DNA of 40,679 bases from Patescibacteria group bacterium (GTDB taxonomy: Bacteria; Patescibacteriota; Patescibacteriia; Patescibacteriales; UBA12465): NCBI GenBank assembly GCA_016938835.1, contig JAFGTW010000053.1, positions 1-40,679 of the forward strand, given 5' to 3'. This document shows, in pieces, positions 1 through 40,679 of this stretch. The position numbers and the translations under genes were made by a program. Below the pieces are notes generated by a model. The model was given only the letters and a program-made list of their open reading frames with translations. It did not search any database and was not told the origin of the DNA. How positions within the stretch are numbered: position 1 is the first letter of the stretch; each line of letters begins with the position of its first letter.

Positions 1-851
1 GCGGCCACGGCGTTATATACGTTATATGAGCCAAGCACCGGTAAATGATAATGATTATTTAAAAATTGAAAATCTGAACCATCGGCGCCAGAAAATAAAG
101 ATTGGTATAAAAATATTTCTGGAACCGGTTTAATTTCTTCTTGATTATTCAAATTTAAATTCTCAACTCTTAATTTTTCATTACTTGTATAAATGCACTT
201 ACGCTCAGCCACAAAAGACAAGAAATAAGCGGCACATTCATCATCACCATTAACAATAATTGATTTTTTTATTTTTCTTAGCTCAGTTTGTTTTAAACCA
301 CTGGCACCAATAACAACTTTATTATCAGCATCAAAATATTTTCTTTGACAACGCGACAAATGAGCAAATAGTTTGCCTTTAGCTTTTTTATAGTTATCAA
401 AACCGCCATGAGCTTCAATATGTTCAGGATAAAGATTAGTAAATAATAATAAATCGTAGTTAATGAAACGATGACGAAACTGCTCAATCCCCTGAGAAGT
501 CGTTTCCACTATAGCTACTCGACAGTCATTCTTTATCATTTCGCGTAAATTTCTTTGCAGAAAAAATCTCCCAGGCATCGTCATTTTTTTGTCATTCAGC
601 CATTCCTTTTTACCATTATTAAATTGAGCAGTCGAAGTATAGCCAGCTTTATATCCGCTTTCTGAAAGCAAGCGTGACAATAAGTAGACCGTGGTAGTTT
701 TACCAGTAGTGCCCGTTACTCCAATTATAAGCAACTTGCGACTAGGAAAACGATAATATAAAGCCGCTAAGTAAGCCATTGTAAAATGATAAATCGGCTG
801 CAGAAATTTAAAGGCTTTAAGCGGTATTATTTTTTTTATTTTATTTAACAT
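1..851 (-). CDS. Mur ligase family protein, MurE-like (partial, cut by the window edge)
   Basis: The reading frame opens at ATG 851 and runs off the left edge after 283 codons, so the C-terminal part is missing. The ATP-binding loop GTTGKTTT lies at residues 47-54. It is followed by a MurE-type central domain with TTSQGIEQFR and FTNLYPEHIEAHGGFDNYKKAK, matching the family pattern around the SSH and TNL-DH-H motifs. MurE adds the third residue to the UDP-MurNAc dipeptide in the cytoplasm. Only about 43 residues precede the P-loop, whereas classical MurE has a UDP-binding domain of roughly 90 or more residues there; a hydrophobic stretch (about residues 20-34) sits in its place. The substrate-determining C-terminal motif (DNPR in meso-DAP enzymes) is outside the window, so the amino acid added cannot be judged. 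A terminator separates it from ftsK. Mur ligase membership is very likely; the exact substrate is uncertain. Confidence 0.85.
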   Translation of the reverse strand, partial: MLNKIKKIIPLKAFKFLQPIYHFTMAYLAALYYRFPSRKLLIIGVTGTTGKTTTVYLLSRLLSESGYKAGYTSTAQFNNGKKEWLNDKKMTMPGRFFLQRNLREMIKNDCRVAIVETTSQGIEQFRHRFINYDLLLFTNLYPEHIEAHGGFDNYKKAKGKLFAHLSRCQRKYFDADNKVVIGASGLKQTELRKIKKSIIVNGDDECAAYFLSFVAERKCIYTSNEKLRVENLNLNNQEEIKPVPEIFLYQSLFSGADGSDFQFLNNHYHLPVLGSYNVYNAVA

Positions 852-894
852 ACGTTAATATTATAACAAGAAAAACAGAAAGAAAAAACTATAC

Positions 895-920
895 AAAAAA
901 GACCAAACTCGGTCTTTTTT
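895..920 (-). terminator. Intrinsic terminator after ftsK
   Basis: A-run plus GACC (895-904) pairs with GGTC plus T-run (911-920) around a 6-base loop, giving a 10-bp stem. It reads as a Rho-independent terminator for ftsK on the minus strand; the symmetric A/T arms could also work in the other direction. Confidence 0.75.
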
Positions 921-935
921 ATTATCTTTCAATAA

Positions 936-3584
936 TTATCGACTAAAGAACATGCCTTCATCTTCATCATCAAATATTCTTGGTTTTACTTCTTTCTTTT
1001 TAATCTTATCTTTTTTGTCAGAATCATTATTATCTTCTTCATCTTCTGTGCCAGCCTTTATCTCTTCTAAAATTTCATCTTCATCCTTAATATCATCTTC
1101 GGGTCCATCATCATCAAGTAAAAAAGCCGGGGTATCCGTGTCTTCTTCAGCCTCGTCTTCTTCCGCCTCATCTTCTTCATCTTCAGTTACTTCTTCTTTA
1201 ACTACAACCCCCTCATCGTCTTCAATCTCTTCAGTTTCATCCTCTTTCTCCTCTTCTTCTTCGTCATTGGCAAAAGCTAGGGTATCATCATCTCCTTCAT
1301 CTAAATAAGCGCTCGGAGCCGTAGCCGAGTTACGATCATGCACAGGCATAGCACTCACTCCTTGATTGCGCATTGCCTCCATTTGTTCACGACTGACTAA
1401 AATCTCCCTAGGCTTAGAACCGTTTGAAGGTCCAATGATACCAGCGTCTTCCAGCATGTCTAAGATTTTAGCGGCCCGACCATAACCAATTGATAATCTT
1501 CTTTGCAGTAACGAAGTTGAAGCTTTACCTGCCTTAAGAATAATTTCCTGAGCCTCTTCCATTAACTCGTCTTCATCACCATGTGTACCATCAAGACCAA
1601 CGCCTGCTACACCAGAAACTTTTTGTCTATCAGTAATACCTTCCAAGTATTCAGCCTCGCCACTCTTCTCTTTAATATAGCTGATAATATCATTAATTTC
1701 CTGATCGCTCACGTAAGCACCTTGAATACGTTTAGGTTTAGATAGCTCGGCCGTAGTTAAAAGCATATCACCCTGCCCAAGTAATTTCTCCGCGCCACTA
1801 ACATCTAAAATAGTTTTAGAATCAACTAATGAAGTAACGGAAAAGGCAATTCTAGCTGGAACATTAGCTTTAATAAGTCCAGTTATAACATCAACGCTCG
1901 GACGTTGCGTTGCTAAGATCAAATGAATGCCAACCGCACGCGACATCTGGGCTAAGCGAATAATTGCCGCCTCCATTTCCTTGCCTGAGGTCATCATAAA
2001 ATCAGCTAACTCATCAATGATAAAAATGATATAAGGTAATTTTTCTTCTGGTTTGGCCTCATTATAACTTTGAATATTTTTCTTACCTGCTTTATTTAAA
2101 ACATCGTAACGACGATCCATTTCATTCAAACACCACTTCAAAGCGTTGATGGTTTTAGAAACTTCAGTGATGACCGGAGTTAATAAATGAGGAATACCAT
2201 TATAAGCTGGCAATTCTACCCGTTTTGGATCAATCATGATAAAACGCAAATCATCAGGATTATTTTGATATAAAAGAGAAATAATAATTGTATTTAAACA
2301 AACTGATTTACCAGAATTAGTAGCACCAGCCACCAATAAATGGGGCATGCGAGTTAAATCATATATCCAAGAAGTTCCAGAAACATCTTTACCAAGAGCA
2401 ATCATCATATTGTGCTTGCGATTAGTAAAAACCTTATCTTCCAAAATCTCTCTAAGGCCAACTACAGCCTTAGTCTTATTGGGAACTTCAATACCGACTA
2501 AAGACTGACCAGGAATTGGCGCCTCAATACGAATAGGATGGGCCGCTAAGGCTAAAGATAAATCATTATTTAAAGTAATAATACGAGAGACCTTTACCCC
2601 TTCAGCTGGTTTAAAAGTATATTGAGTAACTGTTGGCCCAACTTTTGTTTCAGCCATCTCCACCGTAATACCAAAATTCTCCAAAGTATGTTTAATTTTT
2701 TGAGCGCCAATTTCTGTATCACCACCAATAGCCTGTCCAGCCTTAGCACTCAAAAGCTCTAAAGGCATATCAATTTTGATTCTTTTTTTTGGGAAAATAA
2801 TCTTGTCTTGAGTTTTAGTTTTATTTGATTTAGCTATCTTGTTTTGAATAGATGCAACTTCTTCCTCCAATACTTCATCCACATCCTCATCTCCGGCCTC
2901 ATCTTCTAAAGGTTTACTCTGCCAAGAATTAAGAACTTTAGCACGTGCTGCCTCAATTAAACGCTTAGCTTCAATATGATCATCATCAGTTTTATTAGAA
3001 GAAAATAAAACTTGAAATGATTCGGTGATAGAATTAAAAACTGAAGCAAACAAACTTTCGCGACCAATTAATTTAGACAAAGAAGTATTAAAAACAAGAA
3101 CTAAAGAAACTAACAACAAACAAACTAAAATAATAACGCCGCCCCAAAAACCAAAAATATAAACAAAAGCCGTGCTCAGATAATAACCAACAAAACCGCC
3201 ACCAATACCCTCTTTAACAATATTAAGCCATTTGTCTTGAGAAAAGAAAAAATGAAAAAGAGTCTGATAGGAAATAAACAATAAAAATAAACCCAAATAA
3301 TCATTAAACTTAATATCAACTGTTTTATCACGCACTAATAATATTCCCCAGAATAATAGAATAAGTGGCACTAACCATTTACCAAAACCAAAAATCAATA
3401 TCAACCACTTAGACAAAAAAATACCGGTTTGACCGGACATATTAAAAAGGCCAAGCAAAGAAATTAGACCTAGAGCAAATATTAAAACAATCCAAATACT
3501 ACGCTTTGCTCGTGTATCCAGCTCAAAAGACGGCAGATTTAAATTTTCAAAAGGATTGTCAGATTTTTTCTTTTTTCTTGCCAT
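936..3584 (-). CDS. ftsK: DNA translocase FtsK with acidic C-terminal extension
   Basis: Membrane-anchored ATPase that pumps chromosome ends through the division septum. Numbering from an upstream ATG at 3590; the second ATG (3584, MARKKKK) is preferred as start because the basic tail then leads directly to the membrane segments. Hydrophobic helices occupy roughly residues 31-170, followed by a charged linker (200-270), the alpha/beta domains of the motor, Walker A GATNSGKS (422-429), Walker B IIFIIDEL (521-528), the ATQRPS motif (561-566) and a winged-helix gamma domain (about 670-735). In most FtsK proteins the gamma domain ends the chain; here about 120 more residues follow (764-884), dominated by Asp/Glu and ending in a KIKKKEVKPRIF-type basic patch. 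No FtsK-orienting site can be identified. A good promoter lies at 3635-3663 and a terminator after the stop. Identification is secure; the role of the tail is unknown. Confidence 0.96.
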   Translation of the reverse strand: MARKKKKSDNPFENLNLPSFELDTRAKRSIWIVLIFALGLISLLGLFNMSGQTGIFLSKWLILIFGFGKWLVPLILLFWGILLVRDKTVDIKFNDYLGLFLLFISYQTLFHFFFSQDKWLNIVKEGIGGGFVGYYLSTAFVYIFGFWGGVIILVCLLLVSLVLVFNTSLSKLIGRESLFASVFNSITESFQVLFSSNKTDDDHIEAKRLIEAARAKVLNSWQSKPLEDEAGDEDVDEVLEEEVASIQNKIAKSNKTKTQDKIIFPKKRIKIDMPLELLSAKAGQAIGGDTEIGAQKIKHTLENFGITVEMAETKVGPTVTQYTFKPAEGVKVSRIITLNNDLSLALAAHPIRIEAPIPGQSLVGIEVPNKTKAVVGLREILEDKVFTNRKHNMMIALGKDVSGTSWIYDLTRMPHLLVAGATNSGKSVCLNTIIISLLYQNNPDDLRFIMIDPKRVELPAYNGIPHLLTPVITEVSKTINALKWCLNEMDRRYDVLNKAGKKNIQSYNEAKPEEKLPYIIFIIDELADFMMTSGKEMEAAIIRLAQMSRAVGIHLILATQRPSVDVITGLIKANVPARIAFSVTSLVDSKTILDVSGAEKLLGQGDMLLTTAELSKPKRIQGAYVSDQEINDIISYIKEKSGEAEYLEGITDRQKVSGVAGVGLDGTHGDEDELMEEAQEIILKAGKASTSLLQRRLSIGYGRAAKILDMLEDAGIIGPSNGSKPREILVSREQMEAMRNQGVSAMPVHDRNSATAPSAYLDEGDDDTLAFANDEEEEEKEDETEEIEDDEGVVVKEEVTEDEEDEAEEDEAEEDTDTPAFLLDDDGPEDDIKDEDEILEEIKAGTEDEEDNNDSDKKDKIKKKEVKPRIFDDEDEGMFFSR

Positions 3585-3634
3585 ACACATCGTAGCTTAA
3601 GCCAAACGGCAGAGATATTAATAATTACGCTCTC

Positions 3635-3663
3635 ATTATACAAAAAACAGGTGAAAAGCTCAA
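3635..3663 (-). promoter_or_regulatory. Promoter for ftsK
   Basis: On the minus strand TTGAGC (3658-3663) is followed after 17 bp by TATAAT (3635-3640). The expected transcript start near 3628 gives a leader of about 40 bases before ftsK. No Shine-Dalgarno motif is seen in that leader. Confidence 0.7.
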
Positions 3664-3704
3664 ATGAACAAAAAATATAAAAGCGTTTTCAAAAACTTTA
3701 TAAA

Positions 3705-5135
3705 TTACACATCTTGATACAAATTCTTATATTTAGGAGCTGAAGCTTGCCAAGACCAGTCCTGTTTTAAACCATTACTTCTTATTTTTCTATATAAAGC
3801 TGGTTGATTATAATATATCTCCAAAGCTTGTTTTAAGGTATTAATGAAATTTTTGCTTGTATACTGATTAAAAACTAAACCCGTTTCTTTATCAATAACC
3901 GTATCTTTCAATCCTCCGGTTGCACGTACAATCGGCACGGCACCATAACGCATAGCCATCATCTGCGTTAACCCGCAAGGCTCAAACTTTGAAGGAACAA
4001 GAAAATAATCAGCGGCGGCATAAAGATTATGGGCAAGGGTTTCATCAAAAGCGATAATTGTGCGCATACTATCAGGCAAATCTTTATTTACAGCTAACAT
4101 CATTTGTTCATATTTTTTTTCTCCACTGCCTAAAATCATAAGCTGGAAAGGAAATTTTTTCTGTAATCTTAATAAATCCTTAGACTTAAATAAGTCTAAA
4201 CCTTTTTGATTAGAAAAACGGGCAATAAATACAAATAAAGGCGAGTGATCATCTACTAAATTCATATAACTGCGTACGACGCGCTTATTTACTTGTTTGC
4301 CGACAAGCACATCTTTACTAGAATATTTCTGTGCCAACCTTTTATCATCTGCCGGGTTATAGGTCTTAACATCAATACCATTTAATATCCCTACTAAATC
4401 TTGACGACGGCTTTTTAATAATTTTTCTAAACCATAACCATACTCTGCTGTTAAAATTTCTTTAGCATAAGTTGGGCTAACGGTTGTAATCTTATCAGCA
4501 CTCTTAATACCCGCAGTTAATAAATTAATCCAGCCAGTATATTTTTTCCTTTTATCTAGAAATTTAAAATCTTCAATAGAAAAACCGAACTTAAGTAAAG
4601 TCTTTTCTTCCGTCCAGCCCTGACTTTGTAAATTATGAATAGTAAGAACAAGACCTGGTCTTTTGGATCGAGTCGAAGAAGCTAATCCAGTTAAAATGCT
4701 AGCGGCATGAAAATCATGAGCATGAATAATTTGTGGTTTAAACGGTAAAAGCGTTAAAGCCTTTAAGGCTGCTCGGGCAAAAAATAAATATTTATTAGCA
4801 TTATCCCCTTCGTAAACTTTACCCTTAAAATAAGTGCTGTTTTGTAGTAGATAATAAGTAATATTCTTAATTTTAATCTGCCAAATACTAACATTCTCTT
4901 TCTTCTTACCAATCTTAACTTCAAATGAATTAATTTTCTTGGCCTTCCAATTAGACAAAGAAATACTGCCATGAGCAGGCATTAAAATACGAGCATCAAT
5001 ATCCTGAATTTTTAAGGCTTGAGGTAAGGATCCAACAACGTCCGCTAGTCCGCCCACTTTAGCTAAAGGGGCCGCCTCAGCAGCACAAAAAAGAATTCTA
5101 GAAATATTTTTTTTATTTTTATTAATTTTGAGCAT
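3705..5135 (-). CDS. GT5 glycogen/starch synthase paralogue 1
   Basis: Glycosyltransferase of CAZy family GT5, expected to elongate an alpha-1,4-glucan from a nucleotide-glucose donor in the cytoplasm. At 476 residues it has normal family length. It shows the N-terminal donor-binding loop KVGGLADVV (residues 26-34), HAHDFH (138-143), LNGIDVKTYNP, the second Rossmann domain start FVFIARFSNQKG, and the C-terminal EPCGLTQMMAMRYG (E385) followed by TGGLKDTV. KVGGL instead of the more common KTGGL is a conservative variant. It is the last gene of the run that begins with a second GT5 gene at 8846, and its start overlaps the preceding kinase gene by 14 bases, implying translational coupling. Donor (ADP- or UDP-glucose) and true product cannot be told from sequence. 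Confidence 0.88.
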   Translation of the reverse strand: MLKINKNKKNISRILFCAAEAAPLAKVGGLADVVGSLPQALKIQDIDARILMPAHGSISLSNWKAKKINSFEVKIGKKKENVSIWQIKIKNITYYLLQNSTYFKGKVYEGDNANKYLFFARAALKALTLLPFKPQIIHAHDFHAASILTGLASSTRSKRPGLVLTIHNLQSQGWTEEKTLLKFGFSIEDFKFLDKRKKYTGWINLLTAGIKSADKITTVSPTYAKEILTAEYGYGLEKLLKSRRQDLVGILNGIDVKTYNPADDKRLAQKYSSKDVLVGKQVNKRVVRSYMNLVDDHSPLFVFIARFSNQKGLDLFKSKDLLRLQKKFPFQLMILGSGEKKYEQMMLAVNKDLPDSMRTIIAFDETLAHNLYAAADYFLVPSKFEPCGLTQMMAMRYGAVPIVRATGGLKDTVIDKETGLVFNQYTSKNFINTLKQALEIYYNQPALYRKIRSNGLKQDWSWQASAPKYKNLYQDV

Positions 5136-6165
5136 GATATTTACTAATTAAATTATTTTTTATTTTATTAATATTAACTTCGGCTTTATGTGGTTCGCAA
5201 TCATGCTTTAAAAGCCAAAAAGTAGCCGTTCTAATAGCGGTCCAATTATAATAGAGGTCTATTCTTTTTTGTAGAGATTCATCAAGTGTAATATGAGCAA
5301 ACTCTAAATATGAGTTAAGAAATAATTTTTTCATCGCTGAAGCCAATTCCTGATCATTAAAATGGCGAATAATTTTATACTCCAGCTGTTGTAAAAAGGT
5401 ACCTAAATCACGAGCAAAATCAGCTGGGCAAAAATCAGTAAAATCAATTAAACCGATTCTATCTTTACCGGCTGAAATAATATTTTCTGGATGGGCATCG
5501 CCATGGATAAGCCAGCGCTTGGCAGTGCTAGCAAAAAACTTTTCTTCTTCTGCAATAAAACCAGCATACAACTCAGATACAGCGTGTACGTAAGTATCCC
5601 CAAAACGTTCCCTAATTTCCTTAATAATCGTATCGCGACCAGGCACCACCGTGCGTAATAAACGATTATCATCACTAAAAATACTAAGATCATCCGGCAT
5701 TTTTAAACTATGCACCTGAGAAAACAGATGCGCCGCCTGAATTATCATTTTCTTCATTTTCAATTTTCGCCCCTCTTTAATAATACGTAGTAAATGCTTA
5801 CCCTCAACTGCCTGATAAAAAGTACCATTATACTCAGAACTAAAAAACAAAGGACGAGGCAAAACAACGTTTTCATCAGACAAATTACTTTTTTCTAAAT
5901 ACCTTAAAACTTTAAATACTACTTCGCGAGGTTCATCACTATGAGCTGAACATACTATTTCCAATTTAATTTTTTCTCCGTTGATATGTAAGAATCTCAC
6001 ATTATAAGCAATAACCACATGATAAGTCGAAGTCCAAATTAGCTTTTTGTAAGCCTTGATTTTAAAAGACAAAATTTTACTAAAATCTGGATATAAAGGT
6101 AACACTTCTTTCTCCAACAAATTACGGACAATTTGTTCATCAAATAATTCTAGAATTTTATTCAT
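5122..6165 (-). CDS. APH/choline-kinase family phosphotransferase
   Basis: Protein of 347 residues with the aminoglycoside-phosphotransferase fold signatures: HGDAHPEN (residues 221-228, catalytic Asp 223), then GLIDFTDF (metal-binding Asp 241) and the ARDLG that typically follows. A GTG codon 21 bases upstream (6186) could extend it to 354 residues, but the ATG at 6165 is preferred. The family phosphorylates small hydroxyl-bearing molecules (aminoglycosides, choline, sugars such as maltose in maltokinases). Here it sits between GH57 and a GT5 synthase, with 39 bp to the former and a 14-base overlap with the latter, so a sugar or oligosaccharide substrate is a reasonable inference, not something visible in the sequence. 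An antibiotic-resistance role is unlikely in this setting. Confidence 0.75.
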   Translation of the reverse strand: MNKILELFDEQIVRNLLEKEVLPLYPDFSKILSFKIKAYKKLIWTSTYHVVIAYNVRFLHINGEKIKLEIVCSAHSDEPREVVFKVLRYLEKSNLSDENVVLPRPLFFSSEYNGTFYQAVEGKHLLRIIKEGRKLKMKKMIIQAAHLFSQVHSLKMPDDLSIFSDDNRLLRTVVPGRDTIIKEIRERFGDTYVHAVSELYAGFIAEEEKFFASTAKRWLIHGDAHPENIISAGKDRIGLIDFTDFCPADFARDLGTFLQQLEYKIIRHFNDQELASAMKKLFLNSYLEFAHITLDESLQKRIDLYYNWTAIRTATFWLLKHDCEPHKAEVNINKIKNNLISKYHAQN

Positions 6166-6204
6166 AAAAAATAATCCGACTCCCACGGAAAATAAATTAA
6201 ATAA

Positions 6205-7374
6205 TTAATTGCTATTTGTATTTAACCAATGCTGGGACCAATGTCTAATCCATAAAGATTTTTTTATATCACAGGTCAACTTTTCTGCTTTTACTTTATA
6301 TTTTAAAGATTTTTTATCTTCAAGCGAGCGCAACGAACGTAGTAAGTCATTTAAACCATTTTCAACTTCATCCGGATTCCAAGCCACTGGCCCAAAATTA
6401 TGAGAAAAATTTCGACCACTGGCCCACCAAAAAGAACAACTGGCTAAGCCGCGGCTAAGGTGCCAACGGTACCAGGAATAATTATTATCATTTTTAAACT
6501 TTTTACCTGCCTTAATAGCCAGATCCGCTAATTCCCATAATAATGACTGAGTTTTATTGCTCTTCTCTTTCCAAATAGCAAAAGGTTGTTTTTGATCATA
6601 CTGCCAATTTGTTTCCCACGAAGCAGACTGAAATTTAACTGATGACAACTTACCTAATGCGTCTAAATAATCTGTAATAGTGCTTGTTTCTAAATTTTTA
6701 ATCTTTACCATTTTCTCCAACTCAGCGCTAGGATCCTCATGACGCAAGCCATATAATTCAGCATCTGTGGCTGTTACTATCACAGCGGGCAACTGATTAT
6801 TCTTAACTAAATCATTAATTAAATCCGGAGCATAAGCATTAGAAAATTCTCGTTGTCTTACAACGACTGACAAGTTGCTATTAGAATCAATATAAGCTGT
6901 TTGCGGATTAGTTAAAGTAGAAGGCAGTGAAGCTTCATCTAAAATCAACCATTTATAACCCAAACTTTTAACTAGTTTCGCCAAGGCTGGAGTATAGGCC
7001 ATTTCTGGAAAAAAGAAGCCACCGCCATTAATATCAACTCCCAATATTTCTAAAGATAATTCCTCTTGTCGCTTAATTTGATAACGAACTTCCGCTTCAC
7101 CAACAAAAGGAAGAAAAGCATGATAAGCAGCCGAGCCAACTAGCTCTAAGCGACCAGATTTTACCAAAGCCCGCCATTCATTAATTATTTCAATATAGCC
7201 CTCCTCTTGTAGGCGCTCCAAAAGACAGCCACTGATATTGGCCGTAAACTTTAAATGCGGATGCTCCAACATTAAACGAGTTAGACGCGCATAGCTTTTA
7301 TCAACCGCCTCTTTGATACGCTCAATTGGGCTATTGGCCGGCTGATAAAGATGAAAAAAATTAATCCAAAGCAT
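6205..7374 (-). CDS. Glycoside hydrolase family 57 protein
   Basis: Family GH57 enzymes hydrolyse, transfer or branch alpha-glucans. This 389-residue protein starts at the family's first motif in the form HLYQP (residues 8-12; the usual form is HxHQP, so the second His is Tyr). It keeps the nucleophile region GGFFFPEMAYTP with Glu124 and the acid region TDAELYGLRH with Asp204. The C-terminal helical domain contains several Trp residues (WYRWHLSRGLASCSFWWAS), a common feature of glucan-binding GH57 ends. It is shorter than typical branching enzymes or amylopullulanases. It lies 2 bp downstream of one GT5 synthase and upstream of the kinase and second GT5, so it probably remodels or degrades the polymer those enzymes build. 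Exact activity (amylase, glucanotransferase or branching enzyme) is undetermined. Confidence 0.85.
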   Translation of the reverse strand: MLWINFFHLYQPANSPIERIKEAVDKSYARLTRLMLEHPHLKFTANISGCLLERLQEEGYIEIINEWRALVKSGRLELVGSAAYHAFLPFVGEAEVRYQIKRQEELSLEILGVDINGGGFFFPEMAYTPALAKLVKSLGYKWLILDEASLPSTLTNPQTAYIDSNSNLSVVVRQREFSNAYAPDLINDLVKNNQLPAVIVTATDAELYGLRHEDPSAELEKMVKIKNLETSTITDYLDALGKLSSVKFQSASWETNWQYDQKQPFAIWKEKSNKTQSLLWELADLAIKAGKKFKNDNNYSWYRWHLSRGLASCSFWWASGRNFSHNFGPVAWNPDEVENGLNDLLRSLRSLEDKKSLKYKVKAEKLTCDIKKSLWIRHWSQHWLNTNSN

Positions 7375-7376
7375 AA

Positions 7377-8846
7377 TTATAAACGTTTAGCACGGCGATA
7401 AAGCTGAATATATTTTTTAGCAGGAATTTCCCAGCTATTTGATTGTTTCATTGCTTGTTTAACTAAATCTTCCCAGACAACGCGATGTTTAAAATTTTCT
7501 AAACCGCGACAAATGGCACCAAAAAAATCTAATCCATCTTCTTGATGAAAAGTAAAACCATTACCTCTTTTAGTAGCAGGATTATAATCATCAACCGTAT
7601 CATATAAACCGCCTATTTCTCTAACTACTGGAATGCAGCCATAACGCATAGCAATTAACTGATTAATGCCACAAGGCTCGTGATTAGATGGTAATAAAAA
7701 TAAATCAGAGGCGGCATATAATGATGTTTCCATTTTTTCATCAAAAGGCAGCCAAACAATTTTACGACCGAATTTTTTTTGCCAAACTTTTAAACTATTA
7801 ATATACTCTTTACTGCCATCGCCCATAAAAACTAGCTGTACATCCAAACGTAAAAGCGCTGGCATAATCTCAAGAATAAGATTAAAACCTTTTTGAAAAG
7901 TGACTCTAGAAGTAGTGCAAATCATTGGCGTTAAAGAATCCTGAGGTAAGCCAATTTTTGTTTGAAAAGCTAGTTTATTCGCCTTTTTAGAGGATAAGCG
8001 TTTACCTAATGTCTGGGCACTATATCTTTGCACTAAACCCTCATCTTTTTCAGGATTATAAGCATTATAATCAATGCCATTAATAATCCCAAATAAACGA
8101 TCTGAACGATTACGCAAAATCTGATGTAAATCCTGACCAAATTTCTTAGTCATAATTTCCATACGATATTGCTCGCTCACTGTATTAATAATATCGGCTG
8201 ATAAGATTGCCCTCTTAGCAAAATTAATATTTTCTAATTGTGGATTATCTAAATGTGGGATACGGCTGCGCCCATAATCTTTATTAGCAACTGGCACCCC
8301 CCACCAATTATGACCAAACTGGAAAATTAGATTATGAATAGTAAAAACTGTTTTAGCGTTCTTTAAGGTTTTAGAATAACGAAAATCGTGTTTTAAGTAA
8401 TAAGGAATAAGTCCTGTTTGCCAATCATGACAATGAATAATATCAGCCTCAAATTTTAACAATGAAAGAAGCTTTAAAGCAGCGACATCAAAGACTAAAA
8501 AACGAGCATTTTCTTGGCTAGAGCCATACAAATTTTTATGTTTGGAAAAAAAGTGGGCGTACTCAATAAAATAAACAGGCAGCCCTTCCATTAGCTGTCC
8601 TTGCCAATAATTAACCTGCACACTTTCAGCTGAATTAAGTGTCACTCTCACATCAGCAAATAAAAGTTTAAGATTATGTTCTGATTTATTAATTATTTTG
8701 CCATACAATGGTGTAATAATACACACATCATGTCCTAAGCGTTTAAGAGCCTTAGGTAAACTACGAACAACATCACCAAGACCACCTGTTTTGGAAAATG
8801 GGGCAACTTCAGAAGCAATATGTACTATTTTTAAAGCCTTACTCAT
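7377..8846 (-). CDS. glgA: GT5 glycogen/starch synthase paralogue 2
   Basis: Second GT5 synthase in the module, 489 residues. It has the canonical KTGGLGDVV loop (residues 19-27), HCHDWQTGL (138-146), INGIDYNAYNPEKD, TSRVTFQKGFNL, and EPCGINQLIAMRYG (Glu390) followed by IGGLYDTV. Of the two paralogues this one looks closer to classical GlgA because of KTGGL and the HCHDWQTGL segment. It begins 8 bp after the ruvC stop and ends 2 bp before GH57, so it is almost certainly co-transcribed with them. No ADP-glucose pyrophosphorylase (glgC) is visible in this window; the nucleotidyltransferase at 37787 looks GlmU-like. GT5 membership is secure, donor specificity is not. Confidence 0.9.
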   Translation of the reverse strand: MSKALKIVHIASEVAPFSKTGGLGDVVRSLPKALKRLGHDVCIITPLYGKIINKSEHNLKLLFADVRVTLNSAESVQVNYWQGQLMEGLPVYFIEYAHFFSKHKNLYGSSQENARFLVFDVAALKLLSLLKFEADIIHCHDWQTGLIPYYLKHDFRYSKTLKNAKTVFTIHNLIFQFGHNWWGVPVANKDYGRSRIPHLDNPQLENINFAKRAILSADIINTVSEQYRMEIMTKKFGQDLHQILRNRSDRLFGIINGIDYNAYNPEKDEGLVQRYSAQTLGKRLSSKKANKLAFQTKIGLPQDSLTPMICTTSRVTFQKGFNLILEIMPALLRLDVQLVFMGDGSKEYINSLKVWQKKFGRKIVWLPFDEKMETSLYAASDLFLLPSNHEPCGINQLIAMRYGCIPVVREIGGLYDTVDDYNPATKRGNGFTFHQEDGLDFFGAICRGLENFKHRVVWEDLVKQAMKQSNSWEIPAKKYIQLYRRAKRL

Positions 8847-8854
8847 AAATTTTA

Positions 8855-9334
8855 TTAATATTGACGATGATTAGCTCCACAAATTGCTACAGCTAAAGCA
8901 TCAGCTGCGTCATCAGGTCGTGGCAGTTCTTTTAAACCTAAAATTAATTTGACCATTTTTTGTACTTGTAGTTTTGGCGCCTGACCATGAGCAGAAACAG
9001 CTTGTTTTACTTGTCCGGGAGTAAAATCTATAATAGGAACCTTAGCCAAACTAATCGTCAACAAAGCCACTCCTCTTGCCTGACCAACAATTAAGGCTGT
9101 TCTTACATTTTTATTAAAAAATAATTGTTCAACAGCCGCTCTGTCCGGTTTATATTTTTTAATCAAGGTGCTTAACTCTTTATGTAAAGTTTGCAGACGT
9201 ACTGGCAACTCTTCTTTAGCTGAAGTTTTAATGGAACCATAAGCTAAACACTCTAAACGGTTGCCGCTAACGCGGATAAAGCCATAGCCCGTATCAGCAA
9301 TGCCTGGGTCAATTCCTAAAATAATTTTTTCCAT
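8855..9334 (-). CDS. ruvC: Holliday junction resolvase RuvC
   Basis: Endonuclease that cuts Holliday junctions with RuvAB during recombinational repair. It has 159 residues, normal length. The four acidic active-site positions are present: Asp9 in GIDPG, Glu69 in AVEQLFF, and Asp142 and Asp145 in DDAADALA. The conserved TPGQVKQAVSAHGQAPK segment before the last motif is also there. It lies 72 bp downstream of yebC, a frequent bacterial neighbourhood, and directly upstream of the glucan genes. ruvA and ruvB are not in the window. The start ATG 9334 has no Shine-Dalgarno sequence. Confidence 0.95.
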   Translation of the reverse strand: MEKIILGIDPGIADTGYGFIRVSGNRLECLAYGSIKTSAKEELPVRLQTLHKELSTLIKKYKPDRAAVEQLFFNKNVRTALIVGQARGVALLTISLAKVPIIDFTPGQVKQAVSAHGQAPKLQVQKMVKLILGLKELPRPDDAADALAVAICGANHRQY

Positions 9335-9406
9335 AGACAGTACAGCTCGAAATTAGTCTTAAAATAATAGTTTCGAGTCTTATCCAAATAATTAAATATC
9401 ATTACA

Positions 9407-10129
9407 CTAGTCAGCGACATTAGTATAACAAGCGCTCACATCTTCATTATCTTCTAGTTCTTCTAAGAATTTATCAATAGCAGCCTGATCATCATCTGAA
9501 AGATTAACTTTTTCCTTCGCCACATATTCAATCTCAGCTGATTCAGTATTTAAATTTCTAGATTTCAAATAATCTTGCATTTTCTGAAAATCACTTAATA
9601 TCGTATAGATTGTTAATCCCTCTTCGGCTTTCACAATGTCATTGGCCCCATTATCAATTAATTCTAATTCAAATTCATCAAAATTAATTTTTTCAGCATC
9701 AAGGACTTCCTGACTCAACATAATAACGCCAGCCTGTTCAAAATTCCACATTACCGAGCCCAGAGAGCCATTATTTTTATTAAATAAATGTCTAATGTTC
9801 GCGGCGCTACGATTACGACTATCTGTTAAGCACTTAACAATAATTTGCACATTAGCTGGACCAATACCTTCATAATATAGCTCCTCAATCTGATCGCCTC
9901 CTAGTTCACCTGTGCCTTTTTTTATTGCTCTTTCAATATTATCTTTAGGCATGCTCATACTGCGAGCACGATCAATAGCAGCGCGCAAACTCGGATTAGC
10001 ATCTGGATCTCCACCTTGTTTAGCGGCGATAGAAATTAAATTAGCAAATTTAGTAAATACGGCTCCACGCTTAGCATCAACAATTTCTTTTTGACGATGC
10101 GTTGTTGCCCATTTTGAGTGTCCGGACAT
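9407..10129 (-). CDS. yebC: YebC/PmpR family protein (TACO1-like)
   Basis: Starts with the family hallmark MSGHSKWATTHRQKEIVDAKRG and continues with the expected AIDRARSMSMPKDNIERAIKKGTG and YEGIGP segments; 240 residues is normal. YebC proteins were described as transcription regulators and more recently as translation factors that help ribosomes through proline-rich stretches. It heads the minus-strand run yebC-ruvC-glucan genes and has its own promoter at 10159-10187. The family is secure; which of the proposed roles applies here cannot be seen. Confidence 0.95.
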   Translation of the reverse strand: MSGHSKWATTHRQKEIVDAKRGAVFTKFANLISIAAKQGGDPDANPSLRAAIDRARSMSMPKDNIERAIKKGTGELGGDQIEELYYEGIGPANVQIIVKCLTDSRNRSAANIRHLFNKNNGSLGSVMWNFEQAGVIMLSQEVLDAEKINFDEFELELIDNGANDIVKAEEGLTIYTILSDFQKMQDYLKSRNLNTESAEIEYVAKEKVNLSDDDQAAIDKFLEELEDNEDVSACYTNVAD

Positions 10130-10158
10130 AAGTTTAGAAATTAATTATTTACGCCCCA

Positions 10159-10187
10159 ATCTTATCCTAAATTGAAATAAAAATCAA
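10159..10187 (-). promoter_or_regulatory. Promoter for the yebC-ruvC-glucan operon
   Basis: On the minus strand TTGATT (10182-10187), 17 bp, TAAGAT (10159-10164). It overlaps the divergent plus-strand promoter at 10172-10200, so the two polymerases compete for the same stretch of DNA. Confidence 0.65.
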
Positions 10188-10200
10188 TATCCGTTATAAT
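10172..10200 (+). promoter_or_regulatory. Promoter for the SIS-gpmI operon
   Basis: TTGAAA (10172-10177), 17 bp, TATAAT (10195-10200), giving a leader of about 30 bases before the ATG at 10237. It interleaves with the yebC promoter on the other strand. Confidence 0.75.
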
Positions 10201-10236
10201 AAAAACACCAATAAAATTAGCTAAATTATCAATAAT

Positions 10237-11178
10237 ATGCCAAACCTAGAACTTGATTCTTTAAACATTAGCGTTTTAAAAGCCTTAGAATTTTTTAGAC
10301 ATAATAAAATACCCCATTTAGATTTAAAAAAATATCCCTTTCCGCTAGTAGTGGGCAGTGGGAATGCTTTTAATGCTGGGCACGCCTTATTTAGCCAGCA
10401 AAAAGCTATCTTTGCCAGTGAAAGCAACTTTCAAACAGTACTTACTCGTTATAAAGATTTAATAAAAAATAAAACTATTAGCCACGGCATAATTATTTCC
10501 GCCTCTGGTGAAAAAGATTCCGTTTGGGAAATAAAGGCAGCTCATAAAGCTGGCTTAAAAACAGTGTTGCTAACCTGCTCTGCTGACTCCAGTGCCGCTA
10601 AAATTGCCGACGAAGTTCAGGTTTTCCCTAAATTGACCGAGCCTTATACCTATAACGTCTCAACTTACTTAGGACTGTTTCTAGCTGCCGATAATAAAAA
10701 GGCAGAAAAAATTGAAAAATTTATTCTTAGTCTCAAACTCCCAAAGAATTTCCGCAAATATCCAGCCTATTCTTTTATTCTGCCGGATGACTGGGCGGCT
10801 ATTGCCCCCATGTTAGAGATTAAGAAGAGTGAACTTTTTGGACCGAACCTATCCTTACGGGCTTTCAGTTTCGGCGAATCCAGGCATGCTAAATTTGTTA
10901 TTCGTTCGAAAAATGAATTAGTTATCAGCTTTGGTAAAAATAAATATTTTGGCGACCCTAAACATCGCTTAGAATTAATCCCGCCAAAAGATGCCAGCAA
11001 AGCGTGGGCAATGGCTGTCTCCTATTTTCTTATTGGGTTGATTCAAGACTCAAAACCTGACTACTACCGTCAAAATATTAAAAAATTCTGTACTGACTAC
11101 GGCTACAAAGCCTATCCCGGCTCAAAACCATTTCCGGTATTAGTGCCTGGAAGCAAGATGGATCATAAACAAAAATAA
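10237..11178 (+). CDS. SIS-domain protein (sugar-phosphate isomerase-like)
   Basis: A 313-residue protein with a sugar-isomerase (SIS) fold: the loop VVGSGNAFNAGHALF near residue 40, then IISASGEKDSVWEIKAAHKAGLKTVLLT with the Ser/Thr-rich phosphate-binding loop (ISASGE), followed by a strand carrying the bound phosphate sugar region and EPYTYNVSTYLGL. It resembles one half of the bifunctional phosphoglucose/phosphomannose isomerase family, but I cannot assign a substrate. It lies 4 bp upstream of gpmI and shares its promoter, which fits a place in central carbon metabolism. Confidence 0.65.
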   Translation: MPNLELDSLNISVLKALEFFRHNKIPHLDLKKYPFPLVVGSGNAFNAGHALFSQQKAIFASESNFQTVLTRYKDLIKNKTISHGIIISASGEKDSVWEIKAAHKAGLKTVLLTCSADSSAAKIADEVQVFPKLTEPYTYNVSTYLGLFLAADNKKAEKIEKFILSLKLPKNFRKYPAYSFILPDDWAAIAPMLEIKKSELFGPNLSLRAFSFGESRHAKFVIRSKNELVISFGKNKYFGDPKHRLELIPPKDASKAWAMAVSYFLIGLIQDSKPDYYRQNIKKFCTDYGYKAYPGSKPFPVLVPGSKMDHKQK

Positions 11179-11182
11179 TTTT

Positions 11183-12703
11183 ATGAAAACAAAGAATCCT
11201 ATTGTCTTAATTATTAGGGATGGCTGGGGGTATAGCCACAAAACAAAGAACAATCTAATATCATCTGCAAACACTCCTAATGAAGATTTTTATCTTAAAA
11301 ACTATCCCCATGGTCTTTTAGCGGCGAGTGGAGAGGCTGTAGGATTAGAACAAGGCTATCAAGGCAATTCTGAAGTTGGACACCTAACTATAGGTTCCGG
11401 CAGAACTATATTTCAATCAATGGCACGTATTAATAAAGACATTAAAGATGGCTCCTTTTTTAAAAACAAAGCTTTACTAGATGCGATTAAATTTTGTAAA
11501 AAACATAAAACACATCTACATCTTATTGGTCTATTACAAGATCAAGGAGTTCATGCTCACATTAAACATCTTTTTGCTTTATTAGATTTATGCCAAAAAA
11601 ATAAATTTAAAGATGTCTATATCCATGTAATTACCGATGGTCGTGACGCACCAGTAACAGAAAGCCTAAAACATTTAAAAGCTTTGAACGCAAAATTAAA
11701 ATCTTTAGGCTTTGGACAAATAGTTACTATCAGCGGTCGCTACTATGCCATGGATAGAGATAAGAGATGGACTAGAACAAAGGCTGCCTATAATTCTATC
11801 GCCTTGGGTCAAGGTAAATCATTTACTAACGCTGTAACCGGAATTAAAGAGTGTCACCAGCGAGGAGAAATGGATGAATTTATTAAACCAATAAGTAAAG
11901 AAGGCTACGTTGGCTTCAAAAAAAATGATGGCGTAATTTTTTTCAACTTCCGCACAGACAGACCCCGTCAACTTACTCAAGCGATGGTAGAAAAAAATTT
12001 TCATGGCTTCAAAAGAAAACTACCAAATGTAAAGACGGTGGCTATGACTCAATACTACCAGCCCATGAAAGCCATTGTCGCTTATCCCAACATATCGCTT
12101 AATAATTTATTAGGAGAATGTATTAGTAAGGCTGGCTTAAGACAACTACGTATAAGTGAAACAGAAAAGTATGCTCATGTCACCTTCTTTTTTAATGGGC
12201 AAAGAGAAAAACCATACAAAGGTGAGAATAGAATTTTAATTCACTCACCAAAAGTTTCTACTTATGACCTGCAACCTGAAATGAGCGCCCTAAAAATATC
12301 CGACAGATTAGTTAAAGAGATTGATAGAAAAATTTATGATTTTATTGTGGTTAATTTAGTTAATGGCGATATGGTTGGCCACACTGGTAAAAAACAATCT
12401 ATATTAAAAGCAATAGCAACGGTTGATAAAGCTCAAGGTCAAATTATTGCCTCTGCTTTAAAAAATAACTACACTTGTCTCGTTATTGCTGATCACGGCA
12501 ACGCCGAAGATAAGAGCTCAAAGGTTTCTACTAGTCATACCACTAATCCTGTGCCAGTCATCCTGCTATCTGATAATAAAATTTTAAAAAGCTCCAAGAT
12601 TAAACAACCAGCAGGATTAAAGGACGTTGCTCCCACCATTCTTGATATAATGAAAATTAAAAAACCAAAAGAAATGAATGGCAAATCTTTTTTAAAAAAA
12701 TAA
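11183..12703 (+). CDS. gpmI: 2,3-bisphosphoglycerate-independent phosphoglycerate mutase
   Basis: Interconverts 3- and 2-phosphoglycerate in glycolysis using two manganese ions and a phosphoserine intermediate. At 506 residues it has standard length. It has the N-terminal metal site LIIRDGWGY, the catalytic serine in GNSEVGHLTIGSGR (Ser63), the ITDGRDA and SGRYYAMDRDKRWTR substrate segments, and the C-terminal metal ligands NGDMVGHTG and IADHGNAED. It follows the SIS gene by 4 bp. No terminator is seen after it before the next promoter at 12755. Confidence 0.96.
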   Translation: MKTKNPIVLIIRDGWGYSHKTKNNLISSANTPNEDFYLKNYPHGLLAASGEAVGLEQGYQGNSEVGHLTIGSGRTIFQSMARINKDIKDGSFFKNKALLDAIKFCKKHKTHLHLIGLLQDQGVHAHIKHLFALLDLCQKNKFKDVYIHVITDGRDAPVTESLKHLKALNAKLKSLGFGQIVTISGRYYAMDRDKRWTRTKAAYNSIALGQGKSFTNAVTGIKECHQRGEMDEFIKPISKEGYVGFKKNDGVIFFNFRTDRPRQLTQAMVEKNFHGFKRKLPNVKTVAMTQYYQPMKAIVAYPNISLNNLLGECISKAGLRQLRISETEKYAHVTFFFNGQREKPYKGENRILIHSPKVSTYDLQPEMSALKISDRLVKEIDRKIYDFIVVNLVNGDMVGHTGKKQSILKAIATVDKAQGQIIASALKNNYTCLVIADHGNAEDKSSKVSTSHTTNPVPVILLSDNKILKSSKIKQPAGLKDVAPTILDIMKIKKPKEMNGKSFLKK

Positions 12704-12754
12704 AATAATTTAATTAATAAAGATTTATCAATTTGAAAAATATAATTATTAAAA

Positions 12755-12784
12755 TTGACGTAAAAAGAGCTATAATGCTAGTAT
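12755..12784 (+). promoter_or_regulatory. Promoter for the LysM/M23 peptidase gene
   Basis: TTGACG (12755-12760), 18 bp, TAGTAT (12779-12784) with TGC just before the -10 box (extended -10 form). A TATAAT at 12771-12776 is only 10 bp from the TTGACG and is not likely to be its partner. Confidence 0.55.
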
Positions 12785-12864
12785 ATTAAAGCTAAATTAT
12801 AAATTGTATCGCTCTAAAAAATAATCTAAAATTAAAGAAGCTCGCGATTGAAATACTCCTATTT

Positions 12865-14208
12865 TTGTTTAAATTACTGATAAATTTAAAGGATTTAATC
12901 GCTAAAACCATACCGGCCTTAATTCAGCCGTTTTTTTGGTTAATAAAATTTATTTTTTATCGTCCATTTTTACGCTTATATTACATTATTTTTCGCGTAA
13001 AAAAATATGATCTTGGTCAACAGTCAAAAAAAGAGCTAATAAAAAAGAAATCTTTACATGTTGCCGCTCTTATCCTTATATTTATCGCCATTGTTCTTAA
13101 CTTAACTGATAAAAAACAAGCAAATGCTGCTATCGGTAAAACTCAAAAAAGTGTTATGGCCGAAATTGTAGCCAATGAATTTAGTGATATTGGACAAAAT
13201 AATGATGAATTAATTCAAGAAACGGCTAGAACAGTAAATCCGGAAGCCTTAAATGTGGAAAAATATTTAGGGAGCAAAACTGGCGTTATTGCACTTAAAG
13301 GCTTAATTAGTGAGAGTGAACAAGAAACTGAAAAAATGCCTTCTCTTATTAGAAATGACAACATGCTCGCTAAACCTCAGCAAATTAACATTGGCGAAGA
13401 AACAAGAATCGCCACCAACTCAAATAACAATGAGCGCACAGAAATTATAATCTATAAAGTTCAACCGGGAGACACTATCAGCACAATTGCTCGTAGTTTT
13501 CGTTTAAATGTTAATACTGTTCTATGGGCCAACGATTTAAGTGCCTTTAGTATTATTCGCATTGGCGATGAACTAACAATTCTTCCAAGTAACGGCTTTT
13601 TATACAAGGTAAAAAGTGGCGATACCATTGGCAAACTAGCCCAAACCTATGATACAACTGCCCAAGAAATTATTAATGCTAATAATCTTAGCAGTGCCGG
13701 CACTATTACTATCGGCAGAGAACTAATTATTCCCGGCACTAAAATAACAGCTAAGGCCCCGGTCAGAAATACTGCTCCTAGTAGCTATTCAGCTATTGAA
13801 GTTATTAAAGATATTGTTACCGCTAACAAGCCAATCACAAGTAGTAATAAAATGTTGTGGCCGACTGAAGGCAGCCGCATCACTCAATATTTCTCCTGGC
13901 AACACAATGGTCTTGATATTGCTAATAAAATAGGAACACCAATTTATGCAGCTGACTCAGGTGTAGTTGAAATATCCCAAGGCGGTTATAATGGTGGCTA
14001 TGGTAATACTATTTTACTAAATCATGGTGGCGGCATTAAAACCCGTTATGGACACGCCTCTAAACTGCTAGTCAAAAAGGGCGACGAAGTTGAAAAAGGA
14101 CAAGTAATTGCTTTAATGGGCTCAACTGGACGTTCAACTGGCTCTCACTTACATTTTGAAGTTGTGATTAATGGCACTCGCTATAATCCTCTTAACTATA
14201 TTAAATAA
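12865..14208 (+). CDS. Membrane-anchored LysM and M23 peptidase (murein hydrolase)
   Basis: Cell-wall endopeptidase candidate of about 447 residues. Hydrophobic segments lie near residues 15-32 and 64-80, then a linker, two LysM peptidoglycan-binding modules (about 197-241 and 247-291) and a C-terminal M23 domain with the zinc ligands H347 and D351 (HNGLD), H397 (RYGHAS) and H428/H430 (SHLHFE). All catalytic positions are present. The start is uncertain: TTG 12865 is the first conventional start codon in the frame, no ATG exists upstream before the in-frame stop at 12793, and an AAGAAG stretch precedes an in-frame ATT at 12847. Promoter at 12755-12784. The next gene, a small membrane protein, starts 6 bp after the stop and is probably co-transcribed. 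Confidence 0.88.
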   Translation: MFKLLINLKDLIAKTIPALIQPFFWLIKFIFYRPFLRLYYIIFRVKKYDLGQQSKKELIKKKSLHVAALILIFIAIVLNLTDKKQANAAIGKTQKSVMAEIVANEFSDIGQNNDELIQETARTVNPEALNVEKYLGSKTGVIALKGLISESEQETEKMPSLIRNDNMLAKPQQINIGEETRIATNSNNNERTEIIIYKVQPGDTISTIARSFRLNVNTVLWANDLSAFSIIRIGDELTILPSNGFLYKVKSGDTIGKLAQTYDTTAQEIINANNLSSAGTITIGRELIIPGTKITAKAPVRNTAPSSYSAIEVIKDIVTANKPITSSNKMLWPTEGSRITQYFSWQHNGLDIANKIGTPIYAADSGVVEISQGGYNGGYGNTILLNHGGGIKTRYGHASKLLVKKGDEVEKGQVIALMGSTGRSTGSHLHFEVVINGTRYNPLNYIK

Positions 14209-14214
14209 AAAAAT

Positions 14215-14457
14215 ATGTTTATCATTGGTGCTTTAATAATTGCTGTCGGCGCATTTTTAGTCATAAAAACGGAGTGGTTTATGACAAATTTTGGTCGCAT
14301 TGCCTGGTTTGAAGATAAATTAGGCAGCGAAGGCGGATCAAGAATTGGCTATAAATTAGTTGGCATTCTTGCTATTTTTATAGGAATAATATTACTTACA
14401 GGTAATGGCTCAAATTTTTTTACCTGGATGTTCAGCCCCTTGATGTCTAAAATATAG
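14215..14457 (+). CDS. Small two-helix membrane protein, unknown function
   Basis: 80 residues with two clear hydrophobic helices (about 2-18 and 46-62) separated by a short loop rich in Gly, Glu and Arg (FGRIAWFEDKLGSEGGSR). It lies 6 bp after the M23 peptidase gene and is very likely in the same transcript, suggesting a function in the envelope. I do not recognise a named family. Confidence 0.6.
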   Translation: MFIIGALIIAVGAFLVIKTEWFMTNFGRIAWFEDKLGSEGGSRIGYKLVGILAIFIGIILLTGNGSNFFTWMFSPLMSKI

Positions 14458-14466
14458 AGGGGGGTG

Positions 14467-14495
14467 TTGACGATTATAAAAAATCCCGATAAACT
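14467..14495 (+). promoter_or_regulatory. Putative promoter for tRNA-Ala
   Basis: TTGACG (14467-14472), 17 bp, TAAACT (14490-14495). The -10 is weak. Transcription would start near 14502, inside the right arm of the inverted repeat 14484-14509. Confidence 0.4.
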
Positions 14496-14509
14496 ACAAA
14501 CTATCGGGA
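14484..14509 (-). terminator. Inverted repeat, possible minus-strand terminator
   Basis: TCCCGATA (14484-14491) pairs with TATCGGGA (14502-14509). The T-run follows only when read on the minus strand (complement of the A-run 14478-14483), so it would stop readthrough antisense to tRNA-Ala. On the plus strand there is no U-tract. Confidence 0.4.
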
Positions 14510-14514
14510 AATAA

Positions 14515-14587
14515 GGGCCCTTAGCTCATCTGGTAGAGCACCTGCTTTGCAAGCAGGGGGTGGCAGGTTCGAGTCCTGTAGGGTCCA
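14515..14587 (+). tRNA. tRNA-Ala (anticodon TGC)
   Basis: Complete cloverleaf: acceptor GGGCCCT with AGGGTCC including the G3-U70 pair that identifies alanine tRNA, anticodon arm CCTGC-TTTGCAA-GCAGG, T-loop TTCGAGT. CCA is not encoded. Confidence 0.97.
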
Positions 14588-14593
14588 CATAAT

Positions 14594-14625
14594 AAAAACA
14601 GCTCCATTTTTATGGAGTTGTTTTT
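14594..14625 (+). terminator. Terminator after tRNA-Ala (bidirectional)
   Basis: A-run plus CAGCTCCA (14594-14606) pairs with TGGAGTTG plus T-run (14613-14625), 13 bp with one G-U pair and a 6-base loop. It also works on the minus strand for ddl. Confidence 0.8.
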
Positions 14626-14686
14626 AATAAACTAATTCAATATCACCTTAACCAATAAACTACAAACAGAATAAACATGATAATTA

Positions 14687-15676
14687 TTAAACCGCTAAAT
14701 CAATCAACTTATTAATAAGGCCAGTATAACTATAGCCATTATTCATCATCAACTGGGGATACATAGAAATATCGGTAAAACCAGGAAGTGTATTTATTTC
14801 ATTAAGATATATTTCTTTATCTTCAATAAAAAAGTCTATTCGAGCAAAGCCACGACAATCAGCCAAAATATATATTTGCTTAGCTAATGCTTGAATTTTA
14901 ATTATTTGCTGATGGCTTAAAGGCGCCGGAATCATCATTTCTGTTCTGCCCTTCTTATATTTTTCATCGTAATCATAAAAACTCTGACCTAAGCCCAATT
15001 CTCCCGGAAGTGACACTTCTAATTTTTCATTACCCAAAACTGCCACCTCAATTTCTCGAACGTTCTTAACTCCTTGCTCTATTAAAATTTTAGTATCATG
15101 CCGTCGCGCTAATTTTATCGCAGAGGCCAATTTATTCCATTTATCGACCTTGCTAATACCGACCGAAGAGCCGGAATTTGCAGGCTTTACAAACACTGGC
15201 AAAGTTAGCTGCTTCTTACTTTGATCAATAATGACTTCTCTCTCCTTAGAGTTATTACGTCCAAAATCTAGTAAAAAATATGGCACTTGGGGAATCTTTT
15301 GACCAGTCATTAGCAATTTAAAAACCGCCTTGTCCATACATAGAGCTGAACTTAAGACACCACAGCCGCTATAAGGTATTTTTTGACTTTCCAAAACGCC
15401 TTGCAAAACTCCATCTTCTCCAAAGCGACCATGAGTCATCAGTAAAGCAAGGTTAAAATATTTTTTAAAAGAAGATACATCCAAACGCTGACTAACTTGC
15501 GGAGACTTAACTTGCTCCATTTTGCTCAACTTATAAAAATAACCATCCTGATGCCAATAAATTAAAACTAGGCGTTGACGCTTATAATCAAAATTATTAA
15601 CAATATTTTGAGCAGAAATAATAGAAACTTCGGCTTCATTGCCTAGACCACCAAAAAATAAAGCAATTTTTTTCAT
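14687..15676 (-). CDS. ddl: D-alanine--D-alanine ligase
   Basis: ATP-grasp ligase that makes the D-Ala-D-Ala dipeptide for peptidoglycan precursors in the cytoplasm. The start is placed at ATG 15676 (MKKIALFFGGLGNEAEVS), giving 329 residues; a longer frame to 15715 adds 13 lysine- and tyrosine-rich residues that do not belong to the family. Motifs seen: the N-terminal GGLGNEAEVS loop, HGRFGEDGVLQG, the ATP-binding KPANSGSSVGISKV, and the metal/substrate loop EINTLPGF. It stands alone on the minus strand between tRNA-Ala and the structured RNA at 15.8 kb. A TATAAT box lies just upstream of the start but no good -35 matches it. Confidence 0.95.
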   Translation of the reverse strand: MKKIALFFGGLGNEAEVSIISAQNIVNNFDYKRQRLVLIYWHQDGYFYKLSKMEQVKSPQVSQRLDVSSFKKYFNLALLMTHGRFGEDGVLQGVLESQKIPYSGCGVLSSALCMDKAVFKLLMTGQKIPQVPYFLLDFGRNNSKEREVIIDQSKKQLTLPVFVKPANSGSSVGISKVDKWNKLASAIKLARRHDTKILIEQGVKNVREIEVAVLGNEKLEVSLPGELGLGQSFYDYDEKYKKGRTEMMIPAPLSHQQIIKIQALAKQIYILADCRGFARIDFFIEDKEIYLNEINTLPGFTDISMYPQLMMNNGYSYTGLINKLIDLAV

Positions 15677-15738
15677 ATAATTATAGCTCTTGTATTTATA
15701 TTTTAAGTCTATCAAACTAAGACCAAAAAAACAAAATA

Positions 15739-15767
15739 TTGACTTTCATAAAATATTTGATTAAAAT
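15739..15767 (+). promoter_or_regulatory. Promoter of the structured RNA at 15.8-16.1 kb
   Basis: TTGACT (15739-15744), exactly 17 bp, TAAAAT (15762-15767). It points away from ddl into the 370-bp stretch without a convincing gene. Confidence 0.75.
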
Positions 15768-15773
15768 AGTTTT

Positions 15774-16095
15774 GCACTTTAAAACTACAGATTATGAATT
15801 GTTCGTCTTTTCCATCAATTGGAGATAATTATTTCGTGTTTCGTTTGCCATTTGTAGGATACCTTCCGAACATCTATTTTCTGTTACATCACGCAGAAGT
15901 GTGCCGAAAGCAACAACATCGCGCCCCCGCCACAGCTTCTGCTACGTGATAAAGGGGCTTGATTAAAAAGCCTATCAAGCCCCGTTAAACAAAAATTGGC
16001 AAACGGATATTTGTTCAGGTATCAGTACCTTTTAATTATCGTTATTTGATTTTTCAACTAAAAGCGCTTTGTAAATTACAAGGCGCTTTTTTCTT
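15774..16095 (+). ncRNA. Candidate structured non-coding RNA with pseudoknot
   Basis: This interval between ddl and polA has a promoter, a terminator and an unusual density of long complementary segments. Helix 1 (enclosing): 15824-15831 with 16033-16040, 8 bp perfect. Helix A: 15840-15850 with 15997-16007, 11 bp with one G-U. Helix B: 15858-15864 with 16017-16023 (7 bp), continued by 15868-15872 with 16012-16016 (5 bp) after a 3-base bulge. A and B cross, so together they form a pseudoknot. Between them are hairpin D (15888-15899 with 15936-15950, 6+6 bp with a 3-base bulge) and hairpin E (15954-15963 with 15974-15983, 10 bp). It is locally richer in G+C than its surroundings. I looked for the signatures of RNase P RNA, tmRNA, SRP RNA and 6S RNA and found none. 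It could be a trans-acting RNA or a cis leader of polA. Confidence 0.6.
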
Positions 16096-16098
16096 TTT
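16060..16098 (+). terminator. Strong intrinsic terminator of the structured RNA
   Basis: A 14-bp stem (16060-16073 with 16077-16090, one G-U pair, 3-base loop) runs into a T-rich tract to 16098. It closes the transcript 35 bases before polA. Confidence 0.9.
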
Positions 16099-16126
16099 GC
16101 CTATTAATGGTAGCTCGTGCTAAAAT
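16097..16126 (+). promoter_or_regulatory. Promoter for polA, suggesting a leaderless mRNA
   Basis: TTGCCT (16097-16102), 18 bp, TAAAAT (16121-16126) preceded by TGC (extended -10). The expected start, about 7 bases past the -10, falls on or next to the A of the polA ATG at 16133. Confidence 0.6.
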
Positions 16127-16132
16127 ATTAAT

Positions 16133-18925
16133 ATGGAAAAAAATAAAGCAAAATTCATAATCATTGACGGCAACGCCTTGATTCACCGCAGCTTTCATGC
16201 CATTCCGCCAACACTCAGAACCAAAGACGGACGTTTAGTAAATGCTGTCTATGGCTTTAGCTCTTTTATTTTAAGAGCCTTTTTAGAATTGAGACCTGAA
16301 TTTGTTGTTCTAACTTTAGACCGCAAAGCGCCAACCTTTCGTCATGAAGAATACGCTGAATACAAAGCTACTCGCGTAAAAGCACCTGATGAACTATATG
16401 AGCAAATTCCGATTGTAAAAGAGGTGGCCCAAGTACTTGATATTCCTATCTTCGAAAAAGATGGCTTTGAAGCTGACGATTTAATTGGCACACTTGCTAA
16501 ACAAGCTAAAAAAAATAGTGACTGGCACAACATTATTATCACTGGTGATATGGATACCTTGCAATTAATTGATGATCGGACCAGTGTTTACACTATGAGT
16601 CGAGGCTTTAGCGATAGTATTTTATATGGAGCAAGTGAAGTTAAAGCAAAATATGGACTTAACCCTAATCAAATAGTTGACTACAAAGCTTTACGAGGAG
16701 ATGCTAGCGATAATATTCCGGGAGTAAAAGGTATAGGCGAAAAAGGTGCCACTGAATTATTGCAAAATTTTAAAACCTTAGACGGCGTTTATTTAGCCGC
16801 AGAAAAAGATAGCGATAAGATAAAGCCAAGAACCAAAGAATTATTATTAGCTGATAAAGACAAGGCCTATCTCAGCCAAAGCCTAGCAACAATTAATTGC
16901 GATGTGCCCATTAAAATTAATTGGGATCTATTTCGCCTTGATTCTTTTGATGAAGATGTAGCTATTAAATTATTTCAAGACTTAGAATTTAGATCTTTGC
17001 TGAACAAGTTAAAGCAAGTGAAAAATCTGCATCAAACTTCAACCAGCGCTGAAGTAGCTCTAGTTGAAACTGATAAATTTACACGCAATCAGAAGCAAAA
17101 AAAATATCATTTAATTCAAACAGAGAAAGAATTTACAAATTTTTTAAAAAACTTAAAAAAACAAAGCGCTTTTGCCGTCGATACCGAAACCGAAGGCCTT
17201 GACCCGCTAAATGCCAAGCTTTTAGGTCTATCTTTTTGTTGGCAAAATAATGAAGCCTACTATCTTCATCTTGATACTGCTACTCCTCAAAATCACGACT
17301 TGTTTAACTATCAACAAGATGCTTCAACAGAACATTCTTGGCTCAAACAATTAAAAGATATTTTAGAGGATGAAAAAATTAAAAAGTATGGTCATAATTT
17401 AAAATTTGATTGGCGCGTTTTAAAAAATAATGGAGTCATTTTAAAAGGCGTAGATTTTGACACACTTATTGCCTCCTATTTACTTCATCCAGAAACAAGA
17501 CAACATAACTTAGACAGCGTCTCTCTAAGGGAGTTAGGCTGGGAAAAAATAAGTACCGAAGATTTAATTGGCAAGGGTAAAGAGACTGTTTCTTTTTCTC
17601 AGGTACCGGCCGAGAAAATGACTCAGTATTCAGGCGAAGATGTTGATTGTGTTTGGCAGTTACAAAGTTTATTATTGTCTCAATTAAAAAAACAAAAATT
17701 AGAAAAATTATTCTATGAACTTGAGATGCCCTTGTTAACTGTTCTGGCAAAAATGGAAGAACGAGGCATTCAACTAAATCCTAGGCCCTTGAAAGTCTTA
17801 GCAAAAACCTTAGAAAAACGCTTAGAAGAAATTAGCAAAAAGGCATACGAGTTAGCTGGCACAGAATTTAATTTAAATTCTCCCAAACAACTACAAGTAA
17901 TTCTATTTGAAACTTTAGAATTGGATAAACTGGGGCTGAAAAAAACGAAAACAGGTATTTCCACCGCCGATGATGAATTAGAAAAGATTCGCGATCAACA
18001 TGAAATTGTGCCTCTAATTCAAGAATATCGTGAACTAAGCAAGCTTCAAAATACCTACGTGCTTGCTCTGCCGGAAATGATTAACAAAAAAGATGGGCGC
18101 ATTCACAGCAATTTTAATCAAAGCGTAACCGCTACTGGACGATTATCCTCAAGCGACCCCAATCTACAAAACATACCCACTCGTAGTCAGGAAGGACGAG
18201 AAATAAGAGCGGCTTTTACCGCCAGCCCGGGACACAAACTTCTTAGTCTTGATTATTCACAAATTGAATTGCGACTAGCTGCCCATATTTCTCAAGACAA
18301 AAAAATGATGGCAGCCTTTAAAAACGGAGAAGATATCCACACTGCTACAGCTGCTGCTATTAATAACGTCAAACTAGAAGATGTGACTAAAAAAATGCGC
18401 TATAGCGCTAAAGCAATTAATTTTGGCATTCTCTACGGACAAGGACCACACGGTCTTAGTCAAGGAGCCGGTATTAGTTATACTGAGGCTAGGGATTTTA
18501 TTAACCGCTACTTAGAAGTATACCCAGGCATAAAAAAAATGATGGATAAGTTCATCGCTGATGCCGAAAAAAATCTTTATTCCGAAACTCTTTTTAAACG
18601 TCGCCGTCCTTTACCAGAGTTAAGCTCTGAAATAGCGATGGTGCGTAAAGCGGCAGAAAGAATGGCCATTAATATGCCTATTCAAGGAACAGCTGCCGAC
18701 ATGATTAAACAGGCGATGTTAAATATTGATGAATTTCTACAAAGGAAAGAGCAAGAAATACAGCTATTACTTCAAGTACATGATGAATTGATTTTTGAGG
18801 TAAAAGCCGATAAGCTGGATGAATATAAAGAAGCTTTAAAAAAATTAATGGCCGAAGCCTTACCTCTTTCGATCCCAATAGTAGTTGAAGCTTCTTGGGG
18901 AGATAATTGGGGTGATTTGAAATAA
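16133..18925 (+). CDS. polA: DNA polymerase I
   Basis: Repair and Okazaki-fragment polymerase, 930 residues, close to the usual size. All three domains are visible: the N-terminal 5'-3' exonuclease/flap nuclease (IIDGNALIHRSFHA, EADDLIGTLA, TGDMDTLQL, GDASDNIPGVKGIGEKGA), a 3'-5' proofreading domain whose DxE pair appears intact (D350 and E352 in VDTETEGLDP, then the YSGEDVD motif), and the polymerase domain. In the last, motif A is SLDYSQIELR (D707), motif B is KAINFGILYGQG with Phe at the position that discriminates against dideoxynucleotides, and motif C is QVHDELIFEV (H883, D884). murD starts 5 bp after the stop, so polA heads the run polA-murD-murI-holA. Confidence 0.98.
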   Translation: MEKNKAKFIIIDGNALIHRSFHAIPPTLRTKDGRLVNAVYGFSSFILRAFLELRPEFVVLTLDRKAPTFRHEEYAEYKATRVKAPDELYEQIPIVKEVAQVLDIPIFEKDGFEADDLIGTLAKQAKKNSDWHNIIITGDMDTLQLIDDRTSVYTMSRGFSDSILYGASEVKAKYGLNPNQIVDYKALRGDASDNIPGVKGIGEKGATELLQNFKTLDGVYLAAEKDSDKIKPRTKELLLADKDKAYLSQSLATINCDVPIKINWDLFRLDSFDEDVAIKLFQDLEFRSLLNKLKQVKNLHQTSTSAEVALVETDKFTRNQKQKKYHLIQTEKEFTNFLKNLKKQSAFAVDTETEGLDPLNAKLLGLSFCWQNNEAYYLHLDTATPQNHDLFNYQQDASTEHSWLKQLKDILEDEKIKKYGHNLKFDWRVLKNNGVILKGVDFDTLIASYLLHPETRQHNLDSVSLRELGWEKISTEDLIGKGKETVSFSQVPAEKMTQYSGEDVDCVWQLQSLLLSQLKKQKLEKLFYELEMPLLTVLAKMEERGIQLNPRPLKVLAKTLEKRLEEISKKAYELAGTEFNLNSPKQLQVILFETLELDKLGLKKTKTGISTADDELEKIRDQHEIVPLIQEYRELSKLQNTYVLALPEMINKKDGRIHSNFNQSVTATGRLSSSDPNLQNIPTRSQEGREIRAAFTASPGHKLLSLDYSQIELRLAAHISQDKKMMAAFKNGEDIHTATAAAINNVKLEDVTKKMRYSAKAINFGILYGQGPHGLSQGAGISYTEARDFINRYLEVYPGIKKMMDKFIADAEKNLYSETLFKRRRPLPELSSEIAMVRKAAERMAINMPIQGTAADMIKQAMLNIDEFLQRKEQEIQLLLQVHDELIFEVKADKLDEYKEALKKLMAEALPLSIPIVVEASWGDNWGDLK

Positions 18926-18930
18926 AAAAT

Positions 18931-20247
18931 ATGTATCTACACTCACAAAACATCGCTTTACTTGGCCTAGGCAAAGAAAATTTAGCTTTGCTGCATTGGT
19001 TATTCAAAAATAAATACCAAGGACAAATAACTATTTGTGATTTTAGACAAAAAGAACAGCTAGAAGTTGTACTAAAAAATAATAAAATTAGTGCAGATAA
19101 AATCAAAAAATTAAAATGGAGACTACAGTTTTCTTTTAATAAAAACTTATTTGACTTTGAAATCTTATTTCGCTCGCCTGGCTGGTCTATACATTGTCCT
19201 GGAATACAAGAAGCTCTTAAACATAAAGTTCTATTAACTAGCGCTATGGAATTTTTCTTAGTCGCATGCCCTAGCAAAAACATCATTGGCGTTACTGGAA
19301 GTAAGGGCAAAGGTACTACCGCTTCTTTAATATATGAAATATTGAAGAAGGATGGCAGAAAGACATGGCTAGCTGGCAATATCGGCATCGCTCCCTTCAG
19401 TTTTTTTGATAAAATAAAAAAAACTGATTGGCTAGTTCTAGAATTATCCAGCTTTCAATTAGAAACACTAAACATCAGCCCTAAATATGCTGTTATTACT
19501 AATTTATTTAAAGAACACTTAGCTCCAGCCGATCCTTTAAATCCAAATTATCATCGTAGCTACCAAGATTATTGGCAGGCAAAGCTACAAATAACGCTTC
19601 ACCCTAATAATAAATTTTTAATAATTAACAACAAATTAAAACACAAAATAGGGCTTGAAAAAATAAACAGTAAAATTGTTTATTTTAAAGCAGCTAATTT
19701 ACCTACGGGCTTAAAAGGTAAATATAATCAAGAAAATATTGGTGCAGCTGTTGAAATTAGTAAGATATTAAAAATTTCTGCTCCAATTTATAAAGAAGTG
19801 ATTAACGACTTTCATAACCTTGAACATCGCTTAGAATTAGTAGCAAATAAAAACGGGGTAAAATATTTTGATAATAGTTTTTCCACCACTCCTGAAAGTA
19901 CCGTTTTAGACTTAGAATCTTTTAATGAACCTATTATTCAAATAGCAGGTGGGGCTGACAAAGGAGCTAATTTTAAAAAATTAGCCACCACTATTGCTAA
20001 AAAAGTAAAAACATTAATCCTCTTACCAGGTGAGGCCACACCTAGACTACTACAAGAAATACAAAAAACGAAATTCTCTAAAAGCCATATATTTATGGCG
20101 CAAGATATGAAAACAGCTGTTATGATAGCCAAAAAAAATACAAAAAAAGGAGATGTTGTTATTCTTTCTACTGCTTGTGCAAGTTTTGGTATTTTTAAAA
20201 ATTATAAAGAAAGAGGAGATCAATTCCAATATTATGTTAAAAAATAA
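18931..20247 (+). CDS. murD: UDP-N-acetylmuramoyl-L-alanine--D-glutamate ligase
   Basis: Adds D-Glu to UDP-MurNAc-L-Ala in cytoplasmic peptidoglycan synthesis. 438 residues with a three-domain Mur-ligase layout: an N-terminal Rossmann domain starting NIALLGLGKENLALL, the ATP loop GVTGSKGKGTT, LELSSFQLE and TNLFKEHL in the central domain, and the C-terminal domain with NDFHNLEHRLE, DNSFSTTPEST and GGADKGANF. It overlaps murI by 14 bases, so D-Glu supply (MurI) and D-Glu use (MurD) are translationally coupled. The DNSFSTTPEST and GGADKG segments are typical of MurD instead of MurC/E/F. Confidence 0.95.
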   Translation: MYLHSQNIALLGLGKENLALLHWLFKNKYQGQITICDFRQKEQLEVVLKNNKISADKIKKLKWRLQFSFNKNLFDFEILFRSPGWSIHCPGIQEALKHKVLLTSAMEFFLVACPSKNIIGVTGSKGKGTTASLIYEILKKDGRKTWLAGNIGIAPFSFFDKIKKTDWLVLELSSFQLETLNISPKYAVITNLFKEHLAPADPLNPNYHRSYQDYWQAKLQITLHPNNKFLIINNKLKHKIGLEKINSKIVYFKAANLPTGLKGKYNQENIGAAVEISKILKISAPIYKEVINDFHNLEHRLELVANKNGVKYFDNSFSTTPESTVLDLESFNEPIIQIAGGADKGANFKKLATTIAKKVKTLILLPGEATPRLLQEIQKTKFSKSHIFMAQDMKTAVMIAKKNTKKGDVVILSTACASFGIFKNYKERGDQFQYYVKK

Positions 20248-21052
20248 AAAAATTAACATCGGCGTCTTTGATTCTGGTTTAGGAGGTTTAACTGTCTTAA
20301 AACATTTCCTTAAAGAACTGCCACAATATAATTATTACTATTTAGGAGACACTGCCCGTCTGCCTTATGGCGGTCATTCCAAAGAAGTAATTTATCGCTA
20401 CGCCAAAGAGGCTGTAGATTTTTTATTTGATCAGGGGTGTCAATTAATAGTATTAGCCTGTAACACCGCCTCTGCTCAAGCACTCCGTCGTTTACAACAA
20501 GATTATCTACCAAATAAATATCCGGACAGGCGTATTCTTGGGGTTATTATTTCTTTGGCTGAAAAAGCTAGTACTCATAAAAAAGTGGGAGTTATTGGCA
20601 CACGCGCCACTATTTCTTCCAATGTTTACGAACAAGAAATAAAAAAATTAAATTCAAAAAGCAAAATTTATCAGAATAGCGCACCTTTACTAGTACCTTT
20701 AATTGAAGAGGGAATGGCCGGAAAAGATGTGACAAATAAAATTTTAAAAAAATATCTATCGCCGCTTAAAAAAGAAAATGTAGACACTCTGATTCTTGGT
20801 TGTACTCATTATCCATTTTTACTAAATGATGTCCGTCGTATCATGGGAAAAAATTGCGATGTTTCTGATCCAGGATTAATTGTGGCTTACAGTTTAAACG
20901 CATATCTAGATAGACATCCAGAGTTTAAGTGTTCTGATAAAAAATTAGGAGAAAGACATTTCTTTTTGACCGATCGACCAGAAAATTTTATCCTCTTAGG
21001 AGAGAAATTTTTAGGTGAAAAAATAAATAATTGGCAAATTGTTTCTTTATGA
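20234..21052 (+). CDS. murI: Glutamate racemase
   Basis: Makes D-glutamate for peptidoglycan. The start is ATG 20234 (MLKNKKINIGVFDSGLGG); sequence further upstream in this frame belongs to murD. 272 residues with the two catalytic cysteines in LACNTASA (C76) and LGCTHYPF, and Asp13 in FDSGLGG. It ends TGA within ATGA (21049-21052), where holA begins, so stop and start overlap by four bases. This is one of the TGA stops showing that the organism uses the ordinary code for TGA. Confidence 0.96.
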   Translation: MLKNKKINIGVFDSGLGGLTVLKHFLKELPQYNYYYLGDTARLPYGGHSKEVIYRYAKEAVDFLFDQGCQLIVLACNTASAQALRRLQQDYLPNKYPDRRILGVIISLAEKASTHKKVGVIGTRATISSNVYEQEIKKLNSKSKIYQNSAPLLVPLIEEGMAGKDVTNKILKKYLSPLKKENVDTLILGCTHYPFLLNDVRRIMGKNCDVSDPGLIVAYSLNAYLDRHPEFKCSDKKLGERHFFLTDRPENFILLGEKFLGEKINNWQIVSL

Positions 21053-22017
21053 TATTTTTTCTCTACGGCAGCGATTCTTTTCGTCGTCGACAAAAACTAA
21101 ATGAGTTAAAAGAACGCTTTATGTCGGCGGTTGATGCTTTAGGACAGAGCTTAATTGTGCTTGATGACAGCAAGACTAATCCTCAAGAATTACAAGAAAA
21201 AATTAGCAGCGGCTCTTTGTTTACTAAAAAAAGAATGATTGTCATTGAAAATATTTTTGCCAACAAAAACGAGGCCGTCTTTACTCTACTACTAAGTGTT
21301 TGTGCTAAAAATGCTGGTGCCGATGATAATGCCATCGTTTTTAACGAGGAGGATATTGTTGCCAGCAAGCTAAAAGCTGAAGCTAAAAAACTAAACAACT
21401 GGTTAAAAAAACAACCCTTTGTCCAAGAGTTTAAAGCTTTAAATCCTGCTCAAGTAATTGCCTTTGCCCAAAAAGAAATTCAAGAACGAAAAAGTAAAAT
21501 TGAAATATCTGCCTTAAATCTTTTATGTACACGTACCGGCAATGATTTATGGCAACTAAATAATGAGATTGCTAAATTAACCGCGGCCACTGGAGATAAA
21601 ATTATTAGTAAAAATTTAGTGGAAGAATTAGTGAAAAATGAAATTGATGATAATATTTTTGCCCTTACCGATGCCTTAGGCTCAAAGAATATAAAGACGT
21701 CTCTGCAACTACTAGAAGAACAGTTTGCTGCTGGTCTTAGTGCCGAATATATTCTAGCCATGTTCCTGCGTCAATTTAAAATAATGCTGGAAATAAAAGT
21801 TATTCAAAATCAAGGTAATGTTAGTGAGTCAATGATTGCCAGTAAACTTAAGCTACATCCTTTTGTGGTAAAAAAAGGCTTAAGTCAAAGTAATAAGTTT
21901 TCCTTAGATGAGCTAAGCAATCTTTGGGAACAATTATTAGAGCTTGATTTTCGTCAAAAAAAGGGACAAGTTGATATCAAAAGTGAGCTTTATGCTCTTA
22001 TCGCTGGACTACTGTAA
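21049..22017 (+). CDS. holA: DNA polymerase III subunit delta
   Basis: Clamp-loader subunit that opens the sliding clamp. The start ATG 21049 overlaps the murI stop (ATGA), giving 322 residues. It begins MIFFLYGSDSFRRRQKLNELK, the usual start of HolA proteins (LYGxDxFL..), and continues with the ATPase-like fold without a functional P-loop, then a helical collar domain (LQLLEEQFAAGLSAEYILAMFLRQFK; LHPFVVKKGLSQSNKFS; ELDFRQKKGQVD). Last gene of the polA run. A promoter for the tRNA array follows at once. Confidence 0.9.
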   Translation: MIFFLYGSDSFRRRQKLNELKERFMSAVDALGQSLIVLDDSKTNPQELQEKISSGSLFTKKRMIVIENIFANKNEAVFTLLLSVCAKNAGADDNAIVFNEEDIVASKLKAEAKKLNNWLKKQPFVQEFKALNPAQVIAFAQKEIQERKSKIEISALNLLCTRTGNDLWQLNNEIAKLTAATGDKIISKNLVEELVKNEIDDNIFALTDALGSKNIKTSLQLLEEQFAAGLSAEYILAMFLRQFKIMLEIKVIQNQGNVSESMIASKLKLHPFVVKKGLSQSNKFSLDELSNLWEQLLELDFRQKKGQVDIKSELYALIAGLL

Positions 22018-22036
22018 AAATAGCCATAAACAGCTC

Positions 22037-22065
22037 TTGCTTTTTTATTCTCCTTCTGTTATATT
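22037..22065 (+). promoter_or_regulatory. Promoter for the tRNA-Ile/fMet/Phe cluster
   Basis: TTGCTT (22037-22042), 17 bp, TATATT (22060-22065). It starts 20 bp after holA and would begin transcription about 45 bases before tRNA-Ile. Confidence 0.6.
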
Positions 22066-22118
22066 TTAGCAAGAAGTTGCCAGAAACTGATTTTTTATTG
22101 TTATTTTCCTAAAATAAA

Positions 22119-22192
22119 GGGCAATTAGCTCAGTTGGTTAGAGCGCAACACTGATAATGTTGAGGTCGGAGGTTCGAATCCTCCATTGCCCA
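22119..22192 (+). tRNA. tRNA-Ile (anticodon GAT)
   Basis: Acceptor GGGCAAT with ATTGCCC, anticodon arm CAACA-CTGATAA-TGTTG, T-loop TTCGAAT. CCA is not encoded. Confidence 0.96.
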
Positions 22193-22216
22193 CACCTCTT
22201 TTCACAATTAAATTAT

Positions 22217-22289
22217 AGCGGGATAGAGCAGTTGGCAGCTCGCCAGGCCCATAACCTGGAGGTCGTCGGTTCGAATCCGACTCCCGCAA
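22217..22289 (+). tRNA. Initiator tRNA-Met (anticodon CAT) with C33
   Basis: Identified as initiator because base 1 (A) is unpaired opposite A72 while bases 2-7 GCGGGA pair with TCCCGC, and the D-stem has A11-T24. The anticodon arm is CCAGG-CCCATAA-CCTGG. Two features are odd for a bacterial initiator: position 33 is C where T is nearly universal, and the 29-41 pair is A-T where three consecutive G-C pairs are usual. CCA is not encoded. Confidence 0.93.
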
Positions 22290-22306
22290 CTTGTTTTCAG
22301 ATTCAG

Positions 22307-22378
22307 GCCTCGGTAGCTCAGTGGTAGAGCAAAGGACTGAAAATCCTTGTGTCGTCAGTTCGATTCTGACCCGAGGCA
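22307..22378 (+). tRNA. tRNA-Phe (anticodon GAA)
   Basis: Acceptor GCCTCGG with CCGAGGC, anticodon arm AAGGA-CTGAAAA-TCCTT, T-loop TTCGATT. CCA is not encoded. Confidence 0.96.
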
Positions 22379-22384
22379 CAATTG

Positions 22385-22451
22385 GTAAAAAGGCTATAAA
22401 GTTATAAAGAAGTGCTAGATAAATTTATTTATAGCTTTATAGCCTTTTTAC
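22385..22451 (+). terminator. Long inverted repeat / bidirectional terminator after tRNA-Phe
   Basis: 22385-22401 pairs perfectly with 22435-22451 (17 bp) and the pairing continues inward with TTATAAA/TTTATAG for 7 more bp with one wobble. T-runs lie on the 3' side in both directions. The stem is much longer than the other terminators in the window. Confidence 0.65.
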
Positions 22452-22469
22452 TACAAGGAAAAAAGATTT

Positions 22470-22543
22470 CGGGGTATGGCCTAATTGGCTAGGGCGCCTG
22501 CTTTGGGAGCAGGAGATTCTGGGTTCAAGTCCCAGTACCCCGA
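22470..22543 (+). tRNA. tRNA-Pro (anticodon TGG)
   Basis: Acceptor CGGGGTA with TACCCCG, anticodon arm CCTGC-TTTGGGA-GCAGG, T-loop TTCAAGT. The bases after the discriminator A are CCA (22544-22546), so this is the only tRNA here with an apparent encoded CCA; those bases also start the hairpin that follows. Confidence 0.95.
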
Positions 22544-22627
22544 CCACGTAAAACGTGGCGAGCGTCATAGAACATGGCGAACGACACGAAGCCGTTTTGC
22601 AAGACGGGTCCCAATGCTCCGGCATTA
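22544..22627 (+). other. G+C-rich island with three hairpins after tRNA-Pro
   Basis: Clearly richer in G+C than its flanks. Hairpin 1: CCACGT/ACGTGG (22544-22558, loop AAA). Hairpin 2: CCGTT/GACGG (22592-22607). Hairpin 3: AATGC/GCATT with a UCCG (UNCG-type) tetraloop (22613-22626). The first half also holds an imperfect direct repeat (around TGGCGAGCG and TGGCGAACG). It may be the 3' trailer of tRNA-Pro or a small RNA; no known family recognised. Confidence 0.35.
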
Positions 22628-22683
22628 TCTTAATTTAGCCAATTTTAAATAAAAAAATTTTCATTACTAAAGAGGCTTAGGCC

Positions 22684-22712
22684 TTGATTTTTATTTAGTT
22701 TTGTGCTAACAT
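22684..22712 (+). promoter_or_regulatory. Promoter for rpsT
   Basis: TTGATT (22684-22689), 17 bp, TAACAT (22707-22712) with TGC just before the -10. Leader of about 36 bases. Confidence 0.6.
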
Positions 22713-22754
22713 AGGATTACTTTTAATAATTTACCTAATTTATCAAAACTTAGT

Positions 22755-23015
22755 ATGCCAAATAAGAAATCGGCGCAAAAAGAATTACGTAAGAGCGTAA
22801 AAAGAGAAGCCGCCAATGTTAAAGTAAAAAATGTGATGAAAACTACAGTTAAAAAAAGTTTAAAGAAAGTTTTAGCTGAAGATAAGAGTGTTAAAGAAGA
22901 CTTAGCTTTAATTATGAAAGCAGTAGATAAGGCTGCCAAGAAAGGTGTAATCAAAAAACAAGCAGCCAATCGTAAGAAATCACGTTTAGCCAAAAAAATA
23001 AACTCACTTAAATAA
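22755..23015 (+). CDS. rpsT: 30S ribosomal protein bS20
   Basis: 86-residue, lysine-rich, helical protein that binds 16S rRNA early in 30S assembly. It starts MPNKKSAQKELRKSVKREAAN and ends KKGVIKKQAANRKKSRLAKKIN, the typical N- and C-terminal helices of bS20. It is followed after 65 bases by rpsO, so the two small-subunit proteins are probably expressed together. Confidence 0.95.
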   Translation: MPNKKSAQKELRKSVKREAANVKVKNVMKTTVKKSLKKVLAEDKSVKEDLALIMKAVDKAAKKGVIKKQAANRKKSRLAKKINSLK

Positions 23016-23031
23016 TTTTAAACAACACTTC

Positions 23032-23066
23032 TTCTGGGAGACGGGTGAAAGTCCCCTTTCTCGGAA
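23032..23066 (+). promoter_or_regulatory. Hairpin in the rpsO leader, possible S15 site
   Basis: TTCT/GGAA (23032-23035 with 23063-23066), GAG/CTC (23038-23040 with 23060-23062) and GGG/CCC (23043-23045 with 23053-23055) stack into a bulged hairpin 15 bases upstream of the rpsO ATG. S15 autoregulates through differing leader structures in other bacteria; that this is such a site is inference. Confidence 0.35.
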
Positions 23067-23080
23067 AAAGCGAAAAATTT

Positions 23081-23467
23081 ATGTTAGATAAAAAAACTAA
23101 AGAGAAAGTAATTAAAAAATATCGCGTTCATGATACTGACACCGGCTCACCTCAAGTTCAAATTGCTATTTTAACCGAAGAAATTAAACAATTAACCGAG
23201 CATTTAAAACAACACAAGCATGACTATTCTTCTCGCCGCGGTTTATTAAAAAAAGTCAGTGAACGTCGCAAACTTCTCAAATATTTACAAAAGGAAAATA
23301 GCGATCAATTCAAAGAATTAGCTGAAAAGTTAAAGCTCCGAATTGCTCAAAAACTTCAAGCCGAAGAAGACGAAGAAAAAGCTAAAGAAAAGAAATATAT
23401 TGTTGCCAGTGAAGACGAGGACGAAACTTTAGAAGTTGATCCAAAAGAAGCTGAAGACAAAAAATAA
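23081..23467 (+). CDS. rpsO: 30S ribosomal protein bS15/uS15 with acidic C-terminal tail
   Basis: Binds the central domain of 16S rRNA. The start is ATG 23081 (MLDKKTKEKVIKKYRVHDTD); an upstream GTG at 23045 would add residues encoded by the leader hairpin and is rejected. The core matches S15: HDTDTGSPQVQIAILTEEI, LTEHLKQHKHDYSSRRGLLKKVSERRKLLKYL. S15 is usually about 89 residues; this one has 128, the extra about 40 being rich in Glu, Asp and Lys with few hydrophobics. It ends 5 bp before the NYN gene. Confidence 0.95.
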   Translation: MLDKKTKEKVIKKYRVHDTDTGSPQVQIAILTEEIKQLTEHLKQHKHDYSSRRGLLKKVSERRKLLKYLQKENSDQFKELAEKLKLRIAQKLQAEEDEEKAKEKKYIVASEDEDETLEVDPKEAEDKK

Positions 23468-23472
23468 ATCAA

Positions 23473-23973
23473 ATGATAAAACATAAAGAACAACGCGTTG
23501 GCATCCTTGTCGATGTTGCAAATATGTATCACTCTGCTAAAAATCTATATAGCAGACGCGTTAACTTTAAAGAAATTTTAACTAAAGCAGTGGCTGACCG
23601 AAAATTAATTCGGGCCACTGCTTATGTTATACACTCAGAAAGCGAAGAAGAGACCGCCTTTTTTGAAGCTCTAAGCCAGCAAGGGTTTGAAGTGCGTATG
23701 AAAGACTTGCAAATTTTTGCTGGAGGAGCTAAAAAAGCTGACTGGGATGTTGGGATTGCCATTGACGCTATTAAACTAGCCGATAAACTAGACGTTATTA
23801 TTATTGTTTCCGGAGATGGTGATTATTTACCATTAGTTTCTTACCTACAAAATAACAAAGGCTGTTTAGTAGAAGTAATGGCGTTTAGAAAAACTTGTTC
23901 ATCACGACTAATTGAAGAGGTTGATGATTTCACTGATCTAGGTTCAGATCGTAAATATCTTCTTGGTCGTTAA
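23473..23973 (+). CDS. NYN (PIN-like) domain protein, LabA/DUF88-type ribonuclease
   Basis: 166 residues forming a single NYN domain, a PIN-like nuclease fold. The conserved acidic residues are present: Asp14 in ILVDVANMY, Asp90/Asp92/Asp98 in KADWDVGIAID, and Asp115/Asp117 in VSGDGDYLPLV. Proteins of this type are predicted or shown metal-dependent RNases. It lies 5 bp after rpsO and 132 bp before pnp, in a stretch that also encodes an RNA-degrading phosphorylase, so an RNA-processing role is plausible. No substrate is known to me. Confidence 0.8.
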   Translation: MIKHKEQRVGILVDVANMYHSAKNLYSRRVNFKEILTKAVADRKLIRATAYVIHSESEEETAFFEALSQQGFEVRMKDLQIFAGGAKKADWDVGIAIDAIKLADKLDVIIIVSGDGDYLPLVSYLQNNKGCLVEVMAFRKTCSSRLIEEVDDFTDLGSDRKYLLGR

Positions 23974-23999
23974 AATACAAATTAATAAATTAAAGTTTT

Positions 24000-24089
24000 G
24001 GCCTTTAAATAGATAGTGCTGTATACCCTTCGAATATAATCATCTTGATTGTCTTTGCGAAAATATTACAGTTCTGTAATTTAAAGGTC
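24000..24089 (+). promoter_or_regulatory. Structured leader of pnp
   Basis: GGCCTTTAAA (24000-24009) pairs with TTTAAAGGTC (24080-24089) over 10 bp with one G-U, and a local hairpin ATTACAG/CTGTAAT (24065-24080) abuts the right arm. A TATAAT (24035-24040) sits inside but has no convincing -35. In E. coli the pnp leader is a long stem used for autoregulation; a similar use here is inference. Confidence 0.4.
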
Positions 24090-24105
24090 AGGCGCATAAT
24101 TAGTT

Positions 24106-26349
24106 ATGGAAAAAATTGTAAGTTGTGATTGGCTTGGCCGCCAACTCATTATGAAAACCGGCAAATTAGCCCTACAGGCTGATGCTGCCGTCGTCGTTCA
24201 ATACGGCGAAACTGTAGTTATGGCTACAGTTGTGCAAAACAAAACAGCCCGCGGAGGGATTGATTTCTTCCCTTTAATGGTGGAGTTTCAAGAAAAACTT
24301 TATGCCGCTGGCATCATTAAAGGTTCTCGCTGGGTTAAACGTGAAGGGCGTCCAACCGACGAGTCTGTTTTAACCGGACGCATGATTGACCGATCTATTC
24401 GTCCTTTATTTAATCAAGAAGATCGTCGCGATGTTCAGGTTATCGTTACCGTTTTAGCCGTTGACCAAGAAAATGATCATGATATTGTTTCTCTAGTAGC
24501 TGCTTCTGCCGCCTTATCAATTGCCGGTATCGGTTGGAATGGCCCAATTGGTGGTATTAGAGTTGGACGAGTTGCGGATAAATTTATATTTAATCCAACT
24601 TATTCCGAATTAACCAACAGCAGTCTTGATTTGATTGTTGCTGGCACCAGCAGTAAATCCATTATGATTGAAGCTGATGCCAATGAAATTTCTGAGGATA
24701 TAATGTATGAAGCTATTATTGCCGGACAAGAAAAAATGCAGCCTGCCATTGACTTAATCAAGAAATTACAAAAAGAAGTTACTCCAAAAGTTGCTCATGA
24801 AAAACAAGTTCTCAAAAGTGAGGAAGATTTAAAGAATGAAGCCGAGAAAACAGAATTACTAAAAAGTGGTGAAGCTTGGTTAAAAGAAAATATTAGTAAA
24901 ATTTTATTTAATAAAGAATACTACAGCAAAGGAGAGCGCAAGGCTGCTGTTACTGCAATTAAAGAACAACTTGATGCTTATTTATTTGCTCAGAATGTAA
25001 GTGCTGATAGACGTGATTACGTAATTAAATCATTAGTTGAAAAAATGATTGATGAGGAAATTACCAAAGCTATTTTAGAAAATGATCGTCGTGTTGACGG
25101 ACGTGCTATTAATGAAATTAGAGAATTAAAGGCTGAGGTTGCTTTAATCCCACGCGATCATGGTACCTCTCTATTCTCACGTGGCGAAACTCAGGTCATG
25201 TCTATTGTAACTTTAGGTGCTCCTGGTATGGAGCAATCCCTAGAAGGTATTGAGGGTGTAAGCAAAAAGCGTTATATGCACCATTATAACTTCCCGCCAT
25301 ATTCTGTTGGTGAAGCCTCTCCTTTACGTGGCACTGGTCGCCGAGAAATCGGCCACGGCGCTTTAGCCGAAAAAGCTTTAATACCAATGATTCCAACTAA
25401 AGAAGAATTCCCTTATACCGTTCGCGTGGTTAGCGAAACTTTAGGCTCAAATGGTTCCTCCTCTATGGCTTCTACTTGTGCTTCCACTTTAGCTTTAATG
25501 GATGCTGGTGTGCCAATCAAGCGCCCAGTGGTGGGAATTGCTATGGGCTTAGCCTCGTACCCTGATATGAGTAAATGGAAGGTCTTAACCGATATTCAAG
25601 ATTTAGAAGATGGTAATGGGGGTATGGACTTTAAGATTACCGGCACATCCGCGGGTATTACTGCTATTCAATTAGATACTAAAACCGAAGGTTTAATGCC
25701 TGAAATTATTAGCCAAACTTTCAAACAAGGACGCGAAGCTTTAAATAATATCCTTAAAGTTATTACTGACACTATTCCTAGTCCTAGAGCTGAACTTTCG
25801 CCATATGCCCCTAGAATTGTAAGCTTCCATGTTGATACTGAAAAAATTGGTGCAATTATTGGTCCCGGCGGAAAGATTATTAACAAGATTATTGAAGAAA
25901 CTGGTGTGAGTATCGATATTGATGACGACGGCTTAGTCATGATTTGCGGTGTTGAGCCTCTAAAAGTTCAAGAAGCAGTCAGACAAGTAAAAGAAATTGT
26001 TCATGTCTTTGAAGCTGGCGAAATCTTAAAAGGCAAAGTAGTTAGAATTTTAGACTTCGGAGCTTTCGTAGAATTGAATGCTAGTCAAGACGGCATGGTT
26101 CACGTCAGTGAATTAGCTCCTTATCGTGTAGAAAAGCCTAGTGATTTTCTAACTGTTGGTGATATTGTTACTGTTAAAATCAAAGAAATTGATGATCAAG
26201 GTAGAATTAATCTCAGTATGAAGGGTTTAAATGAAAACGAAGCTATGTGGAAAGATGAAAAAGGAAAATCAGCCGGAAATAGCTTTAGTCGTCCTGGGAA
26301 CGGTCGCCCTCAACACAATAATAGCGCCCCCAGGAAACCTCGTTTCTAA
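24106..26349 (+). CDS. pnp: Polyribonucleotide nucleotidyltransferase (PNPase)
   Basis: Phosphorolytic 3'-5' exoribonuclease that forms a trimeric ring. 747 residues, slightly above the usual 700. Domains in order: first RNase PH-like domain (about 10-145, with FFPLMVEFQEKLYAAGIIKG), a helical linker, the catalytic second RNase PH-like domain (about 325-545, with RRVDGRAINEIR and MDFKITGTSAGITAIQLD), KH domain with the GPGG loop near residue 586, and an S1 domain from about 640 (KGKVVRILDFGAFVELNASQDGMVHVSE). A low-complexity Gly/Asn/Pro/Arg tail ends the protein. It follows the NYN nuclease gene and precedes rpsP. Confidence 0.97.
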   Translation: MEKIVSCDWLGRQLIMKTGKLALQADAAVVVQYGETVVMATVVQNKTARGGIDFFPLMVEFQEKLYAAGIIKGSRWVKREGRPTDESVLTGRMIDRSIRPLFNQEDRRDVQVIVTVLAVDQENDHDIVSLVAASAALSIAGIGWNGPIGGIRVGRVADKFIFNPTYSELTNSSLDLIVAGTSSKSIMIEADANEISEDIMYEAIIAGQEKMQPAIDLIKKLQKEVTPKVAHEKQVLKSEEDLKNEAEKTELLKSGEAWLKENISKILFNKEYYSKGERKAAVTAIKEQLDAYLFAQNVSADRRDYVIKSLVEKMIDEEITKAILENDRRVDGRAINEIRELKAEVALIPRDHGTSLFSRGETQVMSIVTLGAPGMEQSLEGIEGVSKKRYMHHYNFPPYSVGEASPLRGTGRREIGHGALAEKALIPMIPTKEEFPYTVRVVSETLGSNGSSSMASTCASTLALMDAGVPIKRPVVGIAMGLASYPDMSKWKVLTDIQDLEDGNGGMDFKITGTSAGITAIQLDTKTEGLMPEIISQTFKQGREALNNILKVITDTIPSPRAELSPYAPRIVSFHVDTEKIGAIIGPGGKIINKIIEETGVSIDIDDDGLVMICGVEPLKVQEAVRQVKEIVHVFEAGEILKGKVVRILDFGAFVELNASQDGMVHVSELAPYRVEKPSDFLTVGDIVTVKIKEIDDQGRINLSMKGLNENEAMWKDEKGKSAGNSFSRPGNGRPQHNNSAPRKPRF

Positions 26350-26350
26350 C

Positions 26351-26379
26351 TTGACTTTTTCATAGCCTTAAGCTAATAT
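26351..26379 (+). promoter_or_regulatory. Promoter for rpsP
   Basis: TTGACT (26351-26356), 17 bp, TAATAT (26374-26379). It begins just after the pnp stop. The leader to the ATG at 26455 is about 70 bases and contains a small hairpin around 26401-26415. Confidence 0.7.
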
Positions 26380-26454
26380 TTGTCAATAAAGTAAAAGAAA
26401 AGTGTTATACGCTTGATTAATAAATTTCGGGTACATCCCAATAAAAAAGAGCAT

Positions 26455-26901
26455 ATGTTAATGATTAAACTATCAAAAATCGGTAAAACAAACAAAAAAG
26501 TTTTTCGTCTTATTATCTCTGAAAAGGGTCGTGATCCTTACGGAAGGGCTTTAGAAATTTTAGGTTCATACAATCCTTATTCTAAAGATTTACAAGTTAA
26601 GACTGATCGTGTTAAGCACTGGCTAAGTAAAGGGGCCGGCATGACTCAAACTATTAATAACTTATTAGTAGGAAAAGGTATTATTGAAGGTAAGAAAGTT
26701 AAAGCTTCAAAGGTTGGTAAAGTCAATGAAAAGCGCGCTGCTCAAGCTAAATCAAAAGCTGACAAAAAAGCAGCTGCTAGCAAAGAAGAAGTCGCTCCCG
26801 CTCCTGAGGTAAAAAATGAAGAGGCAAAAGAAGAGGCTGAAGCTGAAACTACTCCCGCTGCAGAAGTAAGCGAAGAGGCTGTAACTGAAGCAAAAGAGTA
26901 A
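26455..26901 (+). CDS. rpsP: 30S ribosomal protein bS16 with long charged tail
   Basis: Small-subunit protein. The start is ATG 26455 (MLMIKLSKIGKTNKKVFRLI), preceded by the only weakly Shine-Dalgarno-like stretch in this area (AAGAG, 5 bases before); a longer frame from TTG 26413 would add 14 residues not belonging to the family. The core (GRDPYGRALEILGSYNPYSKDLQVKTDRVKHWLSKGAGMTQTINNLL) is typical. bS16 is usually around 85 residues; this protein has 148, with about 60 extra residues rich in Ala, Glu and Lys. Confidence 0.95.
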   Translation: MLMIKLSKIGKTNKKVFRLIISEKGRDPYGRALEILGSYNPYSKDLQVKTDRVKHWLSKGAGMTQTINNLLVGKGIIEGKKVKASKVGKVNEKRAAQAKSKADKKAAASKEEVAPAPEVKNEEAKEEAEAETTPAAEVSEEAVTEAKE

Positions 26902-26902
26902 A

Positions 26903-26931
26903 TTGACAAAGACAAAAAAGAATTATAATAT
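26903..26931 (+). promoter_or_regulatory. Promoter for the KH-domain gene
   Basis: TTGACA (26903-26908), 17 bp, TAATAT (26926-26931); an overlapping TATAAT at 26924-26929 gives 15 bp. This is a full-consensus -35. The promoter begins immediately after the rpsP stop. Confidence 0.7.
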
Positions 26932-26940
26932 GAGTATAAA

Positions 26941-27027
26941 TCCCGTGTAAACGGGACAATATAATTAAGTCTAGGATCTTTCAAATTTGATGAATATTAA
27001 TTCAACTAATTTGAGGGCCCGGAACAA
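26941..27027 (+). promoter_or_regulatory. Structured leader of the KH-domain gene
   Basis: Right after the expected transcript start is a 6-bp hairpin TCCCGT/ACGGGA closed by a GTAA loop (GNRA type, 26942-26957), then CAAATT (26981-26986) complementary to AATTTG (27009-27014), then GGGCCC. About 95 bases of leader before the ATG at 27033 is long for this genome. Confidence 0.35.
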
Positions 27028-27032
27028 CAAAT

Positions 27033-27374
27033 ATGGAAGCAGACAAACAGTTTCTCGAGATGATTGTAAAAAACATCGTCAGCAACCCTGATGACGTAAA
27101 TGTCGAACGGACCGTTGATGAAATGGGAGTTCTTTTAACTCTAAAGATTAACCCAGCTGATATGGGTTATGTTATTGGACGCAAAGGTCAAACTGCACAG
27201 GCAATCCGCACTTTATTAAAGATTGTTGGTGCTAAAAATAACTCACGCGTTAACTTGAAAATTTTTGATCCAGAAGGTGGTGCTCGTCGCACTCCACGTC
27301 CTAGCGAAGGAAGTGCTTCAAGTTCAGACTTAGGAGATGTTGATACATCTGCTTTGGATGACTTAAAAATCTAA
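27033..27374 (+). CDS. khpA: KH-domain RNA-binding protein (KhpA/YlqC-like)
   Basis: 113 residues with one KH domain; the GxxG loop is GRKG at residues 49-52 in MGYVIGRKGQTAQAIRTLLK. KhpA proteins bind RNA and in Gram-positive bacteria act with KhpB on small RNAs and cell elongation. The order rpsP-khpA-trmD is a widespread bacterial arrangement, which supports the assignment. The last about 30 residues are a Ser/Asp-rich tail not found in the 75-80-residue relatives. Confidence 0.9.
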   Translation: MEADKQFLEMIVKNIVSNPDDVNVERTVDEMGVLLTLKINPADMGYVIGRKGQTAQAIRTLLKIVGAKNNSRVNLKIFDPEGGARRTPRPSEGSASSSDLGDVDTSALDDLKI

Positions 27375-27391
27375 TTGATTTTAAAAGCTAT

Positions 27392-27426
27392 AAAAAAGCC
27401 AGATTTCCCAATCTGGCTTTTTTGTT
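27392..27426 (+). terminator. Terminator after khpA
   Basis: A-run plus GCCAGATT (27392-27405) pairs with AATCTGGC plus T-run (27410-27423): 14 bp, loop TCCC. It ends about 19 bases before trmD. Confidence 0.9.
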
Positions 27427-27441
27427 ATAAAATATGAACAT

Positions 27442-28113
27442 ATGAAATTTAAATTATTAAGCATTTTTCCCAATATTCTTGATTCCTATCTTAATGATAG
27501 CATTATTAAGCGTGCCCTGAATAAAAAAATTATCAGCTTAGAAAAATTTGATTTACGCAAATGGACCTACGACCGCCACCGAACGGTTGATGATACTCCC
27601 TATGGCGGCGGCGCCGGTATGCTCATTAAAATAGAACCACTTTACCAAGCCCTTAAAGACATAAATAAAAAAAGTAAAGCTACTCCTAAAAAAAGAAAGA
27701 TAATTTTGCTTTCCGCTAGCGGTAAAACCTGGAACCAAAAAATGGCGCGACAATATAGCCAGCTAGAAGAAATAGTTTTTGTCTGTGGGCGCTACGAAGG
27801 CGTTGATGCGAGAATAAAAAAATTCATTGACGAGGAAATCTCTATTGGTGACTACGTTTTAACCGGAGGAGAATTACCAGCCATGATTATGATTGATTCA
27901 ATAACTCGTCTATTGCCAGGAGTTCTTGGTAATAGCGCCAGTATTGAAGATGAATCTCATTCTCAGGTTGATGTTTTAGAATATCCTCAATACACTCGTC
28001 CAGCCGTCTTTGAGGCTAATGGTAAAAAATATTCTGTTCCTAAAGTGTTGCTAGAAGGAAACCATGCCAAAATTAAAGAATGGCGAGAAAAAAAACAAAA
28101 GATCAAAAAGTAA
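27442..28113 (+). CDS. trmD: tRNA (guanine-37-N1)-methyltransferase TrmD
   Basis: SPOUT-fold enzyme that methylates G37 next to the anticodon and prevents frameshifting. 223 residues. Seen: LLSIFPNILDSYL at the start, DRHRTVDDTPYGGGAGMLIKIEPL, the knot segments LSASGKTWNQ and CGRYEGVDARI and SIGDYVLTGGELPAM, then the C-terminal EYPQYTRP and VPKVLLEGNHAKIKEWR. It lies after the khpA terminator; a TATAAA at 27426-27431 just upstream may belong to its own promoter, though no good -35 matches. Flanked on the other side by a bidirectional terminator. Confidence 0.96.
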   Translation: MKFKLLSIFPNILDSYLNDSIIKRALNKKIISLEKFDLRKWTYDRHRTVDDTPYGGGAGMLIKIEPLYQALKDINKKSKATPKKRKIILLSASGKTWNQKMARQYSQLEEIVFVCGRYEGVDARIKKFIDEEISIGDYVLTGGELPAMIMIDSITRLLPGVLGNSASIEDESHSQVDVLEYPQYTRPAVFEANGKKYSVPKVLLEGNHAKIKEWREKKQKIKK

Positions 28114-28116
28114 AAG

Positions 28117-28144
28117 AAAAGACTCCATAATGGAGTCTTTTTTT
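28117..28144 (+). terminator. Bidirectional terminator between trmD and the convergent orphan gene
   Basis: AAAAGACTCCA (28117-28127) pairs with TGGAGTCTTTT (28131-28141), 11 bp, loop TAA. The symmetric arms can stop trmD on plus and the gene at 28143-28403 on minus. Confidence 0.88.
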
Positions 28145-28403
28145 AAAATTTCCATAATCTTACTTGTGCATTTTTACTACTACTACAATACACTTTAAAT
28201 TTAAGATTAAACTTAGCCGATCCAGCTTTAAATTTAGCAATAGTGCTATAAGCTGGCACCTGAAAGACCGAATGAAAAGAGCCGTCACTAATTTTTAATT
28301 GAACATTTTCAGTAACGTCTGCAGTCTTAGCTAATTCTTTAGCAATAACTTCATTGGTAAAAGCATTTAATGGCTCAATAAACCAATTTGTTTTTCTTTC
28401 CAT
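28143..28403 (-). CDS. Hypothetical protein, 86 residues
   Basis: Begins MERKTNWFIEPLNAFTNEVI, followed by alternating hydrophobic and charged stretches that look like beta strands (NVQLKISDGSFHSVFQVP; KFNLKFKVYC). No signal peptide or membrane helix. It sits between the DHH phosphoesterase gene and the terminator with trmD, on the same strand as the former with a 33-bp gap, and uses the terminator, which supports its being a real gene. Family not recognised. Confidence 0.6.
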   Translation of the reverse strand: MERKTNWFIEPLNAFTNEVIAKELAKTADVTENVQLKISDGSFHSVFQVPAYSTIAKFKAGSAKFNLKFKVYCSSSKNAQVRLWKF

Positions 28404-28436
28404 GATTTTCTATTTTTAAATAACAATTTATATTGA

Positions 28437-29462
28437 TTAACTTATTATCATCCAATGATTTTCTCTTTTTTCTAAATGCCCTGGAAAGCTAAAACCAGCT
28501 GCTCGCTCATGTCCGCCACCACCTAACGCTCGTGCTAATTTATCAACCATAAATCCATTAGGAGTACTGCGTAAACTACCCTTAATCAAACCGTTAGCAT
28601 CTTCATAAATCAGAACAATTGCCTTGGCTCCAGCCAAATTACTTAAAAACCCGGCTAGACCACTAAATAAATCACTCTCAGCCGCACCATCTAACCTGTC
28701 ATTACCTAAAATTTCTTGAATATCCTGACGAGTAATAACCGAAGTCGCTACTTGATAACGTCGATTTATTTTTAAACGCTCTAAAGCTATTCCCCACATT
28801 TTTACTACAGACATGTCTTTATTTTTTAAGGTGTAACTAACAATTTTACTATAATGAGCGCCAGCGGTCATAGCAGCAGCAACAGCCTTTAAGGTGTCGT
28901 CACTGGCCGAAGGATATAAAAGATTACCAGTATCAGTAAGAATGCCCGTAAGAACGCAGTCAGCCAATTCTCTGCTTAACTTAATCTTATTAACCATAAT
29001 AAAACGATAAATTAATTCCGAAGTAGAAGACAGCTCTGGATAGCGTATTTCCAAACTAGCATATTTATCAATACGCGGATGATGATCAAACTCAATAATT
29101 TTACCACCTTGACTTTTATATTCCTTTATTTCTTCTACTAAAGCTGTACGGGCTAAGGAGCCACAATCATTAACAATAATTAAATCAAATTTTTCCATTA
29201 AATTATGACTGACTCCTTGTTCAGATTTTAATTTATTCCAATCAGATTCAATCTCAGAGAAACCAGGGAGATAGTTAAATAAATCCTGATTTTTATCCTT
29301 GCAGTAACAAGCAGTATCTTTGCCTAAATCTTTAGCAATAAGAGAAATAGCTGCCACTGAAGACAAGGCATCTCCATCGGGGCGAAGATGAGCAATTATT
29401 AAAATACGCTTGGCCAAGCGCATCATTTGATAGGCTTCAATTAATTTTACTTGCATAGACAT
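28437..29462 (-). CDS. DHH-family phosphoesterase (NrnA-like oligoribonuclease / pAp phosphatase)
   Basis: About 341 residues. DHH-family motifs in order: HLRPDGDALSS (metal-binding Asp29 and Asp31), IIVNDCGSLAR, the DHH triad in IIEFDHHPR, and the C-terminal DHHA1 substrate loop GGGGHERAAGFS. This matches the NrnA group that degrades very short RNAs (2-5 nt) and dephosphorylates pAp. The neighbourhood infB-rbfA-nrnA is common in bacteria. The chosen start is ATG 29462; ATG 29468 lies only 3 bases from the -10 of a strong promoter (29471-29499) and cannot be in its transcript. The gene is separated from rbfA by a terminator, so it has independent expression. Confidence 0.9.
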   Translation of the reverse strand: MSMQVKLIEAYQMMRLAKRILIIAHLRPDGDALSSVAAISLIAKDLGKDTACYCKDKNQDLFNYLPGFSEIESDWNKLKSEQGVSHNLMEKFDLIIVNDCGSLARTALVEEIKEYKSQGGKIIEFDHHPRIDKYASLEIRYPELSSTSELIYRFIMVNKIKLSRELADCVLTGILTDTGNLLYPSASDDTLKAVAAAMTAGAHYSKIVSYTLKNKDMSVVKMWGIALERLKINRRYQVATSVITRQDIQEILGNDRLDGAAESDLFSGLAGFLSNLAGAKAIVLIYEDANGLIKGSLRSTPNGFMVDKLARALGGGGHERAAGFSFPGHLEKRENHWMIIS

Positions 29463-29470
29463 AACCATTT

Positions 29471-29499
29471 ATTCTAGCGATAAATATGATAAATGTCAA
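29471..29499 (-). promoter_or_regulatory. Promoter for the DHH phosphoesterase, suggesting a leaderless mRNA
   Basis: On the minus strand TTGACA (29494-29499), 17 bp, TAGAAT (29471-29476). Transcription should start near 29464, within two bases of the ATG at 29462. Confidence 0.7.
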
Positions 29500-29516
29500 A
29501 GTATCATAAAAAACAA

Positions 29517-29548
29517 AAACCCCGTAAATCCTAACGACCACGGGGTTT
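29517..29548 (-). terminator. Terminator of infB-rbfA
   Basis: Read on the minus strand, AAACCCCGT (29540-29548) pairs with ACGGGGTTT (29517-29525), 9 bp, followed by T-rich sequence (complement of the A-run before 29517). Confidence 0.85.
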
Positions 29549-29561
29549 ATACAAAAAAGAT

Positions 29562-29924
29562 TTATTTATTATCAAAAGTAATATCTTCTTCGTCTTCATC
29601 ATCAAGCTTAAGAAAAACATCTTCTAATACAGCAGCTTTTCTTTCAGTCGGATCAAATTCCCACAATAAGCGTGGCACTTTACGTAAACGTGTTCTCTTG
29701 GTAATGCCAGAAACAATTTTGCCCGAACTAGCTTTCAATTTTTTTAAAGCGGTGCCTGCCATTTTATCAGGAAGAACCGAAACAATAACTTTTGCGTACT
29801 GTAAATCTGGTGTGCAAGAAACGTAAGTTACAGTCACAAAAACTTCAGGAAGTTCTAGCTCCTTGTTAATTGCTATTGCCAATTCCCGATGTAATAATTC
29901 GTTCAACTGATCAACCTTAGACAT
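29562..29924 (-). CDS. rbfA: Ribosome-binding factor A
   Basis: 120-residue KH-type protein needed for late maturation of the 30S subunit. Recognised by the N-terminal helix (VDQLNELLHRELAIAI), PEVFVTVTYVSCTPDLQYAKVIVSV and the VPRLLWEFDPTERKAAVLED segment. The start is one base after the infB stop (29926), so the two are translationally coupled. A short Asp/Glu-rich tail (LDDEDEEDITFDNK) ends it. Confidence 0.93.
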   Translation of the reverse strand: MSKVDQLNELLHRELAIAINKELELPEVFVTVTYVSCTPDLQYAKVIVSVLPDKMAGTALKKLKASSGKIVSGITKRTRLRKVPRLLWEFDPTERKAAVLEDVFLKLDDEDEEDITFDNK

Positions 29925-29925
29925 A

Positions 29926-31911
29926 TTAAATTTGTTTTATTTTTTTATCTTCGCGATAGAATTCAAGGACATCCCCTTCTAAAATAACTGGCTCACCTTC
30001 AAATCTGAGTCCACACTCCTCCCCTTCTTCCACAAACTTAACTTCTTGCTTAGCTGACTGTAAACTTGTTATTAAGCCAGTAGTAACAAAGTCTTCTCCT
30101 CGCCAAACATTAGCAGTCACATTATTTTCTGGTTTACCGCTTATAACTTTACCGCCAATAATCTGCTGTTGCTTCTCTGTTCGGAAAATAGCCAAAACTT
30201 TAAGTTTTCCTAAATCAACTCTCGTTACTTCAATTGGCACCATCTTTTGCATCTCTTCTTTAACATATTTAATTAAATCATAAATAATCGAGAATGATTT
30301 AACTTCAATATTTTGATTGCGAGCTACATTTTCAACGGCTGGAGACATTTTTGTATTAAAACAAATTATTTGAGCACTTGAATCTTCAGCTCTCTTAACA
30401 TCTCCTTCAGTTACATTACCAAGACCCTTAGAAATAATCTTAACTTTAACAATCTCCGTATTTATCTTCATTAATGATTCTTCAATTGCCTCAGCGGAGC
30501 CCAAAAAGTCACTTTTAATAATAATATTCAATTTCGGAGTATTGTCATCAGCATTGTCCTGTTGAGCGATGGACATAATTTTCTCCTTCTTAACATCTGC
30601 GCTCTTTATTTTACGCATCTTCACCTTTTTACCTTCACCAACATAAAGAATATCTCCAACAGATGGAGAAATTTTCAACCCCAAAATCTTCACTGGCACT
30701 GATAATCCCGCTGCTTTAATATTTTCACCTAAATGATTTTTTAAAGATTTAACTTTTCCGTAAATAACATCTTCAAAACAAAGCTGATCGCCTACGTGTA
30801 AAGTTCCATTTTGCACTAACAGCGTTGCTACTGGTCCAGCTGCTTTGTCCATATTTGATTCAACAACAGTACCAGCTGCTTCCGCGTCTGGGTTAGCGCG
30901 CAAAGTGTCTCCTAAGGCAGCATCAGCCGTTAATAGTACCATATCTAGTAACTCTTCAATCCCAGTCCCTTCTTTAGCAGAAATAGGCACACAAATTGTT
31001 TTACCTCCCCAATCTTCAGGTGTAATGTTTAATTTATTAGCTAAATCCTGCATTGTTCTGGTAACATCAGCTTCTGGTTTATCAATTTTATTAATTGCCA
31101 CTAAAAATGGCAGTTTAGCTGCTTCAATAATACGAAAAGCCTCAACTGTCTGTGGCTTAACGCCATCATCAGCTGCTACTACTAAAATCGCAATATCAGC
31201 TACCTTAGCCCCACGACTACGCATGGCCGTAAAAGCTTCATGACCAGGAGTATCAATAAAAGTTAAAGCTCTATCACTACGAGTAACCTGATAAGCTCCG
31301 ATATGTTGAGTAATACCTCCAGCTTCACCACTGATAACATTAGTTAAACGAATTGAATCAAGTAATTTAGTTTTGCCATGATCAACGTGACCCATCACCA
31401 CAATAACTGGTGGGCGCACTTCCATGTCTTCTGGCTTTTCTAAATTAAGGATATCTTGTAATTTTTTTTCTTCAGCTTCTTCGGCCGCTTCAGTGTCTTC
31501 TTCTAATAGTTGCACATCCAAATTTAAATCACTACCAATAATAGAAGCAGCGTCAAAATCAATCTTCTCATTAATAGAAGCAAAAACACCATTTTTAATT
31601 AATTCAGTTAAAATACGATTGACTGGAATCTGAGAAACTTCGGCCAAGGCTCGAACAGTAATAACTGCCGGAATCTTGATAGTTCTCTTTTCTTTAGGCA
31701 ATATCTCTTCATCCTGTTTTTTTGCTCTTTCAGCCGCTTTACGTTGTTCCCATTGACGTCTAAAGCTGGGCCAATTTCTAATAATTTTTTTAGCGGTATT
31801 ATTATCAACTTTAATCGCCTTTTGACCAATAGCGAAGCCTAATTCAGGCAGCAAATCGCGTAATTCTTGAGGAGATATGCGTAATATGCGAGCTAATTCT
31901 GTAATATTCAT
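29926..31911 (-). CDS. infB: Translation initiation factor IF-2
   Basis: GTPase that places initiator tRNA on the ribosome. 661 residues, at the short end for IF-2 because the N-terminal region is reduced. A helical N-terminal module (1-50), an IF2-N-like domain (about 75-130), then the G domain: G1 GHVDHGKT (174-181), G3 DTPGH (220-224), G4 NKID (274-277), followed by the beta-barrel domains and the C-terminal domain that binds the initiator aminoacyl end. Promoter at 31968-31996 and a leader with a 6-bp hairpin. It is of special interest next to the unusual initiator tRNA of this window. Confidence 0.97.
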   Translation of the reverse strand: MNITELARILRISPQELRDLLPELGFAIGQKAIKVDNNTAKKIIRNWPSFRRQWEQRKAAERAKKQDEEILPKEKRTIKIPAVITVRALAEVSQIPVNRILTELIKNGVFASINEKIDFDAASIIGSDLNLDVQLLEEDTEAAEEAEEKKLQDILNLEKPEDMEVRPPVIVVMGHVDHGKTKLLDSIRLTNVISGEAGGITQHIGAYQVTRSDRALTFIDTPGHEAFTAMRSRGAKVADIAILVVAADDGVKPQTVEAFRIIEAAKLPFLVAINKIDKPEADVTRTMQDLANKLNITPEDWGGKTICVPISAKEGTGIEELLDMVLLTADAALGDTLRANPDAEAAGTVVESNMDKAAGPVATLLVQNGTLHVGDQLCFEDVIYGKVKSLKNHLGENIKAAGLSVPVKILGLKISPSVGDILYVGEGKKVKMRKIKSADVKKEKIMSIAQQDNADDNTPKLNIIIKSDFLGSAEAIEESLMKINTEIVKVKIISKGLGNVTEGDVKRAEDSSAQIICFNTKMSPAVENVARNQNIEVKSFSIIYDLIKYVKEEMQKMVPIEVTRVDLGKLKVLAIFRTEKQQQIIGGKVISGKPENNVTANVWRGEDFVTTGLITSLQSAKQEVKFVEEGEECGLRFEGEPVILEGDVLEFYREDKKIKQI

Positions 31912-31926
31912 AGAAAAATTTAATTT

Positions 31927-31943
31927 CGCTAGTATTTCTAGCG
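31927..31943 (-). promoter_or_regulatory. Hairpin in the infB leader
   Basis: CGCTAG/CTAGCG, 6 bp perfect with a 5-base loop, 16 bases before the infB ATG. With no U-tract it is not a terminator; it may restrict access to the start. Confidence 0.4.
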
Positions 31944-31967
31944 TTTGTGTATATTAATTGTTTTTTA

Positions 31968-31996
31968 ATATTACGTTATTTTTTTGATTTAGTCAA
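31968..31996 (-). promoter_or_regulatory. Promoter for infB-rbfA
   Basis: On the minus strand TTGACT (31991-31996), 17 bp, TAATAT (31968-31973). Leader of about 50 bases. Confidence 0.75.
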
Positions 31997-32029
31997 CAAA
32001 AATAAGGCTAAAAATAAGCTAAAAACGAC

Positions 32030-32058
32030 TTTACAAAGATAAAATTCCTTGCTAATAT
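32030..32058 (+). promoter_or_regulatory. Promoter for RNase Y
   Basis: TTTACA (32030-32035), 17 bp, TAATAT (32053-32058) with TGC directly before it. It implies a leader of about 230 bases before the rny ATG. Confidence 0.6.
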
Positions 32059-32064
32059 AATTAT

Positions 32065-32297
32065 AATATTACTTAGCAATTAATTAATTAACCGAAACTC
32101 AAGATTAGCGCGGTTACTAGCAGTCTTCTAAGTTAGCAAAAAACCGCTTTACTGTTTAATTTTTATCTTATATTAACTCTCAGATTCCATGTTTCTAAGT
32201 TCAGCAACCAAATTACTATTTATTAGCAAAAAAACCTTAATATAAGGAAAAAATTTTTATTTAGATCCCCCGCTCTCTCGATTTCGGTTCGTATTTT
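32065..32297 (+). promoter_or_regulatory. Long leader upstream of RNase Y
   Basis: About 230 bases without a gene. It holds a stem-loop GCGGTT/AACCGC (32110-32115 with 32142-32147) with an inner CTAGC/GTTAG helix, a direct repeat TTAGCAAAAAACC (32132-32145 and, with one extra A, 32223-32236), a short hairpin CCTTA/TAAGG (32235-32247), and a G+C-richer segment just before the start (32266-32292). Nothing protein-like is seen. It could be a regulatory 5' region or a separate small RNA. Confidence 0.4.
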
Positions 32298-33812
32298 ATG
32301 GAATATATTATTGCCCTAATTGTGGCAGTGCTTGCATTTTTTATCGGCGCCTGGTTTCAACAGAAAAAAGCCAGTCGACAAGCTGATAACGCCCAGAATA
32401 AGGCTGAAAAGATTCTTAATGAGGCAAAAACTAAAGAAAAAGAGCTTTTACTTAAAGCTCAAGATAAGGCTCTTAAAATCCTTGATGAAGCCAAAAAAGA
32501 AGAAAGTCAACGTCGCAAAGAGATTAACGATCTCCAACATCGACTCGAACAGAGAGAAACTTCTTTCTCTCAAAAATTACTTGATCTTCAAGAAAAACAA
32601 CAAAAATTATACGACAAAGTAACTGAGGTCCAAGACATTAAAGAAAGAATTAAAGGTATTCAGCAAGAGCAATTACAGAAACTAGAAGAAGTGGCCAATC
32701 TAAGCGAAGATGAAGCCAAAGAATTACTATTAAAGAAAGTCGAAGAAAAATCTGCCGAGGATTTAATGGTAAGAATTCACAAACTTGAAGACGAAAGCAA
32801 CGATCAATTACAAGAAAAATCCAAGAGTATTATGGCGCTGGCCATGCAAAGAATGGTTTCATCCTACACCGTTGAACTAACCACTACCACGATTGATTTA
32901 CCAAACGATGAAATGAAAGGAAGAATTATTGGTCGTGAAGGACGCAATATTAAAGCTATTGAACAAATGACTGGGGTAGAAATTATCGTTGACGATACTC
33001 CAAATGCTATTACTGTTTCTGGATTTTCTCTAATTCGCCGTCATATCGCTAAAAAAACTCTTGATTATTTAATTAAAGACGGACGTATTCATCCCACCAA
33101 AATTGAAGATGCGGTTGAAATGGCTAAAAAAGAATTGGCCGTTGATATCAAAAAAGCTGGAGAAGAAGCAATGTATGAAGTTGGTGTTACTGGCTTTGAT
33201 CCTAAATTAGTACAGATTCTTGGTCGTTTAAAATACCGCACTAGCTACGGTCAAAATGTTTTAAGCCACTCTATCGAAGTTGCTCATCTGGCTGCTATGC
33301 TAGCCGAAGAACTTGATGCTGATGTTACTCTAGCCAAGAAAGGTGGACTTCTCCATGATATCGGAAAAGCAGTTGATCACGAAATTCAAGGAAATCACAC
33401 TGAAATCGGACGTGATATCGCCAAGAAATTTAATTTATCCGAAGAAATTATTGCTCCAATTGCCACTCATCACGATGACCAACCTTCAACCTTAATCGCT
33501 GTTATTGTTAAAGTTGCTGATGCTATTTCCTCAGCTCGCCCTGGTGCTCGTAGTGATAGCCAAGAAAATTACATTCAACGTTTAGAAGAATTGGAAAAAA
33601 TTGCCACTAGTTTTGACGGCATTGAAAAATCATACGCCATTCAAGCTGGGAGAGAGGTTCGTGTCTTTGTTAAACCAGAAATGATTGATGATTTAAAGGC
33701 TCATAATTTAGCTAGAGATATTGCCAAAAAGATAGAAACTGAGCTAAAATATCCAGGAGAGATTAAAATTAATGTTATCCGTGAAACTAGGGTAACAGAA
33801 TATGCTCGCTAA
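32298..33812 (+). CDS. rny: Ribonuclease Y
   Basis: Membrane-bound endoribonuclease that starts mRNA decay in bacteria without RNase E. 504 residues: one N-terminal membrane helix (about 2-20), a long charged coiled coil (22-190), a KH domain with GREG at 212-215, and an HD domain with H324 (LSHSIEVAHL) and H353-D354 (LLHDIGKAVDHE), followed by ATHHDD and the ARPGARSD segment. Length and order match the family. It is co-oriented with HU and tRNA genes. pnp lies 6 kb away on the same strand, so the main decay enzymes are in this window. Confidence 0.97.
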   Translation: MEYIIALIVAVLAFFIGAWFQQKKASRQADNAQNKAEKILNEAKTKEKELLLKAQDKALKILDEAKKEESQRRKEINDLQHRLEQRETSFSQKLLDLQEKQQKLYDKVTEVQDIKERIKGIQQEQLQKLEEVANLSEDEAKELLLKKVEEKSAEDLMVRIHKLEDESNDQLQEKSKSIMALAMQRMVSSYTVELTTTTIDLPNDEMKGRIIGREGRNIKAIEQMTGVEIIVDDTPNAITVSGFSLIRRHIAKKTLDYLIKDGRIHPTKIEDAVEMAKKELAVDIKKAGEEAMYEVGVTGFDPKLVQILGRLKYRTSYGQNVLSHSIEVAHLAAMLAEELDADVTLAKKGGLLHDIGKAVDHEIQGNHTEIGRDIAKKFNLSEEIIAPIATHHDDQPSTLIAVIVKVADAISSARPGARSDSQENYIQRLEELEKIATSFDGIEKSYAIQAGREVRVFVKPEMIDDLKAHNLARDIAKKIETELKYPGEIKINVIRETRVTEYAR

Positions 33813-33822
33813 TTATAATTAA

Positions 33823-33851
33823 CGTCCTTCAACTCGCTTAAGGGTTGGACG
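33823..33851 (+). promoter_or_regulatory. Hairpin between rny and HU gene
   Basis: CGTCC (33823-33827) pairs with GGACG (33847-33851) and AAC with GTT after a 3-base bulge. It lies just before the HU start, with no U-tract, so it may be a leader element or processing site. Confidence 0.35.
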
Positions 33852-33859
33852 CCAAATAT

Positions 33860-34147
33860 ATGAACAAAGCGCAACTTATCGACAAACTCCACCGCGAAGT
33901 GGAAGGTCTAAACAAAAAACAAGCCGAAAAGATGTTGGATGTTTTAACTGACACCATTATTGACGAGCTTAAGAATGACCGCGAAGTCACCATCACTGGC
34001 TTCGGTACTTTCCTTTCTCGTGTTCGCTATTCTCGAGGCGGTGTTAACCCTCAGAATCCAAAAGAACGCATTACTATTCCAGCCGTTAAGGTAGCTAAAT
34101 TCAAAACTGGCTACAACCTCAAACAGGCTTTAAAGGGTAAGCGCTAA
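33860..34147 (+). CDS. hup: HU-family DNA-binding protein
   Basis: Nucleoid protein that bends DNA. The start is ATG 33860 (MNKAQLIDKLHREVEGLNKKQAEKMLDVLTD); a TTG at 33845 would add five residues from the leader hairpin. 95 residues with the signature GFGTFLSRVRYSRGGVNPQNPKERITIPA, including the beta-arm Pro (NPQNP), and the C-terminal PAVKVAKFKTGYNLKQAL. IHF would also share these motifs, but a single copy in this genome context points to HU. Confidence 0.95.
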   Translation: MNKAQLIDKLHREVEGLNKKQAEKMLDVLTDTIIDELKNDREVTITGFGTFLSRVRYSRGGVNPQNPKERITIPAVKVAKFKTGYNLKQALKGKR

Positions 34148-34169
34148 ACAATCAAATATTAAAAATAGG

Positions 34170-34199
34170 GGCTTGCTCATATTTATTTTTGGGCAAGCC
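34170..34199 (+). terminator. Terminator after the HU gene
   Basis: GGCTTGCTCA (34170-34179) pairs with TGGGCAAGCC (34190-34199), 10 bp with one wobble. The T-tract after it is poor; a second AT-rich hairpin GCCTTTTAAAAT/ATTTTAAAGGC (about 34204-34234) follows. Confidence 0.55.
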
Positions 34200-34245
34200 T
34201 TATGCCTTTTAAAATTTATCTATATTTTAAAGGCGCCACGATATT

Positions 34246-34319
34246 GCTCCGGTAGCTCAATTGGATAGAGTGTGTGGCTTCGGACCACAAGGTTAGAGGT
34301 TCGAGTCCTCTCCGGAGCA
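34246..34319 (+). tRNA. tRNA-Arg (anticodon TCG)
   Basis: Acceptor GCTCCGG with CCGGAGC, anticodon arm TGTGG-CTTCGGA-CCACA, T-loop TTCGAGT. CCA is not encoded. Confidence 0.95.
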
Positions 34320-34356
34320 CTCATTTAAATCATTTTTTCATCAGACAATATAGGTA

Positions 34357-34385
34357 TTGACTCTTCTGTATTTGATAAATATAAT
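34357..34385 (+). promoter_or_regulatory. Promoter for tRNA-Met/tRNA-Lys
   Basis: TTGACT (34357-34362), 17 bp, TATAAT (34380-34385), a near-consensus promoter. A second TTGACA at 34408-34413 lacks a matching -10. Confidence 0.75.
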
Positions 34386-34460
34386 AGACCTGTATCTATT
34401 TAAATTATTGACAGCTGGAGCGCTTATTTTCTCTTAGTCGGAATAACGACCGAATATTAT

Positions 34461-34534
34461 GGCTGGGTAGCTCAGCTGGTTAGAGCGTAGCACTCATAAC
34501 GCTAAGGTCGAGGGTTCGAGCCCCTCCCCAGCCA
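34461..34534 (+). tRNA. tRNA-Met, elongator type (anticodon CAT)
   Basis: Acceptor GGCTGGG with CCCAGCC fully paired, unlike the initiator at 22217. The anticodon arm is TAGCA-CTCATAA-CGCTA with an A31/C39 mismatch. Similar to elongator Met tRNAs; a lysidine-modified tRNA-Ile(CAT) is less likely but not excluded. CCA is not encoded. Confidence 0.88.
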
Positions 34535-34578
34535 CACATTATAATTCAAAAATTTATTAATCATTAAATAATAAAAAC

Positions 34579-34651
34579 GCGTCTATAGCTCAGCTGGTAG
34601 AGCAGCTCCCTCTTAAGGAGACGGTCGTGGGTTCGAATCCCTCTGGACGCA
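34579..34651 (+). tRNA. tRNA-Lys (anticodon CTT)
   Basis: Acceptor GCGTCTA with TGGACGC (one wobble), anticodon loop CTCTTAA, stem GCTCC/GGAGA with a G27/A43 mismatch, T-loop TTCGAAT. CCA is not encoded. Confidence 0.93.
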
Positions 34652-34680
34652 CCTGTTCATAGTTCATTGTTTCAATAATT

Positions 34681-35247
34681 ATGTTTAATATTATTATATT
34701 TGGTCCGCCAGGGGCGGGTAAAGGCACGCAAGCTCAAAAAATTTCTGAGAGCTATGATTTAATGCACCTTTCAACCGGGGCACTGTTGCGAAAAGAAGTT
34801 GCTAATCAAACCAAAATTGGTATAGAGGTCCAAGCAGTGATGGCAAATGGTGACTTAGTGAGTAATAATATTGTTGACGAAATAATCAAAAATGAAATAA
34901 ATAAAAACGGCCAAGTTGCCGGTTTTATTTTTGATGGATACCCACGCACAATTCAACAAGCTAAACAATTAGACAAACTTTTTACCGCAGAAAATATTCC
35001 CTTAGTATTAAATTTAGAAGTAAGTGATGAGGAATTAATAAATAGATTAAAATTGCGTAGCCAGGAATCTGGACGCGCTGATGATAACGACGTAACTATT
35101 GCCAATAGACTACAAGTCTACACTAAACAAACACAGCCCTTACTTAATTTCTATGCTAACAAAAACCGCCTAATCAGTATTGACGGACAAGGATCAATTG
35201 AAGAAATATTTAAACGCCTCCAGAAACAAATAAAAAATAGACAATAG
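34681..35247 (+). CDS. adk: Adenylate kinase, short form without zinc-finger lid
   Basis: Converts ATP + AMP to 2 ADP. 188 residues with the P-loop GPPGAGKGT (8-16), AMP-binding HLSTGALLR, FIFDGYPRTIQQA, and a short lid region (RSQESGRADDNDVTIANRLQVY) lacking the Cys4 zinc site of the long form. It follows tRNA-Lys by 29 bases and may be transcribed with it. Confidence 0.96.
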   Translation: MFNIIIFGPPGAGKGTQAQKISESYDLMHLSTGALLRKEVANQTKIGIEVQAVMANGDLVSNNIVDEIIKNEINKNGQVAGFIFDGYPRTIQQAKQLDKLFTAENIPLVLNLEVSDEELINRLKLRSQESGRADDNDVTIANRLQVYTKQTQPLLNFYANKNRLISIDGQGSIEEIFKRLQKQIKNRQ

Positions 35248-35253
35248 ACATAC

Positions 35254-35287
35254 AAAAAAGCTAGCTCTCTTAACAGCTAGCTTTTTT
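35254..35287 (+). terminator. Terminator after adk (bidirectional)
   Basis: A-run plus GCTAGCT (35254-35266) pairs with AGCTAGC plus T-run (35275-35287): 13 bp, 8-base loop. It can also terminate the convergent UMP kinase gene. Confidence 0.9.
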
Positions 35288-35303
35288 AATATCAAATTAT
35301 TAA

Positions 35304-35984
35304 CTAAGGATGAATAATCGTTCCTTGATATTTTTGCTTATCTAAAAATTTATGGACATTATTCATTTTATTACCGTTTAAAACCGCCACATTTAACTTT
35401 AATTCCTGAGCCAGTTTAGAAGCAATTGGATCAAATGGAGCGTTTAACCCTGGATGCCACTCATCACCAACAATTTCCCGAAAATCATGCCAATCAATAT
35501 CTTTAATCGCTTTAGCTTGAGGAAATAGACGAGGGTCAGACTCATAAACATAATCAATATTTGATAGGTTTATAAGTGTCCTGGCTTTATATTTCTTGGC
35601 CAGTAAAACCGCTACATAATCTGTTGACCATCCAGGACGATAACCACCTGCCACTAAAACACGACTTTTTACTTTCATTGCCTTATCTGGATTGGTGACT
35701 ATTTCGGGATGAGCAAGATCTCTTAAAATTGTTCTCACTAAATGAGCGTTTAAGCGCGTTGCGTGAATACCGAGCCAATCCTGATCATCCTCTGGGACCT
35801 TCTCTATGGCCGCTGACGCCTTAACATATTGCCTTGCGACTGAGCCACCGCCAGTAACAATAATTAAACGGTCCCCCTTGTCATAGCGAGTCAGCACAAA
35901 TTTACGCAATGATTTTAAAAATACTGTATCAATCCCAGTTGGTGGCACAATTAATGATCCCCCAATTGATAAAACATAAGTCAT
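35304..35984 (-). CDS. pyrH: UMP kinase, archaeal type
   Basis: Amino-acid-kinase-fold enzyme making UDP from UMP. 226 residues with LSIGGSLIVP at the start, VTGGGSVARQYV, GIHATRLNAHLVRTIL, GGYRPGWSTDYVAVLLA, NLSNIDYVYESDPR, NAPFDPIASKLAQ and the terminal GTIIHP. Ordinary bacterial PyrH has KLSGEAL near the start and a GNIxRG segment; those are absent. The pattern here matches the archaeal UMP kinases (for example the Pyrococcus type). Start ATG 35984 lies just after the recA terminator. Kinase family is secure; archaeal-type classification rests on remembered motif patterns. Confidence 0.9.
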   Translation of the reverse strand: MTYVLSIGGSLIVPPTGIDTVFLKSLRKFVLTRYDKGDRLIIVTGGGSVARQYVKASAAIEKVPEDDQDWLGIHATRLNAHLVRTILRDLAHPEIVTNPDKAMKVKSRVLVAGGYRPGWSTDYVAVLLAKKYKARTLINLSNIDYVYESDPRLFPQAKAIKDIDWHDFREIVGDEWHPGLNAPFDPIASKLAQELKLNVAVLNGNKMNNVHKFLDKQKYQGTIIHP

Positions 35985-35993
35985 AGGACAAAT

Positions 35994-36019
35994 AACAGGC
36001 GTCTTATTAGACGCCTGTT
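35994..36019 (-). terminator. Terminator after recA
   Basis: Read on the minus strand, an 11-bp perfect stem (36009-36019 with 35994-36004, 4-base loop) followed by TATTTGT. The run of U is modest. It lies between recA and pyrH. Confidence 0.75.
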
Positions 36020-36037
36020 GCTGATAAATATAAATAA

Positions 36038-37111
36038 TTATTTATTACTTTCTTGAACTTCAATTTCCTTACTCTTAATTTCGGTTAAAATAGCTTTACG
36101 TATTTCCGCTAACAATTTCTTATCATGTTTAATTGTTTTCTTAGCAGCTTCACGACCAACACCTAATTTAACCTCGCCAAATGTATAAGAATTGCCGCTC
36201 TTCTTCACTACACCATACTCAGCACCAGTATCTAACAAATCGCCAGCTACTGAAATGCCTTCATTATACATAATATCAAACTCACATGCTTTAAAAGGAG
36301 CGGCTACTTTATTTTTTACGATCTTAACCTTAACTCTATTACCAATAACATTCTCAGCTTGTTTAATTTGAGCGGCTCTTCTAATTTCAACTCTAACAGA
36401 ACAATAGAATTTTAAAGCATTGCCGCCTGAAGTAGTTTCAGGATTACCAAAGAAAACGCCAATCTTATGTCTAATTTGATTAATAAAAATAACACTAGTT
36501 TTTGTTTTGGAAACAATACCAGTTAATTTACGTAAGGCTTGACTCATCAAACGAGCCTGTAAGCCCATATGCTGATCTCCCATATCACCTTCAATTTCTT
36601 TCTGAGGGACAAGCGCAGCAACACTGTCAATCACAATAACATCGACTGCATTAGATCTCACTAAGGTTTCCACTATTTCTAAAGCCTGCTCACCAGAATC
36701 TGGCTGTGAAATTAATAAATCATTAATATTAACTCCGATCTTAGTTGCGTAATCAGGGTCAAGCGCATGTTCAGCGTCAACAAAAGCAGCAATACCACCA
36801 GTTTTTTGCACTTCAGCCACAATGTGTTGAGCTAAAGTTGTTTTACCAGAAGATTCTGGACCATAGATTTCAATAATACGACCTCGAGGAACACCACCGA
36901 TACCAAAGGCAACATCAAGAGATAAACAACCGGTTGAAATAGCATCAACATTAGTTTTACGCACGTCACCAAATCTCATAATTGAACCCTCTCCAAATTT
37001 TGTTTTTATTTGCTCAATCGCATTAGCGGCCGCCTCAACTCTTTTGTCGTGATTTTCCGCACTAGTATTTGCCGCTTCAGCAACAGGCTTAGTCTTTTTT
37101 TCTTTAGTCAT
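36038..37111 (-). CDS. recA: Recombinase RecA
   Basis: Strand-exchange ATPase of homologous recombination. The start is set at ATG 37111 ([16 protein letters not shown]), 357 residues; an upstream ATG at 37159 would add 16 residues ([16 protein letters not shown]) that look like leader. Motifs: [10 protein letters not shown], Walker A GPESSGKT (84-91), [23 protein letters not shown] (Walker B), [30 protein letters not shown] (L2 and the DNA-binding region, cited only to mark the site), and a Lys-rich C-terminus. A TGTGC-TAAATT extended -10 lies at about 37176-37186 but its -35 is poor. No LexA-like box was recognised. Confidence 0.97.
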
Positions 37112-37279
37112 AGATATTACACCAAACGGATTTAAATATAACCGTTTTTCAGTGTCCATTAATATTAATAAATTTAATTTAGCACAGTGAGCTTAAATTG
37201 AATTTAAACAGAAATTAAACTGCACTTATCAAGCTTTGCTATTATACAATATTTCCTTTATTTATAACAGATAAATACC

Positions 37280-37750
37280 CTATTCGCTATTATTTTTATT
37301 AAATTCTAGCCAATAAAAAGACCAGAAATTCTTCCAAGCGTTGTTATACATTTTCATATCCAAATAATAGCCAGGAGCTTTTTGCATTATACTGCCAACA
37401 AATTCTCGAAATTCATTATCTTCAGTAGGAGAATTTATAAAATCTGAAGCTGAGTCACTAACATTATTATACATACCAGCTACATCATTCATCGATGAAG
37501 AAGCATCATCAATATATTCACTAATAGAAACATCAAAATTATTTGAATTAATTTTCACATCACTTTCATGAGGTAAAAATATAGCAAGAACAGATCCAGT
37601 AATCTTCACTGATTCTGTTAGCCATGACAATGACTGCCGACTATCAATGTTCTCTTCTTTGCCTCCGGTATCATCAAACCAAACCGTCACAAAAATAGTT
37701 AAAAATAAAAAAACAATCAAGATAACTATTTGAGAAATTGTTTTGAACAT
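37280..37750 (-). CDS. Hypothetical membrane-anchored protein, 156 residues
   Basis: One N-terminal hydrophobic helix (about residues 5-24, MFKTISQIVILIVFLFLTIF) then a polar, Asp/Ser/Asn-rich domain that probably lies outside the membrane. No cysteine lipobox. Towards the end is an aromatic-rich stretch (MYNNAWKNFWSFYWLEF). It sits 36 bp downstream of the GlmU-like gene on the same strand. No family recognised; it could be part of the cell-envelope theme of its neighbours. Confidence 0.6.
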   Translation of the reverse strand: MFKTISQIVILIVFLFLTIFVTVWFDDTGGKEENIDSRQSLSWLTESVKITGSVLAIFLPHESDVKINSNNFDVSISEYIDDASSSMNDVAGMYNNVSDSASDFINSPTEDNEFREFVGSIMQKAPGYYLDMKMYNNAWKNFWSFYWLEFNKNNSE

Positions 37751-37786
37751 AAGATATATCTAAATATTTTAATATCAATTCAAAAA

Positions 37787-38530
37787 TTATTGATTAATCA
37801 AGCTTTCGGCAATAGCTAATTCTTCACGACTATTAATACCCATGGCTTCTTGTGGCTCAATATTTATTGTCCCAACCTTATATCCCTGCTTAAAAGCTAT
37901 TTCTACTAAAGCGGTTAAATAATATTCTTTTGGACCGTTATCATTACTAAGCTTATCAATATTTTTCCAAAGCCACTGATTATTAAAACACATAAAACCG
38001 GGGTTAACTTCAGTGATATTAATCTCTTCAGCGGAGGAGTCCTTAAATTCAACAATTTTTTCAACTTCATTATTTTTATCTCTAACAATTCTTCCCCAGT
38101 GAAAAAAATTTTGATGCCAATCATTATAGTCTCCCAATTCCGTAGGCATAATTGTAACTGCTTCGGTGTTAAATAATCCAAATTTACTAATTGAATCAGC
38201 GGTGACAAAAGGATGATCGCAATACAAAACAATCACATTGTCAGTGTCAGCGGGAATATAATTACGAGCACAAGCAACGGCATGGCCACTGCCTAATTGC
38301 TGCTCCTGAATAGCATAATCACAATTATATCTCGACAAGGTTTGGCTAATTATTTCTTTATTATCAGGAGACACTACTACCACTGGACATTCATCAACGG
38401 CGGACGCTACAACTGATTCGATCAAGTGACTAATCATTGCTTTACCCTGCAAAGGGACTAATGCCTTAGGCAACTCTGAACCCATACGCGTACCTTTGCC
38501 GGCCGCTAAAATAATGATTTTTGTCTTCAT
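37787..38530 (-). CDS. GlmU-like nucleotidyltransferase (sugar-1-phosphate uridylyltransferase domain only)
   Basis: 247 residues forming one nucleotidyltransferase domain: the nucleotide loop LAAGKGTRMGSELPKALVPL, EQQLGSGHAVACA, LYCDHPFV (metal-binding Asp), and the GDYNDWHQN, GRIVRD, NEVEKIVEFKD and NPGFMCFNN segments typical of GlmU's N-terminal half. GlmU normally continues with a left-handed beta-helix acetyltransferase domain; here the protein stops. It lies about 90 bp after a GlmM-like mutase gene, which fits UDP-GlcNAc synthesis, but the acetylation step must be done by another protein or the substrate differs. Confidence 0.85.
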   Translation of the reverse strand: MKTKIIILAAGKGTRMGSELPKALVPLQGKAMISHLIESVVASAVDECPVVVVSPDNKEIISQTLSRYNCDYAIQEQQLGSGHAVACARNYIPADTDNVIVLYCDHPFVTADSISKFGLFNTEAVTIMPTELGDYNDWHQNFFHWGRIVRDKNNEVEKIVEFKDSSAEEINITEVNPGFMCFNNQWLWKNIDKLSNDNGPKEYYLTALVEIAFKQGYKVGTINIEPQEAMGINSREELAIAESLINQ

Positions 38531-38543
38531 AAAATATAATAAA

Positions 38544-38571
38544 AAGGGAAATCTTATTAAAAATCTCCCTT
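38544..38571 (-). terminator. Terminator after the GlmM-like gene
   Basis: Read on the minus strand, AAGGGA (38566-38571) pairs with TCCCTT (38544-38549) around a 16-base AT-rich loop, followed by a T-run. The next promoter lies immediately upstream, so the GlmU-like transcript would start inside this hairpin. Confidence 0.6.
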
Positions 38572-38573
38572 AT

Positions 38574-38602
38574 ATTTTAGCATTTTTTAACTCACGGAGC
38601 AA
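38574..38602 (-). promoter_or_regulatory. Promoter for the GlmU-like gene
   Basis: On the minus strand TTGCTC (38597-38602), 17 bp, TAAAAT (38574-38579) with TGC before the -10. Confidence 0.55.
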
Positions 38603-38622
38603 ACGCTGATATTATAAATATT

Positions 38623-40029
38623 TTATTTAAAATTAGCTAATATTATAGATTTAACTTCATTAACTTTCTCTTGCGCTAGTTCCAATTTTTTAGCTTCAGC
38701 ATAAATACGAATAATCGGCTCGGTATTTGAAGCCCGTAAATGCACCCAGGCCTCAGGCCAATCAATTTTTACCCCATCAATATCTGTAATCTCCTCGCCC
38801 TTATATTTATCTTTCACCGCTTCTAATATTTTAGCCACATCAGTGCCTGGCTCTAAATCTAAGCGGTCTTTTATCATTTGATAATCTGGGAATTGTTTTC
38901 TATACTCAGACATTTTTATATCATTATCAACTAAAGCACTTAAAAATAAAGCTGTCCCCACTAAAGCATCACGTCCATAATGTAATTCCGGCAATATAAT
39001 TCCACCATTGCCTTCACCGCCAATAATCGCGCCCGTCTCTCTCATTTTTGTGACCACATTAACTTCGCCTACAGCCGTAGCATAATAGGCGCCACCTCTT
39101 TTCTCCGTTATATCTTTTAAAGCCCGAGATGATGATAAATTGGAAACTGATATTTTTTGATAATAACAAGAACAAGAATCATGCATCACATAATCAGCCA
39201 CGGCTACTAGAGTATATTCTTCACCAAACATTTCCCCTTTTTCATCAATAAAGGCTAAGCGATCAACATCTGGGTCAACTACAATTCCTAAATCAGCACC
39301 GCTAGCTAAAACTCGTTCCTTAATCTTAATTAAATGCTTATCAAGCGGCTCTGGATTATGATCAAATTCGCCATTTATTTCTGCATTAATAACCTCCACA
39401 TTTTCTAATCCCAGCGCTTTTAATAATTCTGGAATAGCTAAAGCGCCGACTGAATTAATTCCGTCCACTACGATTTTAAAATTCGCTTTCTGAATCTCTT
39501 TAGCCTTAACTAATTTTAAAGCCATAATAGCCTTTATATGCCTTTCTAAGGCATCTGCAATCCTTATTTGTGAACCAAAATCATCTACACCGGCATATTC
39601 AAAATTATTTTCTTTAGCTCGGCTTAAAATTTGCAAACCATCTTCAGCATTTAAAAATTCACCTTGATCATTTAATAATTTCAAAGCATTCCATTCTCTT
39701 GGATTATGAGAGGCGCTTAAAATTATGCCTCCCTGCGCTTTCTCTTCTATTACTATCATTTCTACTGTTGGTGTAGTCGCCAAATCTAATTCAATTACAT
39801 TTAAACCACACATTCTTAAAGTAGAAGAAACGAGCTCATAAATAACCGGTCCACTAATGCGACCATCCCGCCCTAAAACAACGCTGGGTTTGTTAATTTC
39901 AGCAAATTTTTCTTTGACTTGAGCGGCGTAAGCAGAAACAAAGGCCACTAAATTAGGTGGGGTTAAATTATCCTCAGGCTTACCACCAATAGTGCCACGA
40001 ATTCCAGAAATTGATTTAATTAAAGACAT
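38623..40029 (-). CDS. glmM: Phosphohexomutase, GlmM/ManB family
   Basis: Alpha-D-phosphohexomutase of 468 residues. Four motifs: catalytic serine loop LSASHNPREWN, metal loop DPDVDRLAF, sugar-binding GGEGNGGIILPELHYGRD, and phosphate-binding RASNTEPIIRIYAEA. It starts ISGIRGTIGG, as GlmM and relatives do. Next to a GlmU-like gene it most likely makes glucosamine-1-phosphate for UDP-GlcNAc, but phosphomannomutase or phosphoglucomutase activity cannot be excluded from the motifs. Own promoter at 40053-40081. Confidence 0.88.
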   Translation of the reverse strand: MSLIKSISGIRGTIGGKPEDNLTPPNLVAFVSAYAAQVKEKFAEINKPSVVLGRDGRISGPVIYELVSSTLRMCGLNVIELDLATTPTVEMIVIEEKAQGGIILSASHNPREWNALKLLNDQGEFLNAEDGLQILSRAKENNFEYAGVDDFGSQIRIADALERHIKAIMALKLVKAKEIQKANFKIVVDGINSVGALAIPELLKALGLENVEVINAEINGEFDHNPEPLDKHLIKIKERVLASGADLGIVVDPDVDRLAFIDEKGEMFGEEYTLVAVADYVMHDSCSCYYQKISVSNLSSSRALKDITEKRGGAYYATAVGEVNVVTKMRETGAIIGGEGNGGIILPELHYGRDALVGTALFLSALVDNDIKMSEYRKQFPDYQMIKDRLDLEPGTDVAKILEAVKDKYKGEEITDIDGVKIDWPEAWVHLRASNTEPIIRIYAEAKKLELAQEKVNEVKSIILANFK

Positions 40030-40052
40030 ATATTTATTGATTTAATACATTT

Positions 40053-40081
40053 ATATTATCACTTTTATTGGCCTAAAGCAA
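40053..40081 (-). promoter_or_regulatory. Promoter for the GlmM-like gene
   Basis: On the minus strand TTGCTT (40076-40081), 17 bp, TAATAT (40053-40058). It begins right after the rRNA terminator. Confidence 0.6.
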
Positions 40082-40090
40082 AAACAAAAA

Positions 40091-40112
40091 GACACCGTCA
40101 AAAGACAGTGTC
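40091..40112 (-). terminator. Terminator of the rRNA operon
   Basis: Read on the minus strand, GACACTGTC (40104-40112) pairs with GACGGTGTC (40091-40099) with one internal mismatch and a 4-base loop, followed by TTTTTGTTTTTG. It lies about 65 bases past the 5S gene. Confidence 0.75.
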
Positions 40113-40176
40113 AAAAAACTAAAATCTGAGCTCTTTCTGTAAAAGGTTTTTGATTTACCAATAAAAAAACACCATT

Positions 40177-40292
40177 GTTCCGGCGGTGACTTACTTTCCC
40201 AGGGCTCAGGCCCAAGTATCATCAGCGCTAAGAGGCTTAACTTCTGAGTTCGGGATGGGATCAGGTGTGGCCCTCTTGCTTTACCACCAGAA
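40177..40292 (-). rRNA. rrf: 5S ribosomal RNA
   Basis: On the minus strand it starts TTCTGGTGGT and ends ACCGCCGGAA, which pair as helix I. Between them are the hallmark CCACACCTGATCCCATCCCG and GAACTCAGAAGTTAAGC segments. About 116 bases. The pairing continues outside the gene (CACCAT with ATGGTG type flanks), a likely processing stalk. Ends estimated from helix I. Confidence 0.95.
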
Positions 40293-40422
40293 CGATGGTG
40301 TCTTTTTATTTGTGTTTCAGAACTCTAAAGAGTAGAAACGTTTTTTCGATGCAAATTCGCCCTAGCAATATATTAATAAATTAATACAAAGCCACGTCGA
40401 AGTATTGAAAAACAAAAGTGTG

Positions 40423-40679
<257 letters not shown>

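Follow-up and report, generated by a model that had tools for sequence, protein, structure and literature searches.

Type I toxins are small hydrophobic transmembrane peptides, usually of fewer than 60 aa. In one type I toxin-antitoxin system, timPR, the timP/RyfA RNA was once annotated as noncoding; it is an mRNA whose ribosome-binding site is sequestered and whose conformational switch involves a pseudoknot (PMC11228461). Here we analyzed an interval flanked by ddl, on the minus strand, and polA, on the plus strand, in a Patescibacteria genome of 800 kb (98.9% complete), within a 40,679-nt stretch of DNA (hereafter the window) that forms contig 21 of this genome. By the N-terminus of PolA, its nearest public relatives are both Patescibacteria MAGs, JAQUAK010000001.1 (95% identical) and JAQUWT010000003.1 (83% identical). 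The interval holds a small RNA gene, not classified before, that contains an open reading frame (ORF); the unit is real, and so is the overall stability of its fold. Our best explanation, favored with moderate confidence, is that this is a small independent gene with a ~315-nt transcript, predicted to be expressed from a single promoter and terminator, and that the transcript is a stand-alone, lineage-restricted, fast-evolving structured RNA whose function would lie mainly in its fold.

Transcription unit, reading frame and fold

An earlier note on this DNA had proposed a self-contained transcription unit, and both of its boundary signals were verified. A sigma-70 type promoter, TTGACT-17-TAAAAT (15739..15767, plus strand), matches the consensus at 10 of 12 positions, and an intrinsic terminator with a 14-bp stem and a T run, checked in the sequence, follows at 16060..16090 on the same strand. 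A separate polA promoter, TTGCCT-18-TAAAAT (16097..16126, plus strand), lies outside the unit in a block conserved in four species; it is kept in the window's own genome (G000), in its closest relative (G006), and in two other members of the genus (G004 and G005). This promoter ends 6 nt short of the polA ATG (16133), and because its −10 box sits so close to the start codon, polA is probably leaderless. Shine-Dalgarno-like sites are scarce in G006, where they precede 13 of 227 ATG genes.

Comparison of the window unit with 4227 Rfam models gave only matches below the family gathering thresholds, nearly all at the terminator end, so no known family removes its novelty; nine counterpart-bearing loci gave no Rfam match either. 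The earlier note had also set the unit apart from RNase P RNA and tmRNA, and the genome's copies of both were indeed found elsewhere, above cut-off (tmRNA, RF00023, at G000:C10:24491-24879). DNA searches returned no homolog of the unit in 60 relatives or in phage records, and matches piling on 16031-16055 were rejected as chance, being coding or A+T-rich sequence on inspection. At the protein level, no homolog of the ORF was found in 98 relatives or in viral contigs, and none of the Pfam and NCBIfam profiles matched it. A dispersed repeat was rejected as well, because such units are sparse: only a handful occur in 400 kb of G006, and 163 kb of G000 contain a single ORF-bearing one. The same genome contains a second candidate orphan RNA (L200:16566-16850, on G000:C7), a stand-alone unit with a TTGACA promoter, ~250 nt without an ORF, and a strong terminator, for which no match was found in Rfam or among the loci compared.

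The embedded ORF, MNCSSFPSIGDNYFVFRLPFVGYLPNIYFLLHHAEVCRKQQHRAPATASAT, spans 51 codons and ends in TGA followed by TAA (15794..15949, plus strand). It had been overlooked when the interval was first read as a structured RNA; the strong fold behind that reading holds, but the reading was incomplete, since this frame went unseen and the counterparts repeatedly have open frames too. The chance of an equally long ORF from the first ATG is 0.056-0.065. Codon usage in the ORF is not gene-like, and its codon score is lower than that of any 51-codon stretch drawn from genuine genes of the window.

The transcript is strongly folded, as previously claimed. Against dinucleotide shuffles, its stability reaches z = −7.0 with the terminator and z = −4.1 to −4.4 without it. 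An 8-bp helix missed in the first reading, CTACAGAT/ATTTGTAG (15785-15792/15850-15857), brackets the start codon, and opening the start site costs 9.6 kcal/mol, more than with most shuffled ORF bodies (P = 0.03). The other helices described earlier are all present on the plus strand. An enclosing helix of 8 bp (15824-15831/16033-16040) is weak (−4.4 kcal/mol) and consists of A-T pairs except for two. Helix A (15840-15850/15997-16007) has 11 bp including one G-U and a stability of −15.0 kcal/mol, and helix B, read directly from the sequence, crosses it with 7 + 5 bp (15858-15864/16017-16023 and 15868-15872/16012-16016). Folding gives two internal hairpins, ATCAC-GCAGAAGT.../...GCTTCTGC-TAC-GTGAT (15888..15950), with the ORF stop codon in its 3′ arm, and GGGGCTTGAT/ATCAAGCCCC (15954..15983), a 10-bp stem directly past the stop. 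The right arm of helix B can instead form a local hairpin, AGGTA-TCAG-TACCT (16017..16030), and this competitor is part of the minimum-energy fold. As for the proposed pseudoknot, helices A and B exist as described, but their standing beyond chance in this single sequence is marginal: a long-range stem equal to A occurs in 3% of dinucleotide shuffles, and about 1 shuffle in 20 yields crossing helices that equal A plus the 7-bp portion of B in stability (P ~0.05). Because shuffles match at these rates, one sequence backs an unusual fold well and this particular pseudoknot weakly, and we regard the modeled A/B pseudoknot in the window as plausible.

Counterparts at polA in related genomes

Counterparts were sought in related genomes in the DNA upstream of polA. 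Units sharing the design of the window unit lie there in G004, G005, and G006 and, in the sister genus g4, in G026, G028, G031, G033, G034, G035, G060, G061, and G062, with two units in tandem in both G028 and G062. The shared design comprises a strong promoter, ~20-25 nt, an ATG, and a frame of 41-119 codons, with a recognizable hairpin terminator in most units. In G062 and G034, the units stand 2-3 kb upstream of polA with other DNA between. The G000 unit is not alignable with that of G006 despite 85% identity overall between the two polA proteins, and the G006 unit is not significantly folded (z = −1.4) and has an open start. Within the sister genus, G031/G061 and G026/G062u1 form alignable pairs. 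Searches with a protein profile and an RNA model placed the sister-genus family at the polA locus only, weak hits aside, and did not match the window unit. A model of the stop-proximal hairpin (R1) matched only G026, G034, G035, and G062, plus two weak hits, with no match in the window's genus. We infer from position and architecture that the window unit is orthologous to those of the sister genus.

Several observations were made in passing at these loci and genomes. The tandem units map to L173 (G062:C9, ~8.3-9.2 kb) and L050 (G028); in G062, the similar promoters and leaders and the diverged bodies suggest a duplication followed by rapid divergence. In G032, a tRNA-like gene with unusual inserts (GCCAAGG...TTCGACTCCTTCCCTTGGTACCA) takes the unit's place just upstream of polA (L034, reverse strand). 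G006 carries a group I intron (Rfam RF00028, 79.9 bits) within a tRNA gene (L077:3130-3378; G006:C1, ~303.1 kb), probably inserted at the anticodon. It also has an intergenic segment of ~300 nt (L068:15958-16262; G006:C1, ~136.0 kb) that is closed by an almost perfect ~29-base inverted repeat, AAATATTTAAAGTATCATCCTC ... GAGGGTGATACTTTAAATATTT, and has no Rfam match.

The alignable units allowed constraint on RNA and peptide to be compared. Between G031 and G061, divergence at codon positions 1, 2, and 3 is 0.20, 0.15, and 0.13 in the ORF versus 0.09, 0.03, and 0.40 in polA, and dS is 0.20 versus 1.34. The ORF dN/dS is 0.86 for this pair and 0.59 for G026/G062u1, compared with 0.04 for polA. 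The G031/G061 ORFs thus diverge about equally at the three positions, without a third-position excess, and combine a high dN/dS with a low dS relative to polA; the aligned sequences point to constraint at the nucleotide level without clear constraint at the protein level. A 10-bp hairpin at the ORF end carries three compensated pairs in five sequences. In this alignment 98% of cells are paired, as against 26-52% in slid versions, and the score was reached by 7 of 500 shuffles. Some of the compensatory changes alter amino acids (I→T and I→M in G034). The hairpin loop in turn pairs downstream, as AGAGAAC/GTTCTCT in G031, GGAGAAT/ATTCTCT in G061, and GAGGA/TCCTC in G062u1, and like complementarity can be read in G026, G034, and G062u2. 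This loop-downstream helix is kept with a compensatory change between G031 and G061, where covariation by itself stays within the shuffle range (122/500) because only two sequences are compared. Stop codons shift relative to the stop-proximal structure (99 versus 119 codons), making the fold the more conserved element. When all units were scanned for pseudoknots in general and compared with shuffles, a common pseudoknot outside the stop-proximal motif gained no support.

At the other end of the ORF, the start sites of the units are more sequestered than those of 150 ordinary genes (Mann-Whitney P = 6e-5) and more sequestered than with shuffled bodies (Fisher P = 1e-4). Frames from the first ATG are longer than in shuffles (11 units, Fisher P = 2e-9, a value that may be inflated because units were partly recognized by their ORFs), and non-triplet indels in the counterparts offset each other, keeping the frame. 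Synonymous choice over all units departs strongly from that of host genes. Selection in the sister-genus units would thus appear to keep nucleotides and helices more than the peptide, the helices so kept being the start-site hairpin and the pseudoknot at the ORF end, while the frame tends to remain open. The idea of a pseudoknotted structured RNA, first raised for the window, gains from these units, in which the fold under apparent selection includes a pseudoknot. Their evolution also favors the RNA, rather than the peptide, as the putative active product.

Alternative explanations

The alternative that survives best, although we consider it unlikely, is a conventional gene whose product is a small, rapidly evolving protein, either secreted or in the membrane, with incidental RNA structure. 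Frames open beyond chance and compensated indels would fit such a gene, as would the hydrophobic or signal-like N-termini of the sister-genus peptides and the other small-protein units present in G006. The nucleotide data run the other way: the codon score of the window ORF lies under all sampled stretches of genuine genes, synonymous use is far from gene-like across units, G031/G061 lack a third-position excess, and helices covary even where this alters amino acids.

A type I toxin-like locus, in which the folded mRNA of a membrane-active small peptide is silenced through its own structure together with a separate antisense RNA, seems to us rather unlikely too. The translation start is sequestered in mRNA structure, most counterparts have small hydrophobic N-termini (G004, G005, G035, G031, G060, and G033), tandem copies occur in G062 and G028, divergence is fast, and timP/RyfA provides a pseudoknotted precedent (PMC11228461). 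However, the 51-aa window peptide is weakly hydrophobic (maximum Kyte-Doolittle 1.31, against 1.7-2.8 in most counterparts) and that of G006 is not hydrophobic (0.73), counterparts reach 119 aa, and a near-neutral dN/dS is not suggestive of a conserved toxin. Moreover, a search of the units for an overlapping or adjacent antisense antitoxin gene found no convincing or recurrent antisense promoter, and none is consistent in any unit. A classical antisense-controlled locus was rejected on this ground, and we do not claim type I membership because no antisense RNA was found at the locus, a distant antitoxin acting in trans being possible.

It is very improbable that the unit is a decaying or neutral insertion whose promoter, terminator, and stems arose by chance. 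The window unit has no homologs, the G006 unit is unalignable, and the pseudoknot is marginal, all of which such an origin would explain; yet the overall stability is unusual, the promoter and terminator are intact, units of the same design recur at this locus in two genera, and the alignable ones show RNA-level constraint. Least credible of all, and strongly disfavored, is a cis-regulatory leader or attenuator of polA, one of the two roles suggested in the earlier note. The unit does lie directly upstream on the same strand, but a leader or riboswitch-type element shares a transcript with its gene, whereas here the unit ends in a terminator and polA has a conserved leaderless promoter of its own; the units of G062 and G034 stand kilobases away.

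A candidate two-state RNA and its known likenesses

Under the preferred explanation, a structured RNA with an embedded ORF, the product would act in trans and not on polA. The 5′ part of the ORF would pair with the region past the stop through helices A and B, which would bind codons ~16-27 to this region, so that translation and A/B pairing would be mutually exclusive. With the start codon also held in structure, the full-length RNA is proposed to be poorly translated. An entering ribosome, or a partner RNA or protein, could melt A and B and free their 3′ arms, one of which would refold as the local hairpin at 16017-16030. The RNA would thus switch between two states in step with translation, a design like that of timP/RyfA. 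Any peptide produced would be small, with weak hydrophobicity.

A more speculative extension, to which we give little credence for now, is that the Patescibacteria polA locus hosts a lineage-specific class of RNAs in which selection maintains an open frame of 50-120 codons and an intact pseudoknotted fold but leaves the peptide nearly free, each RNA working by being translated through, or by toggling with translation, rather than by yielding a protein product. The genomes of Candidate Phyla Radiation bacteria are very small, and few RNA genes of their own have, to our knowledge, been described. Recurring beside polA with one design and unrelated sequences, the units offer a tangible new family of RNA genes for testing. 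They also call for caution with small ORFs in such genomes, for which an open frame alone is no ground for a protein annotation.

Among known systems, tmRNA (RF00023) resembles the unit as a stable RNA that contains both a pseudoknot and a reading frame; the unit has no tRNA-like domain, and the real tmRNA lies elsewhere in the genome. Dual-function sRNAs with an ORF, such as VcdRP (PMC8672173), similarly combine a regulatory-type RNA with an embedded small ORF, but the ORF of the unit is longer and its peptide is not conserved. With hok/sok and other type I toxin mRNAs, the unit has in common a long-range fold-back in which the 3′ end pairs with the 5′ part of the ORF and would block translation; it differs in its peptide and in that no antitoxin RNA promoter was found. 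The nearest functional model is timP/RyfA. No sequence relation to it and no antisense partner of the unit were found, the window peptide is only weakly hydrophobic, and the sister-genus ORFs evolve almost neutrally. Nevertheless, both are stand-alone small transcripts, initially read as noncoding RNA, with a sequestered ribosome-binding region and a small peptide ORF, and the mutually exclusive conformations of timP/RyfA, including a pseudoknot, resemble those predicted for the unit.
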